Source of the DNA: an uncultured Lachnospiraceae bacterium
GTDB taxonomy: Bacteria; Bacillota; Clostridia; Lachnospirales; Lachnospiraceae
Direction of reading: 5' to 3'
Assembly: GCA_947564735.1 (NCBI GenBank)
Contig: CANOEC010000020.1
Span: 1 to 64,000, forward strand
Length of the DNA: 64,000 nt
The position numbers were made by a program, and so were the translations under genes. The notes under the pieces were generated by a model. The model was not told the DNA's origin and did not search any database. It saw only the letters and a program-made list of their open reading frames with translations. Shown one piece after another: positions 1 to 64,000 of this stretch (its first letter is position 1; each line of letters begins with the position of its first letter).

Positions 1-931
1 CATAGTGTCTGAACACCGGATTGCCTCTAAGCGCCCTCTCTAAGTCATCCGCAAATGGAACTTTACCGCCAGCCAGATAACCCATTGTACCAACGTTAAA
101 GGAAAATGTTGTGAGCGCCGATGTACCATCTGGATTCGTCGTGCCAGCCGGATTCGTCGTATCTCCTCCGTCAGCACTACCATCTGCTGACGCGTCACCC
201 GGTTTCGTCGTAGCTCCACCTGTCGTATCATCCGACCCTGTCGTGGCACTACTAATACTTGACGCCGGTATCTCAACGCTTAACGGTACAATGTCCAGAA
301 TCACATAGGGCGTTCCATCGCTGTGTTCCTCTACAATCTTACCGATTCCCGTAAAAGATTCCTTCGCAACTGCCTCCGTCGGACGCAGATGCTGCATAAC
401 GGGATAAACCGCCACCGTCACCGCAAGAAGCATCGCCATACCGGACGCCGCTTTCTTCCATTTTCTTCTCTTTATACCGCGCAAAGGTTTTGGATTGGTA
501 TCCTCAAGCATATACTCGGGAATGTCGCCTTTTCGGATTTGCTCTATTTCTTTTTCTTTTGCCAGCGTCTCCCAATCCAGTTCGCCGGGATTTACCTTCT
601 GGTGTTCCAGATGCGCAATAATCTGCGCTCTGGATGCATCAAACTCCTTAACAACTGCAGATTTTTCCGGCATATCCGCCTCTTCCTGCTCCGGTGCATC
701 AGACACTTTCGAGGAATTTGACAATTTAAGCGTAACCGATGGCATAGGGACAGAATTTTTCTCCACCCCATTTGTATCATCGTCTGTGCTCTTCCTGCCC
801 TTCATCTTTATGATACTAACAACTGCCGTCGCCACCGCTGCCGCAATCGAAGCGATTACAATCAGAACAATGTTTTTATTCTGTTTTTTCTTATGCCATT
901 TCCATTTGATTCCGCTTCTTTTCTTTTTCAT
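1..931 (-). CDS. Large membrane-anchored protein of the pilus locus (partial, runs off left edge)
   Basis: Open reading frame of about 310 codons from an ATG at 929-931 to the window edge without a stop, so the C-terminus is missing. The N-terminus is very basic (many K/R) and is followed by a membrane segment around residues 20-40. A second hydrophobic segment lies near residues 155-175. Between them is a charged, Glu-rich stretch, and after the second segment comes a Thr/Gly/Asp-rich linker, typical of an exported extracellular part. The phrase YVILDIVP after the second segment reminds me of the DUF5057 family, but that is memory only. It lies 48 bp downstream of the last minor pilin gene and probably belongs to the same operon, so a role in pilus function or the cell surface is inferred. 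Confidence 0.7.
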   Translation of the reverse strand, partial: MKKKRSGIKWKWHKKKQNKNIVLIVIASIAAAVATAVVSIIKMKGRKSTDDDTNGVEKNSVPMPSVTLKLSNSSKVSDAPEQEEADMPEKSAVVKEFDASRAQIIAHLEHQKVNPGELDWETLAKEKEIEQIRKGDIPEYMLEDTNPKPLRGIKRRKWKKAASGMAMLLAVTVAVYPVMQHLRPTEAVAKESFTGIGKIVEEHSDGTPYVILDIVPLSVEIPASSISSATTGSDDTTGGATTKPGDASADGSADGGDTTNPAGTTNPDGTSALTTFSFNVGTMGYLAGGKVPFADDLERALRGNPVFRHY

Positions 932-979
932 AACTAATCGCCCCAATACATTTTCTAAAGGTTAGTTGACTTAAGGAAT

Positions 980-3900
980 TTACTTCCATTCTGTTCCGTT
1001 GCTTGTGCAAGTCCATGTACCGAATACTTCTCCAGCATTCCACGTATTAACTAATTTGAGCATATAGGTATCGTTAGCTGCATCATAAGTATATTCCTTC
1101 TTAATGCCACCTCCCCACTGTACCTTTTCCCCATATGTATCTGACTTCCAGTAGTACCCTGAAGAGGTTTCACTATAGCTTCCTTGGAAACTCGGAAATC
1201 CGCTCTCAGACGGAAGCGGCACCTCCAGCATACACTGATTGCCATTGTATGTAAATTCAACCCGTGTTCCCCAGACCGCCGTATCTACTCCGATATTACT
1301 TCCATCATTCGTCCGGTTCCATTTACTGCCGTCCCAACTGAATGTACCATAGTTATACACTCTCTTTTTATGCAAATTATTCGTTAAGTCTTCCTTGACA
1401 ATCTCTATCGTATATGTACCGCCCGGCTTTGAACACTTCACAATACATTTTTCAATCAGAGGATTACTTCCGTCTTTCGCAAAAGATATTAATTTCCAAC
1501 CTTCTACATCCCTGTTGTTATTAAACGCGCTAATCGGGAAATCGCCATCTGACGGCGACGGAAAATAAGCCTCATACTGCTTATTCTCTTTGGTAAATTC
1601 CAGATTAGTCTGAACATTCTCTACCTTCGTCTCTTCCAGTCCCACTCTGGTCCAATCAGCCTGTCCCATACTTGATTCATACTTACCGTAAATGTGAGTA
1701 GTAACCTGTTTTCCGTTAATCTCTACAGACGACAGTGTAATCCGATATCTGTCCTGTCCGAGATATTCACAAGTAACCGTAACACTATCTATTTCGCCAC
1801 GCCACTGTCCATCCTTCGTATAAGAAGTGAACTTATAATTAATTTCCTGTTTCTCATCACTTCTTAAGTCAAACGGGAACGTTCTGTCTGTAGGAGTCGG
1901 GAAATTCGTCCATCGTTCTTCACCGTTTACAGTCGGCAGTTGGAGGTTAAGTCCCATATCAAGTTTTACGTTAATGACAGAATCCCACTGTTTATAATAG
2001 TAGGTATTGTAATCATCGGGAGCATATTTATAAATTACATCTTTTATATAATAATCCCCCCTGATATACAGGTTATTGGTATATACGAATCCGGGCACAA
2101 TATGATAAATTCCACATGCATCCTTGGGATTATTGGAACTGTTTCTCTTAATCGTCATGCTGGAACCGAATTTTTCAAACACAATATCACCGTGTGAAGC
2201 CTGCCCCGTATATTCGTTTTGCTGTACCACTGCCGGATTCAGAGCACCTATTTTCTCAATCCCGGTACGCTGGTTTACTACCGGCGTATCATCATAGCTG
2301 ATTCCATAGACTCTGACCCAGTTTCCATTCTCATCTTCTTTGTACGCCGTATAAGCCATCGTATTGAGAATCGTGTTAAAATCTATATTAATTGCCGTCT
2401 GCGGATCAATTTTACCTAAAATAGGACCGCCGACTCCATTATTACCCTGCATGATAAAGTGTACATATCTGTCTCTGTCATTGGAGTCATCATTCGGATA
2501 ATTCACTCCATCGACTACCACACCGACTGCAGGCGGATTTAATATCGCATAATATTGCTCGTCCGCGTCAAACATCGTTCCGATATACTTTCCGTTACCG
2601 TCAAGATTACCTAAATATTCTGACGTAATCTCCTCTTTGCCTGCTTCCTCCCTGCTTCCCTTCGGTCTCGGGTCAAGTACTTGGAAATAAATCTCATAGG
2701 ACTTCGTATGATCCAATCCAAAAATATCCGGGAGGAATCTTTCATTGGCAGCCATCGTATAGTAAAGCATTACCCAGTCTTTCGTATAATCGCTTGTCCC
2801 TGCCTCCCTAACGCGGATGCAAAAAACATAACGTCCGTGTTCAGTGCTCAAATGAGAACGCATATAGTCAAAAATACCCGGATCATTATCCGTACCGAAC
2901 TTCAGCTCCGAACCGATAAATTTCGCCCCATTATTGCCTTCCGTCACCCTAATCACTATCGTTCCGGTCACCGCCCCATAACTCTTGCGTAAAGACAAGT
3001 CAGACGTCGCCTCAATCTCAATCTCGTCGCCTTTTTTCGCCGTCGATGCTATCTTAATCTCCGCCTTGCCGGTATCTGACGTCTCAATCGTCGCGGGTCC
3101 TCTTACGATTCTCCATGCCGTAAGGTCGTGGTCCTTCGTCTCATCATCCGTCAGACAGGAATGCGCCTCACAGGACCTGCCCAGCATATAGCCCACCGCG
3201 CTGCCGTTTACCGTAACGGATGCACCTGCCTTTATAGTCGTTGCCGCGCAACTTAAATCAACGCTGTTTACGCGCTTTACATTGACCTTTACGGTCTTTG
3301 CCACCTTGGCATTCTGGTTCGCATACTCCTCGTTCACACGAGAAACCCGCACCAGAAAGCTCTTGCGCGTCTCGTTCGTGCCAATCGTCAGATGACCGTC
3401 CGGCGTAATGGACGAAGTCGTCGTGCCGGTATCCACCAGCTCCCATATAACCGCCTTGTCTTCCGCCGTTTCTGCATTGGTGTCAACCTGCGTCTTCTCC
3501 GCCAGATTAAAGCTGTCGCCCGGCTCTAACACAACATCTTTCACGGTCGTGATTGTAAACTCGTTCGCTTTTTTCATCGGCTCAATCTCAATCTTATTGA
3601 GCGCGATTCTGTTACGCACGGTGACGTTATTGGATGTGGAATATTCTTTATTGCCGTTCTGGAATGTCATGGAAATCATGACTACCCTGTTTTCTTCAAA
3701 CTGGGAGATATCAATATGCAGTTCTTTGACATGCTGTGCGAGGATTGCCCTGTTGGCATCGGCAAACACCGGCTCCGGATGCGCATCGTCTATCACGGTA
3801 TCGCTGGTGTTAAAATAAATCGTCTCCGTGTCCTTGCTCCACTCGAAACGATAGCTGTCATTGTCGTTATTGCTGCCCTTTTTATTGACCACGACCAGTA

Positions 3901-4180
3901 TTTTTGTGTCCGGCTCACTGCTAAATTCCGAATCCTTTAACACCAGCTCCGTCCCGTCACCGTAATTAATGCTGTCCGTCGTATCAATGATGACGTCGGA
4001 AATCTGGTTTAAGGCAAGCTGCGCCTCCTGCTGTAACATGATATCCGTGTTCGACGATGTATAACTTCTGGAACCTACTACGATGAAACCACAGACTGCC
4101 AGTGTCACGATAGCCAGAATAGCTATCGCTATGATCAATTCCACTAATGTAAAACCTTTTTGATCTTTTCTCATAGTCAT
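980..4180 (-). CDS. Giant PilW-like minor pilin with long extracellular C-terminal region
   Basis: 1066 residues. The N-terminus carries a class III prepilin signal (basic leader, then KGFTLVELI), with cleavage after the Gly and Glu at +5, followed by the usual hydrophobic helix. Residues about 45-190 look like a PilW/ComGF-type pilin head (QQEAQLALNQISDVI). After that come Ig-like (Big-type) segments at about 200-300 and 300-410, the second with SCEAH and nearby Cys, then about 650 residues rich in Tyr, Asn, Gly and Thr with alternating beta-like patterns. Ordinary minor pilins have 150-250 residues, so the tail is the unusual part and suggests a tip adhesin. An AAAGGA lies upstream of the first ATG. 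It follows the GspH-like pilin gene by 40 bp in the same operon. Confidence 0.85.
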   Translation of the reverse strand: MTMRKDQKGFTLVELIIAIAILAIVTLAVCGFIVVGSRSYTSSNTDIMLQQEAQLALNQISDVIIDTTDSINYGDGTELVLKDSEFSSEPDTKILVVVNKKGSNNDNDSYRFEWSKDTETIYFNTSDTVIDDAHPEPVFADANRAILAQHVKELHIDISQFEENRVVMISMTFQNGNKEYSTSNNVTVRNRIALNKIEIEPMKKANEFTITTVKDVVLEPGDSFNLAEKTQVDTNAETAEDKAVIWELVDTGTTTSSITPDGHLTIGTNETRKSFLVRVSRVNEEYANQNAKVAKTVKVNVKRVNSVDLSCAATTIKAGASVTVNGSAVGYMLGRSCEAHSCLTDDETKDHDLTAWRIVRGPATIETSDTGKAEIKIASTAKKGDEIEIEATSDLSLRKSYGAVTGTIVIRVTEGNNGAKFIGSELKFGTDNDPGIFDYMRSHLSTEHGRYVFCIRVREAGTSDYTKDWVMLYYTMAANERFLPDIFGLDHTKSYEIYFQVLDPRPKGSREEAGKEEITSEYLGNLDGNGKYIGTMFDADEQYYAILNPPAVGVVVDGVNYPNDDSNDRDRYVHFIMQGNNGVGGPILGKIDPQTAINIDFNTILNTMAYTAYKEDENGNWVRVYGISYDDTPVVNQRTGIEKIGALNPAVVQQNEYTGQASHGDIVFEKFGSSMTIKRNSSNNPKDACGIYHIVPGFVYTNNLYIRGDYYIKDVIYKYAPDDYNTYYYKQWDSVINVKLDMGLNLQLPTVNGEERWTNFPTPTDRTFPFDLRSDEKQEINYKFTSYTKDGQWRGEIDSVTVTCEYLGQDRYRITLSSVEINGKQVTTHIYGKYESSMGQADWTRVGLEETKVENVQTNLEFTKENKQYEAYFPSPSDGDFPISAFNNNRDVEGWKLISFAKDGSNPLIEKCIVKCSKPGGTYTIEIVKEDLTNNLHKKRVYNYGTFSWDGSKWNRTNDGSNIGVDTAVWGTRVEFTYNGNQCMLEVPLPSESGFPSFQGSYSETSSGYYWKSDTYGEKVQWGGGIKKEYTYDAANDTYMLKLVNTWNAGEVFGTWTCTSNGTEWK

Positions 4181-4220
4181 AGTACTGTGATTCCTTTCTG
4201 TCTTGTCTCTGCTTTATCTG

Positions 4221-4763
4221 CTACGGAGCGGCAATCAACTCTTTCGTCGTCTTGCCGGTCAGCTTTTCCAAATGGATATGATAATTCTTGCTGCCGCCGC
4301 GGACATAAATCTCCCACACGTTGGTAGCCGTCGCGCCGCTGTCCAGATTCTCCAGAAAAGCGCCGGAGCTTCTATTGAAGTAAATTTCCCACGCGTTATC
4401 CCTGAGCGGTAAATCGTCTCCGCCATCGGTGGTGCCAACCATACATCTTCTTGCGCCAATCTTCTCGGCGCCGTCACTGCCGGTCGTCCAACTGCCAGAT
4501 TCCATTGTCTGTAATTCGCTGAATATCGTTCCTGTATCATCCCTGTAGAGCAGCAGTCTCACGTTGCCCCGTCCGGCGCTCATCGTCGCAATCTTACATT
4601 CTGCTATCGCGCCCATAATATCATTGCTGCAGGTTCTGGCGTTGGCGCTAAAAACAAGCCCGACAGACAATGCCGCCGTCGTGACAACCGCCGCTATGAT
4701 CGCAATGACAATGATTAATTCCACAATAGAAAAACCACTGTTATTTTTCTCCATCCTGCGCAT
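4221..4763 (-). CDS. GspH/FimT-like minor pilin
   Basis: 180 residues, the normal size for a minor pilin. The prepilin motif NSGFSIVELIIVIAIIAAVV is near residues 8-27, with Gly before the cleavage point and Glu at +5. The soluble part has two Cys (TCSNDIM and AIAECK) that could form a disulfide or stay reduced, and ends in a beta-rich segment (VWEIYVRGGSKNYHIHLEKL). It would be processed by the prepilin peptidase at 11.8-12.6 kb and enter the minor pilin complex that primes fibre assembly. It lies between the two giant minor pilin genes, 21 bp after the upstream one, so it is co-transcribed. Confidence 0.85.
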   Translation of the reverse strand: MRRMEKNNSGFSIVELIIVIAIIAAVVTTAALSVGLVFSANARTCSNDIMGAIAECKIATMSAGRGNVRLLLYRDDTGTIFSELQTMESGSWTTGSDGAEKIGARRCMVGTTDGGDDLPLRDNAWEIYFNRSSGAFLENLDSGATATNVWEIYVRGGSKNYHIHLEKLTGKTTKELIAAP

Positions 4764-4784
4764 CTGACTCTATCCTCTCCGTTA

Positions 4785-7535
4785 CTATTTCTTAATCCAG
4801 TTCTCATACCGCACAATCTCGGAATAATCAATATTGAGATTCCCGGCTTCGTCCACATCCGCCTCTTCGTAACCGCTCTTAATCATACCCGGTCCGTTAC
4901 AGAGAATGTTTGACGGAACATTACTGTCCCCCGTCACTGCGGATTTTGCCTGTAAAACGGCATATACGCCTTCTCCATCCTTCTTAATGACCGCATTATT
5001 CGAGACCGTAATCTTACCGCTTGCAATAATCAGTCCTTGGAAGTTCCTCGTCACTTCCACGTCACCTATCGCCACAACCAGTCTTAACTTGGAATCATCC
5101 ACTCTGTATACGTTGCCCGGCTCTTTCCTGCTGTCCACCAGCACTGCCTTCAGGGCGTTCGCTCCTTCGCCGCTCGTAAACTCCACTTTGCCGTGGTTAT
5201 CATCGAGATAGTCCTGCAGTCCTTCCGTGCTCTCCGGGTCGGTCGGGTTGGTCTCAAGCTTGACCAGATTTTCAAACACGTTCTCCTCGGTGCCCGGATC
5301 CTCTTCCAACAGATTCTGCATCAGATTCTCGTAGCAGTTTATAATCTGGTTGCGGTCTTTCAACTCATCTTCATCTACTTCTGTTTTCTCTATATTGTCG
5401 GATACTTCCTGATAATCGCCTTCTTCTGCCGGCGGCTCCTGCGCATCACCGCCCTCTTCTCCTTCATCGTCCCCCGACGCCGGTTTGTTCTCTACGCTGG
5501 ATAATAGCTTTACAATATTCTGCCCCTCCGGATTCGTCATGATGGCATTGTTATTGCCGGCGTCCGTAGCGGATACCATACTGTTGCCTACAACCGTATA
5601 CCCCTGCACGTTTCCTTTCAGTCTGATGCCGCCCGTGACATACTGGTTGAAGTAATTGTCCAGACTTTCTTTATTGCTGTTGACATTATAGTACTGTGTA
5701 AAATATTTTTCCGCATTGACACTGTCCATCACCAGATATAAATACACCTGTTCTTTTTCCGGCTTATAGAGGAATCTGACACCGGAATCGTTGGCAACCG
5801 CCTTCTGGTTGAGCGCCGTCATCACATCAACGGGATTGGTCAAATCAACCCCAGCCAAATCAGACGCCTTAATGTCCGGGATTCCATAACTGCTCAGCTT
5901 CTCGCCGCCCAACTTCGATACAGCCCTTGTGGCGTCCACGATGCGGAACACTTCTTCATCCCCGTCATCTTCAGTGGCGGCTCCGCCTTCCGGTGTGGAA
6001 GCGTCTGCCCCCGGCGTCTGGTATTCGGAAAGACTCTCTATCATTTCACCCCATGCCTTAAAGGACACCGGATTCTGTCCAAGTACCGGCACTCCGTTCA
6101 GAGTCCCCACACACTCCGGCGGGACAAGGTAAGCAATCTGATTGCTCTTGACAGAAATAGACTCGCCCATCAGCACATGGGGCATACCGTTGTCCTTTTC
6201 ATCATCTTTGGACAGGCTGACATATGCTCTTCCGGCAAGCTGCAGAATATTTAAGCCCGTCAGGTCAACGGTCGTATTCTTACCGTTAATCACGATAGCG
6301 CTGCTTGAATCCGCCGGGTTTACCCTCTGCATCTCCTTGACAACTTTGCCGTCGCCATCCAATACAACCTTACCGTCGGCGTCAAGCTTCGTCGTCTCTT
6401 CCTCAAGAATCGTCTCGTTCGTGTTCCCATACCCGTAGTACTGCCCGGCAAGCGACACGTTGCTCCCTTTACCGGATAGGATTAAGTCGTTTGCAATATA
6501 CATTCTTCCGGAAACGTCCAAATGACTGCCGTTCAACGCCAGTCCGTTTGCATACACATTCGTGCGGAAGCCTTTGCCGTCCTGTGTCACATTCCGTATA
6601 ATCAGCTCCGCGTTCTGATTGACCATACTCGTGAAAATCGGGCTATTACCGACAACGATATCTCCGCCCGAAATCACATAAGATGCATCTTCAATCACCA
6701 CATGACTGTTCTGCGTAATCTGGATACCGCCTTTATCGTTCTCGTCAACGCCACCGTAAATATTGCCGTTGACCGCAATCGTATTGGCGTCCATCTCTAT
6801 CCCTTCATCGCCAATCAGCACATAGGGGTATAACCGGTCAATCGTCCCTGCCTGTGTGAAACGAAGCTTCGGCACATCAATCGCAATGTCCGTGTTGATG
6901 ATGGACAGATAATCGTTGGCGTCATAATATTCAATACAAATGTTCTGCAGCGACATGCTTCCGTAACCGTTTATGTCATTCGCCGCCTTGAAACTCGGAA
7001 TCGCCGTATCCCACGGGTTGTTCAAGATATAGCCGTCCCTGTTCGGGTCGCTCTCATCCCACCATTCCGCATCCACGAAGCCTTTGATTTTATCCTTGTC
7101 ATAGCGGTTCGGCGTACCTGCCGGTGTCGTGCCAAACTTCTCCTCAACCGCCGCAATATACGCCGTGATGAAGTAACTCTCGCGGTTCGCATCCGTCCCC
7201 AGCGCATCCCAGTTGCTCACCACTTCCTGATACGCCTCGTTGATTGCCTCCGACACGGTCTTCTTGACGCCTGCCTGAATCTGTTCCACCACCGTCTCCG
7301 CCGAATAAAAGCTGTTTTTTACCTTTAAATCATTAATCTTAATACGGTAGTTTAAATAGGACGCCCACAGAATCGTGCTCGCCAGTATCCCGATTAACGC
7401 CATGGCGATAATAACGATTACGATTGCCGAACCTCTGTCATCCCGTTTATTCAGTTTGTCCCGAAACAGTTTCCTGCCTTCGCACAATTTTTTCATTGGC
7501 TTCTTCATTCCTTTTTGTAACCCCATAGACGTCAC
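4785..7535 (-). CDS. Giant PilX/GspK-like minor pilin
   Basis: 916 residues. After a basic leader (RDDRGS) comes a hydrophobic helix AIVIVIIAMALIGILAS and then NSFYSAETVVEQ, the pattern of PilX/GspK proteins that begin the tip complex. As in that family, the Glu normally at mature position 5 is absent. The large exported part has repeated beta-strand segments (for example GLIIASGKITVSNNAVIKKD), and two acidic Pro/Gly/Glu-rich linkers near residues 515-535 and 690-725. The start is a GTG at 7533-7535 that overlaps the TGA of the upstream pilin gene, so translation is probably coupled. An ATG three codons later is an alternative. GspK homologues have about 300 residues, so this is about three times the usual size. 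Confidence 0.8.
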   Translation of the reverse strand: MTSMGLQKGMKKPMKKLCEGRKLFRDKLNKRDDRGSAIVIVIIAMALIGILASTILWASYLNYRIKINDLKVKNSFYSAETVVEQIQAGVKKTVSEAINEAYQEVVSNWDALGTDANRESYFITAYIAAVEEKFGTTPAGTPNRYDKDKIKGFVDAEWWDESDPNRDGYILNNPWDTAIPSFKAANDINGYGSMSLQNICIEYYDANDYLSIINTDIAIDVPKLRFTQAGTIDRLYPYVLIGDEGIEMDANTIAVNGNIYGGVDENDKGGIQITQNSHVVIEDASYVISGGDIVVGNSPIFTSMVNQNAELIIRNVTQDGKGFRTNVYANGLALNGSHLDVSGRMYIANDLILSGKGSNVSLAGQYYGYGNTNETILEEETTKLDADGKVVLDGDGKVVKEMQRVNPADSSSAIVINGKNTTVDLTGLNILQLAGRAYVSLSKDDEKDNGMPHVLMGESISVKSNQIAYLVPPECVGTLNGVPVLGQNPVSFKAWGEMIESLSEYQTPGADASTPEGGAATEDDGDEEVFRIVDATRAVSKLGGEKLSSYGIPDIKASDLAGVDLTNPVDVMTALNQKAVANDSGVRFLYKPEKEQVYLYLVMDSVNAEKYFTQYYNVNSNKESLDNYFNQYVTGGIRLKGNVQGYTVVGNSMVSATDAGNNNAIMTNPEGQNIVKLLSSVENKPASGDDEGEEGGDAQEPPAEEGDYQEVSDNIEKTEVDEDELKDRNQIINCYENLMQNLLEEDPGTEENVFENLVKLETNPTDPESTEGLQDYLDDNHGKVEFTSGEGANALKAVLVDSRKEPGNVYRVDDSKLRLVVAIGDVEVTRNFQGLIIASGKITVSNNAVIKKDGEGVYAVLQAKSAVTGDSNVPSNILCNGPGMIKSGYEEADVDEAGNLNIDYSEIVRYENWIKK

Positions 7536-9016
7536 TGACTCATATTCGTAATCGAAGCAAGTCTGTGCACTTCGTCATTGTCTTCAAAATTACTTTCCGT
7601 AAAATGCTTTGCCGCCCCGGTCTGGTAAACCGTGATCTCCACATCATATATGATGTTGGTTACTTTATCGCCAACCGTATCGCCGGAAAAGGTGCATTTA
7701 TTCATATTCCCGGAAATATGTCCATCGAATAGAAAAGTCACGGAACCAATGGTATCCCTTTCTCCGGTAGATGCATTCTTAACCATATTCGTATCGACAT
7801 TGGTTCTAAAAATCAAATCCCCATCCGCCGCCGTATCCGCAGTAACCATAACCTTCGCGCCATACGACGTCTCTTTTGCCCATAATTCGGCATCCGTCAA
7901 ATCCGGCGCAATCACATTTGCGTCCACATCCACCGTCGAACGTATCTGTTTTACCAGCGCAATGCTTTTTAATAACGGCTCATCTTTATCTAACAGCTTT
8001 GATGCGTCGTTAATCCGAATCTGTATATTGTCTACTGTGCCGGACTTATAAATCGGATAATAGAACAGATAAAAATTGCCGCTGGAAAAACGGCGGGTAA
8101 CATCTATGACCCTGCCGCCCTCCGAACCGTCATGACCGCTGCTCGTGTACGTGTATTTGTGTCCGTTATAGGTATAACTACAATCGTATATAAAATTAAT
8201 CTTCGCCTCACACTGTCCGCTGCCGCCGTCCTGTATCACAACGTCTATCGTCCTTTTATCGACGATATCCTCCAGCTCCAGCTCGTCCCAGTCCTCCGGG
8301 AGCGTGCCGCCGGCTGCCGTAATATCATCTTCAATCTGCGGCTTCACGTCCTTTAAGACGGCTTCTCCCAGCTTTACATTCTCATGGTAGCTGCTGTCCG
8401 TCTTCATCGCTTCCTCGTCACCGCCGCCGTTTATCTCCGCCACGCTTCCGATTTCCGCATAGAACTTGCCGTTAAATTCACGGTCATGCCCGGTTCCTCC
8501 GGGATTACCCGGCGTCCCGCCATCATCCACCTTTCTGGAATTGGCGCCGTAAGTAGACGCATCCAGCTTAATCAGCGCGTCATATTCGCTTCCCTGCATC
8601 TTCAGATTCTCAATGGCAAAATAATAAATTTCATCGCCCTCGACATGTCCGTCCATATCTTCCGTCAAATCCCTGACGCCGCCCTGAATCATGCTACTGT
8701 TCACGATGTAGAATCCATCTGACGGATAGTGGAACGTATCGCCGCTTACGCCTTCCGGCGGTGCAAACTGCTCACTCACCTCTTCGAGCGTGTAAGCCTT
8801 CAGACCCTCCATGATGTCCTGCGCCACCGTGGTCGCACGCAGCGTCTGTCTGGACTTCACGTTAATCTTCGTGGACGTCACAAACATATGTAACAGCGGC
8901 GCAACGATAATTGCCAGAATTGTCACCGCAATCAGCAGTTCAACCAAGGAAAAACCTGCGTCCGGGTTTTTACGGTATTCTTTATTCAGTTGCCCTTTTC
9001 GCTTATCATCCTTCAT
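7532..9016 (-). CDS. PilV/GspI-like minor pilin, enlarged
   Basis: 494 residues. The prepilin motif DAGFSLVELLIAVTILAIIV lies at about residues 19-38, followed by TLRATTVAQDIMEGLKAYT, which matches PilV/GspI proteins. The remaining 420 residues form an exported beta-rich domain with an insert rich in Gly, Asp and Glu. Cysteines in GQCEAKINFIYDCS and KCTFSGD could form disulfides. It is processed by the prepilin peptidase and assembled with the other minor pilins. Its stop overlaps the start of the PilX-like gene and it begins 30 bp after the pilO stop, so it belongs to the operon. Ordinary PilV proteins have 150-200 residues. Confidence 0.8.
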   Translation of the reverse strand: MKDDKRKGQLNKEYRKNPDAGFSLVELLIAVTILAIIVAPLLHMFVTSTKINVKSRQTLRATTVAQDIMEGLKAYTLEEVSEQFAPPEGVSGDTFHYPSDGFYIVNSSMIQGGVRDLTEDMDGHVEGDEIYYFAIENLKMQGSEYDALIKLDASTYGANSRKVDDGGTPGNPGGTGHDREFNGKFYAEIGSVAEINGGGDEEAMKTDSSYHENVKLGEAVLKDVKPQIEDDITAAGGTLPEDWDELELEDIVDKRTIDVVIQDGGSGQCEAKINFIYDCSYTYNGHKYTYTSSGHDGSEGGRVIDVTRRFSSGNFYLFYYPIYKSGTVDNIQIRINDASKLLDKDEPLLKSIALVKQIRSTVDVDANVIAPDLTDAELWAKETSYGAKVMVTADTAADGDLIFRTNVDTNMVKNASTGERDTIGSVTFLFDGHISGNMNKCTFSGDTVGDKVTNIIYDVEITVYQTGAAKHFTESNFEDNDEVHRLASITNMSQ

Positions 9017-9046
9017 ACTGCTTAACCGCCCCGCTATGTAGCTTTT

Positions 9047-9901
9047 TTAGTCCACTTCTTCTTCCTCGCCGCCGTCCTCAGTCTCACCGCCCTCCTCAGA
9101 CGCGTCATTACTCTCGATATCTTCCAAACCTCTCTCGCCGTAAATTTCTATGGAACCGAAAAGATTGTCCGTACCTAACAGAACGGAAGAAAAGTTCGGC
9201 GTCACATATTCCTTATCCGCCTGCCCCGGTATGCAATACATATCCACGCTGGTCGTACCTGTCAGAAGCCCGGTGGATTCATCATAGGATACTGTCAGAT
9301 TGTCGATGCTCATCCTGTTATCCTGCACGCTGATATTTTTGATGCCTCTTTTCAGCCCTTCATAGGACACCAGATAATTGATCGTCACATTGCGGGACAT
9401 CAGCACGGACGGCATATTTTCCGTACCTACGCCGTTGCCGTTCACATCTGCGTCAGAAGCCGTAACGTCATCGGTGATGCCTTCCTGCGCCTCATATTCC
9501 TCTATCTCATCAATCTCGTATGTGTGATCCACATCCTCTTCCTCGCCCTGCAGAACGACCGGTTCACACGCACTGATGCTGATACTGCTGATTAACATCG
9601 GAGAAATCAGTTCCTGATTGATTGCAAGCAGGATACTGTCCTCTTCTCTGACATCTATCGGGAACTCTTTGAACACCAAATCCATCTCCCGGTTCATGCT
9701 CTCTGTCTCTGCAATATAGCTTTCTTTGTTCTCCATCTTGGAGCTTAAATCATTGATTCTTGCCTGCAGCTCTATGTTCTCCTGTTCCATAGCGTCCGCC
9801 TTCTCCATCGTCGGCTGGAATACAAGGAAATAGGAGCAGACCACTGCCAGAATGCCAAGAAGCCCCAGCAAAAGTAATACATCTTTCTTAGAAACTTTCA
9901 T
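9047..9901 (-). CDS. pilO: PilO-like pilus alignment protein
   Basis: 284 residues: a short cytoplasmic N-terminus, one membrane helix (LLLLGLLGILAVVCSYFLVF, about residues 9-28), a coiled-coil segment (QENIELQARINDLSSKMENK) and a C-terminal alpha/beta domain. This is the PilO/GspM layout. In T4P systems PilO pairs with PilN to connect the inner membrane platform to the periphery. The protein ends in a strongly acidic tail (EEGGETEDGGEEEEVD), as does the PilM-PilN protein upstream. It starts 12 bp after that gene, which fits direct cooperation. Sequence identity to classical PilO is low, so the name rests on topology and context. Confidence 0.75.
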   Translation of the reverse strand: MKVSKKDVLLLLGLLGILAVVCSYFLVFQPTMEKADAMEQENIELQARINDLSSKMENKESYIAETESMNREMDLVFKEFPIDVREEDSILLAINQELISPMLISSISISACEPVVLQGEEEDVDHTYEIDEIEEYEAQEGITDDVTASDADVNGNGVGTENMPSVLMSRNVTINYLVSYEGLKRGIKNISVQDNRMSIDNLTVSYDESTGLLTGTTSVDMYCIPGQADKEYVTPNFSSVLLGTDNLFGSIEIYGERGLEDIESNDASEEGGETEDGGEEEEVD

Positions 9902-9913
9902 GCCTTCACCCTC

Positions 9914-11599
9914 CTACTCTTGTGTGTCCGCCGCATTGTCGGCTTCCGCACCGGTATCAGCCGTGCCCGCATCGTCCGCACTGTCTGCATCTGTCTCATC
10001 GTCCGTCCCGCTCAAAGAAGGGGCATGCACATCCCTATAGATTGCCGCCACTGAGAAATTGACGGTAACCGCTCCGGACTCCTCGTCAATCTCCTCTACC
10101 ACGGAATTGACTGTCACGCTGTTTGAAATCAGACTGTCAAAAGACCGGAGCTGTTCCACGGCTGCCGCCGCCTCGCTCTTGCTGCTCACATCCATATTGA
10201 TTGCCACGCCGTCTATCGTACTGGTAAAGGACACCACATGGACGTCTCTTGGCATTTTACTTTCAAGCTCTTCCAGAAATTCTACGAGTTCCTCGTTCCG
10301 GTTTTCCGTCTGACCATACATTTTCATTACCAGATTGTAGGATGCCAGTGTCGCCGTATATTCATTATAAATAGGAATGATTGCTTCTAAATCCGAATTT
10401 TGCGCATGTAACTCCATGTTCTGCTTCTGCACATCCATATATCTTAAGATGGAAAAAGCCGCCAGACCGATTGCAGCAACAAGCCCCAGACCAAAAACGG
10501 TATAGGCGATTGGCGCCGGATTGAATCCGCCCTTGCCGCCTTCCGCTTTTTCTTTTCCTTTGGACTTCTCCGCTTCCTTTTTAAATCCAAGGGGTGCTGC
10601 CGCAGCGCCTATGCAGGCAACATACTCACCGTAAAACTGCGTTCTGAAACTTTTTTCCAGATTCCATCCCTGAATCTGGCGCAGTACCTCAACATGGAGA
10701 TTCAAGTCCTTCTCAAGCACTTCCGCCAAGCCCTTAATATTGGCGCCAAGTCCTGTAATATAAACCTTCTCCACAGCCGCATCCGCATTGTGAGACGTAT
10801 AGTAATCCACAACCCTGCTAATACCAGACGACAACGGCGCAATCGCCTCCACCATCTCAGGCGAACCGACACAGTCATTCATCGACACGACTTCCATAGC
10901 CGTCTGCACCGAATCCGCCTCCGCCCATCTGTTAGAATCTATGACCGTCTGTATCGCTTCCTCCGCCCCGTATGCAACATTCCGGACAAAGGCAAGTCTG
11001 GCGTCACGAATCGCCATGACCAGCGAAGAACGCTCGTCAATCTTAATCACGAGACTCGTACCCTGCGGCTGTTTATCCTTTGCCACTTGAAATACGCTGT
11101 TCCCGGCATAGTCTATTGCCGCAATTTCCAGCTTTAACGCCTTAGCCAGATCATAATACCCGTTAAGGAGCGCCCTCGGCGCCGCCAGCACGAGCAGCTT
11201 GTACTGCTGCGTGCTCTTCGGGTCTCCCAGAACACCCAGAATGCTGTATGCAAGCTGATACTGACTTAAATCTACCGGAAAATAATCAGAAGCATTGGCG
11301 TTCACCACGTCCGCAATACGATTTTCCTTTACATACGGAATCGTAACCTCACGGCTCGCAATCCTTCCCGAAGTGATGGAAAAGACCACCTGCTTCGTCT
11401 TAATCTTCCTCTGTGCAATTGCACTGCTCAACGCCTCGATGTATTCCGGCGTTGGCGTAAGTATACCGTCATTGATAACGCCTTCCGCTGTCGGTATGGT
11501 AAAAAATCTGTATACCTTATGTGTTTTTGCCTTATAATCAACCTCGCAGACTCTTGTCAACGAATAGCCGATTTCGATGCTTATCGCTTTTGCAGCCAT
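9914..11599 (-). CDS. pilM: PilM-PilN fusion protein of the type IV pilus
   Basis: 561 residues. Residues 1 to about 345 are an actin-like PilM domain (ISIEIGYSLTRVCEVD at the start, VVIKIDERSSLVMAIRDARL and VYITGLGANIKGLAEVL further on). A Lys/Glu/Gly linker follows, then one membrane helix (about 375-395, IAYTVFGLGLVAAIGLAAFS), a coiled coil and a PilN-like domain. The last 30 residues are rich in Asp and Ala. In most species PilM and PilN are separate, and the N-terminal tail of PilN binds PilM; here the two are covalently joined. The gene is followed by pilO. Upstream, 217 bp separate it from the peptidase gene, and this gap holds a hairpin repeat. Confidence 0.85.
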   Translation of the reverse strand: MAAKAISIEIGYSLTRVCEVDYKAKTHKVYRFFTIPTAEGVINDGILTPTPEYIEALSSAIAQRKIKTKQVVFSITSGRIASREVTIPYVKENRIADVVNANASDYFPVDLSQYQLAYSILGVLGDPKSTQQYKLLVLAAPRALLNGYYDLAKALKLEIAAIDYAGNSVFQVAKDKQPQGTSLVIKIDERSSLVMAIRDARLAFVRNVAYGAEEAIQTVIDSNRWAEADSVQTAMEVVSMNDCVGSPEMVEAIAPLSSGISRVVDYYTSHNADAAVEKVYITGLGANIKGLAEVLEKDLNLHVEVLRQIQGWNLEKSFRTQFYGEYVACIGAAAAPLGFKKEAEKSKGKEKAEGGKGGFNPAPIAYTVFGLGLVAAIGLAAFSILRYMDVQKQNMELHAQNSDLEAIIPIYNEYTATLASYNLVMKMYGQTENRNEELVEFLEELESKMPRDVHVVSFTSTIDGVAINMDVSSKSEAAAAVEQLRSFDSLISNSVTVNSVVEEIDEESGAVTVNFSVAAIYRDVHAPSLSGTDDETDADSADDAGTADTGAEADNAADTQE

Positions 11600-11643
11600 T
11601 AGTTGTAGTCTCCTTTCGACTTCCCCAGTGTATTTATATAAAA

Positions 11644-11713
11644 AATTGAGCTTCGCTCAATTGCGAGATTCGCTTCGCGAACTCGTGCACATACGGAGCA
11701 ATTTTCTATTACA
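11644..11713. repeat. Hairpin repeat, type B copy 1
   Basis: Two neighbouring stem-triloop units: TTGAGCttcGCTCAA and a GCGA/TCGC-rich unit with TTCGCTTCGCGAA. The element ends at the right in TTCTATTACA. The block TGCGAGATTCGCTTCGCG recurs exactly at 33.05 kb, and the right end recurs in the type A repeats at 33.4, 35.5 and 57.8 kb. It fills most of the 217-bp gap between the prepilin peptidase gene and pilM, so it would lie in the transcript just before pilM. Confidence 0.7.
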
Positions 11714-11816
11714 TAAAAAAGCACATGTTTTATTAGTTTCTATGCGCTTCTTATTTTCTCAAAAGTAGTCTGCCGCACAAATTTTTAAGAGAAAGCGGCA
11801 ATTCTCCTAAATGCAG

Positions 11817-12569
11817 TTAGAACTGTCCAAGATACCATGCAAGCATCTGACTCCCCCACATCGCCGCGATAAACACGCCTGCGGAAAGGTAAGGTCCCAT
11901 CGCCAGCACATGGTCTTCATGACTCACTTTCATGCGAATCACATGAATGACCGCACCCAAGATGCAGCCTAGTAAAAATGCGATAATAATCAGTTTCCAT
12001 CCAAGAAACAATCCGCACGCCGCCATCAGCTTCACATCACCGCCGCCGATTGCCCGCCCCTTGGATGCATAATATAAAATTGCAAGCACCGCACTGACGG
12101 CTAAGAAGCCTATCAGGTAACTAAGGATATTATGATAATCCAGAGCCGCCCGAATCAGCCCCAGCGCCAGTATAAACAGATTGATTCCAAATGGAATCTC
12201 ATAAGTTCTAAAGTCAATGACACTCAGTACGAGGAGCGCCGATGTCAGTAAACAGTAGAGTAGGGAGTCTACGTTTACTCCGTGTATGCATACGATCATC
12301 ACGTATAAGATTCCGTTCACTGCCTCAATCAGAGGATACTGGACGGAGAGCTTTGCCCCACAAAAACGACATTTCCCACGCAAAAACAAGTAACTGAACA
12401 GTGGAAACATATCGTACCACTTCAACTGTCTGCCGCACGACATACAGTGCGACCTTGTCTTCACGATATCTTCATGCTCCGGAATCCGGTAAATGCAGAC
12501 GTTTAAAAAGCTTCCGATTACGATTCCGAAGAAAAATATGATGATGTAAAATAGAATGTCTACGAGCAT
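11817..12569 (-). CDS. pilD: Prepilin peptidase / N-methyltransferase
   Basis: 250 residues, the usual size. It cleaves the leader of the five prepilins in this locus and methylates the new N-terminus, acting in the membrane. The N-terminal GSFLNVCIYRIP and the four-Cys motif (CMSCG ... CRFCG) belong to the methyltransferase half. The two catalytic aspartates of this aspartyl protease family lie in VIDFRTYEIP and GGGDVKLMAA. About seven further hydrophobic helices are visible. The gene follows the major pilin, from which it is separated by a possible attenuator hairpin. Confidence 0.95.
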   Translation of the reverse strand: MLVDILFYIIIFFFGIVIGSFLNVCIYRIPEHEDIVKTRSHCMSCGRQLKWYDMFPLFSYLFLRGKCRFCGAKLSVQYPLIEAVNGILYVMIVCIHGVNVDSLLYCLLTSALLVLSVIDFRTYEIPFGINLFILALGLIRAALDYHNILSYLIGFLAVSAVLAILYYASKGRAIGGGDVKLMAACGLFLGWKLIIIAFLLGCILGAVIHVIRMKVSHEDHVLAMGPYLSAGVFIAAMWGSQMLAWYLGQF

Positions 12570-12619
12570 GATTCATGTCCTTTGTAGGGGGAATGTTGTT
12601 GAATTTTTGAAAAAGGCGA

Positions 12620-12675
12620 AACGGAAGGTCGTGCCGCACAGCATTGGGATTGCATGTGGAGGGCACGCTTCCGTT
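12620..12675 (-). terminator. Hairpin between major pilin and peptidase genes (possible attenuator)
   Basis: On the minus strand ACGGAAG..GTGCC pairs with GGCAC..CTTCCGT across a 25-base loop region, and the stem is followed by TTTCGCCTTTTTC. It lies in the 160-bp gap after the major pilin stop. Such a structure would let pilin mRNA accumulate above the downstream assembly genes, either by partial termination or by protecting the mRNA 3' end. No experiment is implied. Confidence 0.5.
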
Positions 12676-12729
12676 CGTCTATGTTGTTATGTCACACGTT
12701 GTAGGTTTGGTGTGAAGTTGTGTTAGGGA

Positions 12730-13239
12730 TTAGGGTGTACCGCTGCCAATCTTCTTACCTGCCATAGCATCTCTAAAATTCTGCGCAGCATCGGTAGTTG
12801 TTCCAGCAGTATAATCAAACTTAACATTACCGTTCGCTTCTACCTCTACCTCTATTGTATATGTTGTCCAAGCAGTTTTACTAACACAAGTAGTCGCCAT
12901 TGTGTGAGCGGTTGTATTTACATCAAATCCTGCTTCGTCAAGTGCCTTATCCAAATTAGCAATACCAGCCACATCAATAGTTGTATTTGTGCCATTTACT
13001 ACAATATTGCCTGTACCTACTCCGAGCACATCACCTGTAGCCACATCCGGGTCAGATGCATAAATCTGAATAGCCGTTACAATTTCCGTTGCATTCGTAA
13101 CATCTGTTGAATTTCTTGACTTCTCAACATATTTCAGATACTGAGGTGCAAGAACAACGATCAGGACTGCCATAATAGCAATAACGATGATCAACTCAAC
13201 AAGGGAAAAACCTTTGTTGTTCATTTTTTCTTTTCTCAT
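12730..13239 (-). CDS. pilA: Major type IV pilin
   Basis: 169 residues from the ATG at 13237-13239, which has AAGGAG upstream. A longer reading from 13341 adds 34 residues with no leader character, so I reject it. Leader MRKEKMNNKG, then FSLVELIIVIAIMAVLIVVL, with Glu at +5, then APQYLKYVEKSRNSTDVTNATEI, the typical first helix of a pilin. The globular part is small, Thr/Ala/Val-rich and has one Cys. It is the only small, simple pilin in the cluster and sits between pilC and pilD, hence the major subunit. A 116-bp leader precedes it. Confidence 0.9.
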   Translation of the reverse strand: MRKEKMNNKGFSLVELIIVIAIMAVLIVVLAPQYLKYVEKSRNSTDVTNATEIVTAIQIYASDPDVATGDVLGVGTGNIVVNGTNTTIDVAGIANLDKALDEAGFDVNTTAHTMATTCVSKTAWTTYTIEVEVEANGNVKFDYTAGTTTDAAQNFRDAMAGKKIGSGTP

Positions 13240-13355
13240 TTCACTTTCTCCTTTTCCTCTTAGATTGTTTTGTTTGTTTCGGATATTCCCTAATACCCGT
13301 ATCTTAAACACGGCAGCTCCCCTACACACTGTCATGTTCAATTCTGTTACAAATT

Positions 13356-14570
13356 TTACAGATTATCCAGCGCCGCATACAAGTTAACCATAGGCGCCAT
13401 AACCGCACCAATCAGCACACCGACGATACAGGCAAGCACGATGATAATCATCGGCTCCATCGCCGCCATCAGAGACTGCACCGCCATCTCCACTTCTTCC
13501 TCATAATAATCCGCCAGCTTATTGAGCATTTCCTCCGTGGAACCGGCTTCCTCGCCGATACGAATCATATGGTAGACCATCGGCGGAAATAATCCGCTGG
13601 TCTGTAGCGGCTGGGACAGAGGCACACCAATCATAATCTGCTCCACAGCCCCTTTTAATGCTTCTTTAATCCAGATATTTCCCATCGTATCCGCTACGAT
13701 ATCCACTGCCTCTATCAAGGGCACGCCTGCCGTCAGCAACGTACTCAACGTTCTCGCCATCTGCGCCGAGGCGGATTTTACAACCAGATTCTTGATTGCA
13801 GGAATCTTAAGCGCCAGCTTGCCTACCACATGCTTACCGGAATTGGTCTTTGCCCATGTTTTAATCATAAACACCGCTATCGCCACTACCGGAACAATGA
13901 TAAACCAATAGTTCTGAATAAAGTTGCTCATTGCTACAACCGCTTTTGTAATAGCCGGCAATTCCGTTCCCAATTCTTCAAACATGTCCATATATCGTGG
14001 GATAACGAACACCAACATGACAATCACGACTGCCACCGCTACAAGAGCAACGACAATCGGGTAAATCATGGCTTTCTTTATGAGCGCCTGCGTCTTCGCC
14101 GACTTCTCGAACTGGATTGCCATACGCTCCATGGCAGTCTCTAAACTACCGGACGCCTCGCCCGCTCTCGCCATCTGTACCAGCAACTCCGGAAACACCT
14201 TCGGATGACGTGATAAAGAATCCGCGAAACTCTCACCCTTCTCCACGTCGGCACGGACTGCCTGCAGAGCCTTCTGCATCTTCACATTCTCTGTCTGTTC
14301 CGCCAGCATGTTAAGTGTCTGTATAATCGTGACACCCGCTCTGGTGATACTGGCAAACTGTCGGCAGAACACCGCCAAATCTCTCGGCGTCGGCTTACCG
14401 CCGAGGTCTATGTTAATATCCCTAGTCAGTGCATTCTGTTCCGTGAGATCCAGAACGATCATGCCCTGATTCTTTAATTCTCTCGTTACCTGCTCTTTAC
14501 TATCCGCATCTCTGCTGCCTTTGATTTCTTTGCCACTCTTATCAATTGCGACATAGCCCCATGTTGCCAT
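13356..14570 (-). CDS. pilC: Type IV pilus inner membrane platform protein PilC
   Basis: 404 residues from ATG 14568-14570, chosen because GGAGG lies 7 bases upstream. A further upstream start at 14615 lacks this signal. GspF/PilC family with two T2SF domains: the N-terminal part RDLAVFCRQFASITRAGVTI and FADSLSRHPKVFPELLVQM, and the C-terminal copy QMARTLSTLLTAGVPLIEAV and QPLQTSGLFPPMVYHMIRIG. Three or four membrane helices are visible, the last at the C-terminus. PilC links the ATPases PilB and PilT to the growing fibre. It is the first gene of the assembly operon, right after a promoter-like sequence at 14.69-14.72 kb. Confidence 0.95.
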   Translation of the reverse strand: MATWGYVAIDKSGKEIKGSRDADSKEQVTRELKNQGMIVLDLTEQNALTRDINIDLGGKPTPRDLAVFCRQFASITRAGVTIIQTLNMLAEQTENVKMQKALQAVRADVEKGESFADSLSRHPKVFPELLVQMARAGEASGSLETAMERMAIQFEKSAKTQALIKKAMIYPIVVALVAVAVVIVMLVFVIPRYMDMFEELGTELPAITKAVVAMSNFIQNYWFIIVPVVAIAVFMIKTWAKTNSGKHVVGKLALKIPAIKNLVVKSASAQMARTLSTLLTAGVPLIEAVDIVADTMGNIWIKEALKGAVEQIMIGVPLSQPLQTSGLFPPMVYHMIRIGEEAGSTEEMLNKLADYYEEEVEMAVQSLMAAMEPMIIIVLACIVGVLIGAVMAPMVNLYAALDNL

Positions 14571-14620
14571 GGCATATCCTCCGTATACTCCCCTATCTAT
14601 ACCGATATATATCATATGTA

Positions 14621-14639
14621 CGCCGAAACGCTTTCGGCG
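14621..14639 (-). promoter_or_regulatory. Hairpin in the pil operon leader
   Basis: CGCCGAAA cgc TTTCGGCG: a perfect 8-bp stem with a 3-base loop, about 50 bases before the pilC start codon and within the predicted 5' leader of about 117 bases. It could stabilise the mRNA or be part of a regulatory fold. I could not fit the whole leader to a known riboswitch. Confidence 0.45.
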
Positions 14640-14693
14640 ACAGGCTCACGTTACAGTTTGTCCCACTTTACATACCAGTACTTTGTGCCTTGT

Positions 14694-14722
14694 ATTATAC
14701 TACTTTATGTCAAAAAATGCAA
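14694..14722 (-). promoter_or_regulatory. Predicted sigma-A-type promoter of the pil assembly operon
   Basis: On the minus strand TTGCAT, a 17-base spacer, then TATAAT. The -10 box lies about 124 bases upstream of the pilC start codon. There is no closer candidate, and the upstream side is gene-free, so this is the likely start of the pilC-pilA-pilD-pilMN-pilO-minor pilin transcript. Confidence 0.6.
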
Positions 14723-15543
14723 ATATACTTAAAAAATTGGAATTTTTTTTATCTTTTTATGCAACATGTACAAAATGTTGTGGTTGGATATGACGACACT
14801 ACAATTATTATGTATACCTACGGCATCACCCTTGATGCGCCAATCAAAAAAACAGCCGATATGGAAACGGCGTCCCCTGTGAACTTAGCACTACTATTGT
14901 TTGATGTTGGGATATCCGCAACATCCCGAAACAAGCCCGGATGGCTCATTGAGGGCGGATGCGTCTGTCAGTCAATGTCCTGCCGGAATATGTCAGAAAA
15001 TCCATTCGACGAAACCAACACAAGAGTGCAATTTGTGCAATCTGCCATCTCAATTTACCAAAGGTTCATTTTGACCCCGACATCATTGTTTCCCAGCGTT
15101 TCAAAAAAGTCCACCGAATCCCCATAAACTATTTTTCTCAGAAAAAGGCTGCCGCAGATATTGACATTACTCGGATTGTTTCATTGCCATGCTGCATCCG
15201 GCATCATCCAACGTATAGGCTGCTTGCTAAGCACCTTCCGTTCTCCAGTTATGCCATGTCAACTCTTTCTCAACATTTTTCTTGTTTTCTATATTCAAGC
15301 TGATTAGCTTTACTATAGCAGTCTGCAATAAAATAACAACCATCATGGCATACATTGTACTTATTTCGGTATACTTTGTCGTTTTGCCTCCTTATACGCG
15401 TCCGCTCAGTAGGCGGTCCATTCAGTATCCCGCTTTTATTTTAAATGCCATAACCCGAAATGGAAACATCCTCGCACGGATTGTCCGTCCTGCGTCATAA
15501 AAATCCAATATCTCTATACAAATATTCACTCTCACGCATCCCA
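14723..15543. other. Gene-free stretch between the pil operon and the MBL gene
   Basis: About 820 bp without a convincing gene. It contains a 46-bp sequence shared with 40.7 kb, probably a relic of an insertion element. A minus-strand frame at 15227-15355 would encode 42 residues with one hydrophobic segment (MMVVILLQTAIVKLISL), but it lacks a ribosome binding site at its ATG. Other frames are broken by stops. I read the stretch as decayed mobile or former coding DNA separating pilB and the Rpn genes from pilC. Confidence 0.5.
15041..15086. repeat. 46-bp dispersed sequence, copy 1
   Basis: Runs from TCTGCCATCT to GACCCCGACATCAT. The same sequence with four substitutions and one inserted base lies at 40693-40739. 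Both copies are in gene-free DNA. The ACCAAA..TTTTGACCCC part resembles ends I associate with IS21-like elements, but no transposase is present, so this is a tentative relic. Confidence 0.5.
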
Positions 15544-16227
15544 TTAAGAGTTTGCTGCATACAAAAATTCTGTCCATTGTCCTCTATATAAAGGACAGGG
15601 CATATAGGGATGCTTTTCACCTGCCAGCTCACCATTTTTTAAAGCCACTGCATCCCGCAGATTCTTTTCTATGTAGCTGGCGTCAATGGGACACTCATGA
15701 TGGCTGGGAAAAACAAACCTTACATCATTTGCCAAATCGAGCAGTTTTTTCTGACTTTCAATATATAAATCTATGTTCCGATGTCCGCCAAACATGAAAA
15801 TCGGTCCGCCTTTCTGTACCGAATCTCCCGAAAACAACAGCTTCTTTTTCCGCTCTATCAATGCCACACTCCCGTAAGTATGCCCCGGAATCTCCACCGC
15901 CTCCAGACGAAATCCTCCGCACTCAAAAATATCACCCTCTTTCAGAGGCTGCAGACGGATATCATCTTTTATCAAATGCCAGTCCTTTTCATGCAGAAAA
16001 CACGTTCCAAAATCTTTTAATCCTCCGGCATGATCCGGATCCCCGTGTGTCATAAGCACCTTTACCGGCAAATCGGTTATCTTTTTCACTTCTTGACATA
16101 CACCGCTGTCTTCAAATCCGGTATCCATCAAAAGCGCTTCCTCTTCCCCGACAATAAGGAACTGCCGCACCCGCCCGTCGTCCAGAATATACATATTTTC
16201 CATGAATAAATCTACCTGCATAGTCAT
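15544..16227 (-). CDS. MBL-fold metallo-hydrolase
   Basis: 227 residues from ATG 16225-16227 (GAAAGG upstream; a GTG two codons earlier and an ATG two codons later are alternatives). The metal-binding motif reads THGDPDHAGG, i.e. HxDxDH instead of the usual HxHxDH. Further ligands are H of EIPGHTYGS, D of LFSGDSV and H of FPSHHECP, all in the expected order for glyoxalase II/RNase Z-type hydrolases. The substrate cannot be told from the sequence. It is a single gene beside the Rpn paralogues, 73 bp after the stop of the first one, and shows no link to pilus assembly. Confidence 0.85.
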   Translation of the reverse strand: MTMQVDLFMENMYILDDGRVRQFLIVGEEEALLMDTGFEDSGVCQEVKKITDLPVKVLMTHGDPDHAGGLKDFGTCFLHEKDWHLIKDDIRLQPLKEGDIFECGGFRLEAVEIPGHTYGSVALIERKKKLLFSGDSVQKGGPIFMFGGHRNIDLYIESQKKLLDLANDVRFVFPSHHECPIDASYIEKNLRDAVALKNGELAGEKHPYMPCPLYRGQWTEFLYAANS

Positions 16228-16300
16228 TTCCACCTTTCTCTTGCTCCGTCAGTCGTGTCCGTCGTCCAATGCTGTAGACAACATTATAGTATATTGCATC

Positions 16301-16627
16301 TTATAAGCCAAACTCCTTGAACAGCTCTTTCTGGTATTTCCTATCTTTTAGGGAACGTTTCATATCTTCTTCGCGTCCCTTCTCTATGAGGGCACTTATT
16401 AGGCTGTTCAATCTGTCCATTCCCTTCTTGATTCCCACCTGCTCTCCCTCTTCTCGTCCTTCCTGTCTCCCTTCTTCCCTTCCTTCCTGTCTCCCTTCTT
16501 CCCTTCCTTCCTGTCTTCCCTCTTCTCGTCCTTCCTGTCTCCCCTCTTCCCGTCCTTCCTGTCTCCCTTCTTCCCTTCCTTCCTGTCTGCACTTTCTCGC
16601 AAAATACGTCGTATAATATTCTCCCAT
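16301..16627 (-). CDS. Internal, separately translated C-terminal Rpn product (RpnS-like), predicted
   Basis: In-frame ATG at 16625-16627 (codon 284 of the full gene). Upstream is GGAGAAGGAG followed by TAGTT and the ATG, a spacing of 5, which is at least as good as the start signal of the full gene. The product of 108 residues (MGEYYTTYFARKC, the repeat block, then a conserved tail) matches the size and position of RpnS proteins that inhibit RpnL. The same signal and start are kept in the free-standing copy at 17.7-18.05 kb, which supports its use. Confidence 0.6.
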   Translation of the reverse strand: MGEYYTTYFARKCRQEGREEGRQEGREEGRQEGREEGRQEGREEGRQEGREEGRQEGREEGEQVGIKKGMDRLNSLISALIEKGREEDMKRSLKDRKYQKELFKEFGL

Positions 16628-17476
16628 AACTACTCCTTCTCCTTCCGCCTGTCTGTCCTGCATTCCAAGCAATATCTCTTCCAGCTCTTTTTCACCAGTC
16701 AATGCATACAACAGTCGCATCACCGGTCCGATATGCCTTATTATCTGTCCTGTCGGCTTATATGACTTTCCCTCTGCCAGATAGTCAACTACGATGCGCA
16801 TATCGCTTCTGAACCGTTGTCTGATTTCTTCTGGCAGATGTGCCATCGGGTAAAGATGGAGTTTAATATTGTCCACATACTTCTTAATCATTGGATTTTC
16901 AAGCTTATCCGCAAACAGTTCCCTCATATCGAGATGCGGCTTCCATTCCTTATCACCCCAATAAAGCACCAGAATCACTACCGGATATATCTGTCCTTCT
17001 TCATACTCATTCCGGTACACAGCCCCCTCATACCCAGCCTTGCGCAAGAGTAGACGATAGTTTTCATTCGACTCATTTTCCAGAATATACTGTATCTTTA
17101 TTGTCCGTCCTGCCACATCATCCGGCAATCCGGATATTTTGCTTCCACGCTTTATATCTTCCTTCTTCCCGTTTCTTCTACAGCTATGCACTGCCAGTCT
17201 GCCCTCTGTCCTATTCTCATAATCCATCGTTTCATATTTGCTCACATCATGATACTGATTATGCAGTCGTCCGTACTGCTCCTCTTCTGCCTCTGTTTTC
17301 AATCCCTTATCATTCCCTTTGCCTGTTATATCGGCATACAATGTCTCTGTGGGCGCGGCGCACAGCATTTCAGATGAGACTATCTGCTCGCCTTCATACA
17401 CCAGCGCATTGATGATATCTGCAAACACATCTGCTCTATTTTCCAGTTCCTTCGCCGTCAAATCTTTTTGTCCCAT
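16301..17476 (-). CDS. Rpn-family nuclease (PD-(D/E)XK transposase-like), full length, copy 1
   Basis: 391 residues. Residues 1-280 match the Rpn/YhgA-like family: DVFADIINALVYEGEQIV at the N-terminus and YILENESNENYRLLLRKAGY, YPVVILVLYWGDKEW in the core. Where family members usually read ENQ in this core, this protein reads ENE. The C-terminal part has six exact-length REEGRQEG repeats and ends in KELFKEFGL. Residue 284 is an internal Met with its own ribosome binding site, so a 108-residue C-terminal protein may also be made. Rpn proteins are DNA nucleases, some of them anti-phage toxins blocked by their own separately translated C-terminal part (established for RpnL/RpnS). Two paralogues lie directly upstream. 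GGGGAC precedes the ATG. Confidence 0.8.
   Translation of the reverse strand: MGQKDLTAKELENRADVFADIINALVYEGEQIVSSEMLCAAPTETLYADITGKGNDKGLKTEAEEEQYGRLHNQYHDVSKYETMDYENRTEGRLAVHSCRRNGKKEDIKRGSKISGLPDDVAGRTIKIQYILENESNENYRLLLRKAGYEGAVYRNEYEEGQIYPVVILVLYWGDKEWKPHLDMRELFADKLENPMIKKYVDNIKLHLYPMAHLPEEIRQRFRSDMRIVVDYLAEGKSYKPTGQIIRHIGPVMRLLYALTGEKELEEILLGMQDRQAEGEGVVMGEYYTTYFARKCRQEGREEGRQEGREEGRQEGREEGRQEGREEGRQEGREEGRQEGREEGEQVGIKKGMDRLNSLISALIEKGREEDMKRSLKDRKYQKELFKEFGL
16445..16588 (-). repeat. Six tandem 24-bp units inside the Rpn C-terminal part
   Basis: Six direct 24-bp units encode RQEGREEG six times with only silent differences between units. The neighbouring paralogue at 18.1 kb has a single REEG at this place. 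Such arrays change copy number by replication slippage without breaking the frame, so the length of the internal product is likely variable between strains. Confidence 0.9.
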
Positions 17477-17622
17477 ATGTCCCCTTTCTTCTGTCTATGC
17501 AGGACACATAGGTGTTTCACTTTCTTGCGCAGACTTAAGATTGTCTGTTTTTTGAAATTGCTCCATCGGCTGTTCCTGCCCTGTCTGTGAATAAGTGGCA
17601 GAATCTGCCGGATCATTCTGAG
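17477..17622 (-). repeat. Upstream region of Rpn copy 1, homologous to that of copy 3
   Basis: The 145 bp before the start codon (TGTCCCCTTTCTTCTGTC and onward on the plus strand) match the region before the paralogue at 19178-19318, including GGCTGTTCCTGCCCTGT and GGCAGAATCTGCCGGAT. The match ends before a hairpin of GAGGGGA/TCCCCTC at about 17621-17644. This shows that gene and control region were duplicated together. Confidence 0.75.
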
Positions 17623-17708
17623 GGGACTTTGAAAATCCCCTCGATGTTTAAAAATTCTAACTCAATTAACTCAATTTTTCCTTATATGCAGTCTTAATCA
17701 TCCATATC

Positions 17709-18047
17709 TTATAAACCAAACTCCTTGAACAGTTCTTTACGATATTCCTTATCTTTCAAGGAACGCTCCACATCTTCTTTACGTCCCTTCTCTATAAGCG
17801 CACATATCAAGTTGCCCAGCCTGTTCGCTGCTTGCTGGATTTCCCGCATTACTTCCGGTTGTACATCCTGCTGCATACCTGTCTGTAGCTCTATTTCCTT
17901 ACCTATCCGCATCCATACCTCCCCAGCTATCTGTAGACCTTTCTCCCTGCCTATCTGCAACCCTTCTTCCCTGCCTATACGCAACCCTTCCTCCCTGCCT
18001 TCCGCCCTGCACTTTTTTGCAAAATACGTCGTATAATATTCTCCCAT
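17709..18047 (-). CDS. Free-standing Rpn C-terminal protein (RpnS-like)
   Basis: 112 residues from ATG 18045-18047. It aligns over its whole length with the C-terminal part of the two full-length neighbours (MGEYYTTYFAKKC at the start, KELFKEFGL at the end). Homology also covers the ribosome binding site GGAGAAGGAG and stops at an in-frame TAG just before it, so no nuclease domain is left. The middle has imperfect REEGLQIG-type repeats and then a segment different from the neighbours. It may be a truncated leftover, but retention of exactly the start signal and an intact frame suggests a working antitoxin-like protein. A GTG two codons earlier is less likely because the spacing would be too short. 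Confidence 0.65.
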   Translation of the reverse strand: MGEYYTTYFAKKCRAEGREEGLRIGREEGLQIGREKGLQIAGEVWMRIGKEIELQTGMQQDVQPEVMREIQQAANRLGNLICALIEKGRKEDVERSLKDKEYRKELFKEFGL

Positions 18048-18133
18048 GACCACTCCTTCTCCTTCCTAATATTTATGCAGGACGCACTGAAACTTCGTTT
18101 TCTTCTATAAATGCAGTGGTAATCATTTTCGTC

Positions 18134-19177
18134 TTACAGGCCAAACTCCTTAAGCAATTCTTTCTGGTATTTCCTATCTTTTAGGGAGCGTTTCATATCT
18201 TCTTCACGTCCCTTCTCTACAAGGGCGCTTATTAAGCTGTTCAGTCTGTTGATTCCCACCTGCTCTCCTTCTTCCCGTCCTTCCTGCCTGCACTTTCTCG
18301 CAAAATATGTCGTATAATACTCTCCCATAACCACTCTTTCTCCTTCCGCCTGTCTATCCTGCATTCCAAGCAGTATCTCTTTTAGCTCTTTTTCACCTGT
18401 CAAGGCATACAGCAGCCGCATCATCGGTCCAATATGCCTGATTCTCTGTCCTGTCGGTTGATATGACTTTCCCTCTGCCAGATAGTCAACCACGATACGC
18501 ATATCACTTCTGAACCGCTGTCTGATTTCTTCTGGCAGATGTGTCATCGGATAAAGATGGAGCCTGATGTTATCCACATATTCCAATAGTTCCTCATCTG
18601 CAAGCTTATCCGCAAACAGTTCCTGCATATCAAGATGCGGCTTCCACTCCTTATCACCCCAATAAAGCACCAGAATCACTACCGGATATATCTGCCCTTC
18701 TTCATACTCATTCCGGTACACGGCCCCTTCATACCCAGCCTTGCGCAAAAGCAGACGGTAATTTTCATTCGACTCATTTTCCAGAACATACTGTATCTTT
18801 ATCCTCTGTCCTGCCACACCATCCTGCTGTCCGGACACCTTACTTCCACTTCCTATATTCTCTTTCTTCCTGCTTCCTCTACAATTATGCGCTGCCAGTC
18901 TGCTCGTTGTCCTATTCTCATAATCCATCGTTTCATATTTGCTCACATCATAATACTGGTTACGCAATCGCCCGTACCGCTCCTCCTCTGCCTCTGTTTC
19001 TAATTCCTTATCATCCTCCTTTTGTGTCATTCCCGCATACAGTGTTTCCGTAGGCGCCGCCTGCAGCATCTGTGGCAGAACCACCTGTTTCCCTTTATAC
19101 ACCAGCGCATTAATGATATCTGCAAATACATCCGGGCTGCTTTCCAGTTCCTTCGCCGTCAAATCTTTTTGTCCCAT
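18134..19177 (-). CDS. Rpn-family nuclease, full length, copy 2
   Basis: 347 residues, about 80 percent similar by eye to the copy at 16.3-17.5 kb over the first 300 residues (DVFADIINALVYKGKQVV, YVLENESNENYRLLLRKAGY, YPVVILVLYWGDKEW). The C-terminal part is short: one REEG unit, then NRLNSLISALVEKG and KELLKEFGL. The internal ATG at codon 284 is present (18326-18328), but the signal before it is GGAGAAAGAG, weaker than in the other copies, and the product would have 64 residues. This copy might therefore depend on an antitoxin from a neighbouring gene. It starts with the same sequence before the ATG as copy 1. Confidence 0.8.
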   Translation of the reverse strand: MGQKDLTAKELESSPDVFADIINALVYKGKQVVLPQMLQAAPTETLYAGMTQKEDDKELETEAEEERYGRLRNQYYDVSKYETMDYENRTTSRLAAHNCRGSRKKENIGSGSKVSGQQDGVAGQRIKIQYVLENESNENYRLLLRKAGYEGAVYRNEYEEGQIYPVVILVLYWGDKEWKPHLDMQELFADKLADEELLEYVDNIRLHLYPMTHLPEEIRQRFRSDMRIVVDYLAEGKSYQPTGQRIRHIGPMMRLLYALTGEKELKEILLGMQDRQAEGERVVMGEYYTTYFARKCRQEGREEGEQVGINRLNSLISALVEKGREEDMKRSLKDRKYQKELLKEFGL

Positions 19178-19318
19178 ATGTCCCCTTTCTTCTGTCTATG
19201 CAGGACAACGGGTGTTTCGACTTCTTGCTTCGGACTTGGCATTGTCTGTTGTTTGGAAAGTATTCCACCGGCTGTTCCTGCCCTGTTTGTGAATAAATGG
19301 CAGAATCTGCCGGATAAA
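19178..19318 (-). repeat. Upstream region of Rpn copy 2, homologous to that of copy 1
   Basis: Matches 17477-17622 at most positions, starting with TGTCCCCTTTCTTCTGTC after the start codon. It probably holds the promoter of the gene. Beyond it, up to the pilB stop at 19463, the DNA holds only a hairpin. Confidence 0.7.
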
Positions 19319-19345
19319 ATGAATAAACTCATTTGAAGGAAACCG

Positions 19346-19368
19346 GAGCGGGTTTGGATGACCCGCTC
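19346..19368 (-). terminator. Hairpin downstream of pilB
   Basis: GAGCGGGT ttggatg ACCCGCTC, an 8-bp GC-rich stem about 95 bases after the pilB stop. On the minus strand it is followed by GGTTTCC rather than a clean T run, so it is a possible terminator only. Confidence 0.4.
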
Positions 19369-19462
19369 ACCGTTTCACGAGTTGTTAAGATAAGTGTACA
19401 GAAAAAAGATTTCTTTGTCAATGTTTATCTATTGTAAAAATTAACGAAATATCATTTATTAT

Positions 19463-21166
19463 TTAGATATCAAAGGATACGCGCATCATCTCCGGAACAG
19501 ATGTGATTCCTTCCAGCACATATTTAGTTGCACTCATGCGGAGCGTGTTCATGCCTTCTTCCAAAGCCTTGTTCTTGATATCTTCCGCAGAACCATTTTT
19601 GCTGATGATTGTCTTAAGCGGCTGGGAAACCTCCATAATCTCATAGACACCGATTCGCCCTTTGAACCCGGTGCCGTCGCATCTCGGACAGCCGCACGGC
19701 TCATAAATCGTAAGGTCTTCATCCGGATCCCGCATCAAGAGTTCCAGATCGTCAACGCTGGCTTTCTTCGCGCGCTTACAATCCGGGCACAGCCGGCGCA
19801 CAAGACGCTGCGCGATAACACCGATTGTCGCATCGGCAATCAGATACGGTTCAATTCCCATATCCGCCAGACGCGTAATCGTACTTGCCGCCGAGTTCGT
19901 ATGCAGCGTGGAAACAACCAGATGCCCCGTGATAGACGCCTGTACAGCGATGGATGCTGTCTCTTGGTCTCGAATCTCACCAATCATAATGATATCCGGG
20001 TCCTGACGCAGAATGGAACGCAGCGCCGATGCAAATGTCAGATTCGCCTTATTATTAACCTGCACCTGATTGATACCGTCTATATTCGCCTCCACCGGGT
20101 CTTCTACGGTGATAATATTAACGTCTTCTTTGTTCAGCTCACTCAACGCAGTATACAATGTGGTAGACTTACCGCTTCCGGTAGGTCCGGTTACCAGCAG
20201 AATACCGTGCGGATTCTTAAGGATATGGTCGAATTTCTTCAGTTCATCCGGTCTTAAACCAAGCTGGCTCTTCTCTTTTGTCAGTGCATTCTTGGACGTC
20301 AGACGCATAACGATTTTCTCGCCGTAGACCGTGGGCAGAATGGAAACACGGATATCATACTCACGCCTGTCCACAATCTGCGTAATACGTCCGTCCTGCG
20401 GTTTTCTCTTCTCTGAGATATCCATACCGCCGATAATCTTGATACGTGCCACCATTGCCGGCAGAAGACGCACACTGTAAGTTGCCTTCTCGTACAAAGC
20501 GCCGTCGATACGGTAGCGGATACGCACCTGCCGTTCCATCGGCTCAATATGAATATCGGAAGCCCTCTGTCTGACCGCCTGCTCTATCATACCTTTGACA
20601 AGCTGTACGATGGGCGAGTTATTGACATCTTCACTGTAGAGGTCTTCCTGCTCCACCATCTGGCTTTCTTTTTCTCTCGTATACTCTTCCAGTGCAGAAT
20701 TTACCTCCGCCTGTCCGTAGTATCTGTCGATTGCCAGCATAACGCTTCCGGTTGTCGCCACCACCGGCTCGACCTGCATATTGGTAATGATATTAATGTC
20801 ATCCAGTGCTGCTATGTCCATGGGGTCAGCCATTGCAACCCGCAGCATCATATTATCCTGTGAGTACTCAAAAGGCAGTACTTTGTATTTCTTAAGCACA
20901 TTCGCCGGAACAAGCTTCAAGATGTCTTCTTCTATCTCCACATTCTGCAGTTCGACCATGTCATATTGAAGCTGACTACTGAGCGCCTTGGCAATCGTCT
21001 CCTCCGTTACGATTCCCTCATCTACCAGTACCTCGCCCAGCTTCCTGCCAGTACCCTTTTGTCTGGAAAGACCTCTGTCCAAATCGTCAATGGTAATGAC
21101 TCCGCTATTTACAAGCACATCACCGAGACGCAGTTTTTTTCTGTTGATATCCATACCGTGTAACAT
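19463..21166 (-). CDS. pilB: Type IV pilus extension ATPase PilB
   Basis: 567 residues, typical size. The N-terminal T2SSE_N part carries two copies of a LGDVLV/LGEVLV segment (residues 10-55). The ATPase part has Walker A GPTGSGKSTTLYTAL at about 325-340, the Asp box and Walker B DPDIIMIGEIRD, the His box TGHLVVSTLHTN, and a zinc site formed by CPDC (about 457) and CGCPRC (about 495), which separates extension ATPases from PilT. It powers pilin insertion through PilC. The start could be Met1 or the ATG at codon 5, since GGGG lies directly next to the first. It is separated from pilC by the Rpn genes, which is unusual. Confidence 0.95.
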   Translation of the reverse strand: MLHGMDINRKKLRLGDVLVNSGVITIDDLDRGLSRQKGTGRKLGEVLVDEGIVTEETIAKALSSQLQYDMVELQNVEIEEDILKLVPANVLKKYKVLPFEYSQDNMMLRVAMADPMDIAALDDINIITNMQVEPVVATTGSVMLAIDRYYGQAEVNSALEEYTREKESQMVEQEDLYSEDVNNSPIVQLVKGMIEQAVRQRASDIHIEPMERQVRIRYRIDGALYEKATYSVRLLPAMVARIKIIGGMDISEKRKPQDGRITQIVDRREYDIRVSILPTVYGEKIVMRLTSKNALTKEKSQLGLRPDELKKFDHILKNPHGILLVTGPTGSGKSTTLYTALSELNKEDVNIITVEDPVEANIDGINQVQVNNKANLTFASALRSILRQDPDIIMIGEIRDQETASIAVQASITGHLVVSTLHTNSAASTITRLADMGIEPYLIADATIGVIAQRLVRRLCPDCKRAKKASVDDLELLMRDPDEDLTIYEPCGCPRCDGTGFKGRIGVYEIMEVSQPLKTIISKNGSAEDIKNKALEEGMNTLRMSATKYVLEGITSVPEMMRVSFDI

Positions 21167-21349
21167 CCCCTATTCTTTCTTTGGTTAAAACTGCCGTACA
21201 TTTAATTTATTTTACCACAAAAAACAATGTGTGGCAAAAAATATTCCGCTCCTGCAGCGCTTTCTCCGTGGCGTTTTCCTATAACGATTCGGGTGTCAAA
21301 AGGCGCTCTGGCGATTTTGTATCGGCAAATTGCACTTTTTCCATAAGCT

Positions 21350-22474
21350 CTATATTTTCCGCATATAATAGTTCCCGTTTACTTGACCGGCATATCCAGC
21401 CACACAAAGCTGCAGCAGTTCGTGGCACAGCTTGGGAATCGTGATAGACTGTCCATAGACCTCCCCGTAAGTCTGTTGTAACGTCTGTATGGACTGGGGC
21501 TGCAAATCCAATATACGCACAAGCTGTCCGCCCACGCCGTCTATGGGAAAAAAAGTCTGCTGCTCACAGACAATACCGCCCTCATATCCGGGCTTTAATT
21601 CATTCAACAAGTCCTGTGCCGAAAGGACAATCCCCGCCCCCTGCTTAATCAGCCTGTTACACCCGCTGCTGAACGGGTCGGTCACTCTCCCCGGCAGCGC
21701 ATAGACTTCCCTCCCCTGCTCTAACGCCATATCCACGGTAATCAGCGTACCGCTGCGCTCTTTTGCCTCAATGACTAACACCGCATCGCACAATCCACTG
21801 ATGATACGGTTTCTTGGTGGAAAAAGGAACGCTCTCGGTTCTATTCCCGGCGGATATTCGGAGCAGATTCCGCCCTTTACTATCAGCTGATCGTACAGCG
21901 CTCTGTGCTCAGGCGGATAGCAGATATCCACACCGCTGCCGAGCACGCTTAAGGAAAAACCGCCTGCATGGAGCGCCGCCTGCTGCCCGATCCCGTCAAT
22001 TCCTCTCGCCATGCCGCTTACGACCTGTATCCCTGCTTCTGCCAGCATCTGACCAAACTGCTTCGCCATCATCCTGCCGTATTGCGTGCATTCTCTGGTA
22101 CCTATTACGGCGACCGATTTTTGGCGGTCATCCGGCAATTTCCCCACATAATAGAGGGCGCACGGTGCGTCGGGTACGGACGTCAGTTTTTTCGGAAAAC
22201 CTTCTTCCTCTGCTGTGATAAACGATATGCCCCTTGCCTGCATCTGCTCATACTCGGTTACCACATCGGCGCACTGTGCCGCCGCCGTGATTTTCTCCGC
22301 CTTCTTTTTACTGCGCCCGCTCAGTTTCTCTGCAAGCTGTCCCCTCTTCGCCATTTCATAGACTTCTTCTGCCCGTCCAAGCTTCCTGAGTTCCCGAAAC
22401 AATTGTCTGCTTCCTACTCCCACCGCCCGGTACAGCCAATGAATGTACGCCTTCTCTGCCTCCTGTATCATCAC
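21350..22474 (-). CDS. dprA: DNA-processing protein DprA
   Basis: 374 residues. DprA protects incoming single-stranded DNA and loads RecA during natural transformation. The Rossmann-like domain is clear: VIGTRECTQYGRMMAKQFG, VVSGMARGIDGIGQQAALHA, VLGSGVDICYPPEH, RNRIISGLCDAVLVIEA and SGTLITVDMALEQGREVYAL. An N-terminal SAM-like region and a C-terminal winged-helix segment (LVRILDLQPQSIQTLQQTYG) flank it. The start overlaps the comM stop by 4 bp, so the two genes are translated together. With the pilus genes on both sides it suggests a DNA-uptake region. Confidence 0.95.
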   Translation of the reverse strand: MMIQEAEKAYIHWLYRAVGVGSRQLFRELRKLGRAEEVYEMAKRGQLAEKLSGRSKKKAEKITAAAQCADVVTEYEQMQARGISFITAEEEGFPKKLTSVPDAPCALYYVGKLPDDRQKSVAVIGTRECTQYGRMMAKQFGQMLAEAGIQVVSGMARGIDGIGQQAALHAGGFSLSVLGSGVDICYPPEHRALYDQLIVKGGICSEYPPGIEPRAFLFPPRNRIISGLCDAVLVIEAKERSGTLITVDMALEQGREVYALPGRVTDPFSSGCNRLIKQGAGIVLSAQDLLNELKPGYEGGIVCEQQTFFPIDGVGGQLVRILDLQPQSIQTLQQTYGEVYGQSITIPKLCHELLQLCVAGYAGQVNGNYYMRKI

Positions 22475-23988
22475 TGAAACACCTCCATCTGTCTGTAGCT
22501 GATTGCCTCCGCCAGATGTTCTTCCCGAATCTGTCCACAGCCATCCAGATCGGCGATGGTCCTCGAAACCTTCAGGATTCTGTGATAGCCTCTGGCGGAA
22601 AGCTTCATCGCGCTAAATACTTTTTCCATAAAACGTCTCTCTTCATGGTCCAAAGGACAAAATCGTTCCACATCCGCAGCCTTCATTTCCGAATTAAAGC
22701 ACAGCTTCGTACCCACAAAGCGTTCCATCTGTCTGTCTCTGGCTGCCATCACTTTTGTCCTAATCTGCGCACTGCTCTCGCCGGCGGACCGTCCTGCAAT
22801 ATCCTCAAATGCCACCGGCTGAGCCTCCACGCAGATATCTATCCTGTCAAGAACCGGTCCCGACACACGCCGCAGATAGCGCCTGATTTCATAGGGCGTA
22901 CAATGGCATTTCGCCATATCCGGATAATAACCGCAAGGACATGGGTTCATCGCCCCGACCAGCATCAAATCCGCCGGATAGACATATGTCCCTGCGCTTC
23001 TGGCAATCTGTACCTGTTTATCCTCCAGCGGCTGTCTTAAGATATCAAGCGTTTCTCTTTTAAATTCCGGTAATTCATCCAGAAAAAGCACCCCGCGGTG
23101 CGCAAGGCTGATAATGCCCGGCATGGGAATCCGTCCGCCTCCGGCGAGTGCGCGTCCTGTAATCGTATGGTGGGGATTTAAAAAAGGACGTTCTTTCCTA
23201 AGACTGCCTGCAGACCGCAGCAGACCGGAAATACTGTAGATGGAAGACACTTCCATGCTTTCTTCCATGGACATCGGTGGAAGAATCGAGGGGATGCGCC
23301 GTGCAAGCATTGTTTTGCCCGCTCCCGGCGCTCCCACAATCAGCAGATGATGAAAACCCGCCGCCGCTATCTGTGCCGCACGTTTCATTCGCTCCTGTCC
23401 ATTGATATCCGCAAAATCCTCGCCGCCCATCCCATCTTCTTCCGGCGTTTCTTTCCGTTGTACCGGTACATAAGAAAGTTTCCCCGTCAAGATGTCTATC
23501 GCTTCCTTCATATCCGTTACGCCGATGCTCTCCATTTCCTTCACAAGCTGTCCTTCCCACAGATTGTCCTGCGGAAGAATACAACGCTTAATCCCTCTGC
23601 CGGCTGCTTCACGCACGATGGGCAGCACGCCTTTTACAAACTTGACTTCCCCCGACAAGCCAAGTTCGCCAATAAACAGTGTATCCTTTACCGCCTCTTT
23701 AGAAAGCTTGGATAAGGCGCACATAACGCCGACCGCCACCGGAAGGTCAAACATCGTTCCGCTCTTTGGGATATCTGCCGGGGATAAATTCACATTGATG
23801 CAGGCTGGCGGCAAAACCACACCCACATTTTTGAGCGCAACCTTGACGCGCTCTCTGGCTTCCCTCACCTCACAGCCGGGAAGCCCCACAATCTGAAAGC
23901 AGGGCAGACCTTGTGAAATATCCACCTCCACTTGGACAAGACAGCTACGGATACCGTAAATTGCCCCTGATGTAATTGTACTAAACAA
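22471..23988 (-). CDS. comM: YifB/ComM family AAA ATPase (Mg chelatase-like)
   Basis: 505 residues. N-terminal ChlI-like domain (GLPCFQIVGLPGCEVREARE, NLSPADIPKSG), a central AAA module with Walker A GAPGAGKTMLARRIPSILPP, Walker B GVLFLDELPEFKRETLDILR, a cysteine pattern NPCPCGYY...CHC typical of the family, and the C-terminal domain (SARGYHRILKVSRTIADLDG). ComM is a hexameric helicase that drives branch migration when transformed DNA is integrated. It is coupled to dprA by a 4-bp overlap. Confidence 0.95.
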   Translation of the reverse strand: MFSTITSGAIYGIRSCLVQVEVDISQGLPCFQIVGLPGCEVREARERVKVALKNVGVVLPPACINVNLSPADIPKSGTMFDLPVAVGVMCALSKLSKEAVKDTLFIGELGLSGEVKFVKGVLPIVREAAGRGIKRCILPQDNLWEGQLVKEMESIGVTDMKEAIDILTGKLSYVPVQRKETPEEDGMGGEDFADINGQERMKRAAQIAAAGFHHLLIVGAPGAGKTMLARRIPSILPPMSMEESMEVSSIYSISGLLRSAGSLRKERPFLNPHHTITGRALAGGGRIPMPGIISLAHRGVLFLDELPEFKRETLDILRQPLEDKQVQIARSAGTYVYPADLMLVGAMNPCPCGYYPDMAKCHCTPYEIRRYLRRVSGPVLDRIDICVEAQPVAFEDIAGRSAGESSAQIRTKVMAARDRQMERFVGTKLCFNSEMKAADVERFCPLDHEERRFMEKVFSAMKLSARGYHRILKVSRTIADLDGCGQIREEHLAEAISYRQMEVFQ

Positions 23989-24138
23989 CTCTTCTCCTCC
24001 TTTTCATTCATTGTCTTAATCAGATGCATCTTTTCACAAAAACGCTTCTATCAATGTCTGTAAGTCTGAAATCTGGTGGCGATACGCCGGAAACAATAGA
24101 ATCTTCTCAGAACGACAGATATCATTTTTACATCATAA

Positions 24139-24166
24139 AAGGACTTGGCATTCTTGTCAAGTCCTT
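24139..24166 (-). terminator. Terminator after pilT
   Basis: AAGGACTTG and CAAGTCCTT form a 9-bp stem with a 10-base loop. On the minus strand the stem runs into TTTTATG. It lies 75 bases after the pilT stop and separates pilT from comM. Confidence 0.65.
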
Positions 24167-24241
24167 AACGTATTATAATTATATAATCTCAGAGACATAT
24201 TTATGCAGCAGTCCGAACCGTCATCTCTATTCCAATATATC

Positions 24242-25297
24242 CTACATCACTTTATTCTGCATCCCGTCGGGATCCTGCGCAAACTGGATCGCCATCTCCC
24301 TGTCGATTTTCCCTTCATAGAAAAGCTGCGTGATGGCATCATCCATCGTAATCATGCCCATCTTGCGGTTCGTCTGCATCACCGTCGCAAGCTGATGGGA
24401 TTTGCCTTCACGAATCAGATTCCTGACCGCGTGATTCGCATGCATGACCTCGAATGCCGCCACCCGTCCGTGACCATCCACCGTAGGAATCAACTGCTGG
24501 GAAATAACAGCCTCCAATACATTCGCAAACTGTACTCGAATCTGTTGCTGCTGATGGGGAGGAAAAACGTCGATAACACGGTCTACCGTACTCGCCGCAC
24601 CGATTGTATGCAGGGTTGACAGTACCAGATGCCCCGTCTCCGCCGCTGTAATGGCAACGCTGATGGTCTCAAAATCACGCATCTCACCCACAAGAATCAC
24701 GTCCGGATCCTCACGCAGCGCGGCACGAAGCGCATTGGCATAATTCTGCGAATCCAGACCGATTTCCCTCTGGTTGACCATCGCCATCTTATGCTGATGA
24801 AGATATTCGATGGGATCCTCCAATGTGATGACATGGGCGTCCCTGTTATTGTTAATCTTATCGATAATTGCTGCAAGCGTCGTAGATTTACCGCTTCCGG
24901 TTGGTCCCGTGACCAGAATCAGACCTCTTTTGCGTTCATAGAGGTTGATAACCGAATCCGGCACGCCAAGCACCTCAGGCGACGGCACTTTCGTTCCCAC
25001 GAGACGGAGTGCCATCGCCGCAGAACCTCTCTGCTTATACACATTAACACGGTATCTTCCCAGCTCCGGTATGGAGAAGGACATATCATACTCTCCACGT
25101 TCCTCAAAGCGCTCTCGTTGCACATCGCTCATCATAGAATAGGCAATTGCCAGTGTATCCGCAGGCAGCATCCGCGGGTAATTCATCGTAATCAGATTAC
25201 CGTTTACACGCATCTTCGGCGGTATTCCCACCGTAATATGTACGTCAGATGCCTTCGCATCACACGCCACTCTCATAATCTCTTCTATTGTCGGCAT
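24242..25297 (-). CDS. pilT: Pilus retraction ATPase PilT
   Basis: 351 residues, the standard PilT length, without the N-terminal domain and zinc site of PilB. PAS-like N-terminal part (ASDVHITVGIPPKMRVNG), Walker A GPTGSGKSTTL at about 131, Asp box and Walker B EDPDVILVGEMRD at about 196, His box ETGHLVLSTLHT, and the family-specific AIRNLIREGK-like element here read as AVRNLIREGKSHQL. It disassembles the fibre to power twitching or DNA uptake. It follows the HD-domain gene by 62 bp. Confidence 0.95.
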   Translation of the reverse strand: MPTIEEIMRVACDAKASDVHITVGIPPKMRVNGNLITMNYPRMLPADTLAIAYSMMSDVQRERFEERGEYDMSFSIPELGRYRVNVYKQRGSAAMALRLVGTKVPSPEVLGVPDSVINLYERKRGLILVTGPTGSGKSTTLAAIIDKINNNRDAHVITLEDPIEYLHQHKMAMVNQREIGLDSQNYANALRAALREDPDVILVGEMRDFETISVAITAAETGHLVLSTLHTIGAASTVDRVIDVFPPHQQQQIRVQFANVLEAVISQQLIPTVDGHGRVAAFEVMHANHAVRNLIREGKSHQLATVMQTNRKMGMITMDDAITQLFYEGKIDREMAIQFAQDPDGMQNKVM

Positions 25298-25359
25298 TTC
25301 CTTCCCCTGCCCCTTTTCACATAGTATATTTGTATCAGCCGCCTCTTAAGCCCGGCTGT

Positions 25360-26496
25360 CTACTTCGTATCCTGCACTGCCACATACTCCGGTTCTTCCA
25401 CCTTAAATCCCTGCCGCTTCAGTAAATCAATATCCATCACATAACGATTATCCATCGTCTTCATGATATCCTTAATCTCCAAATCCCCGAACATCTCTCT
25501 GTCGCTTAAGTCCACGATGCTGTTATCGCCAAACATCAGTATCATCGGCTCCAAAATATTCTGTTCATTGGCATTGAGCACAAGCGCCTTCTCGCCGGTA
25601 TTTAGCTCCACGCTGACGCCCGGCGCGAGAATATTGATGGAACGTATCAAAGCCCTCACAACATCGCTGTCATATACCTGCGGATTCTCCAGAAGATGCT
25701 TGATTGCCGCCACCTCGGATTCCGGCTCCTTCTCGACCTGCATCGCCGTCATTGTGTCATAGGTCTCTGCTACTGCAAGAACCTTGGCTCCTCTTACTGT
25801 CTTCATGGAGGAAATGTCCTCATCGTTTTCAAGGCTCTCCAACGCCCTCTGCGCCTGTGAACAGATACGCTTGACATTCGGGCTGGATGAAAATACCATA
25901 TCAATCAGATTGTGTCCCTGTATCTGTGACATACGGACGGCTTCCTGCTCTTCCTCCGTCAGAATATCTTTCTCTTTAATGTTCTTAGGCACCATCAGCT
26001 TGCCGATGTCATGGACGATCGCCGCCTGCACGGTATCCGCCTGCTCATCCAGTCTCATATTCATTTTGTGCGTCACCATAGCGCACAGAATCGCCACGTT
26101 CAGGGAATGCTTATACAGATAATCTTCCTTACTCCGCAGATTCTGGACGAAATTAATTTTCTTATCTATGTGGCCGTAACTTTTTACAATGTTTGCAGCT
26201 ATCGCAGGCATCTTGTAGAACCTTCCCGTCTGCAGAATCTTATCAAGCTCCTCCTGTATGGAAAAAACATACATCGTCTGAAAGCGCTCAAAATCAATAT
26301 CCGCCTGTGTCATCGGCGGAACGGGTTCCGCCGGTTCCAGCACAAAAATACCAATCAGACCGAAATTTCTGATACTCACAATCCCCTGCGTTGTCAGCTT
26401 AGAGTTCCTCTCATACAACAAAACACCGTTTTTATTATAGATAGGACGCGCAAGCCGCATTCCTGTCTTTAAATCATCCCTCTTTACAAAAAGCAT
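25360..26496 (-). CDS. HD-domain protein related to HD-GYP phosphodiesterases, GYP motif missing
   Basis: 378 residues from ATG 26494-26496 (AGGAGG and GGGGG upstream; an earlier start at 26562 would overlap sigK and is rejected). Residues 1-70 resemble the DUF3391/PilZ-like lead of such proteins (DDLKTGMRLARPIYNKNGVL). The HD site is visible as HSLNVAILCAMVTHKM and AAIVHDIGKLMVP. The following region, where active enzymes have HHE and GYP, reads VKRICSQAQRALESLENDED, so several metal ligands are lost. A receptor or regulatory role is more likely than cyclic-di-GMP hydrolysis. Its place between sigK and pilT suggests control of pili or late sporulation. Confidence 0.75.
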   Translation of the reverse strand: MLFVKRDDLKTGMRLARPIYNKNGVLLYERNSKLTTQGIVSIRNFGLIGIFVLEPAEPVPPMTQADIDFERFQTMYVFSIQEELDKILQTGRFYKMPAIAANIVKSYGHIDKKINFVQNLRSKEDYLYKHSLNVAILCAMVTHKMNMRLDEQADTVQAAIVHDIGKLMVPKNIKEKDILTEEEQEAVRMSQIQGHNLIDMVFSSSPNVKRICSQAQRALESLENDEDISSMKTVRGAKVLAVAETYDTMTAMQVEKEPESEVAAIKHLLENPQVYDSDVVRALIRSINILAPGVSVELNTGEKALVLNANEQNILEPMILMFGDNSIVDLSDREMFGDLEIKDIMKTMDNRYVMDIDLLKRQGFKVEEPEYVAVQDTK

Positions 26497-26527
26497 CCCC
26501 CTTTTTTCCTCCTTTGTCGCTGTGCCG

Positions 26528-27163
26528 CTACAACGCCTCAAAAGCCTCCCTGAGCTTCTCAAGCGCCCTCTTCTCTATTCTGGAAACATAGCTTCTGGAA
26601 ATCCCCAGCTTACGTCCGATTTCCCTCTGCGTCACTTCATATTCGCTGGTCAGACCATAACGCAGCGTGATGATTTCCCGTTCCCTGTCATTTAATTTGT
26701 CATGAATCAGACCAGACAGTCTTTTTAGCTTATCCTCCGCTTCCATTCTGTCTATCACGTCAATCTGATCTTGTTCAATAATATCCAGCAGATTAATCTC
26801 ATTGCCCTCTTTGTCCGTACCAATCGGCTCATAGAGAGACACCTCTCTGGAAGTTTTCTTCTTCGCGCGTAAAAACATCAGCAGTTCATTGTCGATACAC
26901 CGGGAAGCATACGTGCTCAGTTTCCCCTTGCCGGCGTCAAAGGAATCTATCGCCTTAATCAGACCTATCGTCCCGATGGAAATCATGTCTTCCATCTCTT
27001 CGTCCACGTTCTGATACTTCTTCGCGATATGGGCAACCAGCCGCAGATTATGTTCAATCAGCATTTCTTTCGCGTCCGCCTGCTCCGCGCCCCCGCCCGT
27101 CTGCAACAGCTTTAAGTATGCGGCCTCTTCCTTCGCAGTTAATGGTTGCTTAAATGTTTTCAA
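26528..27163 (-). CDS. sigK: Sporulation sigma factor SigK
   Basis: 211 residues. Region 2 (EHNLRLVAHIAKKYQN, EDMISIGTIGLIKAIDSF, LSTYASRCIDNELLMFLRAK) and region 4 (LNDREREIITLRYGL, VTQREIGRKLGISRSYVSRI) match Bacillus sigma-K closely, including the piece DPIGTDKEGNE-like EPIGTDKEGNEINL. SigK directs late mother-cell gene expression. The protein begins almost at region 1.2 (MKTFKQPLTAKEEAAYL), so the inhibitory pro-sequence of Bacillus is missing, as is known in Clostridioides difficile. The gene is in one piece, without an intervening skin element. Confidence 0.9.
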   Translation of the reverse strand: MKTFKQPLTAKEEAAYLKLLQTGGGAEQADAKEMLIEHNLRLVAHIAKKYQNVDEEMEDMISIGTIGLIKAIDSFDAGKGKLSTYASRCIDNELLMFLRAKKKTSREVSLYEPIGTDKEGNEINLLDIIEQDQIDVIDRMEAEDKLKRLSGLIHDKLNDREREIITLRYGLTSEYEVTQREIGRKLGISRSYVSRIEKRALEKLREAFEAL

Positions 27164-27263
27164 AAGAAGCCCCCAAAGTCCATTTACTCTATTCTATGAC
27201 CCGGCGGCATCTGAAGTGCCTTTCCACCTGAAAAAGAGTTGACTTCAAGGTTTCCATATGCAT

Positions 27264-27292
27264 ATTATACAAAGACAGCTTTTAAAATACAA
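27264..27292 (-). promoter_or_regulatory. Predicted promoter upstream of sigK
   Basis: Minus-strand TTGTAT, 17-base spacer, TATAAT, about 100 bases before the sigK start codon. The boxes look sigma-A-like, whereas sigK is usually controlled by mother-cell factors, so its use is uncertain. Confidence 0.35.
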
Positions 27293-27349
27293 CACAAATG
27301 ATATCAAATAACCAAAAAAATAGAGAAATCAGAAAAAAAACAATCCATT

Positions 27350-28597
27350 TCAGTCAAATAAAAATTGCGCCAGAACATAATTGCTTACGTCAATTCCCTT
27401 GTCTGTCAGCCAGATACGATTCCCATCCTGCGTAAGAAGCCCCTGCCGGCACAAACGATCCGGTATCCTGCCGTAAACCTCCTCTATCCGCTGTCCAAAC
27501 AGATGCTCAAATTCCCGGCGTTCCACACCGCACATCATGCGCAGACCGAGAAACATATACTCTTCCATCTGTTCCTTTTTTGTAAGTATCTGCCGTTCCG
27601 CCACATGCATATCTGTTTCATGCATATTTTTTCCATGCGTATCTTTCCCATGCATATCTGCCGCGTCCATGTCCTTCCCGTGCCTTGTCCAGACATACGC
27701 TTCGTAGGCTTTCATGTCCTCCGGATTTTTCCATCTGACATTCTCCACCATGCTGGAGGCGCCAAGCCCGAACCCGGCATAATTCCCGCGCTGCCAGTAC
27801 ACCTTATTATGGCGGCATTCAAACCCTTCTTTTGCATAATTGGATATCTCGTATCTGTGATAACCACAGGACGCCAGATAGTCTTTGGTGAGTGCGTACA
27901 TTTCACGGTCTTCCTCCTCCGTCGGAAAAAGATACTCCGCCTGCCGCTCATACAGGGGCGTCCCCTCCTCCAAGATAAGGCTGTACGCCGAGATATGCTC
28001 AGGCGAAAGCGCCGTCACGACCCGAAGGGTCCGCTCATAAGACAACACGCTCTGTCCCGGCAGCGCCGCCATCACGTCAATGTTGATATTCGTAAATCCG
28101 GCGTCCCTCGCCAGCTCATATGTGCGCAGAAACGTCCGATAGTCATGAATCCTGCCGATGCGTGCCAGTTCTTCATCATCCGCAGACTGCAGCCCGATGC
28201 TGATACGATTCATACCGCATGTTATGTAATGTTTCAGTTTCTCCCCATCCACCGTTCCGGGGTTTAACTCCGTCGTAATCTCCGCATCCTGCACAATCTG
28301 ATAATATTCCCTTACCGTATCCATAATACGTGCAAAATCCTCTGCCGGAAGAAGAGACGGCGTCCCCCCGCCAAAGAATACGGATATCACCTGATATTGC
28401 CGATACTGCGGCGCGGATGACATCAGCTCTTGGCACAATAGGTTTACATAATTTTTTATTTCTATCTTTCCGCAATCTACCTGCTGTCCGCGCATCTGCC
28501 CTATTTTTCGCTCCTCAACCGGAAAAGACAAAAAATCACAGTACAGACATTTCCTTTTACAAAAAGGAATATGGATATAAATACTCAGCTCCTTCAT
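27350..28597 (-). CDS. hemW: Radical SAM heme chaperone HemW, with His/Met-rich insert
   Basis: 415 residues. The [4Fe-4S]-SAM motif CKRKCLYCDF is at residues 13-22, preceded by YIHIPF, followed by FFGGGTPSLL, RISIGLQSADDEELARIGRIH and NIDVMAALPGQ, and the C-terminal HemN domain (EEYMFLGLRMMCGV). HemW family members deliver heme and do not act as coproporphyrinogen oxidase. Between about residues 310 and 335 lies an insertion with repeated His and Met (DMHGKDTHGKNMHETDMH), encoded by imperfect repeats around CATGCATATCT. I know of no such insert in the family. It starts directly after the lepA stop, so the ribosome binding site lies within lepA. Confidence 0.9.
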   Translation of the reverse strand: MKELSIYIHIPFCKRKCLYCDFLSFPVEERKIGQMRGQQVDCGKIEIKNYVNLLCQELMSSAPQYRQYQVISVFFGGGTPSLLPAEDFARIMDTVREYYQIVQDAEITTELNPGTVDGEKLKHYITCGMNRISIGLQSADDEELARIGRIHDYRTFLRTYELARDAGFTNINIDVMAALPGQSVLSYERTLRVVTALSPEHISAYSLILEEGTPLYERQAEYLFPTEEEDREMYALTKDYLASCGYHRYEISNYAKEGFECRHNKVYWQRGNYAGFGLGASSMVENVRWKNPEDMKAYEAYVWTRHGKDMDAADMHGKDTHGKNMHETDMHVAERQILTKKEQMEEYMFLGLRMMCGVERREFEHLFGQRIEEVYGRIPDRLCRQGLLTQDGNRIWLTDKGIDVSNYVLAQFLFD

Positions 28598-30412
28598 CTA
28601 TTTATCATCCAGCTTGAGCACGCTCATAAATGCGCTCTGCGGAATCTCCACATTGCCCACCTGACGCATACGCTTCTTGCCTTCCTTCTGCTTTTCTAAC
28701 AGCTTCTTCTTACGGGTGATATCACCGCCATAACACTTGGCAAGCACATCCTTACGCATCGCCTTGACTGTTTCTCTGGCGATAATTTTGCCGCCTACAG
28801 CCGCCTGAATGGGAATCTCAAACAAGTGTCTGGGTATCTCGTCCTTTAACTTCTCACACATCCTTCTGCCGCGCTCGTAGGCGCTGTCCGCATGAACGAT
28901 GAAGGAAAGCGCATCCACCTCGTCATGATTAATCAGGATATCCAGCTTCACCAGCTTAGACTCTTCATACCCCTTCAGCTCATAATCAAAGGACGCATAT
29001 CCTCTTGAGCGGGATTTCAATGCATCAAAGAAATCGTAGATAATCTCATTCAGAGGCAGCTCATATTTTAACAAGGCTCTGGAAGCTTCAATGTACTCCG
29101 TACTGATATAGCGTCCGCGCCGCTCTTGACACAACTGCATGATGGGACCGATAAATTCCATGGTCACCATGATTTCTGCGCTGACCATCGGTTCTTCCAT
29201 ATAGGCAATCTGCGCCGGATCCGGAAGATTGGACGGATTCGTCAGCTCAATCATCTCTCCATCCGTCTTATGCACTCTGTAAATAACGCCCGGTGCGGTC
29301 GTCACCAGATCAAGATTATATTCCCTCTCCAACCTCTCCTGTATGATTTCCAGATGCAAAAGTCCCAGAAAACCGCATCGGAAACCAAACCCAAGCGCAA
29401 TGGAGGTCTCCGGTTCATAGTTGAGCGAAGCGTCGTTTAACTGCAATTTCTCCAATGCATCGCGCAAATCCGGGTACTTGGCGCCATCTGCGGGGTACAT
29501 GCCGCAGTACACCATGGAATTAACCTTCTTATATCCCGGAAGCGGCTCGGCACAAGGGTTATTTACATCCGTCACTGTATCGCCCACCGCAGTGTCTTTT
29601 ACATTTTTAATCGAAGCCGTCAGATAACCTACCATGCCGGCTGACAGTTCGTCGCACGGAATAAACTGTCCGGCACCGAAATAACCCACCTCCACAACTT
29701 CCGCTGTCGCCTCGGTCGCCATCATCCTGATTGTGGTTCCTTTGGAAACTCTTCCTTCCATGATACGACAAAACACAATCACGCCTTTATAGGAATCGTA
29801 AACCGAATCAAAAATAAGCGCCTGCAGGGGGTTGTCCGGACTGCCGCCGGGCGCGGGAATTTTCTCTACGATTGCCTCAAGAACCTCCTCGATGCCGACA
29901 CCGTTCTTTGCCGAAATTAACGGCGCGTCCTGTGCTTCGATGCCAATAACGTCCTCAATCTCATTCTTCACCCGTTCCGGCTCCGCACTGGGCAGATCGA
30001 TCTTATTGATTACCGGAAATACATCTAAGTCATGATCCAGCGCAAGATATACGTTTGCAAGCGTCTGTGCCTCGATTCCCTGCGCAGCATCCACCACGAG
30101 GATTGCCCCGTCGCACGCTGCAAGCGAACGGCTCACCTCATAATTAAAATCAACATGTCCGGGCGTATCTATCAGATTGAATATATATTCGTTCCCGTCC
30201 TTTGCCTCATAGACGATACGCACCGTCTGCGCCTTAATGGTGATTCCGCGCTCCCTCTCAAGTTCCATATTGTCAAGCACCTGCGCCTGCATTTCCCTGC
30301 TGGTCAGGAGTCCCGTTTTCTCTATGATTCTATCCGCCAATGTGGATTTTCCGTGATCAATATGTGCCACGATACAAAAATTTCTAATTTTACTCTGGTC
30401 TATTGCCGCCAT
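28598..30412 (-). CDS. lepA: Elongation factor 4 (LepA)
   Basis: 604 residues from ATG 30410-30412, with AGGAGG five bases upstream; an earlier start at 30433 is rejected for that reason. GTPase motifs: [14 protein letters not shown] (G1), [12 protein letters not shown] (G2), DTPGHVDF (G3), NKIDLPSA (G4) and SAKNGVG (G5). The LepA-specific C-terminal domain ends in [18 protein letters not shown]. It promotes back-translocation and ribosome recovery. It is followed immediately by hemW, an arrangement common in Firmicutes. Confidence 0.97.
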
Positions 30413-30470
30413 AATTTCCTCCTCGTCATACAAAAATCAGTATAACAAATCGGGAAAAATATGTCTACTG

Positions 30471-31784
30471 TTACCGCACCGGCTCCTGTCCGGATAAAAC
30501 CAGATGAAGCACATGGGCAAGCGGATCGCAGGCATTCATCGCCTCTTCCACCGTATTATTCTGGGCGCCCAGCTCAATTAAGAGGGTTTTCGGGCACAAA
30601 TGCATATTATAACGGTATGCCTTCAGGTAAACTCTCCTCGCCAGCCCCGGATAATACTCGTTACATGCCGCCTGCATCTGAAAAGAAAATGCCAGATTAT
30701 CTTCCAGATAAGGATTTTCCAGATATTCAATGTTTCCCTTGGCAGTGCGGCTTAGACCGTTAAAAAACATAAACTGTGCCGTCGGTCTTCCCTGCAGATT
30801 CATAACCAGCCGTTTCTCCTCCGGCATGGCATCCCGGTGCAGGTCGATCACCACCTCAATGCTGGGATACTCCGCCAGAAGCTTCTCCAAGGCAGGAAGG
30901 GCACTGTTGTAGGCATAATCCCTTGACTCCTTATCGTAGCTTTCGGTGTGGTGCATCACGTTATACCCGTATTTCTCCCGCAGCACAGACGCCAGATACT
31001 CGCCTACGCCGACGATGCTCGTGGATTCGTCTCCGGCAGCGGAGTCTGAAAACGCCTCCAGAGAATGCGTATGATAAATCAGAATCTGGGGATTATCCGC
31101 ACCGCCCTGCATACGCATATCCTTGGCAAGCAGCGCATCCACCTGCAAAAGTCCGTCACCCGCTCTTGTCGTACTATCCACAGCGTAGAATGCCTTGACA
31201 AGCGACTCATAATCCCGCAGTTCGTCCCATTTGTAACTGTAGTTTTTTTCCTGCACAGGCATAAAGGACGCCACCACAGGCTCTGCCGGCGTTTCCTCCT
31301 CCACAACTTCTTCCACCGGCTGATTTTCCAGATACATCCCGTTCTCGGCAAGCATTGCATCCGCAAGACCCTGTTCCAGATGCATCGCATTTTCATCATA
31401 TTCCAAATCTTCCTCTGCAATTGACTTGCGGTCTTCATCGCTGCCTTCCATCATAAGAAGTCTTGCATAATCGCTCTCCGCCGCCTTTTCTTCCCCCTCG
31501 CCATCCATCAGGCTGTACAGAAATACCGGATAATCCGCAAGAATCCACTGTTCATATATATCACTCGTTATTCCATTGTTTGTCCCTTGATGAATCATAC
31601 GGACGGCAGGTAGGTATGTCCCCAGCATCACATCCTGTATCCATCCTGCAAACACGCTTTTCCCACGTTCCTCCTCCGGTCCGCTTTTCGCCATTTCCAG
31701 CAGTATAAAGATACACGATACTATAACAAGTGCTACTATAATTATTTTTATGAATTTCTTTTTCATGTCCGTACTAATGCCCAT
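30471..31784 (-). CDS. spoIIP: Stage II sporulation protein P
   Basis: 437 residues. N-terminal membrane helix (IIIVALVIVSCIFILLEMA), a long acidic linker, and the C-terminal amidase domain with ILIYHTHSLEAF, VVIDLHRDAM and TLLIELGAQNNTVEEAM, which supply the zinc-binding His and Glu residues of this family. SpoIIP cleaves peptidoglycan stem peptides during engulfment of the forespore together with SpoIID and SpoIIM. The start may instead be ATG codon 7; neither has a clear ribosome binding site. It lies between gpr and lepA, a known clostridial order. Confidence 0.95.
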   Translation of the reverse strand: MGISTDMKKKFIKIIIVALVIVSCIFILLEMAKSGPEEERGKSVFAGWIQDVMLGTYLPAVRMIHQGTNNGITSDIYEQWILADYPVFLYSLMDGEGEEKAAESDYARLLMMEGSDEDRKSIAEEDLEYDENAMHLEQGLADAMLAENGMYLENQPVEEVVEEETPAEPVVASFMPVQEKNYSYKWDELRDYESLVKAFYAVDSTTRAGDGLLQVDALLAKDMRMQGGADNPQILIYHTHSLEAFSDSAAGDESTSIVGVGEYLASVLREKYGYNVMHHTESYDKESRDYAYNSALPALEKLLAEYPSIEVVIDLHRDAMPEEKRLVMNLQGRPTAQFMFFNGLSRTAKGNIEYLENPYLEDNLAFSFQMQAACNEYYPGLARRVYLKAYRYNMHLCPKTLLIELGAQNNTVEEAMNACDPLAHVLHLVLSGQEPVR

Positions 31785-31798
31785 GCCTTTTTCTCAGC

Positions 31799-31873
31799 CT
31801 GCGAATTTGTAAGCCAAGACGCTATAAGCGCCGGCACAAATTTGCGAATGAAAAATCAAAGATTTTTCATTCT
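31799..31873. repeat. Hairpin element between gpr and spoIIP (type C)
   Basis: GAATGAAAAATC aaa GATTTTTCATTC forms a 12-bp stem with a 3-base loop. To its left, CGAATTTGT and ACAAATTTGCG form a second inverted repeat around GCGCTATAAGCGC-like DNA. Two hairpins with triloops also make up the type A and B repeats, but the sequence itself differs. It occupies most of the gap between gpr and spoIIP. Confidence 0.5.
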
Positions 31874-31926
31874 TATCTATATATATGCAGTACGGACACG
31901 ACTTCATACCATCGTTACACCAGAGG

Positions 31927-32817
31927 TTACGTTTCTTCCAGACAGTTGAGCGCTTTGTTGATTCCATCGCACAAAATATGACTAATCTGCTGAATCTGCT
32001 GGTCAACGTCTTTCGTCGTGACATACATGTTATTCAGTTCTTTCAGCGTAACCGGACGTTCTCCCATGGCGTCTCCCACGATTGTCGCCGCGTCAACCAC
32101 CGTCGGAACCCCCAAGGCAAGCACGGGAATATGCAGACTTTCCTGCGTTATGGCATTGCGGTGATTTCCAACACCGGAACCGGGATGAATCCCCGTATTG
32201 GTAATCTGTATTGTCCGGTTTAGTCTTTTGGTGGAGCGCGCCGCCAGTGCATCAATCACAATCACCATATCCGGCTTCGTTTCATTAATAACACCTTTTA
32301 TGATTTCTGCTGACTCCATACCCGTCTTCGCCATGACGCCGGGAATCAGGCTGCTGACCTGATGCATCTTGGATCTGTTATAGGCAACCTTGCAGGCATT
32401 CTTGCCATACTCACGCACGATATGCCTGTTGATAAACAGATTATCTACCACATTCGGACCAAGCGAATCCGCCGTCACCTCCCGGTTGCCAAGCCCCACC
32501 ACCAGAATCGACTGCTCTTTGTCCGGCTCCGGCAGTACTTCGCGGATTTCTCTCGCCAGAATCTCTGATATCTCCTGATGATAGTCCTCCTCCGGTTCCG
32601 TCATCGCCGGCGCTTCCAGCGTAATGTAAATCCCCATCGGCTTTCCTAACATTTTTGCCCCGTTCTTTGTCTCTACGATGACTTTGGTAATGTGCACGTC
32701 ACATGTCTCGTCATAATCTTCCTCCACTGTGACGCCGTGCAGCCCTTCCGCCTTATCCTCAATACTTTCTCTGGCTTCCAGCGCCAAATCTGTCCTAACT
32801 GCCTGCCAGCTATCCAT
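31927..32817 (-). CDS. gpr: Germination protease GPR
   Basis: 296 residues. The N-terminal VRTDLALEARESI contains the TDLA segment where the proenzyme is processed and which resembles the cleavage site in its substrates, the small acid-soluble spore proteins. Core motifs are VGLGNREVTADSLGP, MAKTGMESAEII, VIVIDALAARSTKRLNRTIQ and GIHPGSGVGNHR. GPR degrades spore DNA-binding proteins during germination. A spoIIP gene follows, as in other clostridia. Confidence 0.95.
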   Translation of the reverse strand: MDSWQAVRTDLALEARESIEDKAEGLHGVTVEEDYDETCDVHITKVIVETKNGAKMLGKPMGIYITLEAPAMTEPEEDYHQEISEILAREIREVLPEPDKEQSILVVGLGNREVTADSLGPNVVDNLFINRHIVREYGKNACKVAYNRSKMHQVSSLIPGVMAKTGMESAEIIKGVINETKPDMVIVIDALAARSTKRLNRTIQITNTGIHPGSGVGNHRNAITQESLHIPVLALGVPTVVDAATIVGDAMGERPVTLKELNNMYVTTKDVDQQIQQISHILCDGINKALNCLEET

Positions 32818-32941
32818 GTCATATTCCTCATTTCCCGCATTTTATCTTACTATATGCGTATATTTATAGGTTAGTTCCTTCCTCCCTTTTGGTACTTACA
32901 ACTTTCTTTTCTATTTTTTGCAAAAATAAACAAAATATGTA

Positions 32942-32970
32942 TTGACATCACGATTCTCATAAACTACAAT
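32942..32970 (+). promoter_or_regulatory. rpsT promoter
   Basis: TTGACA, 17-base spacer, TACAAT, an almost perfect sigma-A promoter. The first base of the transcript would be near 32977, giving a leader of about 165 bases before rpsT. The leader holds an inverted repeat (CGTGTC/GACACG) and a type B hairpin element. Confidence 0.8.
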
Positions 32971-33036
32971 AATATGCGTGTGTTTCCATTAAAACGTCCG
33001 TGTCCGGCTTTAATGAGACACGTCCATTATAAAAAA

Positions 33037-33105
33037 ACGAGCTCCGCTCGTTTGCGAGATTCGCTTCGCGAACTCGTGCGTTAGCGTAGGAATCTCCTAT
33101 GAAAC
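33037..33105. repeat. Hairpin repeat, type B copy 2 (rpsT leader)
   Basis: CGAGC tcc GCTCG followed by the 18-base block TGCGAGATTCGCTTCGCG and AACTCGTGC, shared with 11.66 kb. Its right end, TCTCCTATGAAAC, has drifted from the TTCTATTACA seen elsewhere. It lies inside the rpsT leader, 37 bases before the start codon. Confidence 0.7.
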
Positions 33106-33141
33106 AAAGAAAACAATACAGAATGAATCGGAGGTGTAATC

Positions 33142-33405
33142 ATGGCTAATATTAAATCTGCAAAGAAAAGAATCTTAGTAAACAGAACCAAGGCTGAGAG
33201 AAACAAATCCATCAAGTCCGGCGTGAAGACCGCAGTGAAGAAAGTATATGCTGCGATTGAAGCTAACGATAAAGAAGCTGCAAAGGCAGCGCTTACTGCC
33301 GCTACGTCCGCACTTGACAAGGCTACTAAGAAGGGTGTATATCACAAAAATACATCTGCAAGAAAAGTATCCCGTCTTGCTCTTGCCGTAAATAAGATGG
33401 CGTAA
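33142..33405 (+). CDS. rpsT: 30S ribosomal protein S20
   Basis: 87 residues, Lys- and Ala-rich, with the S20 signature ANIKSAKKRILVNRTKAERN, KSGVKTAVKKVYAAI and the C-terminal HKNTSARKVSRLALAVNKM. S20 is an early-binding protein of the small ribosomal subunit. GGAGGTG lies before the ATG. It is one of the few plus-strand genes here and is transcribed alone: its own promoter is at 32.95 kb and a terminator follows at 33.5 kb. Confidence 0.98.
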   Translation: MANIKSAKKRILVNRTKAERNKSIKSGVKTAVKKVYAAIEANDKEAAKAALTAATSALDKATKKGVYHKNTSARKVSRLALAVNKMA

Positions 33406-33408
33406 AAC

Positions 33409-33485
33409 AAGAAAATCTGCTTCGCAGATTATCTTGGGAAGAATGCTTCGCATTCTTCCACTCTTTGGCGGAATTTTCTATTACA
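33409..33485. repeat. Double-hairpin repeat, type A copy 1
   Basis: Begins 4 bases after the rpsT stop. Hairpin 1 is AATCTGC ttc GCAGATT, hairpin 2 GAAGAATGC ttc GCATTCTTC, joined by ATCTTGG, then CTCTTTGGCGGAATTTTC and TATTACA. Two more copies at 35.5 and 57.8 kb keep both stems but change paired bases together (for example C/G to T/A in stem 1). Confidence 0.8.
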
Positions 33486-33494
33486 AAACAAAAA

Positions 33495-33525
33495 CACTTC
33501 CTACCGTCATGGGAAGTGTTTTTTT
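33495..33525. terminator. Bidirectional terminator between rpsT and the TPM gene
   Basis: CACTTCC and GGAAGTG form the stem, with ACACTTCC taccgtcat GGGAAGTGT and T7 on the plus strand and a matching T run on the minus strand. It serves rpsT and the convergent gene ending at 33536. Confidence 0.85.
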
Positions 33526-33535
33526 GTTCCAAATT

Positions 33536-34420
33536 CTATCTACTGTGACCGCCGCCACCATGGCTGCCTCCGCCTCCGCTGTGACCACCACCGCCGCCAC
33601 TACGACCACCACCGCCGCTGCTGCTCGATTCTATCTTGCGCGTCACTACGGATTTGCGTAAGAATCTGTCTTCTTTTATCCGAAACTGCGGTTCCAGCCC
33701 GTTCACATAGGTAATCGCTGTCGTTGTTTTCGCACCGCTCTTTGCCCTTCTGTTACACAGTATAAAAACAGCCGCCGAAATGATTCCTATCACCCACGGA
33801 ACAATGTCCGGCACATACAGATGAAACGCCCGCAGCCCCGTCATATCATGATAAAAATCATTGACATAGGTTTTGTACGCTTTATACGGATTGTGCTCCA
33901 CATACCGGTACACATTGTCCAGAAGATGATCGATATCCATGTAATCATATGCATCCTTCACCTTACCTGTCGTACTAAACCATGTATAAATACTGCCGTC
34001 GTCTTCCCGATACCAGTTATCTATCAGCAGGACGCCGTCACCGTTTGGCTTGTCATATCCGAAATTGTTATCCTCATAAAATGCCTCTGCGTAGATTCTG
34101 ACAAATTCTTCATAATCTGCATAAGGGTCGATTGCCCGGGCATATTCCTTCAAAGACTCATTCAACGTAATCAGTACGATGTCACATCCTGTCTGCTTCT
34201 CACGCTTCGCAATCAGCCGGCGCAGCTTCTCCTCCTCTTTGCCTGTCAGTACATCGCCATAATCAAATACCCGTTCCTTTGTCGTACACTCTTTATTCGT
34301 TCTCTGATGCCCCGCTGCCTTGGAAGTCATCCAGTGTCCGCCCGCCAGCAGCCCGTAGATGCATAGCATAACGCCCAATACGATATAGAGCCACTTAAAA
34401 TAATGAAAATATTCTCTCAC
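33536..34420 (-). CDS. TPM-domain membrane protein with Gly/Ser/His-rich tail
   Basis: 294 residues. N-terminal membrane helix (YIVLGVMLCIYGLLAGGHW), a TPM (YgcG-type) domain from about residue 45 to 175 (VFDYGDVLTGKEEEKLRRLI, NFGYDKPNGDGVLLIDNW), a second membrane helix near 205-222 and a C-terminal tail of SGGGG and GGGGH repeats. TPM domains were proposed as phosphatases or photosystem repair factors, and in bacteria they are mostly of unknown function. The Gly-rich tail is common in such bacterial proteins. It is co-transcribed with the zinc-ribbon gene 13 bp upstream. Confidence 0.8.
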   Translation of the reverse strand: MREYFHYFKWLYIVLGVMLCIYGLLAGGHWMTSKAAGHQRTNKECTTKERVFDYGDVLTGKEEEKLRRLIAKREKQTGCDIVLITLNESLKEYARAIDPYADYEEFVRIYAEAFYEDNNFGYDKPNGDGVLLIDNWYREDDGSIYTWFSTTGKVKDAYDYMDIDHLLDNVYRYVEHNPYKAYKTYVNDFYHDMTGLRAFHLYVPDIVPWVIGIISAAVFILCNRRAKSGAKTTTAITYVNGLEPQFRIKEDRFLRKSVVTRKIESSSSGGGGRSGGGGGHSGGGGSHGGGGHSR

Positions 34421-34433
34421 TGTTTTTCTCCTT

Positions 34434-35417
34434 TTATAAGATTTCCAAAGCCCTTATCGCAAGGGAACAGATTGCCGTCACAACCGCAAAGACGGAAGCC
34501 CCGTAACCGATGACTTTCCCCATGGAAACAGGTGTTATGCCAATAACCTTGCCCGTCTGTCCATTCACATGATACTGATACGTCCTGCCCTTATACCTGT
34601 ACAAATACTGCCACACCGGCATCAGCGCATATCCCACGCCATTTCGCTGCAAATTCAAATCCTTACGCAGAGGTTTGACCGTATTGTATGCCTGCAGGGA
34701 CTGACGCATCAATTCTTCAGACGAATTACGCGCCTTCACCTGCGCCCTGCCTTCCAGCTCCGGCGCACTCTGATTGTAGACTTCGCCGTAAAAACCCGAC
34801 ATATATTTCGCTTCGAACCCCTGCAGCATCTGGTAATTGTACGGTTCCATCAAATCCATTACGCCGTCTTCCATCGCATAGGAGGCATCCACGGGGATTT
34901 TATCAAAGTCCACATCCATCTTACGAACCACTTCATAATAAGAAGTCTCCGTATACTCAGTGTTCCCGCTGGTCCAGCTCCTGACCCGCGTTCCTTCGCC
35001 GACGAAATCATAACAAGCATTATAGTCATACAGCCAGAACGGAACATAGATGCCGACCATCTTTTCCAGACTTTTTGCCGACATAAAATCCGAGGGCGTA
35101 AACATCCTCCGCTTAAACTCCGCTTCCATTGCCCCTATCGCCATGTCCTTATTGACTTTAAAGGGCAGAATCAAATGTGGTTCGTAGACGCCTTGCACCC
35201 GTTCCTCAAATATGAGATAACATCCGCAATGTTCACATCTGGATGCTGAAGTATAATTCTGCACCTGAATCGGCGCGCCACAGTTGACACACTGCGTCAA
35301 AGAACCGCCCTGCACCATATCTTCACTGTCCAGTCCCTCACAATGAGGGCAGTACATTTTTGCCCTGCCCGGCTCGTATACAACATTTCCGCCACAATTT
35401 TTACATTTAAATAACAT
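34434..35417 (-). CDS. Zinc-ribbon membrane protein
   Basis: 327 residues from ATG 35415-35417 (GGGAG upstream). A longer reading from 35534 would translate a hairpin repeat that is also found elsewhere, so it is rejected. Two zinc ribbons open the protein: CKNCG...CPHC and CVNCG...CEHCG. A beta-rich middle part (MVGIYVPFWLYDYNACYDF, EVVRKMDVDFDKIPVDAS) and a C-terminal membrane helix follow. I recognise it as the TFIIB-type zinc-ribbon protein family of clostridia, of unknown function. It forms a two-gene operon with the TPM protein, which suggests a shared role at the membrane. Confidence 0.75.
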   Translation of the reverse strand: MLFKCKNCGGNVVYEPGRAKMYCPHCEGLDSEDMVQGGSLTQCVNCGAPIQVQNYTSASRCEHCGCYLIFEERVQGVYEPHLILPFKVNKDMAIGAMEAEFKRRMFTPSDFMSAKSLEKMVGIYVPFWLYDYNACYDFVGEGTRVRSWTSGNTEYTETSYYEVVRKMDVDFDKIPVDASYAMEDGVMDLMEPYNYQMLQGFEAKYMSGFYGEVYNQSAPELEGRAQVKARNSSEELMRQSLQAYNTVKPLRKDLNLQRNGVGYALMPVWQYLYRYKGRTYQYHVNGQTGKVIGITPVSMGKVIGYGASVFAVVTAICSLAIRALEIL

Positions 35418-35453
35418 CCCACTCTCCCATCCCGGAGTGTTTACGCGACATAC

Positions 35454-35529
35454 AAGAAAATTTGCTTCGCAAATTATCTTGGGAAGAACCTGCGGTTCTT
35501 CCACGCTTTGGAGAAATTTCCTATTATAG
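35454..35529. repeat. Double-hairpin repeat, type A copy 2
   Basis: Hairpin 1 AATTTGC ttc GCAAATT, hairpin 2 GAAGAACC tgc GGTTCTTC, then CTTTGGAGAAATTTCC and TATTATAGAAC. It lies in the 341-bp divergent region between the zinc-ribbon gene and the SDR gene. The rest of that region (35530-35758) is AT-rich and should hold the SDR promoter, with a possible -10 TATACT at about 35691. Confidence 0.8.
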
Positions 35530-35758
35530 AACAAAGCTCTGCTAACGCAAAGTGTAATGCCGCCGCTCCCGGTATCTGCTATGTACGGTATTGATTTTCT
35601 GTCAATTCCTTTTTATTTTAACAGAAATCATGACAAAATAACAGTCTTGACTTGCCTGAATAAAAACTTCCTTTTCCGCACATTCTCTGTTATACTAATA
35701 TATTAATATCGGTAAAAACAACAATTCATAACCATCCCATAAAGAAACGAGGTAAAAC

Positions 35759-36547
35759 GTGAAGAAAATCGCTATCATCACCGGTGCAAGCACAGGACTT
35801 GGCAGAGAATTTGTGAAACTTATTTTAGAGAAAAAGGAAATCGAAGAAATCTGGGCGATTGCCAGACATCAAGACAAGCTGGATAAACTGCGCAGACAAC
35901 TGGGAAACAGAATCAGAACGTTTTCCATTGATTTGTCAAACCGTGCACGCATTGAAGAATTTGGCGTAATGTTGTCGGAAAGCGATGTAGAAGTCCGTTA
36001 TTTAATAAATAACGCCGGTTACGCAAAATTTTGCTCCTATCACGACTTAAATGTAGCGGATTCCCTGAATATGATTGATTTAAATATCGGCGGTGTCGTG
36101 GCAATGGGACTTGTCTGTATCCCTCACATGCCGTCCGGAAGCCATATCGTCAATATCGCTTCGCAGGCTGCCTTTCAGCCGCTTCCTTACCAGAATCTGT
36201 ATAGTTCCACGAAAGCCTTCGTGCGCAATTATACAAGGGCGTTAAATGTGGAGTTGGAAGATTGCGGCATAACAGCCACTGCCGTCTGTCCGGGCTGGAT
36301 CAAAACCCACCTGTATGAGCGGGCAAACATCGGCGCTGCAAAGGCAACAAAGCGCTTCTGTGGCATGACCACCCCCGACAAGGTTGCAAAAAAAGCAATG
36401 GCAGACGCTGACCGCGGCAAAGATATCTCTATCTACAGCCTCTATGTCAACTTCTGCCATATAGGCGCCAAACTGCTGCCGCAGCAGCTCATGATGAAGC
36501 TCTGGCTGCAACAACAGCATATCGACCCGCATTCCAATACAAAATAA
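35759..36547 (+). CDS. SDR family NAD(P)-dependent oxidoreductase
   Basis: 262 residues, classical SDR size. Cofactor motif TGASTGLG at residues 8-15, LINNAGYA in the middle, and the catalytic YxxxK as YSSTKAF, with Ser in IASQAAFQ. The substrate is unknown. The start codon is GTG, preceded by GAGGT; no ATG gives a better start. The gene is divergent from the zinc-ribbon gene and converges with the PurF-like gene, with only 6 bp between their stops. Confidence 0.9.
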   Translation: MKKIAIITGASTGLGREFVKLILEKKEIEEIWAIARHQDKLDKLRRQLGNRIRTFSIDLSNRARIEEFGVMLSESDVEVRYLINNAGYAKFCSYHDLNVADSLNMIDLNIGGVVAMGLVCIPHMPSGSHIVNIASQAAFQPLPYQNLYSSTKAFVRNYTRALNVELEDCGITATAVCPGWIKTHLYERANIGAAKATKRFCGMTTPDKVAKKAMADADRGKDISIYSLYVNFCHIGAKLLPQQLMMKLWLQQQHIDPHSNTK

Positions 36548-36553
36548 TACAGG

Positions 36554-37960
36554 CTATTCCCGTCCGTCCCAGCAGTATGTACACAGTTTACATTTCTCAA
36601 TACCGACGGATGCAATCATATCGTCCAGACGATGATAGCGGAGAGAAGTAAAATTCAGCTTCTCTCTTATTTTTTCCAGCATATCGCCGTACTGTGTGCT
36701 GTCCGGGTCAGCATACACCGACAGATTCGGATATTTGTTCCCATCTTCCATCTCTTCGATGACACGGCGGGCAATCAGTTCCATCTCCGAAGTCGAACGT
36801 GAAAAATTCAAATATTTACACCCAAACAGAAGCGGCGGACACGCCGGACGGATATGTACCTCTCTGGCTCCGCTCTGATAAAGGAACTCGGTTGTTTCGC
36901 GAAGCTGTGTGCCCCGTACAATCGAATCATCTATCAGAAGAAGGCTTCTGTCTTTTATTAAATCATGCACCGGTATCAGCTTCATTTTGGCAATCAGATT
37001 GCGCTGGCTCTGAATGGTCGGCATAAAAGAACGGGGCCACGTGGGCGTATATTTGATGAAAGGTCTGGAAAAAGGCAGCCCCGACTCATTGGCATATCCG
37101 ATTGCATGGGCGGTGCCGGAATCCGGTACCCCGGCGACAATATCGGGATGCGCGTCATCCCTCTTTGCCAGCATCGCTCCGCAGTGATATCGCATCTCTT
37201 CCACGCTGATTCCCTCATAGGACGAAGACGGATACCCATAATATATCCATAAAAACGTACAAATCTTCATCTCTTTGCCCGGCGCCATCAAGGATCTGAC
37301 TCCTTCCGGCGTGACAATCACAATCTCGCCGGGACCAAGCTCCTTCTCCGGCATATATCCGAGATTCAGATAGGCAAAGCTCTCGAAGGATACACAGCAC
37401 GCACCCTCTTTTTTACCGACCGTAACCGGCGTCCTGCCATATCTGTCCCTCGCCGCATAGATTCCCTTGGCTGTCATTAAGAGCATCGTCATCGAACCGT
37501 CAATCAGCTCCTGCGCATAACGGATTCCCTCAATCAGATTGTCACGCTGGTTAATCACCGCCGCAACAAGCTCTGTGGCATTGATATCTCCACCGCTCAT
37601 CTCCAAAAAATGACCGTGACCGCTGCGAAACAGTTCTTCCACAATTTCATCTTTGTTATTGATTCTCCCAACCGTCGTAATTGCGTAAGTACCGTGATGG
37701 GAACGCACAATTAACGGCTGCGGCTCATAATCCGAGATACAGCCGATACCCATACAGCCGTGCATTGCATTGACATCTTTATCAAATTTTGTGCGGAAGG
37801 GGGCATTCTCAATATTGTGAATGGCTCTGTCAAATCCCTCCTTTTGACTGTAAACCGCCATACCTGCCCGCCTTGTTCCCAGATGTGAATGATAATCCGT
37901 TCCAAAAAACAAATCAAACACACAATCTTCCTTCGCCGCTACTCCAAAAAAACCACCCAT
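36554..37960 (-). CDS. PurF-like amidophosphoribosyltransferase paralogue without the N-terminal Cys
   Basis: 468 residues. The glutamine amidotransferase (Ntn) domain is recognisable (DLFFGTDYHSHLGTRRAGMA, GIGCISDYEPQP), and the phosphoribosyltransferase domain has the PRPP motif LLLIDDSIVRGTQL and the ending KCKLCTYCWDGRE. The protein starts MGGFFGV: the catalytic Cys that follows Met or a propeptide in real PurF enzymes is replaced by Gly. So glutamine cannot be used in the normal way; it might use ammonia or do something else. I remember similar Firmicutes proteins, so this is a family feature and not a sequencing error. GGAG lies upstream of the ATG. Confidence 0.85.
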   Translation of the reverse strand: MGGFFGVAAKEDCVFDLFFGTDYHSHLGTRRAGMAVYSQKEGFDRAIHNIENAPFRTKFDKDVNAMHGCMGIGCISDYEPQPLIVRSHHGTYAITTVGRINNKDEIVEELFRSGHGHFLEMSGGDINATELVAAVINQRDNLIEGIRYAQELIDGSMTMLLMTAKGIYAARDRYGRTPVTVGKKEGACCVSFESFAYLNLGYMPEKELGPGEIVIVTPEGVRSLMAPGKEMKICTFLWIYYGYPSSSYEGISVEEMRYHCGAMLAKRDDAHPDIVAGVPDSGTAHAIGYANESGLPFSRPFIKYTPTWPRSFMPTIQSQRNLIAKMKLIPVHDLIKDRSLLLIDDSIVRGTQLRETTEFLYQSGAREVHIRPACPPLLFGCKYLNFSRSTSEMELIARRVIEEMEDGNKYPNLSVYADPDSTQYGDMLEKIREKLNFTSLRYHRLDDMIASVGIEKCKLCTYCWDGRE

Positions 37961-38037
37961 ACTATACTCCTCTCATGTCTCCTGTCCCAGTTGTGCTACT
38001 CGCATACTGTATATCTCTGCCGCCTTTTCGCGACACG

Positions 38038-38691
38038 TTATGACACCCTACTGCCATCATATATCTCGCAGCCGCATCGTCCGCTCTCCTTGACCACATA
38101 AAGCATCTTGTTCGCCTTTTTCCCAAGGCTGCGGCAATCGTCTCCCTCTTCATAGAATGCCGCGCCGACGCTGATAGAAACAGGCGGCAGCTCCTTTTGC
38201 GGATGCAACAGTCTGTCGTTTGCCATGCCGACCTGTCTGCGGACAGCCTCCGCCTCCTCTCCGCTCATGTCCGGAATCCATAATGCAAAAATATCACCGC
38301 CTGTTCTTGCAATGCACGCACACCCTTCAAAATGAGTATACAATACGCCTGCCACATTTCGCAGTACGGCATCTCCCGTAGCACGTCCATACAAATCATT
38401 AATCTCCCGAAAACGATCTAAATCACTGATTAAAATGCATCCCCGACCGTGACCGTCGCGAATCGTCGCATCGACAACCCTGTAGAATTCCCTCTGTTCC
38501 GCCACCTTATCCAAGACATTCTGCAAATTGATATCTGCATGTATTCCCGATTCTACAGCGGCATTCAGCATTTTACCCTCACTGTCACCATTCAGACTGT
38601 CTATTTCGACAGCCGTACCGCCTTTGTCCGGTTCCCTTTTTTCCTTTTTACCTATCCTGTTATGAAATAATTGTATGATTCGTTTCTTCAT
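38038..38691 (-). CDS. Degenerate GGDEF-domain protein
   Basis: 217 residues: about 75 residues of N-terminal leader, then a GGDEF-type domain (CILISDLDRFREINDLYGRA, GDAVLRNVAGVLY). The signature reads ARTGGDIFAL: Glu of GGDEF is replaced by Ile, which normally removes diguanylate cyclase activity. It could bind GTP or cyclic-di-GMP or be decaying; no clear RxxD inhibitory site is seen. It lies alone, 77 bp downstream of the PurF-like start. A full GGDEF protein lies at 40.9-42.1 kb. Confidence 0.8.
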   Translation of the reverse strand: MKKRIIQLFHNRIGKKEKREPDKGGTAVEIDSLNGDSEGKMLNAAVESGIHADINLQNVLDKVAEQREFYRVVDATIRDGHGRGCILISDLDRFREINDLYGRATGDAVLRNVAGVLYTHFEGCACIARTGGDIFALWIPDMSGEEAEAVRRQVGMANDRLLHPQKELPPVSISVGAAFYEEGDDCRSLGKKANKMLYVVKESGRCGCEIYDGSRVS

Positions 38692-38939
38692 TTCCCTTTA
38701 TTCCGAATGCATATGCAAGATTACAAAACATATATGCCGCAGAATCCGGAATCCGCTTTTTATTCCGGTACAGATTTCATACTATCATATGGAGAAACAA
38801 TCTGCAATATTATCTCTCCTATCCTTCCTCCCATATCCGTCCCCTACTCCCTGCCAACCGTTCCGTACCGATTTGGAACCGCCGGATTTCCCGCCAGATA
38901 CATGCTGTTTCTATTCTAGTTGTTTCTATCTGCATGTTT

Positions 38940-40366
38940 CTATTCTATCGGAAGAATCTGTATCACATTCACCGAGTGCGGCGCAAACTCTATCTGCATA
39001 CCGCTTTGAAACCTCCCCAGCTTCTTCTCTTCAATGACGACCTCGGTTCTGTCCCTGTCGTTATAAGAATCCGTGCTCTGACCGGCTATGCTGTACATGG
39101 TTACCTCGGCATTCTCTGCTTCACAACAAAGCGTAATACTATGACTGGCATGGGCATCTTTATTCACCGCCGCCAATGACATGCCTTCCCGGTCAGACCA
39201 TTTCGCTGCAAGCAAATCCAGCGCTTCTACCGATACCGTATCTCCCGATTTGCTCCGCACGTCCATTGTCGGTGCTTCGTCCTCCGCCCATAAATCAACA
39301 ATCGTATCGCCAAGATAATTCACATACAAGTCAAACACATGATACGTGCTCCTAAGTACAATCCCCTTATCATAACTGTAGATGCAGCCCCTCGTATTCA
39401 GAATCGGCGCAAAATTTGCCATACCGACAATATCGCAATTCCTGTTCATCGCATTTAAGAAACATGCCGTAAACACAGCATCCGCCATGGTGTAGGTGCT
39501 GTTATCATCGTTCTTATCTCTGGGCGTCACATAATCGTTCACATCCACACCCTGCCTAATGGTATGGACATTCGGGTGATGCCAGCCTCTTAGGTTCCAT
39601 TCGTCAAACGCAATCTTAATCCTGTCTTCCAGACGCATCGCCGTCAGAATCCCACGGACATCGTCTACCGAACGGGCGATATCTTTCGTAAACGCCATAC
39701 ACTCCTCATAAGAAGCCGGTTCATGAACCTCCGCCATCATATCCCAATACTGGTGAATGGATATCCAGTCCAGATAGGGACCGCAGTTCTTAAGAAGATT
39801 GATGTTCCAGTCAATATCCGCCAGCGCCGCTGCGGAAAGCTGTACCCTTGCATCCACATGCATCATCATCTTGGCGGACTCGCGCACAAGCCGTCCCCAT
39901 TCATCGGCGCTCTTTGCTCCAATCTCCCAAAAACCGTAATTTTCGTTGCCAATGCTCCAGTATTTTACTCCATACGGCGCTGCGTACCCGTTCCTGCATT
40001 GGTACAAATGTACGGTTCGCATCCTATTTTCCGGCACAGCCTGATATACTCATCCGTACCAAATGTGTTGGGGTCTTCCACCCTCCACGCCTTGTCAAAC
40101 AAAGGCTTTCTCTGCGCGCCGACGGCGTCTTTCCAGTGATATGAGGATACGAAGCATCCGCCCGGCCAGCGCAGTACCGGCACTTTAATCTTTTTCATCG
40201 CCTCGATAATATCCGTCCGAAATCCGTCTTCATCGGACAAGGCATTGCCCGGATCGTAGATTCCGCCATAAATCTGTCTGTGAAAATGCTCTATGAAATG
40301 CCCGTAGAGCATGATGTCTCGTATTCCTTTTATTCTTCTTGCGTTTATATTGACTGGTATGGTCAT
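38940..40366 (-). pseudogene. Broken GH51 alpha-L-arabinofuranosidase
   Basis: Two reading frames together give a GH51 enzyme. The first (40366 to 39965) covers the N-terminal part (DIMLYGHFIEHFHRQIYGGI, RWPGGCFVSSYHWKD) up to CTNAGTGT and then stops. The second, another frame from about 40010 down to 38940, resumes at NGYAAPYGVKYWSIGNENYG and runs to the normal end. It keeps the acid/base Glu (IGNEN) and nucleophile Glu (IAFDEWN). About 30 residues that normally lie between the two parts are gone. The join falls in AACGGGTACG, which could be read as part of either side. So this looks like a deletion between short repeats and no active enzyme is expected. Confidence 0.85.
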
Positions 40367-40410
40367 CCTTTTTCTCCCGATTCCTTCGTCTGCTATTCTC
40401 CCGATTCGTC

Positions 40411-40605
40411 TCAGCCGCAGTCCGGCTCCTTGGCATCAAATAACTGTCCGCTGGCGAAGGGGCTTCCCACATCGCAGCGCCCGTGATGGTACGCCTTCTT
40501 CACTGCCCCGTCCGCTACTTCCTCCGATGTCTCCACCTTGATGCGGCTTACGCCGCCCTTTGCCATATTGTCCAACATATTGATTACGTCATCAATTTCG
40601 CCCAT
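40411..40605 (-). CDS. Small conserved protein of unknown function
   Basis: 64 residues from ATG 40603-40605, which has GGAGAG at a good distance; the ATG four codons earlier has none. The N-terminal half is helical (MGEIDDVINMLDNMAKGG) and the end contains KAYHHGRCDVGSPFASGQLF, a signature I remember from small Lachnospiraceae proteins without assigned function. The HH and Cys residues might bind metal. It lies 44 bp upstream of the broken GH51 gene in the same direction. Confidence 0.6.
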   Translation of the reverse strand: MGEIDDVINMLDNMAKGGVSRIKVETSEEVADGAVKKAYHHGRCDVGSPFASGQLFDAKEPDCG

Positions 40606-40692
40606 ATTTCTCTCCATTTCTGCGCTGCTTTTTGCACCGCTTTTCTTATATTATAATTGCCGTCTCTTCATTTTACAATTCGGATTTTGCGC

Positions 40693-40739
40693 TCTGCCAT
40701 CTTAAATTTACCAAAAGTTTATTTTGACCCCAACATCAT
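40693..40739. repeat. 46-bp dispersed sequence, copy 2
   Basis: Matches 15041-15086 with four substitutions and one inserted base. It lies in the gene-free region before the diguanylate cyclase gene. The neighbouring DNA up to 40858 is AT-rich and probably holds the promoter of that gene. Confidence 0.5.
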
Positions 40740-40858
40740 GTGACTAAGATATATTACATAAATATAGACAATGTACTTTTTTTCCATATTACAGTATAAT
40801 AAAATATATTTGTTGAGACAAACTATGGCAAAAAAACTAACTTGAAAGGAAGTGCAGA

Positions 40859-42094
40859 ATGCATCACACAAGAATAATAAAAAATCTACTTTTTATTGAT
40901 AACGGGCAGACCTGTGAAGAGCTCTGCCAAATTCTTAGCGACGAGTATAATATAACAGTTGTAAGCGATATGAAAGATGCAAAGGATATCCTTAAACATG
41001 GGAAAGCGGATTTCAATGCGTTGCTGATTCATGCGGATTTGCAGAAGGATATCCTCCAAGCAGTCGAATATGTAAAGAACAGCAAAAAGCTTATCTCCAT
41101 ACCAATCCTTATTTATACCGACAAAGAATGCTCCCCGGACATGTTATCATGTCTTGGAGACGGTGTGATCGACTGCATTACCAAACCATTTATCAGTAAA
41201 CTTGTCAAAAACAGGATTGCAAACGCTATTGCATTTACGGATTCCATGACCTTCTATGGAATAGAAACAATCCTCAAGCAGCTTCCATCCAACATTTTTC
41301 TCAAAGACAATGAATGCCGGTATGTTTTCTCGACAAAGTATTGGCATCATCTGAAAACATCAAATGATCCCAATTGGTCAATCCGCGGAAAGACTGACCC
41401 TGAGATACGCAAAGACAAACAAAATGCCATAGAAGCACACAAAAAAGACATGGAAATCATTGAAACCGGCAAAGGAATGACCTATACGATTGAAATCAAT
41501 GAAGATGGGATACAGGAATTTTTCCAGATTATAAAACAGCCTCTTTTCAGTAAAGAAGGCTTCGTTACCGGTATCATTGGTCTGATCAACAATGTAACGG
41601 AACACGAATTGCTCAAAAAGAAGCTCCGGGAACAGGCAATCACCGATGAACTGACAGGCCTGTATAACAGAGCTTTTCTGGATGAATTTATCAAAACGCA
41701 CAATGAGAGCTGCTATCCACTCGCTATTATCTCCGCCGATTGTGACAAGCTCAAGGAAATAAACGACACCTACGGGCATACTGCGGGAGATGAATATATT
41801 AAGGCCGCCGTAAGCCTTTTCAAAATGGTTTTACCGCAGGACCGCATATTGTTCCGCATGGGCGGAGATGAATTTCTCATTCTGCTGCCTGCCACCTCAG
41901 AAGAAGCCGCCACGCTCCTCGTAAATCAGATGAAAGATAAGCAGAAGCGGTTCCTCATTCAGAACCGTCAGCTGAGTATCTCATTTGGTGTTTCCGTCAT
42001 GGAAAGCCGGATGGATAATTTCCATATGTACATTACCGCTTCAGACAGAAATATGTATTTGGAGAAAAGGAAAAAACAGGACCAGACGGCGTAA
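40859..42094 (+). CDS. Receiver-PAS-GGDEF diguanylate cyclase
   Basis: 411 residues. Residues 1-125 form a receiver-like domain with LLFIDNG, LLIHADLQ and ITKPF, i.e. the acidic pocket, phosphorylation Asp and Lys of response regulators. Residues 130-255 form a PAS domain (ILKQLPSNIFLKDNECRYVF). Residues 255-411 form the GGDEF domain (DELTGLYNRAFLDEF, DCDKLKEINDTYGHTAGDEY) with the intact signature FRMGGDEFLIL. It should make cyclic-di-GMP in response to phosphorylation or a PAS signal. This messenger often controls pili in clostridia, but a link to the pil operon in this window is only inferred. GAAAGGAAG precedes the ATG. Confidence 0.9.
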   Translation: MHHTRIIKNLLFIDNGQTCEELCQILSDEYNITVVSDMKDAKDILKHGKADFNALLIHADLQKDILQAVEYVKNSKKLISIPILIYTDKECSPDMLSCLGDGVIDCITKPFISKLVKNRIANAIAFTDSMTFYGIETILKQLPSNIFLKDNECRYVFSTKYWHHLKTSNDPNWSIRGKTDPEIRKDKQNAIEAHKKDMEIIETGKGMTYTIEINEDGIQEFFQIIKQPLFSKEGFVTGIIGLINNVTEHELLKKKLREQAITDELTGLYNRAFLDEFIKTHNESCYPLAIISADCDKLKEINDTYGHTAGDEYIKAAVSLFKMVLPQDRILFRMGGDEFLILLPATSEEAATLLVNQMKDKQKRFLIQNRQLSISFGVSVMESRMDNFHMYITASDRNMYLEKRKKQDQTA

Positions 42095-42119
42095 TCCCCA
42101 GAACATTTTTTATTACATA

Positions 42120-42159
42120 CAGTGTCAATGCTGCTTTGAATGTCCATGTATTGACACTG
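42120..42159 (+). terminator. Inverted repeat after the diguanylate cyclase gene
   Basis: CAGTGTCAAT and ATTGACACTG, perfect 10-bp arms with a 20-base loop, 26 bases after the stop codon. There is no T run right after it, so termination is uncertain. The convergent GH43 gene ends at 42233. Confidence 0.4.
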
Positions 42160-42232
42160 GTGCTGTTTAAACGCCGTCCTCCTGCGTCCCCTGCCGTCTA
42201 TAAAATTTTTATTTTATAAACCGTTCTTCCTC

Positions 42233-43660
42233 TTACCGGTCGAACGTAAACTTATCAAATACTGCAACGCAGCTCTCCGCTTCTGACAAAAACTCAAAGT
42301 ATACCGCATGTTTTCCAACAATGCCTGCTGTAAGCCCTGCAGTTTTTTCCGTTTCCCCTTTTTCAATCGACATACGTGCCACAACTCTGCCTTGATACCC
42401 ATCCAGCCGTACATTTACAGTCATATCCTCCGATGCAGATGCCGCAACCGTTACCGTTCTGGCTGTACATGCGCCAAACTGTAAATACCGGAATCCAACC
42501 GTCACTCCGTTTGTAATATCCACAACAGGAGCTGAAATGTTGTCATCCTTCTCATAAACCGCCGCGACATACGCCCTTTTTATGCCGCCGTAAATATGGC
42601 AGGCATAGCCTGCAGAAATCATTTTATAGGCGTCAAGACCGTTGACATGGGCGCCCTGTGATGTCATCTCAACAGGCTTTGAAGCGATTGGCTCCCCATC
42701 CTCATAAATAATGTCGCCAATAAAAACCCTGCCATTTTTATCCATTGCAACATCAACCGGCTCCAGCATTGCCTGACGGGAAAATTCATTGACGCCAGTC
42801 TGCCTGTGATAAAATACATACCATTTGCCGTTTATCTCCACAATGCTTCCATGATTATTGCCCCACTGATATGTCATCGTGCCCGTTCCATCCATATTTT
42901 GAAGGATTTCACCGCCGTTAAAACTAATATCCCCGCCCGGTTGATAGCCTTCTAGCGGTTTATCGCTTACTTTATAGGAAAGGAACCCATTATTTGCACT
43001 GTACACGCCTAATTCGGGAACAGGCGTATAATATCTTTTGGAATAAATATACACATACTTTCCCAGCACCTTTCTCGGAGAAGACGCCTCAAAAAAAGCA
43101 TCCTCCGGACTGAGAAATCCATCATTGTCATTCTTTCCGTCTCTTGTATGCCCAATGGGATTTCTATGGAGCGTCCCTTCCTTAATCGTTGCCATATCGT
43201 CATTCAATTCAGCACAATTTGCACTGTTAAATCCCCAATATGCATATACCCTGCCGTCATCGTCTACTAAAACGCCGGGATCAAATCCAAGCTCCGTTTT
43301 CACCGGATTGGTAAAAGGTCCTGCGGGATTCTTTGCTTTGGCAACCATAATCCTCCCTCCACAGCTTTCAGCCGCATACAGATAGAAGGTATCTCCCTTC
43401 TGGACAACATCCGGCGCAAAAAGGACTGACCCATCTGTTGCAGTATAACAGACACCATGACATTTCCAGTCTGTTAAATCATCAACAGGTGCACTCCACA
43501 CCACTTGGTCTTTTCCACAATAACTTGTTCTTTCGGTATCATGTGACCCATATACATAAACTCTTTTCTCCCCTTTATATTCAAAAACCCTCGGCTCGCC
43601 GTCTGGAACATGCTCCCACAGCGGCATATATGGATTCGCTCCTCTGATATATTCTTTCAT
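42233..43660 (-). CDS. GH43-family glycoside hydrolase
   Basis: 475 residues from ATG 43658-43660 (AAGGAG upstream; the ATG eight codons earlier has none). Residues 1-320 form the five-bladed propeller of GH43: EPRVFEYKGEKRVYVYGSHD, VLFAPDVVQKGDTFYLYAAE, LGFDPGVLVDDDGRVYAYWG and FFEASSPRKVLGKYVYIY, with the acidic residues expected for the active site. The C-terminal 130 residues (ITNGVTVGFRYLQFGACTAR, VNVRLDGYQGRVVA) look like a CBM6-type carbohydrate-binding domain. Substrates are probably arabinose- or xylose-containing plant glycans. No signal peptide, so it is cytoplasmic and acts on imported oligosaccharides. Confidence 0.85.
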   Translation of the reverse strand: MKEYIRGANPYMPLWEHVPDGEPRVFEYKGEKRVYVYGSHDTERTSYCGKDQVVWSAPVDDLTDWKCHGVCYTATDGSVLFAPDVVQKGDTFYLYAAESCGGRIMVAKAKNPAGPFTNPVKTELGFDPGVLVDDDGRVYAYWGFNSANCAELNDDMATIKEGTLHRNPIGHTRDGKNDNDGFLSPEDAFFEASSPRKVLGKYVYIYSKRYYTPVPELGVYSANNGFLSYKVSDKPLEGYQPGGDISFNGGEILQNMDGTGTMTYQWGNNHGSIVEINGKWYVFYHRQTGVNEFSRQAMLEPVDVAMDKNGRVFIGDIIYEDGEPIASKPVEMTSQGAHVNGLDAYKMISAGYACHIYGGIKRAYVAAVYEKDDNISAPVVDITNGVTVGFRYLQFGACTARTVTVAASASEDMTVNVRLDGYQGRVVARMSIEKGETEKTAGLTAGIVGKHAVYFEFLSEAESCVAVFDKFTFDR

Positions 43661-43680
43661 TCTCTTCTCCTTATACATTG

Positions 43681-43854
43681 TCATGACAAGTCATGATATA
43701 TGGTCTCATTCTTATACCCCACTTCAGTCTTTGAAAGATACCACGACTTCCCGTTACCATTGTTACCCTGATAAAATAAATACACGCTCCCATCCTCGTC
43801 TTCATAAACATAAGGATGCCCCGATACAAGCCACCTCCTGCCACACTCCTGTAT
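43681..43854 (-). pseudogene. 3' relic of a glycosidase gene
   Basis: A 57-codon open stretch without start ends at TGA 43681-43683, just 20 bp before the GH43 start. The translation GHPYVYEDEDGSVYLFYQG and NGKSWYLSKTEV looks like the last blade of a propeller glycosidase, a family with GH43-like folds. Only the C-terminal end is left, so the gene was probably lost by a deletion. The remaining DNA up to 44079 holds the promoter of the MATE gene. Confidence 0.45.
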
Positions 43855-43964
43855 TCATGTATAATTTTATCTTATAATTCTCCCATTGTCGATTGCAAAT
43901 CATTGCAAAATAGATTGCATAAATTGTCAATCAGGACGAGTTGTGGGGACAGAATATACTTTTC

Positions 43965-43992
43965 TTGCATTTTGAAAGAAAAAGAGTATAAT
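43965..43992 (+). promoter_or_regulatory. Predicted promoter of the first MATE gene
   Basis: TTGCAT, 16-base spacer, TATAAT, about 90 bases before the start codon of the MATE gene at 44080. Confidence 0.6.
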
Positions 43993-44079
43993 AAGGAATT
44001 TGGAAATCACAGCATCCGGCGCACCGCATAACGTGCCGGAACGTCTGCAACGAAATAATTGACTTAGGAGGCGTTACAT

Positions 44080-45402
44080 ATGAATAAAGATTTGACTGTG
44101 GGAAAACCGGAAACCGTACTCTGGAAATTCTGTCTGCCACTGTTCGGAAGCATTATTTTTCAGCAGCTTTATAATATCGCCGACAGCTTGGTCGCCGGTA
44201 AATTCATCGGAGAGAATGCACTGGCTGCTGTGGGCAACAGTTATGAGATTACACTGATTTTTATCGCATTTGCCTTCGGCTGCAACATCGGCTGTTCGGT
44301 CGTCGTATCAAGACTGTTCGGTTCCAAAAAATATAACGAAATGAAAACCGCAGTATATACGACCATGATATCCAGCGCGGTTTTATGTGTGACGCTAATG
44401 GTCTTCGGTCTTGTCTGCAGTGGCGGACTGCTCAGAATCATCCATACACCTGCAGAAATTTTTGCCGATTCCGGACTGTATCTGAATATTTATATATTGG
44501 GACTGCCCTTTCTTTTCTTCTATAATATAGCAACCGGAATTTTCTCGGCGCTGGGCGATTCCAAGACACCGTTCATCTTTCTGGCATTTTCCTCAACCGC
44601 CAACATCATAGTCGATATCCTGTTCGTCGCCGCTTTTCATATGGGCGTTGCAGGCGTTGCATGGGCAACTTTCCTCTGTCAAGGCATAAGCTGTGTACTG
44701 GCAATGATTGTTGTATTAAAGAGACTGGCTGGCATTCAGACCGAGGAAGCTGTTAAGCTATATTCCTTTGATATGTTTCGGAAAATAGCAGTTATCGCAG
44801 TGCCGAGCATCTTACAGCAGAGCTTTATCTCTGTGGGCAATATCGTCATCCAGAGTGTCATCAACGACTGCGGCGTGGAGGTCACCGCCGGATATGCCGC
44901 TGCAATCAAACTGAATAATCTGGTGATTACTTCTTTCACCACGCTGGCAAACGGACTGTCCAACTATACGGCACAGAACATGGGCGCAGGTATTCTACCA
45001 CGCATCAAAGCAGGCTTCAAAGCCGGCGTCAAGATGGTGTGGCTGTTGTGCATTCCCATTGCCGTCCTATATCTGTCTGCGGCAAAGGCACTTGTCTCCT
45101 TCTTTATCAACGAACCCTCGCAGCTTGCGCTGGCTTCCGGCACACGCTTTCTCTATATCGTGACGCCTTTCTATTTCGTCGTCTCCGTCAAGCTGATTGC
45201 CGACGGCATTCTGCGCGGTGCAAGTCTGATGAAAAACTTCATGATTGCTACTTTTACGGATTTAATCCTGCGGGTGATACTGGCGCAGGTTCTTGCCGGA
45301 CAGGTGGGGTACATCGGCATCTGGTGCGCATGGCCAATTGGCTGGACAATCGCTACGGTGCTCTCCGTTACTTTTTATCGGAAGGGTCCTTGGAGGGGAT
45401 AG
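44080..45402 (+). CDS. MATE family efflux transporter 1
   Basis: 440 residues with twelve hydrophobic helices, the standard MATE topology. The N-terminal half begins KPETVLWKFCLPLFGSIIFQ and QLYNIADSLVAGKFIGENAL, which is the MATE motif with VAG following the first helix pair. MATE proteins export cationic drugs or metabolites with a Na+ or H+ gradient. The substrate cannot be deduced. TAGGAGG precedes the ATG. It is monocistronic, with a hairpin after the stop, and its sequence is clearly different from the second MATE gene nearby. Confidence 0.9.
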   Translation: MNKDLTVGKPETVLWKFCLPLFGSIIFQQLYNIADSLVAGKFIGENALAAVGNSYEITLIFIAFAFGCNIGCSVVVSRLFGSKKYNEMKTAVYTTMISSAVLCVTLMVFGLVCSGGLLRIIHTPAEIFADSGLYLNIYILGLPFLFFYNIATGIFSALGDSKTPFIFLAFSSTANIIVDILFVAAFHMGVAGVAWATFLCQGISCVLAMIVVLKRLAGIQTEEAVKLYSFDMFRKIAVIAVPSILQQSFISVGNIVIQSVINDCGVEVTAGYAAAIKLNNLVITSFTTLANGLSNYTAQNMGAGILPRIKAGFKAGVKMVWLLCIPIAVLYLSAAKALVSFFINEPSQLALASGTRFLYIVTPFYFVVSVKLIADGILRGASLMKNFMIATFTDLILRVILAQVLAGQVGYIGIWCAWPIGWTIATVLSVTFYRKGPWRG

Positions 45403-45456
45403 GCGGTTCTATTACCGATTCCCAAACCCACTTCCAAAATCAGACTGATTATCCTC

Positions 45457-45478
45457 CGATGGAATTTCAGTTCCATCG
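45457..45478 (+). terminator. Hairpin after MATE gene 1
   Basis: CGATGGAA tttcag TTCCATCG, followed by ACAGTTGTTTTC. It lies 55 bases after the MATE stop and before the convergent PadR gene. Confidence 0.5.
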
Positions 45479-45540
45479 ACAGTTGTTTTCAATTACGGTT
45501 GCCTGAAATATCGCAGCCGTTTCATGATTCTTGCTGTGTT

Positions 45541-46068
45541 TTATTGTAATTCTTCTTTCAGCGTTGCAATCCATTGTTCGATTGCCTGTACCAAAAGAAA
45601 CTGCTGGCGTAAAACTGCCATACCAGTAACGGGAATATCTGGTGCATCCTCTTTCAATGCGATATTTTCTTCAAGATAGGTTTTCAGAACATTCATATTG
45701 CTTTCGATGTTATCCAGACATTCTTTCTGGCTTTCTTTTGGCATACTCTCCAAATTCACGATAACGGCATTAAAGTCCAAAAATATGTGGATTGGCTTAC
45801 AAGATATTTCAAACATCAGCTTTTCAAATTCCTTTTTTCCCACATCTGTCAGAGTATATACCGCCTTTTCGGGCATTTTCCCGTCTTTTTCCGTATGGCT
45901 TAAAATCAGCCCCTTTTCCTCTAGCTGAAGGACTTTTTTATAAATAGACGGTGTGCTGATTTTTACCCATTTTGAAATATTTCGGTATTCCACAAGTTTC
46001 TGAATGTCATAGGCACTCAAGGATTCCTTTTTCAACATTCCCAATACAATCAAATCAATGGTCGCCAT
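45541..46068 (-). CDS. PadR family transcriptional regulator
   Basis: 175 residues from ATG 46066-46068 (GGAGG upstream; the earlier ATG at 46095 is rejected). The N-terminal winged helix reads IDLIVLGMLKKESLSAYDIQ, STPSIYKKVLQLEEKGLI and AVYTLTDVGKKEFEKLM, typical of PadR. The C-terminal half is a helical dimerisation region (Vir_act_alpha_C type). PadR proteins usually repress a neighbouring transporter gene and lose DNA binding with a ligand. The divergent neighbour is a MATE exporter, and two 17-bp palindromes lie between them, so local and self control is very likely. Confidence 0.9.
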   Translation of the reverse strand: MATIDLIVLGMLKKESLSAYDIQKLVEYRNISKWVKISTPSIYKKVLQLEEKGLILSHTEKDGKMPEKAVYTLTDVGKKEFEKLMFEISCKPIHIFLDFNAVIVNLESMPKESQKECLDNIESNMNVLKTYLEENIALKEDAPDIPVTGMAVLRQQFLLVQAIEQWIATLKEELQ

Positions 46069-46088
46069 CCAATTTTCCTCCTTTACTA

Positions 46089-46151
46089 TTGACAACTACT
46101 ATAAATTATAGTATTATAATCTCTGCGTCGCAATTACTATATTTTATAGTA
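46089..46151 (+). promoter_or_regulatory. PadR operator pair overlapping the MATE 2 promoter
   Basis: Operator 1 is TACTATAAATTATAGTA (46097-46113), a perfect palindrome around one base. Operator 2 is TACTATATTTTATAGTA (46135-46151), with one mismatch. Operator 1 fills the spacer of a plus-strand promoter, TTGACA at 46089-46094 and TATTAT at 46112-46117 with a 17-base spacer. A repressor bound there would block transcription of the MATE gene and reach the PadR start region. Confidence 0.7.
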
Positions 46152-46191
46152 CTATATTATAAACCATATGTCTAGTGAAAGGAGAATCACA

Positions 46192-47595
46192 ATGAACAGT
46201 CAAAAAAGAGGCACTGAAAAACATGCTCTTCAAAAAATGGAGCTGCTCGGCAATGCATCCATTCCAAAAGCACTTTTAGCAATGGGCATCCCGACTATGA
46301 TTGGCATGCTGGTAAACGCTTTCTACAACCTTGTGGACGCCTATTTTGTCGGCGGGTTAGGAGAAAGCCAGATGGGAGCAATTTCCGTTGTCTACCCACT
46401 CGGACAGGTCGTTGTCGGTCTGGGTCTGCTGTTCGGCAACGGAGCCGCTTCTTATATTTCCAGATTATTAGGTCGGGGCGATAAAGAAAATGCGGATAAG
46501 GTTGTAAGCACCGCGCTATACAGCAGCATGTCCGTCGGAGCGGTCATCATTATTATCTCTATGGTTTTCCTAAGCCCTATTCTGAAACTCTTAGGGGCAA
46601 CCGACAGCATCCTGCCTTATGCCGCCACATACGCGAGGCTCTACATTGTTTCCTGCATCTTCAATGTGTTCAATGTCACCATGAATAATATCGTGACAAG
46701 CGAGGGAGCAGCAAAGACAACCATGTGTGCCTTGCTGACGGGAGCTATCCTCAATATCGCCTTAGACCCGTTGTTTATCTATATGTTTGACTTGGGCGTG
46801 GCAGGGGCAGCAATAGCAACTGCAATCTCGCAGGTAGTTTCCACCTGTGTTTATCTGACCTATATCCTGCGGAAGAAAAGCGTATTTCATTTTCGGATGA
46901 GGGACTGCACATATACAAAGGAAATCATGTCTGAGATTTTCAAAATCGGCATCCCAACACTGGTATTCCAAATATTGACGAGCATTTCCATTTCCTTAAT
47001 CAACAATGCCGCAGGCGGTTATGGAGATTCAGCGATTGCAGGCATGGGCGTTGTCACCCGCCTTATCTCAATGGGCAGCCTATCAGTATTCGGTTTTATC
47101 AAAGGATTTCAGCCCATTGCAGGATACAGTTATGGGGCGAAAATGTTTGACCGGTTGCGTGAAGCAATCAAGACTTCTATTCTCTGGTCTACGGTTTTCT
47201 GTGTGGTTTTCGGTCTGGTACTGGCTCTGTTCCCTGCGGCTATCGTTTCGAGGTTTACAAAGGGCGATGCCGAAATGATTCGCATTGGAGCGACATCTTT
47301 AAGGGCAAACGGCATTTCAATCATGCTCTTTGGGTTTTATACCGTATATTCCTCCCTATTCCTCGCTTTAGGAAAAGGCAGAGAGGGATTTTTCCTTGGA
47401 GCTTGCAGACAGGGGATTTGCTTCATTCCTGTTATCCTGCTCCTGCCTATTGTCTGGGGGCTAAACGGTATCTTATATGCCCAACCAATTGCTGACGTGC
47501 TTTCTGCAATCATAACGGTATTTATGGCAATACCGCTCCATCAAAAACTGAATGAAATGCAGAAGCAGCCCGCCGCAATAAGCATTACTAATTAA
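46192..47595 (+). CDS. MATE family efflux transporter 2, PadR-controlled
   Basis: 467 residues from ATG 46192 (AAGGAG upstream; an ATG eight codons earlier has no signal). Twelve membrane helices. The start of the transporter, SIPKALLAMGIPTMIGMLVN, and YNLVDAYFVGGLGESQMGAI, GLLFGNGAASYISRLLGRGD fit the DinF/NorM group of MATE exporters (MepA-like). The MepA-like type with a dedicated divergent repressor is known for multidrug export. It lies downstream of two PadR operators. A hairpin follows the stop. Confidence 0.9.
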   Translation: MNSQKRGTEKHALQKMELLGNASIPKALLAMGIPTMIGMLVNAFYNLVDAYFVGGLGESQMGAISVVYPLGQVVVGLGLLFGNGAASYISRLLGRGDKENADKVVSTALYSSMSVGAVIIIISMVFLSPILKLLGATDSILPYAATYARLYIVSCIFNVFNVTMNNIVTSEGAAKTTMCALLTGAILNIALDPLFIYMFDLGVAGAAIATAISQVVSTCVYLTYILRKKSVFHFRMRDCTYTKEIMSEIFKIGIPTLVFQILTSISISLINNAAGGYGDSAIAGMGVVTRLISMGSLSVFGFIKGFQPIAGYSYGAKMFDRLREAIKTSILWSTVFCVVFGLVLALFPAAIVSRFTKGDAEMIRIGATSLRANGISIMLFGFYTVYSSLFLALGKGREGFFLGACRQGICFIPVILLLPIVWGLNGILYAQPIADVLSAIITVFMAIPLHQKLNEMQKQPAAISITN

Positions 47596-47617
47596 ACTTC
47601 TTCTCCTAAAAAACAGA

Positions 47618-47654
47618 ACCGATGAGCTGTGATGTATCTCACAAGTTCATCGGC
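47618..47654 (+). terminator. Hairpin after MATE gene 2
   Basis: CCGATGA and TCATCGG form the stem around GTGATGTATCTCAC, which itself can pair partly. No T run follows, so termination is only possible. Confidence 0.35.
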
Positions 47655-47747
47655 TCTGCGTCTAAAACGTCTGGCTCTCTGATTACGGTTACATTTAAAT
47701 TGTTTACTTCAATCAATAGCCGACTAAGAAATAAATCATAAAACAAT

Positions 47748-47888
47748 TTACATTGCATCTGATATTGCACTTCCTATTATCTTTGTCGGTTGTTCTGTCA
47801 AATTAGATAGAGCTTGATCTACGCATTCTGGTATTTTCGCACTAAATAAACCATATTTTTTGAATTTTATGCCATATGTATTCCCCAT
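47748..47888 (-). pseudogene. Truncated DUF4393-like N-terminus
   Basis: 46 codons from an ATG at 47886-47888. The peptide has PECVDQALSNLTEQPTKIIG and SAISDAM before the stop. The order of Pro-Glu, Asn-Leu-Thr and Ile-Gly resembles the start of DUF4393 proteins from mobile elements, but most of the protein is missing. No good ribosome binding site. It lies between the second MATE gene and the recombinase end. The rest of the 428-bp gap shows nothing else. Confidence 0.35.
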
Positions 47889-48023
47889 TTATTTTTCTTG
47901 TGCAAAACATTAATATTTGCTCTACAGCTTTTACCCCATGGGTAAATCAATTTCCCCATAGTCCCTCCCCGGAAACTGAAAACACACTTCCCTCTACCCC
48001 TATGAATCGCAGAAACCTTTGAT

Positions 48024-49706
48024 TTACTGCGGTTTCCGACTTAGAAGGCAGACCGTTTCAACATGTGTATCATTATCTAAACTTAAGTCCATATCTTCCT
48101 CTATGATCGGAAGTCTAAATTTAATGGATTTCAGCCATTGTCCGCTCGGCTGCCTGGTCTCATAAACCTGTATTTCAGAAATCAACGCTTCCATAAGCTG
48201 CCGCCTTTCCTCCTCATTCATCACGGCATACAGCTTTTCAAAATAAATCAATACTTTATAAATATTGTCGCCTGTTAGTTTCTCGGCTTCCACTGCCTGT
48301 TTTTTCGCCCTTGTTTCAATAAGCTTCGTTTCTACCGCTTCTATCTTATCATACATATGGTATAATCTGTCATCAAGGTCAGCTTTTCGCTTAATATAGT
48401 GTTTGTCATCCGGATCAAGAGAATCTATTTCCTCCGCCAGTTTTAGTTTGACCGCATAATACTGCCTCAGCTGCTTTTCAAAATCTGCAAGTTCTCCATC
48501 TATTGCGGCAGTATCCACCTTTCTGTTAATCTTCTCCTGCATCATTGCCGCAAACTTAGAATTGTCGACCAGCTTTACAATGACCTCCGCCACCGCATCA
48601 TCCAAAAGTTCCTCCCGAATCTGCTTTTTATAATCGCACTTATGCCCACGGGTCATGGTGCGGTGCTTGCAGCCATAATAATAAAAATCTTTGTACTTTG
48701 TACCGTCCTTTCTCCTTTTAATACTCTTGTTGCCATACATACCGGCACCGCAGACCGGACACTTCACAATGCCGGAAAGCAGATGTGTCTTCGTATCCTT
48801 TGCCTTATTTACATGCTCATACTTCTTCGCCTGTGCAAGCAGTTTTACCTGTGCCGTCTGCCAGATATCTTCCGCAACAATCGCCTCATGCAATCCATCC
48901 ACCAAAATGTAATTATCCTGCTCCACAAGATGATATTCGTTCCGTGTTCCATGCACCTTTTCCGTTTTTCTGCGCCCATATGCGATTTTTCCGCAATACA
49001 CAGGATTTTTCAGGATAAGCCGGATTAAGTGTGCATCAAAAAGCGGATTTTTACCATTCTGCCGCTGTATTTTGCGTATGCCGTGATTTTCAAGATATTT
49101 TGCCACGCCGTTAGCGCCAATATCTGTATGTACATACTGGTCAAAGATTACTCGGATAGCTGCCGCTTCTTCCTCATTAATCTGTAATTTTCCATCTACC
49201 AACTGATAACCATAGGGTGCAAAACCACCGTTCCATTTTCCTTCACGAGCTTTCTGAATACGCCCTTCCATTGTCTGCACTCGAATATTTTCCCTCTCAA
49301 TCTCCGCAACCGCCGACAAAACGGAAATCATCAGTTTGCCTGCATCTTTGGAAGAATTGATTCCATCTTCCACACAGATTAAATTCACCCCAAAATCCTG
49401 CATGACCTGTAATGTGGAAAGCACATCCGCTGCATTTCTCCCAAATCGGGACAGCTTAAAAACAAGGACAAATGACACACCATCTTTTCCTGCCTTTATA
49501 TCCTCCATCATACGATTAAACTCCATTCGCCCTTCTATAGACTTGCCTGATTTTCCAGCATCTTCATATGTACCGACAATCTCATAATCGTTATAATCGG
49601 CAAACGCTTTCATTCTGGCTTTCTGTGCATCTAAGGAATAACCGTCTATCTGCATGGCTGTAGATACCCTTGTATAAGTATAAACCCTAATTTTCCCTTG
49701 CTGCAT
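48024..49706 (-). CDS. Large serine recombinase (site-specific integrase)
   Basis: 560 residues. The catalytic resolvase domain has the nucleophile in YTRVSTAMQIDGYSLDAQKA, LVFKLSRFGRNAADVLSTL and ISVLSAVAEIERENIRVQT. It is followed by a recombinase domain (GGFAPYGYQLVDGKL, ANGVAKYLENHGIRK), a zinc ribbon (CPVCGAGMYG, then CKH and C) and a coiled coil. Such enzymes integrate and excise mobile elements by a two-base crossover. The last residues HVETVCLLSRKPQ are the C-terminal signature of the RNA methyltransferase RlmD, so the gene runs across the attachment site into host DNA. GGAG lies 8 bases before the ATG. A palindrome sits just upstream. Confidence 0.9.
   Translation of the reverse strand: MQQGKIRVYTYTRVSTAMQIDGYSLDAQKARMKAFADYNDYEIVGTYEDAGKSGKSIEGRMEFNRMMEDIKAGKDGVSFVLVFKLSRFGRNAADVLSTLQVMQDFGVNLICVEDGINSSKDAGKLMISVLSAVAEIERENIRVQTMEGRIQKAREGKWNGGFAPYGYQLVDGKLQINEEEAAAIRVIFDQYVHTDIGANGVAKYLENHGIRKIQRQNGKNPLFDAHLIRLILKNPVYCGKIAYGRRKTEKVHGTRNEYHLVEQDNYILVDGLHEAIVAEDIWQTAQVKLLAQAKKYEHVNKAKDTKTHLLSGIVKCPVCGAGMYGNKSIKRRKDGTKYKDFYYYGCKHRTMTRGHKCDYKKQIREELLDDAVAEVIVKLVDNSKFAAMMQEKINRKVDTAAIDGELADFEKQLRQYYAVKLKLAEEIDSLDPDDKHYIKRKADLDDRLYHMYDKIEAVETKLIETRAKKQAVEAEKLTGDNIYKVLIYFEKLYAVMNEEERRQLMEALISEIQVYETRQPSGQWLKSIKFRLPIIEEDMDLSLDNDTHVETVCLLSRKPQ
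48048..48066. other. Candidate attachment site, recombinase end
   Basis: On the minus strand CATGTTGAAACGGTCTGC, encoding HVETVC at the end of the recombinase. It matches AATGTTGAGACGGTATGT at 56029-56046 inside rlmD at 14 of 18 positions. If the crossover is here, the sequence to the left (AGTCGGAAACCGCAGTAA and beyond) is the displaced original end of rlmD. Confidence 0.6.
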
Positions 49707-49722
49707 TTCATCATCTCCATTT

Positions 49723-49740
49723 GTGCAACGGACGTTGCAC
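49723..49740. promoter_or_regulatory. Palindrome before the recombinase gene
   Basis: GTGCAACG GA CGTTGCAC, 8-bp arms and a 2-base centre, directly upstream of the recombinase ribosome binding site. The same arms recur at 50466-50488 (TTGTGCAACG acc CGTTGCACAA) within the YhcG-type gene. Possible operator, nuclease recognition site or RNA hairpin over the recombinase start. Confidence 0.5.
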
Positions 49741-49760
49741 TTTTCCTTGAATTATCTCAG

Positions 49761-50900
49761 TTATTCCAATTCCTTTTCTATTTCTTCGATAGACGGCAAA
49801 CTGCTTTGCAACTCTTCAGGCAAAGATTGTGTAATTTTATTTTGCCATTCTGCAACGCCAATCGGATTCTGATAACCTGCCAAAGAATATTCCACTACCG
49901 TTTTATTCTTACCCTTAACAAGCAAAAGTCCTATTGTCGGCTTATCATCCGGATGACGCAAAATATCGTTTACAATATTCTGGTACATATTCAACTGACT
50001 GACAAACCCCGGTTCAAAATCACAAGCTTTCAATTCTATCACAACGTAGCACCTTAATTTTAAATGATAAAACAGAAGATCAATATAGAAGTCCTGTCCT
50101 CCAACTTCCAAATGAACCTGTCTGCCAACAAATGCAAAACCCTGTCCTAATTCTAACAAAAAACTTTGAATATGCTCTGTTAGTTTCCTCTCTATTTCCA
50201 CTTCACGTCTCGGCATATCAGTTCCCAAAAAGTCGAATAAATAGGGATCTTTGAAAATCTGGTTTGCCATATCAGAATCAAACGGTGGTAATGCAACCGG
50301 AAAATTATTAACAGTCTTTCCAGTCCGTTCCATCAATCTACCCTGTATCTGTAATTCAAGTATGGTTTTGCTCCATCCGTTTTCTATTGTTTTTCCAGCG
50401 TACCAAACGCGTTCCTCCACCGTTTTTAATTTGTCCATCAAGGTAATATTTGTTCGCCACGGTATTTGTGCAACGACCCGTTGCACAATTTCATAATCCT
50501 GCCAGCATTGAGCAAACTTGCGCATATATTTAATATTTCTTGGAGAAAAACCAGACATTTCCGGAAATGCATCTTTTAAGTCCTTTGACATGCGGTCAAT
50601 AACTTTTGCACCCCAGCCCTCTTGTTCCTGTTTTGTCAAAATAGCCCTGCCAATGTTCCAGTAAAGACAAATCATACTTGCATTGGCGTTCATAACAACA
50701 GAAATTCGTTGTCTTTGAATTTCTTTTTTGATTTCTTCTATAAATTCCAAATAACTGTCACCCATTTCACAAAGATTTGGAGCAATTGGAAAAATCACTC
50801 CTTCTTTATCTTTTCCCATGTGCTTTCTATTATCCATATGCTCTCCTTCTTTCAAATCTTTATTAGTTTGGACATTTTTATCACGTATATTATATCGCAT
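49761..50900 (-). CDS. YhcG-type PD-(D/E)XK nuclease protein (DUF1016)
   Basis: 379 residues from ATG 50898-50900 (GGAGG upstream). An ATG at 50835-50837, also with AAGGAG, is a good alternative, and homology starts only after it. The N-terminal DUF1016 part is clear: ASMICLYWNIGRAILTKQEQ, GWGAKVIDRMSKDL, FSPRNIKYMRKFA and VAQIPWRTNI. The C-terminal nuclease fold has DFYIDLLFYH followed by CYVVIELKA, giving the D and ExK residues. YhcG-type proteins are common in mobile and defence regions and may be nucleases. It is followed by the recombinase after 54 bp and preceded by a small gene, suggesting one operon. Confidence 0.85.
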   Translation of the reverse strand: MRYNIRDKNVQTNKDLKEGEHMDNRKHMGKDKEGVIFPIAPNLCEMGDSYLEFIEEIKKEIQRQRISVVMNANASMICLYWNIGRAILTKQEQEGWGAKVIDRMSKDLKDAFPEMSGFSPRNIKYMRKFAQCWQDYEIVQRVVAQIPWRTNITLMDKLKTVEERVWYAGKTIENGWSKTILELQIQGRLMERTGKTVNNFPVALPPFDSDMANQIFKDPYLFDFLGTDMPRREVEIERKLTEHIQSFLLELGQGFAFVGRQVHLEVGGQDFYIDLLFYHLKLRCYVVIELKACDFEPGFVSQLNMYQNIVNDILRHPDDKPTIGLLLVKGKNKTVVEYSLAGYQNPIGVAEWQNKITQSLPEELQSSLPSIEEIEKELE

Positions 50901-50927
50901 AGTGGACTCCTCCACAAGAGAATTTTC

Positions 50928-51074
50928 TTATTCTCTCAATCCATCTACTACTTCTCTATTTTCCTTGCTAATGTTTATTTCGATATCGGGCAAATTGGCA
51001 ATATCTAAATCTGATGCATATTTCTCAATCAAATTCGCAAGCAAATCTGCTAATCCACTCCATTTATCAACCAT
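50928..51074 (-). CDS. Small 48-residue protein upstream of the YhcG-type gene
   Basis: ATG 51072-51074 with AAGGGGGAG at a good distance; the stop lies 27 bp before the ATG of the YhcG-type gene. Peptide: MVDKWSGLADLLANLIEKYA, then SDLDIANLPDIEI and KENREVVDGLRE, an acidic, helix-rich sequence. I do not recognise it. Clear translation signals and tight coupling suggest a real gene, possibly a partner or inhibitor of the nuclease (inference). Confidence 0.55.
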   Translation of the reverse strand: MVDKWSGLADLLANLIEKYASDLDIANLPDIEINISKENREVVDGLRE

Positions 51075-52135
51075 AAGCACTCCCCCTTCAAACATAAAAA
51101 AGGACAGTTATAAACTGTTACGTTCATAACTGCCCTTACGCTGTTTTTTACAATTCAAAAAATCACAAATTCTCTCGCTTTTCGTCTCTCTGTAATAAAA
51201 TTATTCCGCATACAAGTGGCAGGTCATTACGCTGCCCACATCGGAATTGCACCGTCATTTTATGACTGAAATCTTTATCTGATTTCAGAAGTATCATTAT
51301 CATGAATATGCTTCATCGCCCCGCACAACTGCTGTACATTTTGTCAGGTTCTTATCGCTCCGTGCTTTTACTTTTTCATTCAAAGGCAAGACACATCATG
51401 GCGCACTTACTTAGTGGCTACACATATCCTCACGTCCTGTATGCTTTTCGGTATTCAGTTGTTAATCTGTTCATAATATCTTTATATATCACTCGGTCAC
51501 TAACACCAGCTTCTTGTGTGTCAGTCCCATTATTATAATAAATGGTAAATATGCAAAAACCTTCCTATTTACCAAATCTTTTTTAGATTTTTTTATCCAG
51601 ATTTGAAATAAGATTTATATAGATTTTAGAAAATCACAAAGTCATATTATCTGTAATTTGATCAGAAGTCCGAAAACTAATTACATTCTATTGCTGGAAT
51701 AACAAGCACTGCTCACGGGCGTCCGTGGACAGAATTTTCACAGGTATTCTTTTTCGGAACGTCTGTAAAAATTGGCTTACATAAGGGAAATCCCCTAACC
51801 CCTTTCTATTAGAAATCTCTGTCTTTTTTATTTTCACGCTTTATTAATAGCTTAACTTTATCAAGACTATGTACATAAACAAATTTGTCGTAAATACCGC
51901 ACAAACATTGTGCATCTACAATTAAAAAATGAAACTTTTCGCAACAGAGCCGTGAGGAATCAGACCATAAAAGATTAAAATTTTAATCTCACTCAGATAC
52001 CATATTTTCATATCACAAAAACAGTGACTTTGGCTCTCTCTTCAAAATCACTGTTTTTGTATTATATAAATTGGTATTCACTATCTTTATATTCTGTTTC
52101 TATACATCACTTATACGCAATACCATCCCTCAACA
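51075..52135. other. Gene-free stretch inside the element
   Basis: About 1.06 kb, AT-rich. 51098-51136 contains a hairpin of GGACAGTTAT/ATAACTGCCC type just before the small gene. Two minus-strand open stretches look protein-like but lack good starts: one ending near 51165 (RCGQRNDLPLVCGIILLQRD) and one ending near 51812 (CGIYDKFVYVHSLDKVKLLI). They could be relics of mobile element genes. A terminator closes the stretch. Nothing else is recognised. Confidence 0.4.
52016..52059 (-). terminator. Terminator after the GNAT genes
   Basis: AAAAACAGTGA and TCACTGTTTTT form an 11-bp stem around a 20-base loop, with T runs on both strands. It lies 77 bases after the stop of the last GNAT gene and closes that operon. 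Confidence 0.75.
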
Positions 52136-52741
52136 TTAGCGATGTCGCCCGATTTCATATGTCACCATTTTAGGAATTTCCTTATCGTCCACTGAATCCA
52201 TCTGAAACCCTGCTTCATGCATGGCTTCCACTATCAAATTCTTTCCTTTCACAACCACGCCGCCTAATTTTTCAGCAAGTCTGCGGCTTGCAATGTTTGA
52301 AGCAAACGCATTCCAGACAATACACTCTACTGTCTCTTTTTCTAGGACATAATCAAGCAGCATTCGAAATGCTTCAAACGCATATCCCCTTCTTTGACAT
52401 TCCTCAAGAACAGCAATCTCTACATCCGGCATCTTCGGATTTTCATAGTTTAACTCAATATAGCCGCACCCATGTAATGATATCTTCTCAGTTATCAAGT
52501 ATCTTTCTTTAGCGTTCTTTTCTCCTGCTGCATAATCTTCAATCCATTGACGCTGCGTCACCCAAAAATCCGGCATCATTTCATAAACTTTTGAAAATGC
52601 AGAAGCTCTTTTATATGTAGCTAAATAGCATTCCACATTTGATTGATTCAGCGAACTTACAATGATTTTTTCTCCATATAACGCAAAATCATTCCCTGCA
52701 ATAAAGTCATTTCTTTTGTCACTCAAAAAACTTCTCCTCAT
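52136..52741 (-). CDS. GNAT family N-acetyltransferase (RimJ/RimL-like)
   Basis: 201 residues. The acetyl-CoA-binding region reads AVLEECQRRGYAFEAFRMLL, followed by VWNAFASNIASRRLAEKLGG, as in RimL-type enzymes that acetylate proteins or small amines. The start is ATG 52741 or, more likely by its AGGAG signal, a TTG at 52726. It is the last gene of a presumed operon with the second GNAT and the methylase fusion. The substrate is unknown. Confidence 0.8.
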   Translation of the reverse strand: MRRSFLSDKRNDFIAGNDFALYGEKIIVSSLNQSNVECYLATYKRASAFSKVYEMMPDFWVTQRQWIEDYAAGEKNAKERYLITEKISLHGCGYIELNYENPKMPDVEIAVLEECQRRGYAFEAFRMLLDYVLEKETVECIVWNAFASNIASRRLAEKLGGVVVKGKNLIVEAMHEAGFQMDSVDDKEIPKMVTYEIGRHR

Positions 52742-52786
52742 CCTATAAACTCATTGGTCTTCATTCAATACGAATGAAAAAAGCAA

Positions 52787-53260
52787 TCATACTTTGTCTA
52801 CATCTGAATCTATCTTCTTCAAATTCATCGTTAAAAAACGACAATCGCTTTGAGAATCCCGAAAACCCATGTGTCGATATACCAAATATGCATCTTTATA
52901 ACAGACAGTACGGATAGACACTTCTGTAATCCCCCTTCTGCGTGCCTCATCACATACATATTCGATCAATACCCTACCAACGCCTTTATTTTGATAATCT
53001 GGCAAAACAGCCAAAAACTCAATGTATAATGAGCGACCACAAAACATATCCGGTGTTTCATACACTAATACAGCGCCGCAAACCGTATCATCTTCTTCCA
53101 CCACAAATGCGTTATTCTTATCAACAAAAAAGGACAAATACTCATTAAATCCTGTATAATATTTCGCAACTATACCTTCGCTATGCTCAAATGCCTTTTC
53201 GTAAAGCTGTACGATTTTATCGTAATCATCTTTTACTGCCAATCTTATCGAATATTTCAT
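52787..53260 (-). CDS. GNAT family N-acetyltransferase
   Basis: 157 residues, typical single GNAT domain. IEFLAVLPDYQNKGVGRVLI carries the acetyl-CoA pyrophosphate-binding loop (QNKGVG), and VYRHMGFRDSQSD is the usual ending. The ATG overlaps the TGA of the methylase gene by 4 bp, so the two are translated together. The substrate is unknown. Acetyltransferase genes beside restriction genes on mobile DNA can be resistance genes or toxins, but a toxin partner with an antitoxin is not seen here. Confidence 0.85.
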   Translation of the reverse strand: MKYSIRLAVKDDYDKIVQLYEKAFEHSEGIVAKYYTGFNEYLSFFVDKNNAFVVEEDDTVCGAVLVYETPDMFCGRSLYIEFLAVLPDYQNKGVGRVLIEYVCDEARRRGITEVSIRTVCYKDAYLVYRHMGFRDSQSDCRFLTMNLKKIDSDVDKV

Positions 53261-55140
53261 AATTTATCCTCATTCTTATAAATCATATCTAACATATAAG
53301 ACCCATCCTCATTCACGCGATAAATCTTATCCCCCGAATTATCTTTGCTCGGTTCCCGCATTGTCGCAAAGAAAATCGGATAATCCTCTTTTTTCGGACA
53401 CAACTCATCATCCCACTTTTGTACAAACAAAACTGAGGTTTTCGTTCCTGTATGCGGTTTAAAAACATTTCCATGTAACCCTACAACTGCAAGTATTCTG
53501 CATCTCTCTGCGATAAAATCCCGAATATATTTATCAGAAGCATTATTAAATCTTCCTTGCGGCAAGACAATCGCCATCCGTCCTCCATCTTTTAGAAATG
53601 ATAAATTCCTCTCTATAAACAAAATATCCCTTCCGACTTTAGACTGATATTTTCCCTTTGCATTTTTGCCCAACTCATATTTTGAAATAATGCGGCTTTC
53701 CTTAATATCTCCTGCAAACGGCGGATTTGCCATAAGGACATCAAACGTAAAATCCCTGTTTTGATTTTTGGTTTTTCGCATATTCTTAAGACTTCTCCAA
53801 CCGTCATAATAAATATCTTCCCATTCTTCGTCTTTTGTAAAATCATCCCACCTATCATAATCCAGCGTGTTCAGATGCATAACATTTGTTCTTCCATCGC
53901 CAGCTATCAAATTCAGCGTCCTGCCAACCCGCACCGCCTTTATATCAAAATCAATCGCAAATACATGATCCCTTACATAATCTTCGCACTCTGGTGGTTT
54001 CTTTTCTAGTGTAAAAAGATGGCTTTGAGGGATTCCTTTTTCTGTAAGAATGCTTTTCCATACATGAAAAATTGTATGTACAGGGAAACCGCAACTCCCT
54101 GCAGCGGTATCAATCATTTTTTCATTCTTTTTTGGATTGAGCATTTTTACACACATATCAATTACATATCTCGGCGTAAAATACTGTCCTTTCTCACCTT
54201 TTTGCGATTTACTCATTAAATATTCAAACGCATCATCCACAACATCAAGATTAGAATTGAACAATTTTACATCCTGCAAACTGGCTACACACACCGCCAA
54301 ATGAGAGGCTGTCAATGCAATTTTTTCATCATCATTAAATACACCTGCCCATTTTTTCTTTGCCTTGTTAAAAAGTTCCTGTATACTGCTTTTCAAATCT
54401 TCGTCCGTATCGCCATAATTACGAAACTCAAGCGTCCTCGACTTGTCCCTGCCGCTTTCCATTTCATCATAGAGCTTCGTAAATATCAGCTTAAATACTT
54501 CTTCAAATACATCAACACCAGCATTAGCAAGAACCTCATCTTCCATCTCCTCAATAAGACCTTTTAAAGATTTTTTCTCACTTACCAGCTTGTCCTTTGC
54601 AACCAAATCTCCAATTGTCCAACGTTCTGTCAAAATATCCTTTAATTTTTGATTTTCTTTCGGAATATTGGGTATGTCTTCAAAAAAATTCGGATCTTTT
54701 CTATGATAATAGGAAATCTGATCTCCATTTGTCCATACACCAATAATTGCACCTGTAGCGTTGCAATAGGATTTTAGCTGTTCCTTACCATCTTTTAACT
54801 TTGGTTTTTTTTATTCGACAATAATCTCCTCTGATGTAACATGAACCTTATTGAAAATATCAATATCCGCACGTTTCTTTTCACGCCCAAATGTAATCGC
54901 CCTTTCAAGCTCCATTCGCTCTATCGGATAACCATACTCATGTACCAGTTTATAGATATATAACTGCCTGACAATTTCTTCCGGTGTCAGTTTCACATCT
55001 TTATTTCTAACAAGGCATTTTATGTACACTTGATCATTTTTCTTCACAATATTTTGTTCAACAGCATCTATTGTGCTGTCACTAAATTGTGTCAGTTTGT
55101 ATTCAGACTTTTTAATAATTTCAGTTAAAATTTTACTCAT
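53257..55140 (-). pseudogene. HsdR N-terminal domain / N6-adenine methylase fusion, interrupted by an in-frame stop
   Basis: 627 sense codons in one frame with a TAA at 54811-54813. Before it (55140 on) is a type I HSDR_N domain: LTPEEIVRQLYIYKLVHEYG, RADIDIF and EEIIVE. Directly after it come KKPKLKDGKEQLKSYCNATG and IGVWTNGDQISYY, the rest of the same domain. Then the methylase domain: SAM site IDTAAGSCGFPVH, QYFTPRYVIDMCVK and the catalytic NPPF in VLMANPPFAGDI. The stop occupies the x of the nuclease motif E-x-K. Without read-through, a 109-residue piece and a methylase from an inner start (such as TTG 54633) would be made. No specificity subunit gene is nearby. Only a GNAT gene overlaps the end. 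Confidence 0.75.
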
Positions 55141-55237
55141 TTGTTCTTTTCTCCTTCAAATGCAATAACCACTTTTACAATAAAAGGCGTTCTATTTCTT
55201 TATCTGAAAACACTCCACTCATCTTCAGTAATTTTTT

Positions 55238-55578
55238 TCATTTTGATTTATTATAAATGCAATGTTTCGCCTCGTAATCGTAAATAACACTAATCATGAT
55301 TTTTAACTGTTTCTCTATTTCCGGCACAGTAGCTTGATTGTAAAAATCTATTCCAACATTGTATTTATAAAATCTTTATATTTATGCAGATATTCCTATA
55401 GCGTATTCCACATAAATATTTTATCTTTACTCTCAATTGCTTCTCTTGTTTTCTTGCTCTTCATTTGTGATTTTGCAGACACTTGGTGCGTCATATCAAC
55501 CACTTTAATGATTGTCTTAATATATTCCATTACCTTTTCATCATCTGTGTACTGTAAATTCTGATAATTATTTTCCAT
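55238..55578 (-). pseudogene. Decayed frame upstream of the methylase fusion
   Basis: A frame starting MENNYQNLQYTDDEKVMEYI gives 60 residues to a TAG, continues as EYLHKYKDFINTMLE to a second stop, and a neighbouring frame continues NQATVPEIEKQLKIMISVIY to a stop at 55238. Together these look like a helical protein of about 115 residues broken by a stop and a frameshift. I do not recognise the family. The flanks (55141-55237 and 55579-55734) show only AT-rich DNA, with a direct repeat of CAACACACTATTT-like sequence near 55700. Confidence 0.35.
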
Positions 55579-55734
55579 ACTGCTTTAATCTAAAATCTGA
55601 AAATTGCTTTAGCATCACTACTGTCACATAATAAAACTTTGTTTTCCAACTGTGCATTATCTACCACTTTCAAGCATTTTAACATATATTCTTTTTCAAC
55701 ACACTATTTACATTTTCAAACACACTATTTTCTT

Positions 55735-57603
55735 TTAAATCATTTTAAAATGTTTCAGAGCCTTCATTATTGCTGTCTCTTTCCCCATTGGACACTTTGG
55801 AATCTTTGCATCCTCTGATTTTGGTTTATTGTTATTCCCACGCTTTATTATCCCGCACTTCCGCTTTACCTGTGCAATATAAAGATTACTAACCTGCAAT
55901 CCCGTATGATCCAGTACATAACCTTTGATTTCTTCATAAGTGGCTTTGCTCTCCGCAGCCGTCAAATCAAGCTCGTCCATCGTGAGTTCCACCTCAATAT
56001 GTTGCTCGACATTAAGTTTGGACAATAAACATACCGTCTCAACATTCGCCGTCCAAGGAAACTGGTCAACCGCCACAGCCCTCTCCACCTCATATCCTCT
56101 CTCCAGAAAGACCTCCAAATCCCTCACAAGACTCGTCGGCTTACAGGAAATATAGAGAATATGCTCTACACCATAGCGGATGATTTTATCAAGCGCCTTA
56201 GGGTGAATGCCGTCGCGGGGCGGGTCTAAAATGATAATATCCGGTTTTTCTTCAATTTCGTCGAGCACCTTTAACACATCACCTGCAATAAATTCGCAGT
56301 TATGTAAACCATTCAGTTCCGTATTTCTCCGCGCCGCTTCCACTGCCTCTTCCACAATCTCCACACCGATTACTTTCTTTGCCACCGGCGCCATCAGCTG
56401 CGCAATCGTTCCCGTACCGCTATACAAATCATAGACAATCTTATTGTTCCCTATCTGGCTACTTTCAGAAACCTTTTCTGTTGTATCAGCTCCACTCCCC
56501 TCTTTTTCAGGCTCAAAATAATCCGCAATATAACTTCTTGCCGTCTCATAGAGCACCTCTGCTCCACGGCTGTTTGTCTGGAAGAAAGAAAACTGGGAGA
56601 TTTTGAACTTCAGTCCCAGCAACTCTTCATAGAAAAAATCCTGTCCATAAAGAATCCTCGTCTCGTCACTTTTTACCACATCTGCCACCGCATCATTCCT
56701 TGTATGCAGAATCCCGACAATTTTTCCCGCAAGCGGCAATGCAAGCAGACTATCTGTCATGCCGCTCAGAACCTCTTCTTCTTTCCTGTATCCCTTGTCA
56801 AAACCGCCTGCATGGATGCTCTCTTCCTCTGCACATAGCTTGTCCATCCCACACGCACACATGCTTTCTTCCTCTTTATCTATCTTGTCCGGTATCACTT
56901 CCGGCTTCTTCTCCCACCCGTCAGTCTGTGTGGTCGTCACAAGCGCAATCAATATTTCTCCCGTCACCGCCGCCTTACGCACAAGAAGATGGCGCAGATA
57001 GCCGGTATGGCGCAGCCTGTGATAGAAGTGGATATCCATCCCTTTTTCCTGCAAAGCTGCAAAATAATCCCTCACACATTTTAAAATGCTGCGATAATCT
57101 TCATCCACAATCTGACATTCCGTCACCGACACGATATCATAGAAGCCGCCTCGCTTATGCATTCCGAGTGTAAGCGGACCGTCCTTTCTCTCATCGCCGA
57201 AGGAAAACTCCATCTTATTGCGATATCCGTAGCAGACCGGACTTGCCTTGATGCCCTCAAACTGCCACGCTCCCTGCTGTTTTACGAGTACACCGTCAAG
57301 CAGTTTTTTTACCTGTTCTTCCTTAATCTGAAGCTGCTTTTCATAGGGCAGGGAAAGATATGTACAGCCGCCGCAAATTCCAAAATGCGGGCACGGACTG
57401 CCACACTCATCCGCCGACGGCGCAAGAACATCAAGAAGTCTTCCCTCAGCCTTTCCCTTTCGCACTTTATTAACACTGCAGCGCACCTGCTGCCCCGGCA
57501 GTGTATTTTTTACGACGCATACTCCGTCTTCCGTTTCCACAATCCCTTTATTGGGAAACTCCACGCGTCGCACGGTTCCTTCTACAATCTGACCTTTTTT
57601 CAT
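55735..57603 (-). CDS. rlmD: 23S rRNA (uracil-C5)-methyltransferase RlmD-like, with element-derived C-terminal extension
   Basis: 622 residues from ATG 57601-57603 (GGAG upstream; the longer reading from 57720 is rejected). TRAM domain at the N-terminus (KKGQIVEGTVRRVEFPNKGI), iron-sulfur cluster motif CGSPCPHFGICGGC, SAM site YDLYSGTGTIAQLM, ILDPPRDG, and the catalytic Cys in YISCKPTSLVRDL. The native enzyme should end shortly after NVETVCLLS. Here 94 extra residues follow (HIEVELTMDELDLTAAESKA ... KALKHFKMI), encoded by DNA beyond the presumed attachment site. A second oddity is an acidic insert with Cys near residues 260-300 (EEESMCACGMDKLCAEEES). It methylates U residues in 23S rRNA. Confidence 0.85.
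   Translation of the reverse strand: MKKGQIVEGTVRRVEFPNKGIVETEDGVCVVKNTLPGQQVRCSVNKVRKGKAEGRLLDVLAPSADECGSPCPHFGICGGCTYLSLPYEKQLQIKEEQVKKLLDGVLVKQQGAWQFEGIKASPVCYGYRNKMEFSFGDERKDGPLTLGMHKRGGFYDIVSVTECQIVDEDYRSILKCVRDYFAALQEKGMDIHFYHRLRHTGYLRHLLVRKAAVTGEILIALVTTTQTDGWEKKPEVIPDKIDKEEESMCACGMDKLCAEEESIHAGGFDKGYRKEEEVLSGMTDSLLALPLAGKIVGILHTRNDAVADVVKSDETRILYGQDFFYEELLGLKFKISQFSFFQTNSRGAEVLYETARSYIADYFEPEKEGSGADTTEKVSESSQIGNNKIVYDLYSGTGTIAQLMAPVAKKVIGVEIVEEAVEAARRNTELNGLHNCEFIAGDVLKVLDEIEEKPDIIILDPPRDGIHPKALDKIIRYGVEHILYISCKPTSLVRDLEVFLERGYEVERAVAVDQFPWTANVETVCLLSKLNVEQHIEVELTMDELDLTAAESKATYEEIKGYVLDHTGLQVSNLYIAQVKRKCGIIKRGNNNKPKSEDAKIPKCPMGKETAIMKALKHFKMI
56029..56046. other. Candidate attachment site inside rlmD
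   Basis: Minus-strand AATGTTGAGACGGTATGT, encoding NVETVC of RlmD. It is the partner of the site at 48.05 kb. Sequence to the left (lower coordinates) would be element DNA, to the right the original rlmD. Confidence 0.6.
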
Positions 57604-57761
57604 TCTGAAACTCCGTATCCATTTGTTATTTTTTAAAATGATAGCGCAAACCCTGCCTCTGCCTATCCCAGCTTCGCCAGATAACTGCCCCGGTCTCCAA
57701 AAAACAGCAGCCAATGGCAAGACGACTCACGCCTCCTGTCACACATAATATGAGCGTACAC

Positions 57762-57836
57762 AAGAAAATTTGCTTCGCAAATTATCTTGGGAATAACCTT
57801 CGGTTCTTCTGCTCTTTGGCACAATTTCCTATTACA
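57762..57836. repeat. Double-hairpin repeat, type A copy 3
   Basis: Hairpin 1 AATTTGC ttc GCAAATT, hairpin 2 GAATAACC ttc GGTTCTTC, then CTCTTTGGCACAATTTCC and TATTACA. It lies in the 385-bp gap between the gene at 57989 and rlmD, next to a terminator. The rest of the gap shows nothing else. Confidence 0.8.
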
Positions 57837-57840
57837 GTAC

Positions 57841-57870
57841 AAAAGCGGGATGCTTGACAACACCCCGCTT
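57841..57870 (-). terminator. Terminator after the acidic-tail membrane protein gene
   Basis: AAGCGGG and CCCGCTT with a 14-base loop; on the minus strand it is followed by TTTTG. It lies about 120 bases after the stop at 57989 and isolates rlmD from the genes upstream. Confidence 0.7.
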
Positions 57871-57988
57871 ATAGTTTACATAATATTTCTGCATTACGCA
57901 ACCTATACAAAGTATCCCATATACCATACACTCTTGCTATCATAGTCTCTCAGGATACCCCACACGCAACTCTCCGTCATACAGACAT

Positions 57989-58273
57989 TTACTCGTTAAT
58001 CTTAATAGACTCTTCCTCTTCTTCATCCTCAAAGAAGTCATCATCAAAATCGTCATCAAAGTCATCATCAAAATCTTCCAGATAATCCGGGGTCAGATAA
58101 CGGTATACTGCATAAGCAATCGCCGCAACTGCTGCTACAGCGCCGATGATTGCCAATACCCACAGAAGTGTATTGCACTTCTTCTCCTCTTCTTTCTTTC
58201 TTCCGAGTATCTCACTCACTCCGGCATTCTCCAGTATGTCGTCCAATTTATTTATAATCTCTCTCTTGCTCAT
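57989..58273 (-). CDS. Small single-pass membrane protein with acidic tail
   Basis: 94 residues from ATG 58271-58273 with GGGAGG 8 bases upstream; an ATG twelve codons earlier lacks this. N-terminal helix (MSKREIINKLDDILENAGVS), basic KKEEEKK, one membrane helix (LLWVLAIIGAVAAVAAIAYAVYRYL reduced: LLWVLAIIGAVAAVAAIAYA), then a tail with repeated DDDF and EEEE. Known only as an uncharacterised protein in Lachnospiraceae, as far as I recall. It stands alone between pcrA-linked genes and rlmD. Confidence 0.75.
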   Translation of the reverse strand: MSKREIINKLDDILENAGVSEILGRKKEEEKKCNTLLWVLAIIGAVAAVAAIAYAVYRYLTPDYLEDFDDDFDDDFDDDFFEDEEEEESIKINE

Positions 58274-58356
58274 GGCAAAAACCTCCCTTTCATCTACTTT
58301 TGTTTCCATAAATAAACCATCATTATTTATAATATACCACTTCTTTGTTCTTTTTA

Positions 58357-58881
58357 CTATAATATTTTTATAAAAAATTCTGTTCCCGATTCCATTTCGT
58401 CCGGATAGACTATCACCAGTTTTTGTTTGAGAAAAGGATTCAGCGCTTCCTTCAGCCGTGCCGCATCCGTCGTCTCATGAAACCGATCCCTGTCATGTAC
58501 AACCGCCAGAATCAATTTGCTTCTGGCGTGAAATTTCTTAAGATATTCCATCAGTTGTTCCGTGGATTTGGCAATTTCTGTATTCTCCGCCTCATAACCG
58601 TCAAAAAACGTCCCCATCAGGATGTGGGCGGATGCCACAGTCTGCGTAACGATTTCGCTGCCCCACATGACCATATTCAGACGAATATTGCGGAAAATGT
58701 CACTCTGCTTCTTGCAGGACTCCATGATATCCGCACACAGTATCTTTACGGTTTCCCTGTCATACGCCCGGTCAACCACCATTGTCATCTCCAGTATACC
58801 GCCTCTGTAGTTGCCCGGCACATGAAGCACGCGTTCAATCTGATTATGAAGCTGAAGATTTCTGACCGGCGTCAGAGACAT
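58357..58881 (-). CDS. Uncharacterised protein downstream of pcrA
   Basis: 174 residues, with GGAGAG before the ATG. The pattern GGILEMTMVVDRAYDRETVK, NIRLNMVMWGSEIVTQTVAS and KLILAVVHDRDRF suggests an alternating alpha/beta fold, vaguely like a von Willebrand A domain but without a clear metal site. No signal peptide or membrane helix. It lies 55 bp after the pcrA stop in the same direction and is probably co-transcribed. Function unknown. Confidence 0.7.
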   Translation of the reverse strand: MSLTPVRNLQLHNQIERVLHVPGNYRGGILEMTMVVDRAYDRETVKILCADIMESCKKQSDIFRNIRLNMVMWGSEIVTQTVASAHILMGTFFDGYEAENTEIAKSTEQLMEYLKKFHARSKLILAVVHDRDRFHETTDAARLKEALNPFLKQKLVIVYPDEMESGTEFFIKIL

Positions 58882-58936
58882 TGCATTCTCTCCTTCCGTT
58901 TTACTTTCTATTGTGGTTTGCTTTTCCCAAAACGGG

Positions 58937-61387
58937 TTATACTTTTTTCAACTTGGCAAAGCCTGCATACATAATTTTCTGTCCTGCTTCATCAAATACC
59001 ACCGTCACTTGGGAGTCACGCGGTCCCGGTTCTATTTTAAGCACCGTACCCTCCCCGTAGCGCATATGGCGCACCCTGTCGCCCTCGCCATATTCCAGCG
59101 ACTTACTTCCTGCAGGCTCCAAGGACACCGCGCCGATGCCCTGCGTGGCTCTTGTGATGTAGGGCTGATTCTCTATCGCTGTGCGCTTTGGACGAACCAC
59201 CGCCTTCGGTCTCCCCTGCACCGCTGTAACAGGCTTCGGTTTTCCCTGCACCACTGTAACGGACTTCGGTTTGTCAAATACGGTATCCGGAATCCGCCTG
59301 TAAGAAGCTTCCCGAACCGGTGTCTGTGCCTGTCGCAAGGTTCTCTCCCCGTAGGACTCATGTTCTGCCGCTCCCACTCCGAAAGGTTTTGCCTTAAAAA
59401 ATCCCCTCTCGCTGGATGTTTCATCATATTCTATATCATCCCTGCGTTTCGGCGCAGGTAATTTATCATCCATCAGTTCCGGCGGAATCTCCTTGATAAA
59501 GCGGCTGACCGGATTGTACTGGGTCTCCCCCCGTATCATCCTCTGTCTTGCATAGGTAATCGTCAAGTCATCTTTTGCCCTCGTGATACCCACATAAGCA
59601 AGCCGCCGCTCCTCCTCAATCTCCATCGGGTCGTCGGACATAATCGTCATATAGCTTGGAAAAATACCGTCTTCCAGTCCTGACAGATAGACATGGGGAA
59701 ACTCCAGTCCTTTTGCCGAATGAAGCGTCATAAGAAGCACTCTGTTGTCCCCGTCATCGACACGGTCAATATCGGCAACCAACGCCACTTCTTCCAAAAA
59801 TTCACTCAAGGTCGGTTCGTCATGGGTCTCCTCATAAGCTGCCACTTTACTAATCAGTTCGTCGATATTTTCAATACGGTCCGCCGCATCTTCCTCGTTG
59901 GATTCCTCTAATTCCTTCACATAGCCGGTCGTCTCCAGAATATCTTTTACCAGCTCAGACAGGCTGTAAAATTCCTGCTTACTGCGGAAGGTTTGTATCA
60001 AAGTGACAAAGGGCTGCAGCTTGGACGCACTCCGTCCGATTGTCATAATCTGATCCGCCTCTCTCAAGGCATCGTAGAAGCTGATTTGTCTGCTGTCCGC
60101 ATACTCCTGCACGCGCACAATGGTCGTCATGCCGATTCCACGTTTGGGAACATTGATAATACGCTTGACTGCCACATCGTCCCGCCCGTTATCAATCGTC
60201 TTAAGATACGCCAGAATATCCTTGATTTCTCTTCTGGCATAAAAGTTCGTACCGCCAATCACATCGTACGGTACGCCCTCCATAATAAAACGCTCTTCCA
60301 GCAGACGCGCCTGCGCATTGGTGCGGTACAGCACCGCGCAGTCTCCATAGTTTACTTTCCCGTCACGGTTCTTCTTCGCCACATCGCCCGCGATATATTC
60401 CGCTTCCTCATAGGCGGTGTCGAACTGCCTTAAATGAATCCTGCTTCCGTCCTTCTTCTCCGTCCAAAGCGCCTTATCCTTACGTCCTCTGTTATTCTGA
60501 ATCACCGCGTTGGCGGCATCCAGAACATTCTGCGTGGAACGATAATTCTGTTCCAGCTTGATAACGCACGCCTCGGGATAAACTTTCTCAAAATCAAGGA
60601 TATTGCGGATATTTGCACCGCGGAACTTATAGATGGACTGGTCATCGTCACCTACCACGCAAAGGTTCCGGTACTTATCCGCCAACAGTCTGATGAGTTC
60701 AAACTGCGCCGTATTCGTATCCTGATACTCGTCTACCATAATATAGCGGAAACGCTCCTGATAATTGTTCAAAACCTGAGCGTCCGCCTTAAAAAGCTCC
60801 ACGGTCTTCATGATCAGATCGTCAAAATCAAGCGCATTGTTCTTGTGCAGAACCGCCTGATATTCCTTATATGCCTTGGCAATCCTGCCTCCCTGAAAAT
60901 CAAACCCATTCTGCATCTCATACTGCAAAGGGTCAATCAGTTCATCTTTGGCGGAAGATATCGCGCTCATAATCGTGCGTTCTTTTAAGGTTTTCATATC
61001 AATCTGCAGTTTCTTGCAGATTTCTTTCATGACGCCCTTCTGGTCGTCCGTATCATAGATTGTGAAATTGTTATCATATCCGATCCGGTCTATATACCTG
61101 CGCAGTATTCTGACACAGGTAGAATGGAACGTGGATACCCATATCTGCTCGGAGCCAAATCCTACAATCTGGTCCACACGTTCCCTCATCTCCCCAGCTG
61201 CTTTGTTTGTGAAGGTAATCGCCATAATCTGGTAAGGATTGACGCCCTCCTGCTCAATCAGATACGCAACTCTGTGGGTGAGTACCCTCGTCTTACCCGA
61301 ACCTGCGCCTGCCAGAATGAGCACGGGACCTTTCGTCTGCATGACAGCCTGTTTCTGTTTGTCGTTTAAAGTGTCATATATACTCAT
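58937..61387 (-). CDS. pcrA: ATP-dependent DNA helicase PcrA (UvrD/Rep family)
   Basis: 816 residues. SF1A helicase motifs in order: NDKQKQAVMQ (Q motif), LILAGAGSGKTRVL (I), ITFTNKAAGEMRER (Ia), VDEYQDTNTAQFELI (II), VGDDDQSIYKFRGA (III), LEQNYRST (IV), LMTLHSAKGLEFPHVYLSGL (V) and EERRLAYVGITRAK (VI). After a linker with repeated VTVVQGKPKPVTAVQGRPKA-type segments comes the C-terminal tudor-like domain (GDRVRHMRYGEGTVLKIEPG) that binds RNA polymerase. It works in repair, replication restart and transcription-coupled processes. Confidence 0.97.
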   Translation of the reverse strand: MSIYDTLNDKQKQAVMQTKGPVLILAGAGSGKTRVLTHRVAYLIEQEGVNPYQIMAITFTNKAAGEMRERVDQIVGFGSEQIWVSTFHSTCVRILRRYIDRIGYDNNFTIYDTDDQKGVMKEICKKLQIDMKTLKERTIMSAISSAKDELIDPLQYEMQNGFDFQGGRIAKAYKEYQAVLHKNNALDFDDLIMKTVELFKADAQVLNNYQERFRYIMVDEYQDTNTAQFELIRLLADKYRNLCVVGDDDQSIYKFRGANIRNILDFEKVYPEACVIKLEQNYRSTQNVLDAANAVIQNNRGRKDKALWTEKKDGSRIHLRQFDTAYEEAEYIAGDVAKKNRDGKVNYGDCAVLYRTNAQARLLEERFIMEGVPYDVIGGTNFYARREIKDILAYLKTIDNGRDDVAVKRIINVPKRGIGMTTIVRVQEYADSRQISFYDALREADQIMTIGRSASKLQPFVTLIQTFRSKQEFYSLSELVKDILETTGYVKELEESNEEDAADRIENIDELISKVAAYEETHDEPTLSEFLEEVALVADIDRVDDGDNRVLLMTLHSAKGLEFPHVYLSGLEDGIFPSYMTIMSDDPMEIEEERRLAYVGITRAKDDLTITYARQRMIRGETQYNPVSRFIKEIPPELMDDKLPAPKRRDDIEYDETSSERGFFKAKPFGVGAAEHESYGERTLRQAQTPVREASYRRIPDTVFDKPKSVTVVQGKPKPVTAVQGRPKAVVRPKRTAIENQPYITRATQGIGAVSLEPAGSKSLEYGEGDRVRHMRYGEGTVLKIEPGPRDSQVTVVFDEAGQKIMYAGFAKLKKV

Positions 61388-61458
61388 TGTTATGTTCTAA
61401 TCCTCATTACTGAGCAGCTTGTGAAAAATCAGCACCTCAGTGTAATTTCTCACCCTTT

Positions 61459-62445
61459 TTACAATAATTGATTTCCGCAGTTTCCGCAGAACTTGGAACC
61501 TGTGGTGGGCGTTCCGCAGTTCGGACAGAACTTCGGTCCCGCACCTGTAGCCCCCGAAGGCTGCATTCCCTGCATCTGCGCATTCGCCTGCATACCGCCA
61601 TTCATATTCATCTGATTGACCATCTGCTGTCCCATCGCCAGCCCCATCTGCAGTCCTACCATATCAGAGGCAAGACCGCTCCCGCCATGACTTCCTTTTG
61701 CCATACCGTCTGCCGCCGCCATCTGGGCATATTTGTTCATATCGCCCACCATAGACTGTGCCGCTGCCTTCTCCTGCATCTTTTTGATTTCTTCCGGATA
61801 GGAGAAGCTTTCAATCTTAAAATCTGAGATGCCGATGCCCAGCTTGCGCATATCCATATCCAGATCGGACTCGATTCCCTTTGCAATATTTCTCGCATCC
61901 GCCTGCAGGTTGAACATGTCTCTGCCTTCTTTGCTGATCCAGCTCATCAGGAGCTGGTCGAGACTTGCTATGATACGTTCCTTAACATCCTCCACCGTAT
62001 AGGTCTGTCTGATACCAGCCAGCTTCTCAATCACCACATCATGCTCCACGATGCGGCAGTTGAACGTGCCAAAGGCACGAACCGGCATACCGCCCGGAAG
62101 CCCCGGCGCCTGTAAATTGATGGCGTTCTTCGTGCCCCACTTCACCAGCAGTTCCTTCGTGTTGATAAACAAAACTTCCGCCCGAAGCGGCGTGTTAAAT
62201 CCGAACTTAAAACTTTTTAACGTTGTCAAAAAAGGGATAATCTCCGATTCGATATCATAATCCCCGTCGTCCTCAAAGATCCCCTCCACTCTGCCGTTAT
62301 ATAAGAAAATCGCGTCCTGTCCCGGACGGATAATCAGTCTGGAACCTTTCTTAATCTCCTGATTCTGCCATTTATAGAACAGCACGCCTGCACCGTTCTC
62401 ATTCCATTCTACCAAGTTAGAAAACTGATTTTTGAAAAAGCCCAT
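61459..62445 (-). CDS. SPFH-domain protein with C-terminal zinc ribbon (YdjI-like)
   Basis: 328 residues. Residues 1-225 are a YdjI-type SPFH (band 7) domain: VLFYKWQNQEIKKGSRLIIR, AIFLYNGRVEGIF and GIGISDFKIESFSYPEEI. Then a Gly/Met/Gln-rich linker, and a zinc ribbon with CPNCG and CGNCG at the end. In Bacillus YdjI is recruited to membranes together with the PspA-like YdjF and membrane proteins in stress response. The next upstream gene here is a PspA-like gene, so the pair probably works the same way. GGAGG precedes the ATG. Confidence 0.85.
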   Translation of the reverse strand: MGFFKNQFSNLVEWNENGAGVLFYKWQNQEIKKGSRLIIRPGQDAIFLYNGRVEGIFEDDGDYDIESEIIPFLTTLKSFKFGFNTPLRAEVLFINTKELLVKWGTKNAINLQAPGLPGGMPVRAFGTFNCRIVEHDVVIEKLAGIRQTYTVEDVKERIIASLDQLLMSWISKEGRDMFNLQADARNIAKGIESDLDMDMRKLGIGISDFKIESFSYPEEIKKMQEKAAAQSMVGDMNKYAQMAAADGMAKGSHGGSGLASDMVGLQMGLAMGQQMVNQMNMNGGMQANAQMQGMQPSGATGAGPKFCPNCGTPTTGSKFCGNCGNQLL

Positions 62446-62495
62446 CTATTTCCTCCATCCATCTTCTCAAATAAATTCATCCCGAAAGTACTACA

Positions 62496-63179
62496 TTACA
62501 TACCCATTTCCGCTTTTAACTTCGCAAGTTCATCATCCACATCTGAACCTGCACCTGCATCATCATACTTGCTTGCCAGAGCGTCGATATCATTACCGGA
62601 AGCGGACTTATTCAGCTCCCCGATAGCGTCCGCCTCATCTAACATCCTGTTGACCTTCTCTTCCATTCTGTCAAATGCTGCCGCATTGTTGCCGGCGCTC
62701 TCAAGTCCCGCGCCCATCTGGTTAATCTTCTTCTGCGTTTCAGCCACTTTTACTTTTGCCTTCAGCATGTCGCGCTTACTTTTCATTTCGGAAATATCGC
62801 TCTCCAATTTGTCGTGCATCTGACGCATCTTGGCAGAGTTATCTTTCGCCAGCTCATAGTTCTTTGCCAGCACCTCTCTCTTCTGCGCAAGCTCGCTCTT
62901 TTTCGTAAGGAACTGACGGGCGTCGTTGTCATTACCCGCCGCGACCGCTTTCTTGGCATACTCGCCCATCTTTGCAATCTCTTCGTCACACTCGTCTAAT
63001 TTTCTCTTGGCGCTCTTTTCCTCCGCCATGATGGATGCGGTCTCTGCTTTTACCTTTGCAAAATCAGATTCCAGATTTCTAAGATACTGGTCAATCATCT
63101 TCTCCGGGTCTTCCGCTTTATCTAACAGTGCATTGACATTCGCAGCCATAATATCCTTGAATCTTGTCATAATTCCCAT
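62496..63179 (-). CDS. PspA/IM30 family protein
   Basis: 227 residues from ATG 63177-63179 (GGAGGG upstream; a longer reading to 63248 is rejected). The protein is almost all coiled coil, with the PspA start MGIMTRFKDIMAANVNALLD and EDPEKMIDQYLRNLESDFAK. The family forms helical ESCRT-III-like rods that protect or remodel the cytoplasmic membrane. It lies 50 bp upstream of the SPFH gene. Confidence 0.9.
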   Translation of the reverse strand: MGIMTRFKDIMAANVNALLDKAEDPEKMIDQYLRNLESDFAKVKAETASIMAEEKSAKRKLDECDEEIAKMGEYAKKAVAAGNDNDARQFLTKKSELAQKREVLAKNYELAKDNSAKMRQMHDKLESDISEMKSKRDMLKAKVKVAETQKKINQMGAGLESAGNNAAAFDRMEEKVNRMLDEADAIGELNKSASGNDIDALASKYDDAGAGSDVDDELAKLKAEMGM

Positions 63180-63263
63180 AATAATACCCTCCGTCTTGTT
63201 TTTTAGTATTGTCTGCTCCCCTATTGTTTCTGTTCGTTTCTTAAACAACGCCAGATCTTCCGC

Positions 63264-64000
63264 TTACATATCCCGCTTAAGCTGCATTGCCTGCTCGTTT
63301 AAATTCTCCACCAGCCGGCTCACTTCCTGCACGATTCCCGTATTCCGGTCGCTGACAGTGTATGTCTCCTGAGAGTGCGCAGTCACTTCCTCTACAATTG
63401 CAGAAATTGTCTGAATGCTCTCCACAATGCCGCTGTTTGCCACCGCCAGCCTTGATACCGCATCATTCAGATAAGCGCTCTGTTCATCTACCCGGTTTGT
63501 ACTCTCTGCAATCATTCCAAAGCTGTCCGAAGCCTGCACCGCCGACTCGCTCTGTTTTCTGCTGCTGTCCATCAACTGTCCGACTGCATTCACTGCTATC
63601 TGTAATTTTGAGGACACATTCTGTATCATTTCGGTAATCTTGACCGTTGCATCCTGCGTCTGGTTCGCCAGATTGGAAATCTCCGTTGCCACCACTGCAA
63701 ACCCTCTGCCCGCCTCTCCTGCGCGTGCCGCCTCTATGCTGGCATTTAGTGAAAGCAGACTGGTCTGGCTTGCCACACTGGTAATCAAATCAATGATAGA
63801 CTGCATGTTCTGCGTGTACTCCTCCAGAACCTTCATATCGTCTACCGCTTCTTTACCGACCGCTTCCGAAGCAGTCATCTGTTTCAACAGCATGTCTATA
63901 TTCTCCCTGCCGCTGCCCACATTCTCCTTCGCCTGCGTCATGCTGTCCGCAATACTCTCCACCACTTTCGCCATCTGCTCAATATTATTCTGGATTTCTT
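63264..64000 (-). CDS. Methyl-accepting chemotaxis protein, C-terminal part (runs off right edge)
   Basis: About 244 codons are inside the window and the frame stays open to the edge, so the sensor and membrane part are missing. The highly conserved hairpin tip reads TSLLSLNASIEAARAGEAGR and GFAVVATEISNLANQT, flanked by long coiled coils (KITEMIQNVSSKLQIAVNAV). It contacts CheA and CheW. It might sense a signal for motility or, since pilus genes are present, for twitching. It ends 84 bp before the PspA-like gene. Confidence 0.9.
   Translation of the reverse strand, partial: EIQNNIEQMAKVVESIADSMTQAKENVGSGRENIDMLLKQMTASEAVGKEAVDDMKVLEEYTQNMQSIIDLITSVASQTSLLSLNASIEAARAGEAGRGFAVVATEISNLANQTQDATVKITEMIQNVSSKLQIAVNAVGQLMDSSRKQSESAVQASDSFGMIAESTNRVDEQSAYLNDAVSRLAVANSGIVESIQTISAIVEEVTAHSQETYTVSDRNTGIVQEVSRLVENLNEQAMQLKRDM

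Follow-up and report, generated by a model that had tools for sequence, protein, structure and literature searches.

Here, we describe a cluster of three genes of the Rpn family, L2, S and L1, on contig C20 of the 4.52 Mb genome of an uncultured Lachnospiraceae bacterium (positions are those of the window, the whole 64,000-nucleotide stretch of DNA that was analyzed). All three genes are on the minus strand and are read in the order L2 (19177-18134), S (18047-17709) and L1 (17476-16301). L2 (347 aa) and L1 (391 aa, with similar 24-nt repeats coding GREEGRQE) are full-length rpn genes whose products match PF04754 (Transposase_31/YhgA-like) with 25.6 and 22.8 bits, respectively, over the Pfam cut-off of 21, which bears out the Rpn-type identity proposed in an earlier, sequence-only reading of this DNA; S has no PF04754 match over the cut-off, since it lacks that domain. 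L1 and L2 carry acidic residues at the conserved positions of the family (D77, E133 and E135 in L2), of which D77 and E133 do not vary among 50 aligned proteins (L1, L2 and 48 homologs hand-picked from the 120 listed of 460 matches), whereas position 135 is occupied by E in 33 and by Q in 17. We take D77, E133 and position 135 to be catalytic residues of the PD-(D/E)XK type. The genome (G000) carries many Rpn-type genes: apart from L1 and L2, four matches to PF04754 lie over the cut-off, as do four of its seven matches to PF12784.

RpnL toxins have been reported to be blocked by RpnS, a product translated from an internal start (Zhong et al., 2023; PMC10327210). S corresponds only to the C-terminal part of L1 and L2, and the match opens at a shared ribosome-binding site. 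Within L1, the in-frame ATG at 16627 is preceded by GGAGAAGGAG and then five bases, and opens an RpnS-like part of 108 aa (16304-16627, minus strand); the same GGAGAAGGAG and five bases stand upstream of the ATG of S at 18047, from which 112 aa are encoded (17709-18047), and the counterpart in L2 is the ATG at 18328, with GGAGAAAGAG, which opens a part of 64 aa (18137-18328). The ribosome-binding site of S, GAAGGAGAAGGAG, and its spacer (18048-18065) lie directly after an in-frame TAG (18068-18066), the codon that precedes the in-frame GAA GGA GAA GGA, where both L1 and L2 have GCG. The version of S in the list of open reading frames is two codons longer and starts at GTG 18053. The sequence-only reading had described just these features, namely the L1 internal ATG with a ribosome-binding site at five bases, a neighboring gene made of the C-terminal part only with homology from the same site after a TAG, and an intact free-standing copy from the internal Met, and we find each of them in the sequence, with the frame, start codon and ribosome-binding site of S all intact.

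The C-terminal part of L1 and S share 60% identity (E = 7.8e-24), so that chance resemblance is no issue. The head MGEYYTTYFA and most of the tail are common to S, L1 and L2, with 10 differences between S and L1 in the last 38 residues. The lengths of the three RpnS parts differ by multiples of four residues, S being equal to the L1 part plus one tetrad and to the L2 part plus twelve, with differing repeat residues.

S starts 86 nt after the L2 stop codon. A leader-like stretch of 26 nt before S (18058-18083, minus strand) has 77% identity to the L1 leader (17480-17505) and the L2 leader (19181-19206), with GTCCTGCATA exact; because 22 of 300 shuffles for L1 and 5 of 300 for L2 attain the local alignment score, this match is only suggestive. 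Farther upstream, L1 (17550-17613) and L2 (19252-19315) have a common region with 89% identity over 64 nt, of which no copy is listed before S. As S keeps its own ribosome-binding site 86 nt behind L2 and has no upstream region of the L1/L2 type, the two genes are probably transcribed together. On the 3' side, the flanks of S and L2 are similar (score reached in 7 of 1000 shuffles); the L1 flank is similar to neither, its scores being reached in 905 (against S) and 277 (against L2) of 1000 shuffles.

The internal Met is invariant in all 50 aligned proteins. A start codon (ATG in 16, GTG in 3) together with a Shine-Dalgarno (SD)-like stretch is present at the internal site in 19 of 19 genes of this rpn family examined in the genus, L1 and L2 among them. 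Six frames had been set aside before the count, L049 and L063 as duplicates and L056, L057, L058 and L067 as members of a more distant rpn family. At the corresponding ATG of these last four, the motif used flagged an SD-like stretch in L056 and L058 but not in L057 and L067. The residues around the internal start vary among the 19 genes (EGEGVV, EKGEKIT, KRGGQVT, REEDEVT), and their summed SD energy is -185.2, compared with a mean of -152.0 and a best value of -178.8 when the codons were resampled 2000 times under an unchanged protein sequence, the 19 tests not being independent because the genes are related. Singly, the SD of L1 and of L2 is no better than resampled codons (fractions 0.69 and 0.52), and among the in-frame ATG and GTG codons of its own gene the internal site ranks first of 22 in L1 and fifth of 23 in L2. 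In the structure model of L2 (mean pLDDT 73.8), the C-terminal helical part opens with a predicted helix whose first residue is the internal Met, M284. The invariant Met and the 19 starts with an SD-like stretch support an internal start across the rpn family and fit the gene-within-gene organization suggested earlier for L1. An RNA switch, in which the L1 leader (TGTCCTGCAT) would pair with the stretch before the internal start, was dropped because the inverted complement is not conserved (10 nt in L1, 8 nt in L2 and 7 nt or less in 12 orthologs).

Structural searches with the S and L2 models (Foldseek) gave no match at E<=0.001, and VIA-align with the L2 model gave a best Z of 5.2 with unrelated chains close behind. 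The S model has helices at residues 3-55, 64-87, 90-98 and 100-110 (mean pLDDT 63.8, with residues 1-26 below 50), for comparison with the RpnS three-helix bundle of PDB 7TH0. Sequence searches of the PDB found no relative with the L profile and six rows with the S profile, all weak (E 0.21-0.81). The number of repeats in the RpnS part varies by four-residue units, as in RpnL/RpnS systems, and among the 16 proteins of alignment A1 that have this tail type, the length is 0 mod 4 in eight, including the seven closest (P0002-P0008), and 3 mod 4 in the other eight. Two unlike RpnS tails follow the same internal Met in A1, ending EFGL/EYGL or like AFVKE...LYRE, and at one locus (L042) the head of the L1/L2/S clade (MGEYYTTYFAKKC) is joined to the other tail type; tails have therefore been swapped within the RpnS part.

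Comparative analysis

An ortholog of pilB is present in 59 of 78 genomes of the genus, our own included. For 40 of the remaining 58, we examined 1.4 to 5.2 kb downstream of it, a stretch that in some genomes was truncated by a contig end. An rpn gene lies there in 15 of the 40 genomes and none in 25, and 14 of the 15 have a single rpn gene. Twelve of these orthologs begin MGQKDL and are open to the tail; G028 and G003 are without the MGQKDL N-terminus and G086 is broken, with the RpnS part open in all three. The genomes nearest by PilB identity (G013, 98%, and G001, 96%) have one full rpn gene each. Solo copies starting at the same Met, which were proposed earlier as something to look for in relatives, were found at the orthologous pilB locus in 0 of the 40 genomes. 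Because relatives with rpn at pilB usually have one such gene, and none has a solo RpnS there, the L2-S-L1 array is a local expansion as far as 40 genomes show.

In our window, the rpn cluster and a gene which presumably encodes a metallo-beta-lactamase-fold protein (15544-16233) lie between genes that we take to be pilB-like and pilC-like (12730-21166 in all), and the metallo-beta-lactamase gene was found at this place in 0 of the 40 relatives. Among the 20 relatives with pilC in the examined stretch, pilC is within ~0.8 kb of pilB in seven, is separated from it by one rpn gene in seven, and lies across a larger gap in six. Two adjoining genes of G028 (L192, G028:C27:12700-17800) share the tail EKLCEQVRKKL..., with an rpn match in the N-terminal part of one only, which suggests an exchange of the tail between these neighbors.

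It is not unusual in the family for an RpnS-like tail to lie in a short frame, as 13 of the 47 matches outside our own genome in the family search are in open frames of less than 180 aa. A first set of short C-terminal frames comprised 15 places, two of them in our own genome (C2, C23), where the frames exceed the RpnS part, begin upstream of it, or hit a contig end, and none begins MGEYY. A second set of 13 places, made up of 12 of the 13 short frames from the family search (the thirteenth is in the first set) and G086:C26, has MGEYY in none. Nine frames of the second set are away from contig ends and show no rpn N-terminal remains upstream when compared with a library of 15 full-length proteins; these nine could be solo RpnS-like genes of other rpn families.

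A profile search for short proteins, with the best 8000 candidates scored, gave 73 matches, at least 12 of which (S included, chosen by eye) have the internal Met as their first residue. The other 11 are not counted as solo genes; when compared with the RpnS parts of 116 full-length proteins, five were 94-100% and six 75-89% identical. P0170 (72 aa, on a 116 kb contig) is equal to the RpnS part of P0005 plus one tetrad, and the genome of P0005 is absent among the 17 genus genomes checked. At a contig end in a relative of the same family (L124, G107:C204), three to four RpnS-like C-terminal units stand in tandem, with frames of 34 (at the edge), 82, 98 and 122 aa; they may represent either solo RpnS copies in an array or a repeat in decay. 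At another locus (L128, G429:C121:17500-22700), a frame of 105 codons that carries an RpnS-like tail starts behind AAGGAGG, one codon past a TGA, and no rpn N-terminal remains were found in the 1.3 kb upstream with the library of 15 proteins; we regard this frame as a candidate solo RpnS-like gene of another rpn family.

Discussion

A separate RpnS-like gene next to RpnL-like genes had been put forward as a new arrangement. Zhong et al. (2023; PMC10327210) refute this, as they describe RpnS as a separate gene in E. coli, with ypaA downstream of rpnE and its product detected by tag, and, in some strains, with a second rpnCS behind rpnC. In E. coli K-12, ypaA starts at the same Met, behind the same AAAAGGAGAGATTA, right after the rpnE stop codon, has one more tetrad than rpnE and matches it at 44 of 52 aligned residues; in the K-12 record, ypaA is annotated as a pseudogene and RpnE is given as inactive. 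Because rpnE-ypaA has the same anatomy as our locus, the solo-RpnS arrangement was already known: in rpnE-ypaA and rpnC-rpnCS, too, a full-length rpn gene is followed by a separate gene equal to its internally started C-terminal part, and in rpnE-ypaA the solo gene has the same start Met and SD directly after a stop codon. Unlike ypaA, S lies between two full-length paralogs; it is also more diverged from both (60% and 73% identity) than ypaA is from rpnE, and the L2-S-L1 genes belong to a Lachnospiraceae branch.

More broadly, our genes share at the sequence level with the RpnL/RpnS systems described in that study (rpnA-E, rpnP2 and C. difficile rpn; PMC10327210) a nuclease-type N-terminus, an internal start with SD and tetrapeptide repeats near the start of the variable part, and differ from them in having E-N-E rather than E-N-Q at the conserved motif in L1 and L2 (33 of the 50 aligned proteins in all). 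A literature search that covered few subscription journals found no second study of RpnS. The flanking of the solo gene by two paralogs is the difference in layout that we see; the cluster thus adds a case from distantly related bacteria to a kind of system already described.

The most likely origin of S is a third rpn copy in the tandem array, from which the nuclease part has been lost. As an explanation of the whole cluster, we favor, at somewhat better than even confidence, a lineage-specific tandem expansion in which S is a shortened third copy that would still make a free RpnS-like protein. One Rpn gene beside pilB would have expanded in tandem in this lineage, with L1 and L2 as ordinary gene-within-gene Rpn genes, each predicted to encode an RpnL nuclease of the PD-(D/E)XK type together with a helical C-terminal part; the latter would also be translated alone as RpnS and would hold RpnL inactive. 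The third copy would have lost its nuclease part, probably when a deletion removed the sequence between leader and internal start, leaving S on what is probably the L2 transcript, as ypaA lies behind rpnE. S most likely still yields a free RpnS-like protein whose cognate RpnL is gone. The leader-like stretch, the L2-like 3' flank and the missing upstream region fit a shortened tandem unit. The dissimilar 3' flank of L1 counts against this explanation, as does the presence of S in one lineage only, which leaves no independent test of selection. The weak leader match, the S-specific changes in conserved columns, the unremarkable SD of L1 and L2 and the structural searches without a match at E<=0.001 also weigh on that side.

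Alternatively, S could be a partial duplication of an RpnS part beside L2, as ypaA behind rpnE appears to be, instead of the remnant of a third full-length copy. The homology to the L coding sequence opens exactly at the ribosome-binding site, as does the second copy in E. coli (ypaA), and both points agree with such a duplication. The leader-like sequence, weak match though it is, and the L2-like 3' flank suggest instead a whole shortened unit, and with a tail dS of 1.23 from L1 and 1.41 from L2, compared with 0.81 between L1 and L2, S is no recent copy of either gene. We consider a partial duplication possible, at clearly less than even chances.

The proposed loss of a nuclease part has a parallel in the same genome, where two rpn copies on the minus strand (L085, C14:79000-88000; frames C14:84029-85126 and C14:82080-82784) lie on either side of a 332-codon gene that we take to be GHMP-kinase-like; the pieces of the two copies that align are 92% and 96% identical. 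The downstream copy has lost ~420 nt of its core and changed frame, with its internal start and RpnS part intact and two extra tetrads. The nuclease part has thus been lost with the RpnS part surviving more than once, and such repeated loss fits selection for a harmless antitoxin and plain decay alike.

Whether shortened from a third copy or not, S may be an inert relic, left over from an rpn copy that broke and with a C-terminal frame that happens to have stayed open, and we give this reading a smaller but real share of the probability. It would agree with the absence of a solo gene at this locus in the 40 other genus genomes, with the lost or damaged N-terminus and open C-terminal frame of 3 of the 15 orthologs and one C14 copy, and with a single-sequence protein search in which S had one match at E<=0.001, its own protein, among 81 candidates. 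No RpnL whose RpnS part matches S is seen in the genome, where L1, at 60%, is the best match other than S itself, and the changes specific to S show no avoidance of conserved columns (P = 0.70 and 0.50). Against an inert relic stand the intact frame, start codon and ribosome-binding site of S, which also keeps 14 of 19 conserved tail columns, compared with 14 in L2 and 15 in L1. In the 37-residue tail, dN/dS between S and L1 is 0.129/1.23, a value that includes the time before S stood alone, and an identical S protein is found on 6 contigs with no variants, which may be one strain.

The sequence-only reading took S to be an antitoxin acting in trans on its paralogs L1 and/or L2. The shared head and tail, the near lengths of the L1 part and S (108 and 112) and the position of S directly behind L2 speak for such action. 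However, according to Zhong et al. (PMC10327210), tetrapeptide repeats set RpnS specificity, E. coli RpnAS and RpnBS acted on their own RpnL only, with no cross-inhibition between RpnA and RpnB, and one extra four-residue repeat in RpnC ended inhibition; a C. difficile rpn is also reported there to give an internal product. Because published RpnS is specific and S is longer than the L1 part by one tetrad and than the L2 part by twelve, with differing repeat residues, action of S on L1 or L2 would be the less likely outcome, and we judge it improbable. The observation behind the sequence-only reading holds, then, and its gene-within-gene interpretation is supported by comparison; its claim of a new arrangement does not hold, and trans action on paralogs is not supported. 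Carrying similarly little probability, S could instead be a retained free antitoxin with a specificity of its own, as its 112-residue repeat length and the absence of a matching RpnL among the genes seen in the genome would allow, that would guard against incoming RpnL nucleases or enter mixed complexes with L1 or L2 and so tune their release.

The cluster brings a layout of rpnL with a separate rpnS to the Lachnospiraceae, with a traceable history: relatives with rpn at pilB usually have one gene, and here there is a tandem array with a solo RpnS. Since its three RpnS parts are one, eleven and twelve tetrads apart in length, the cluster is also a natural setting in which to test how closely an RpnS must match its RpnL. 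If S is active, this would suggest that RpnS remnants act as immunity genes, and if S is a retained antitoxin, damaged rpn copies that keep only the RpnS part would be immunity genes and not debris.
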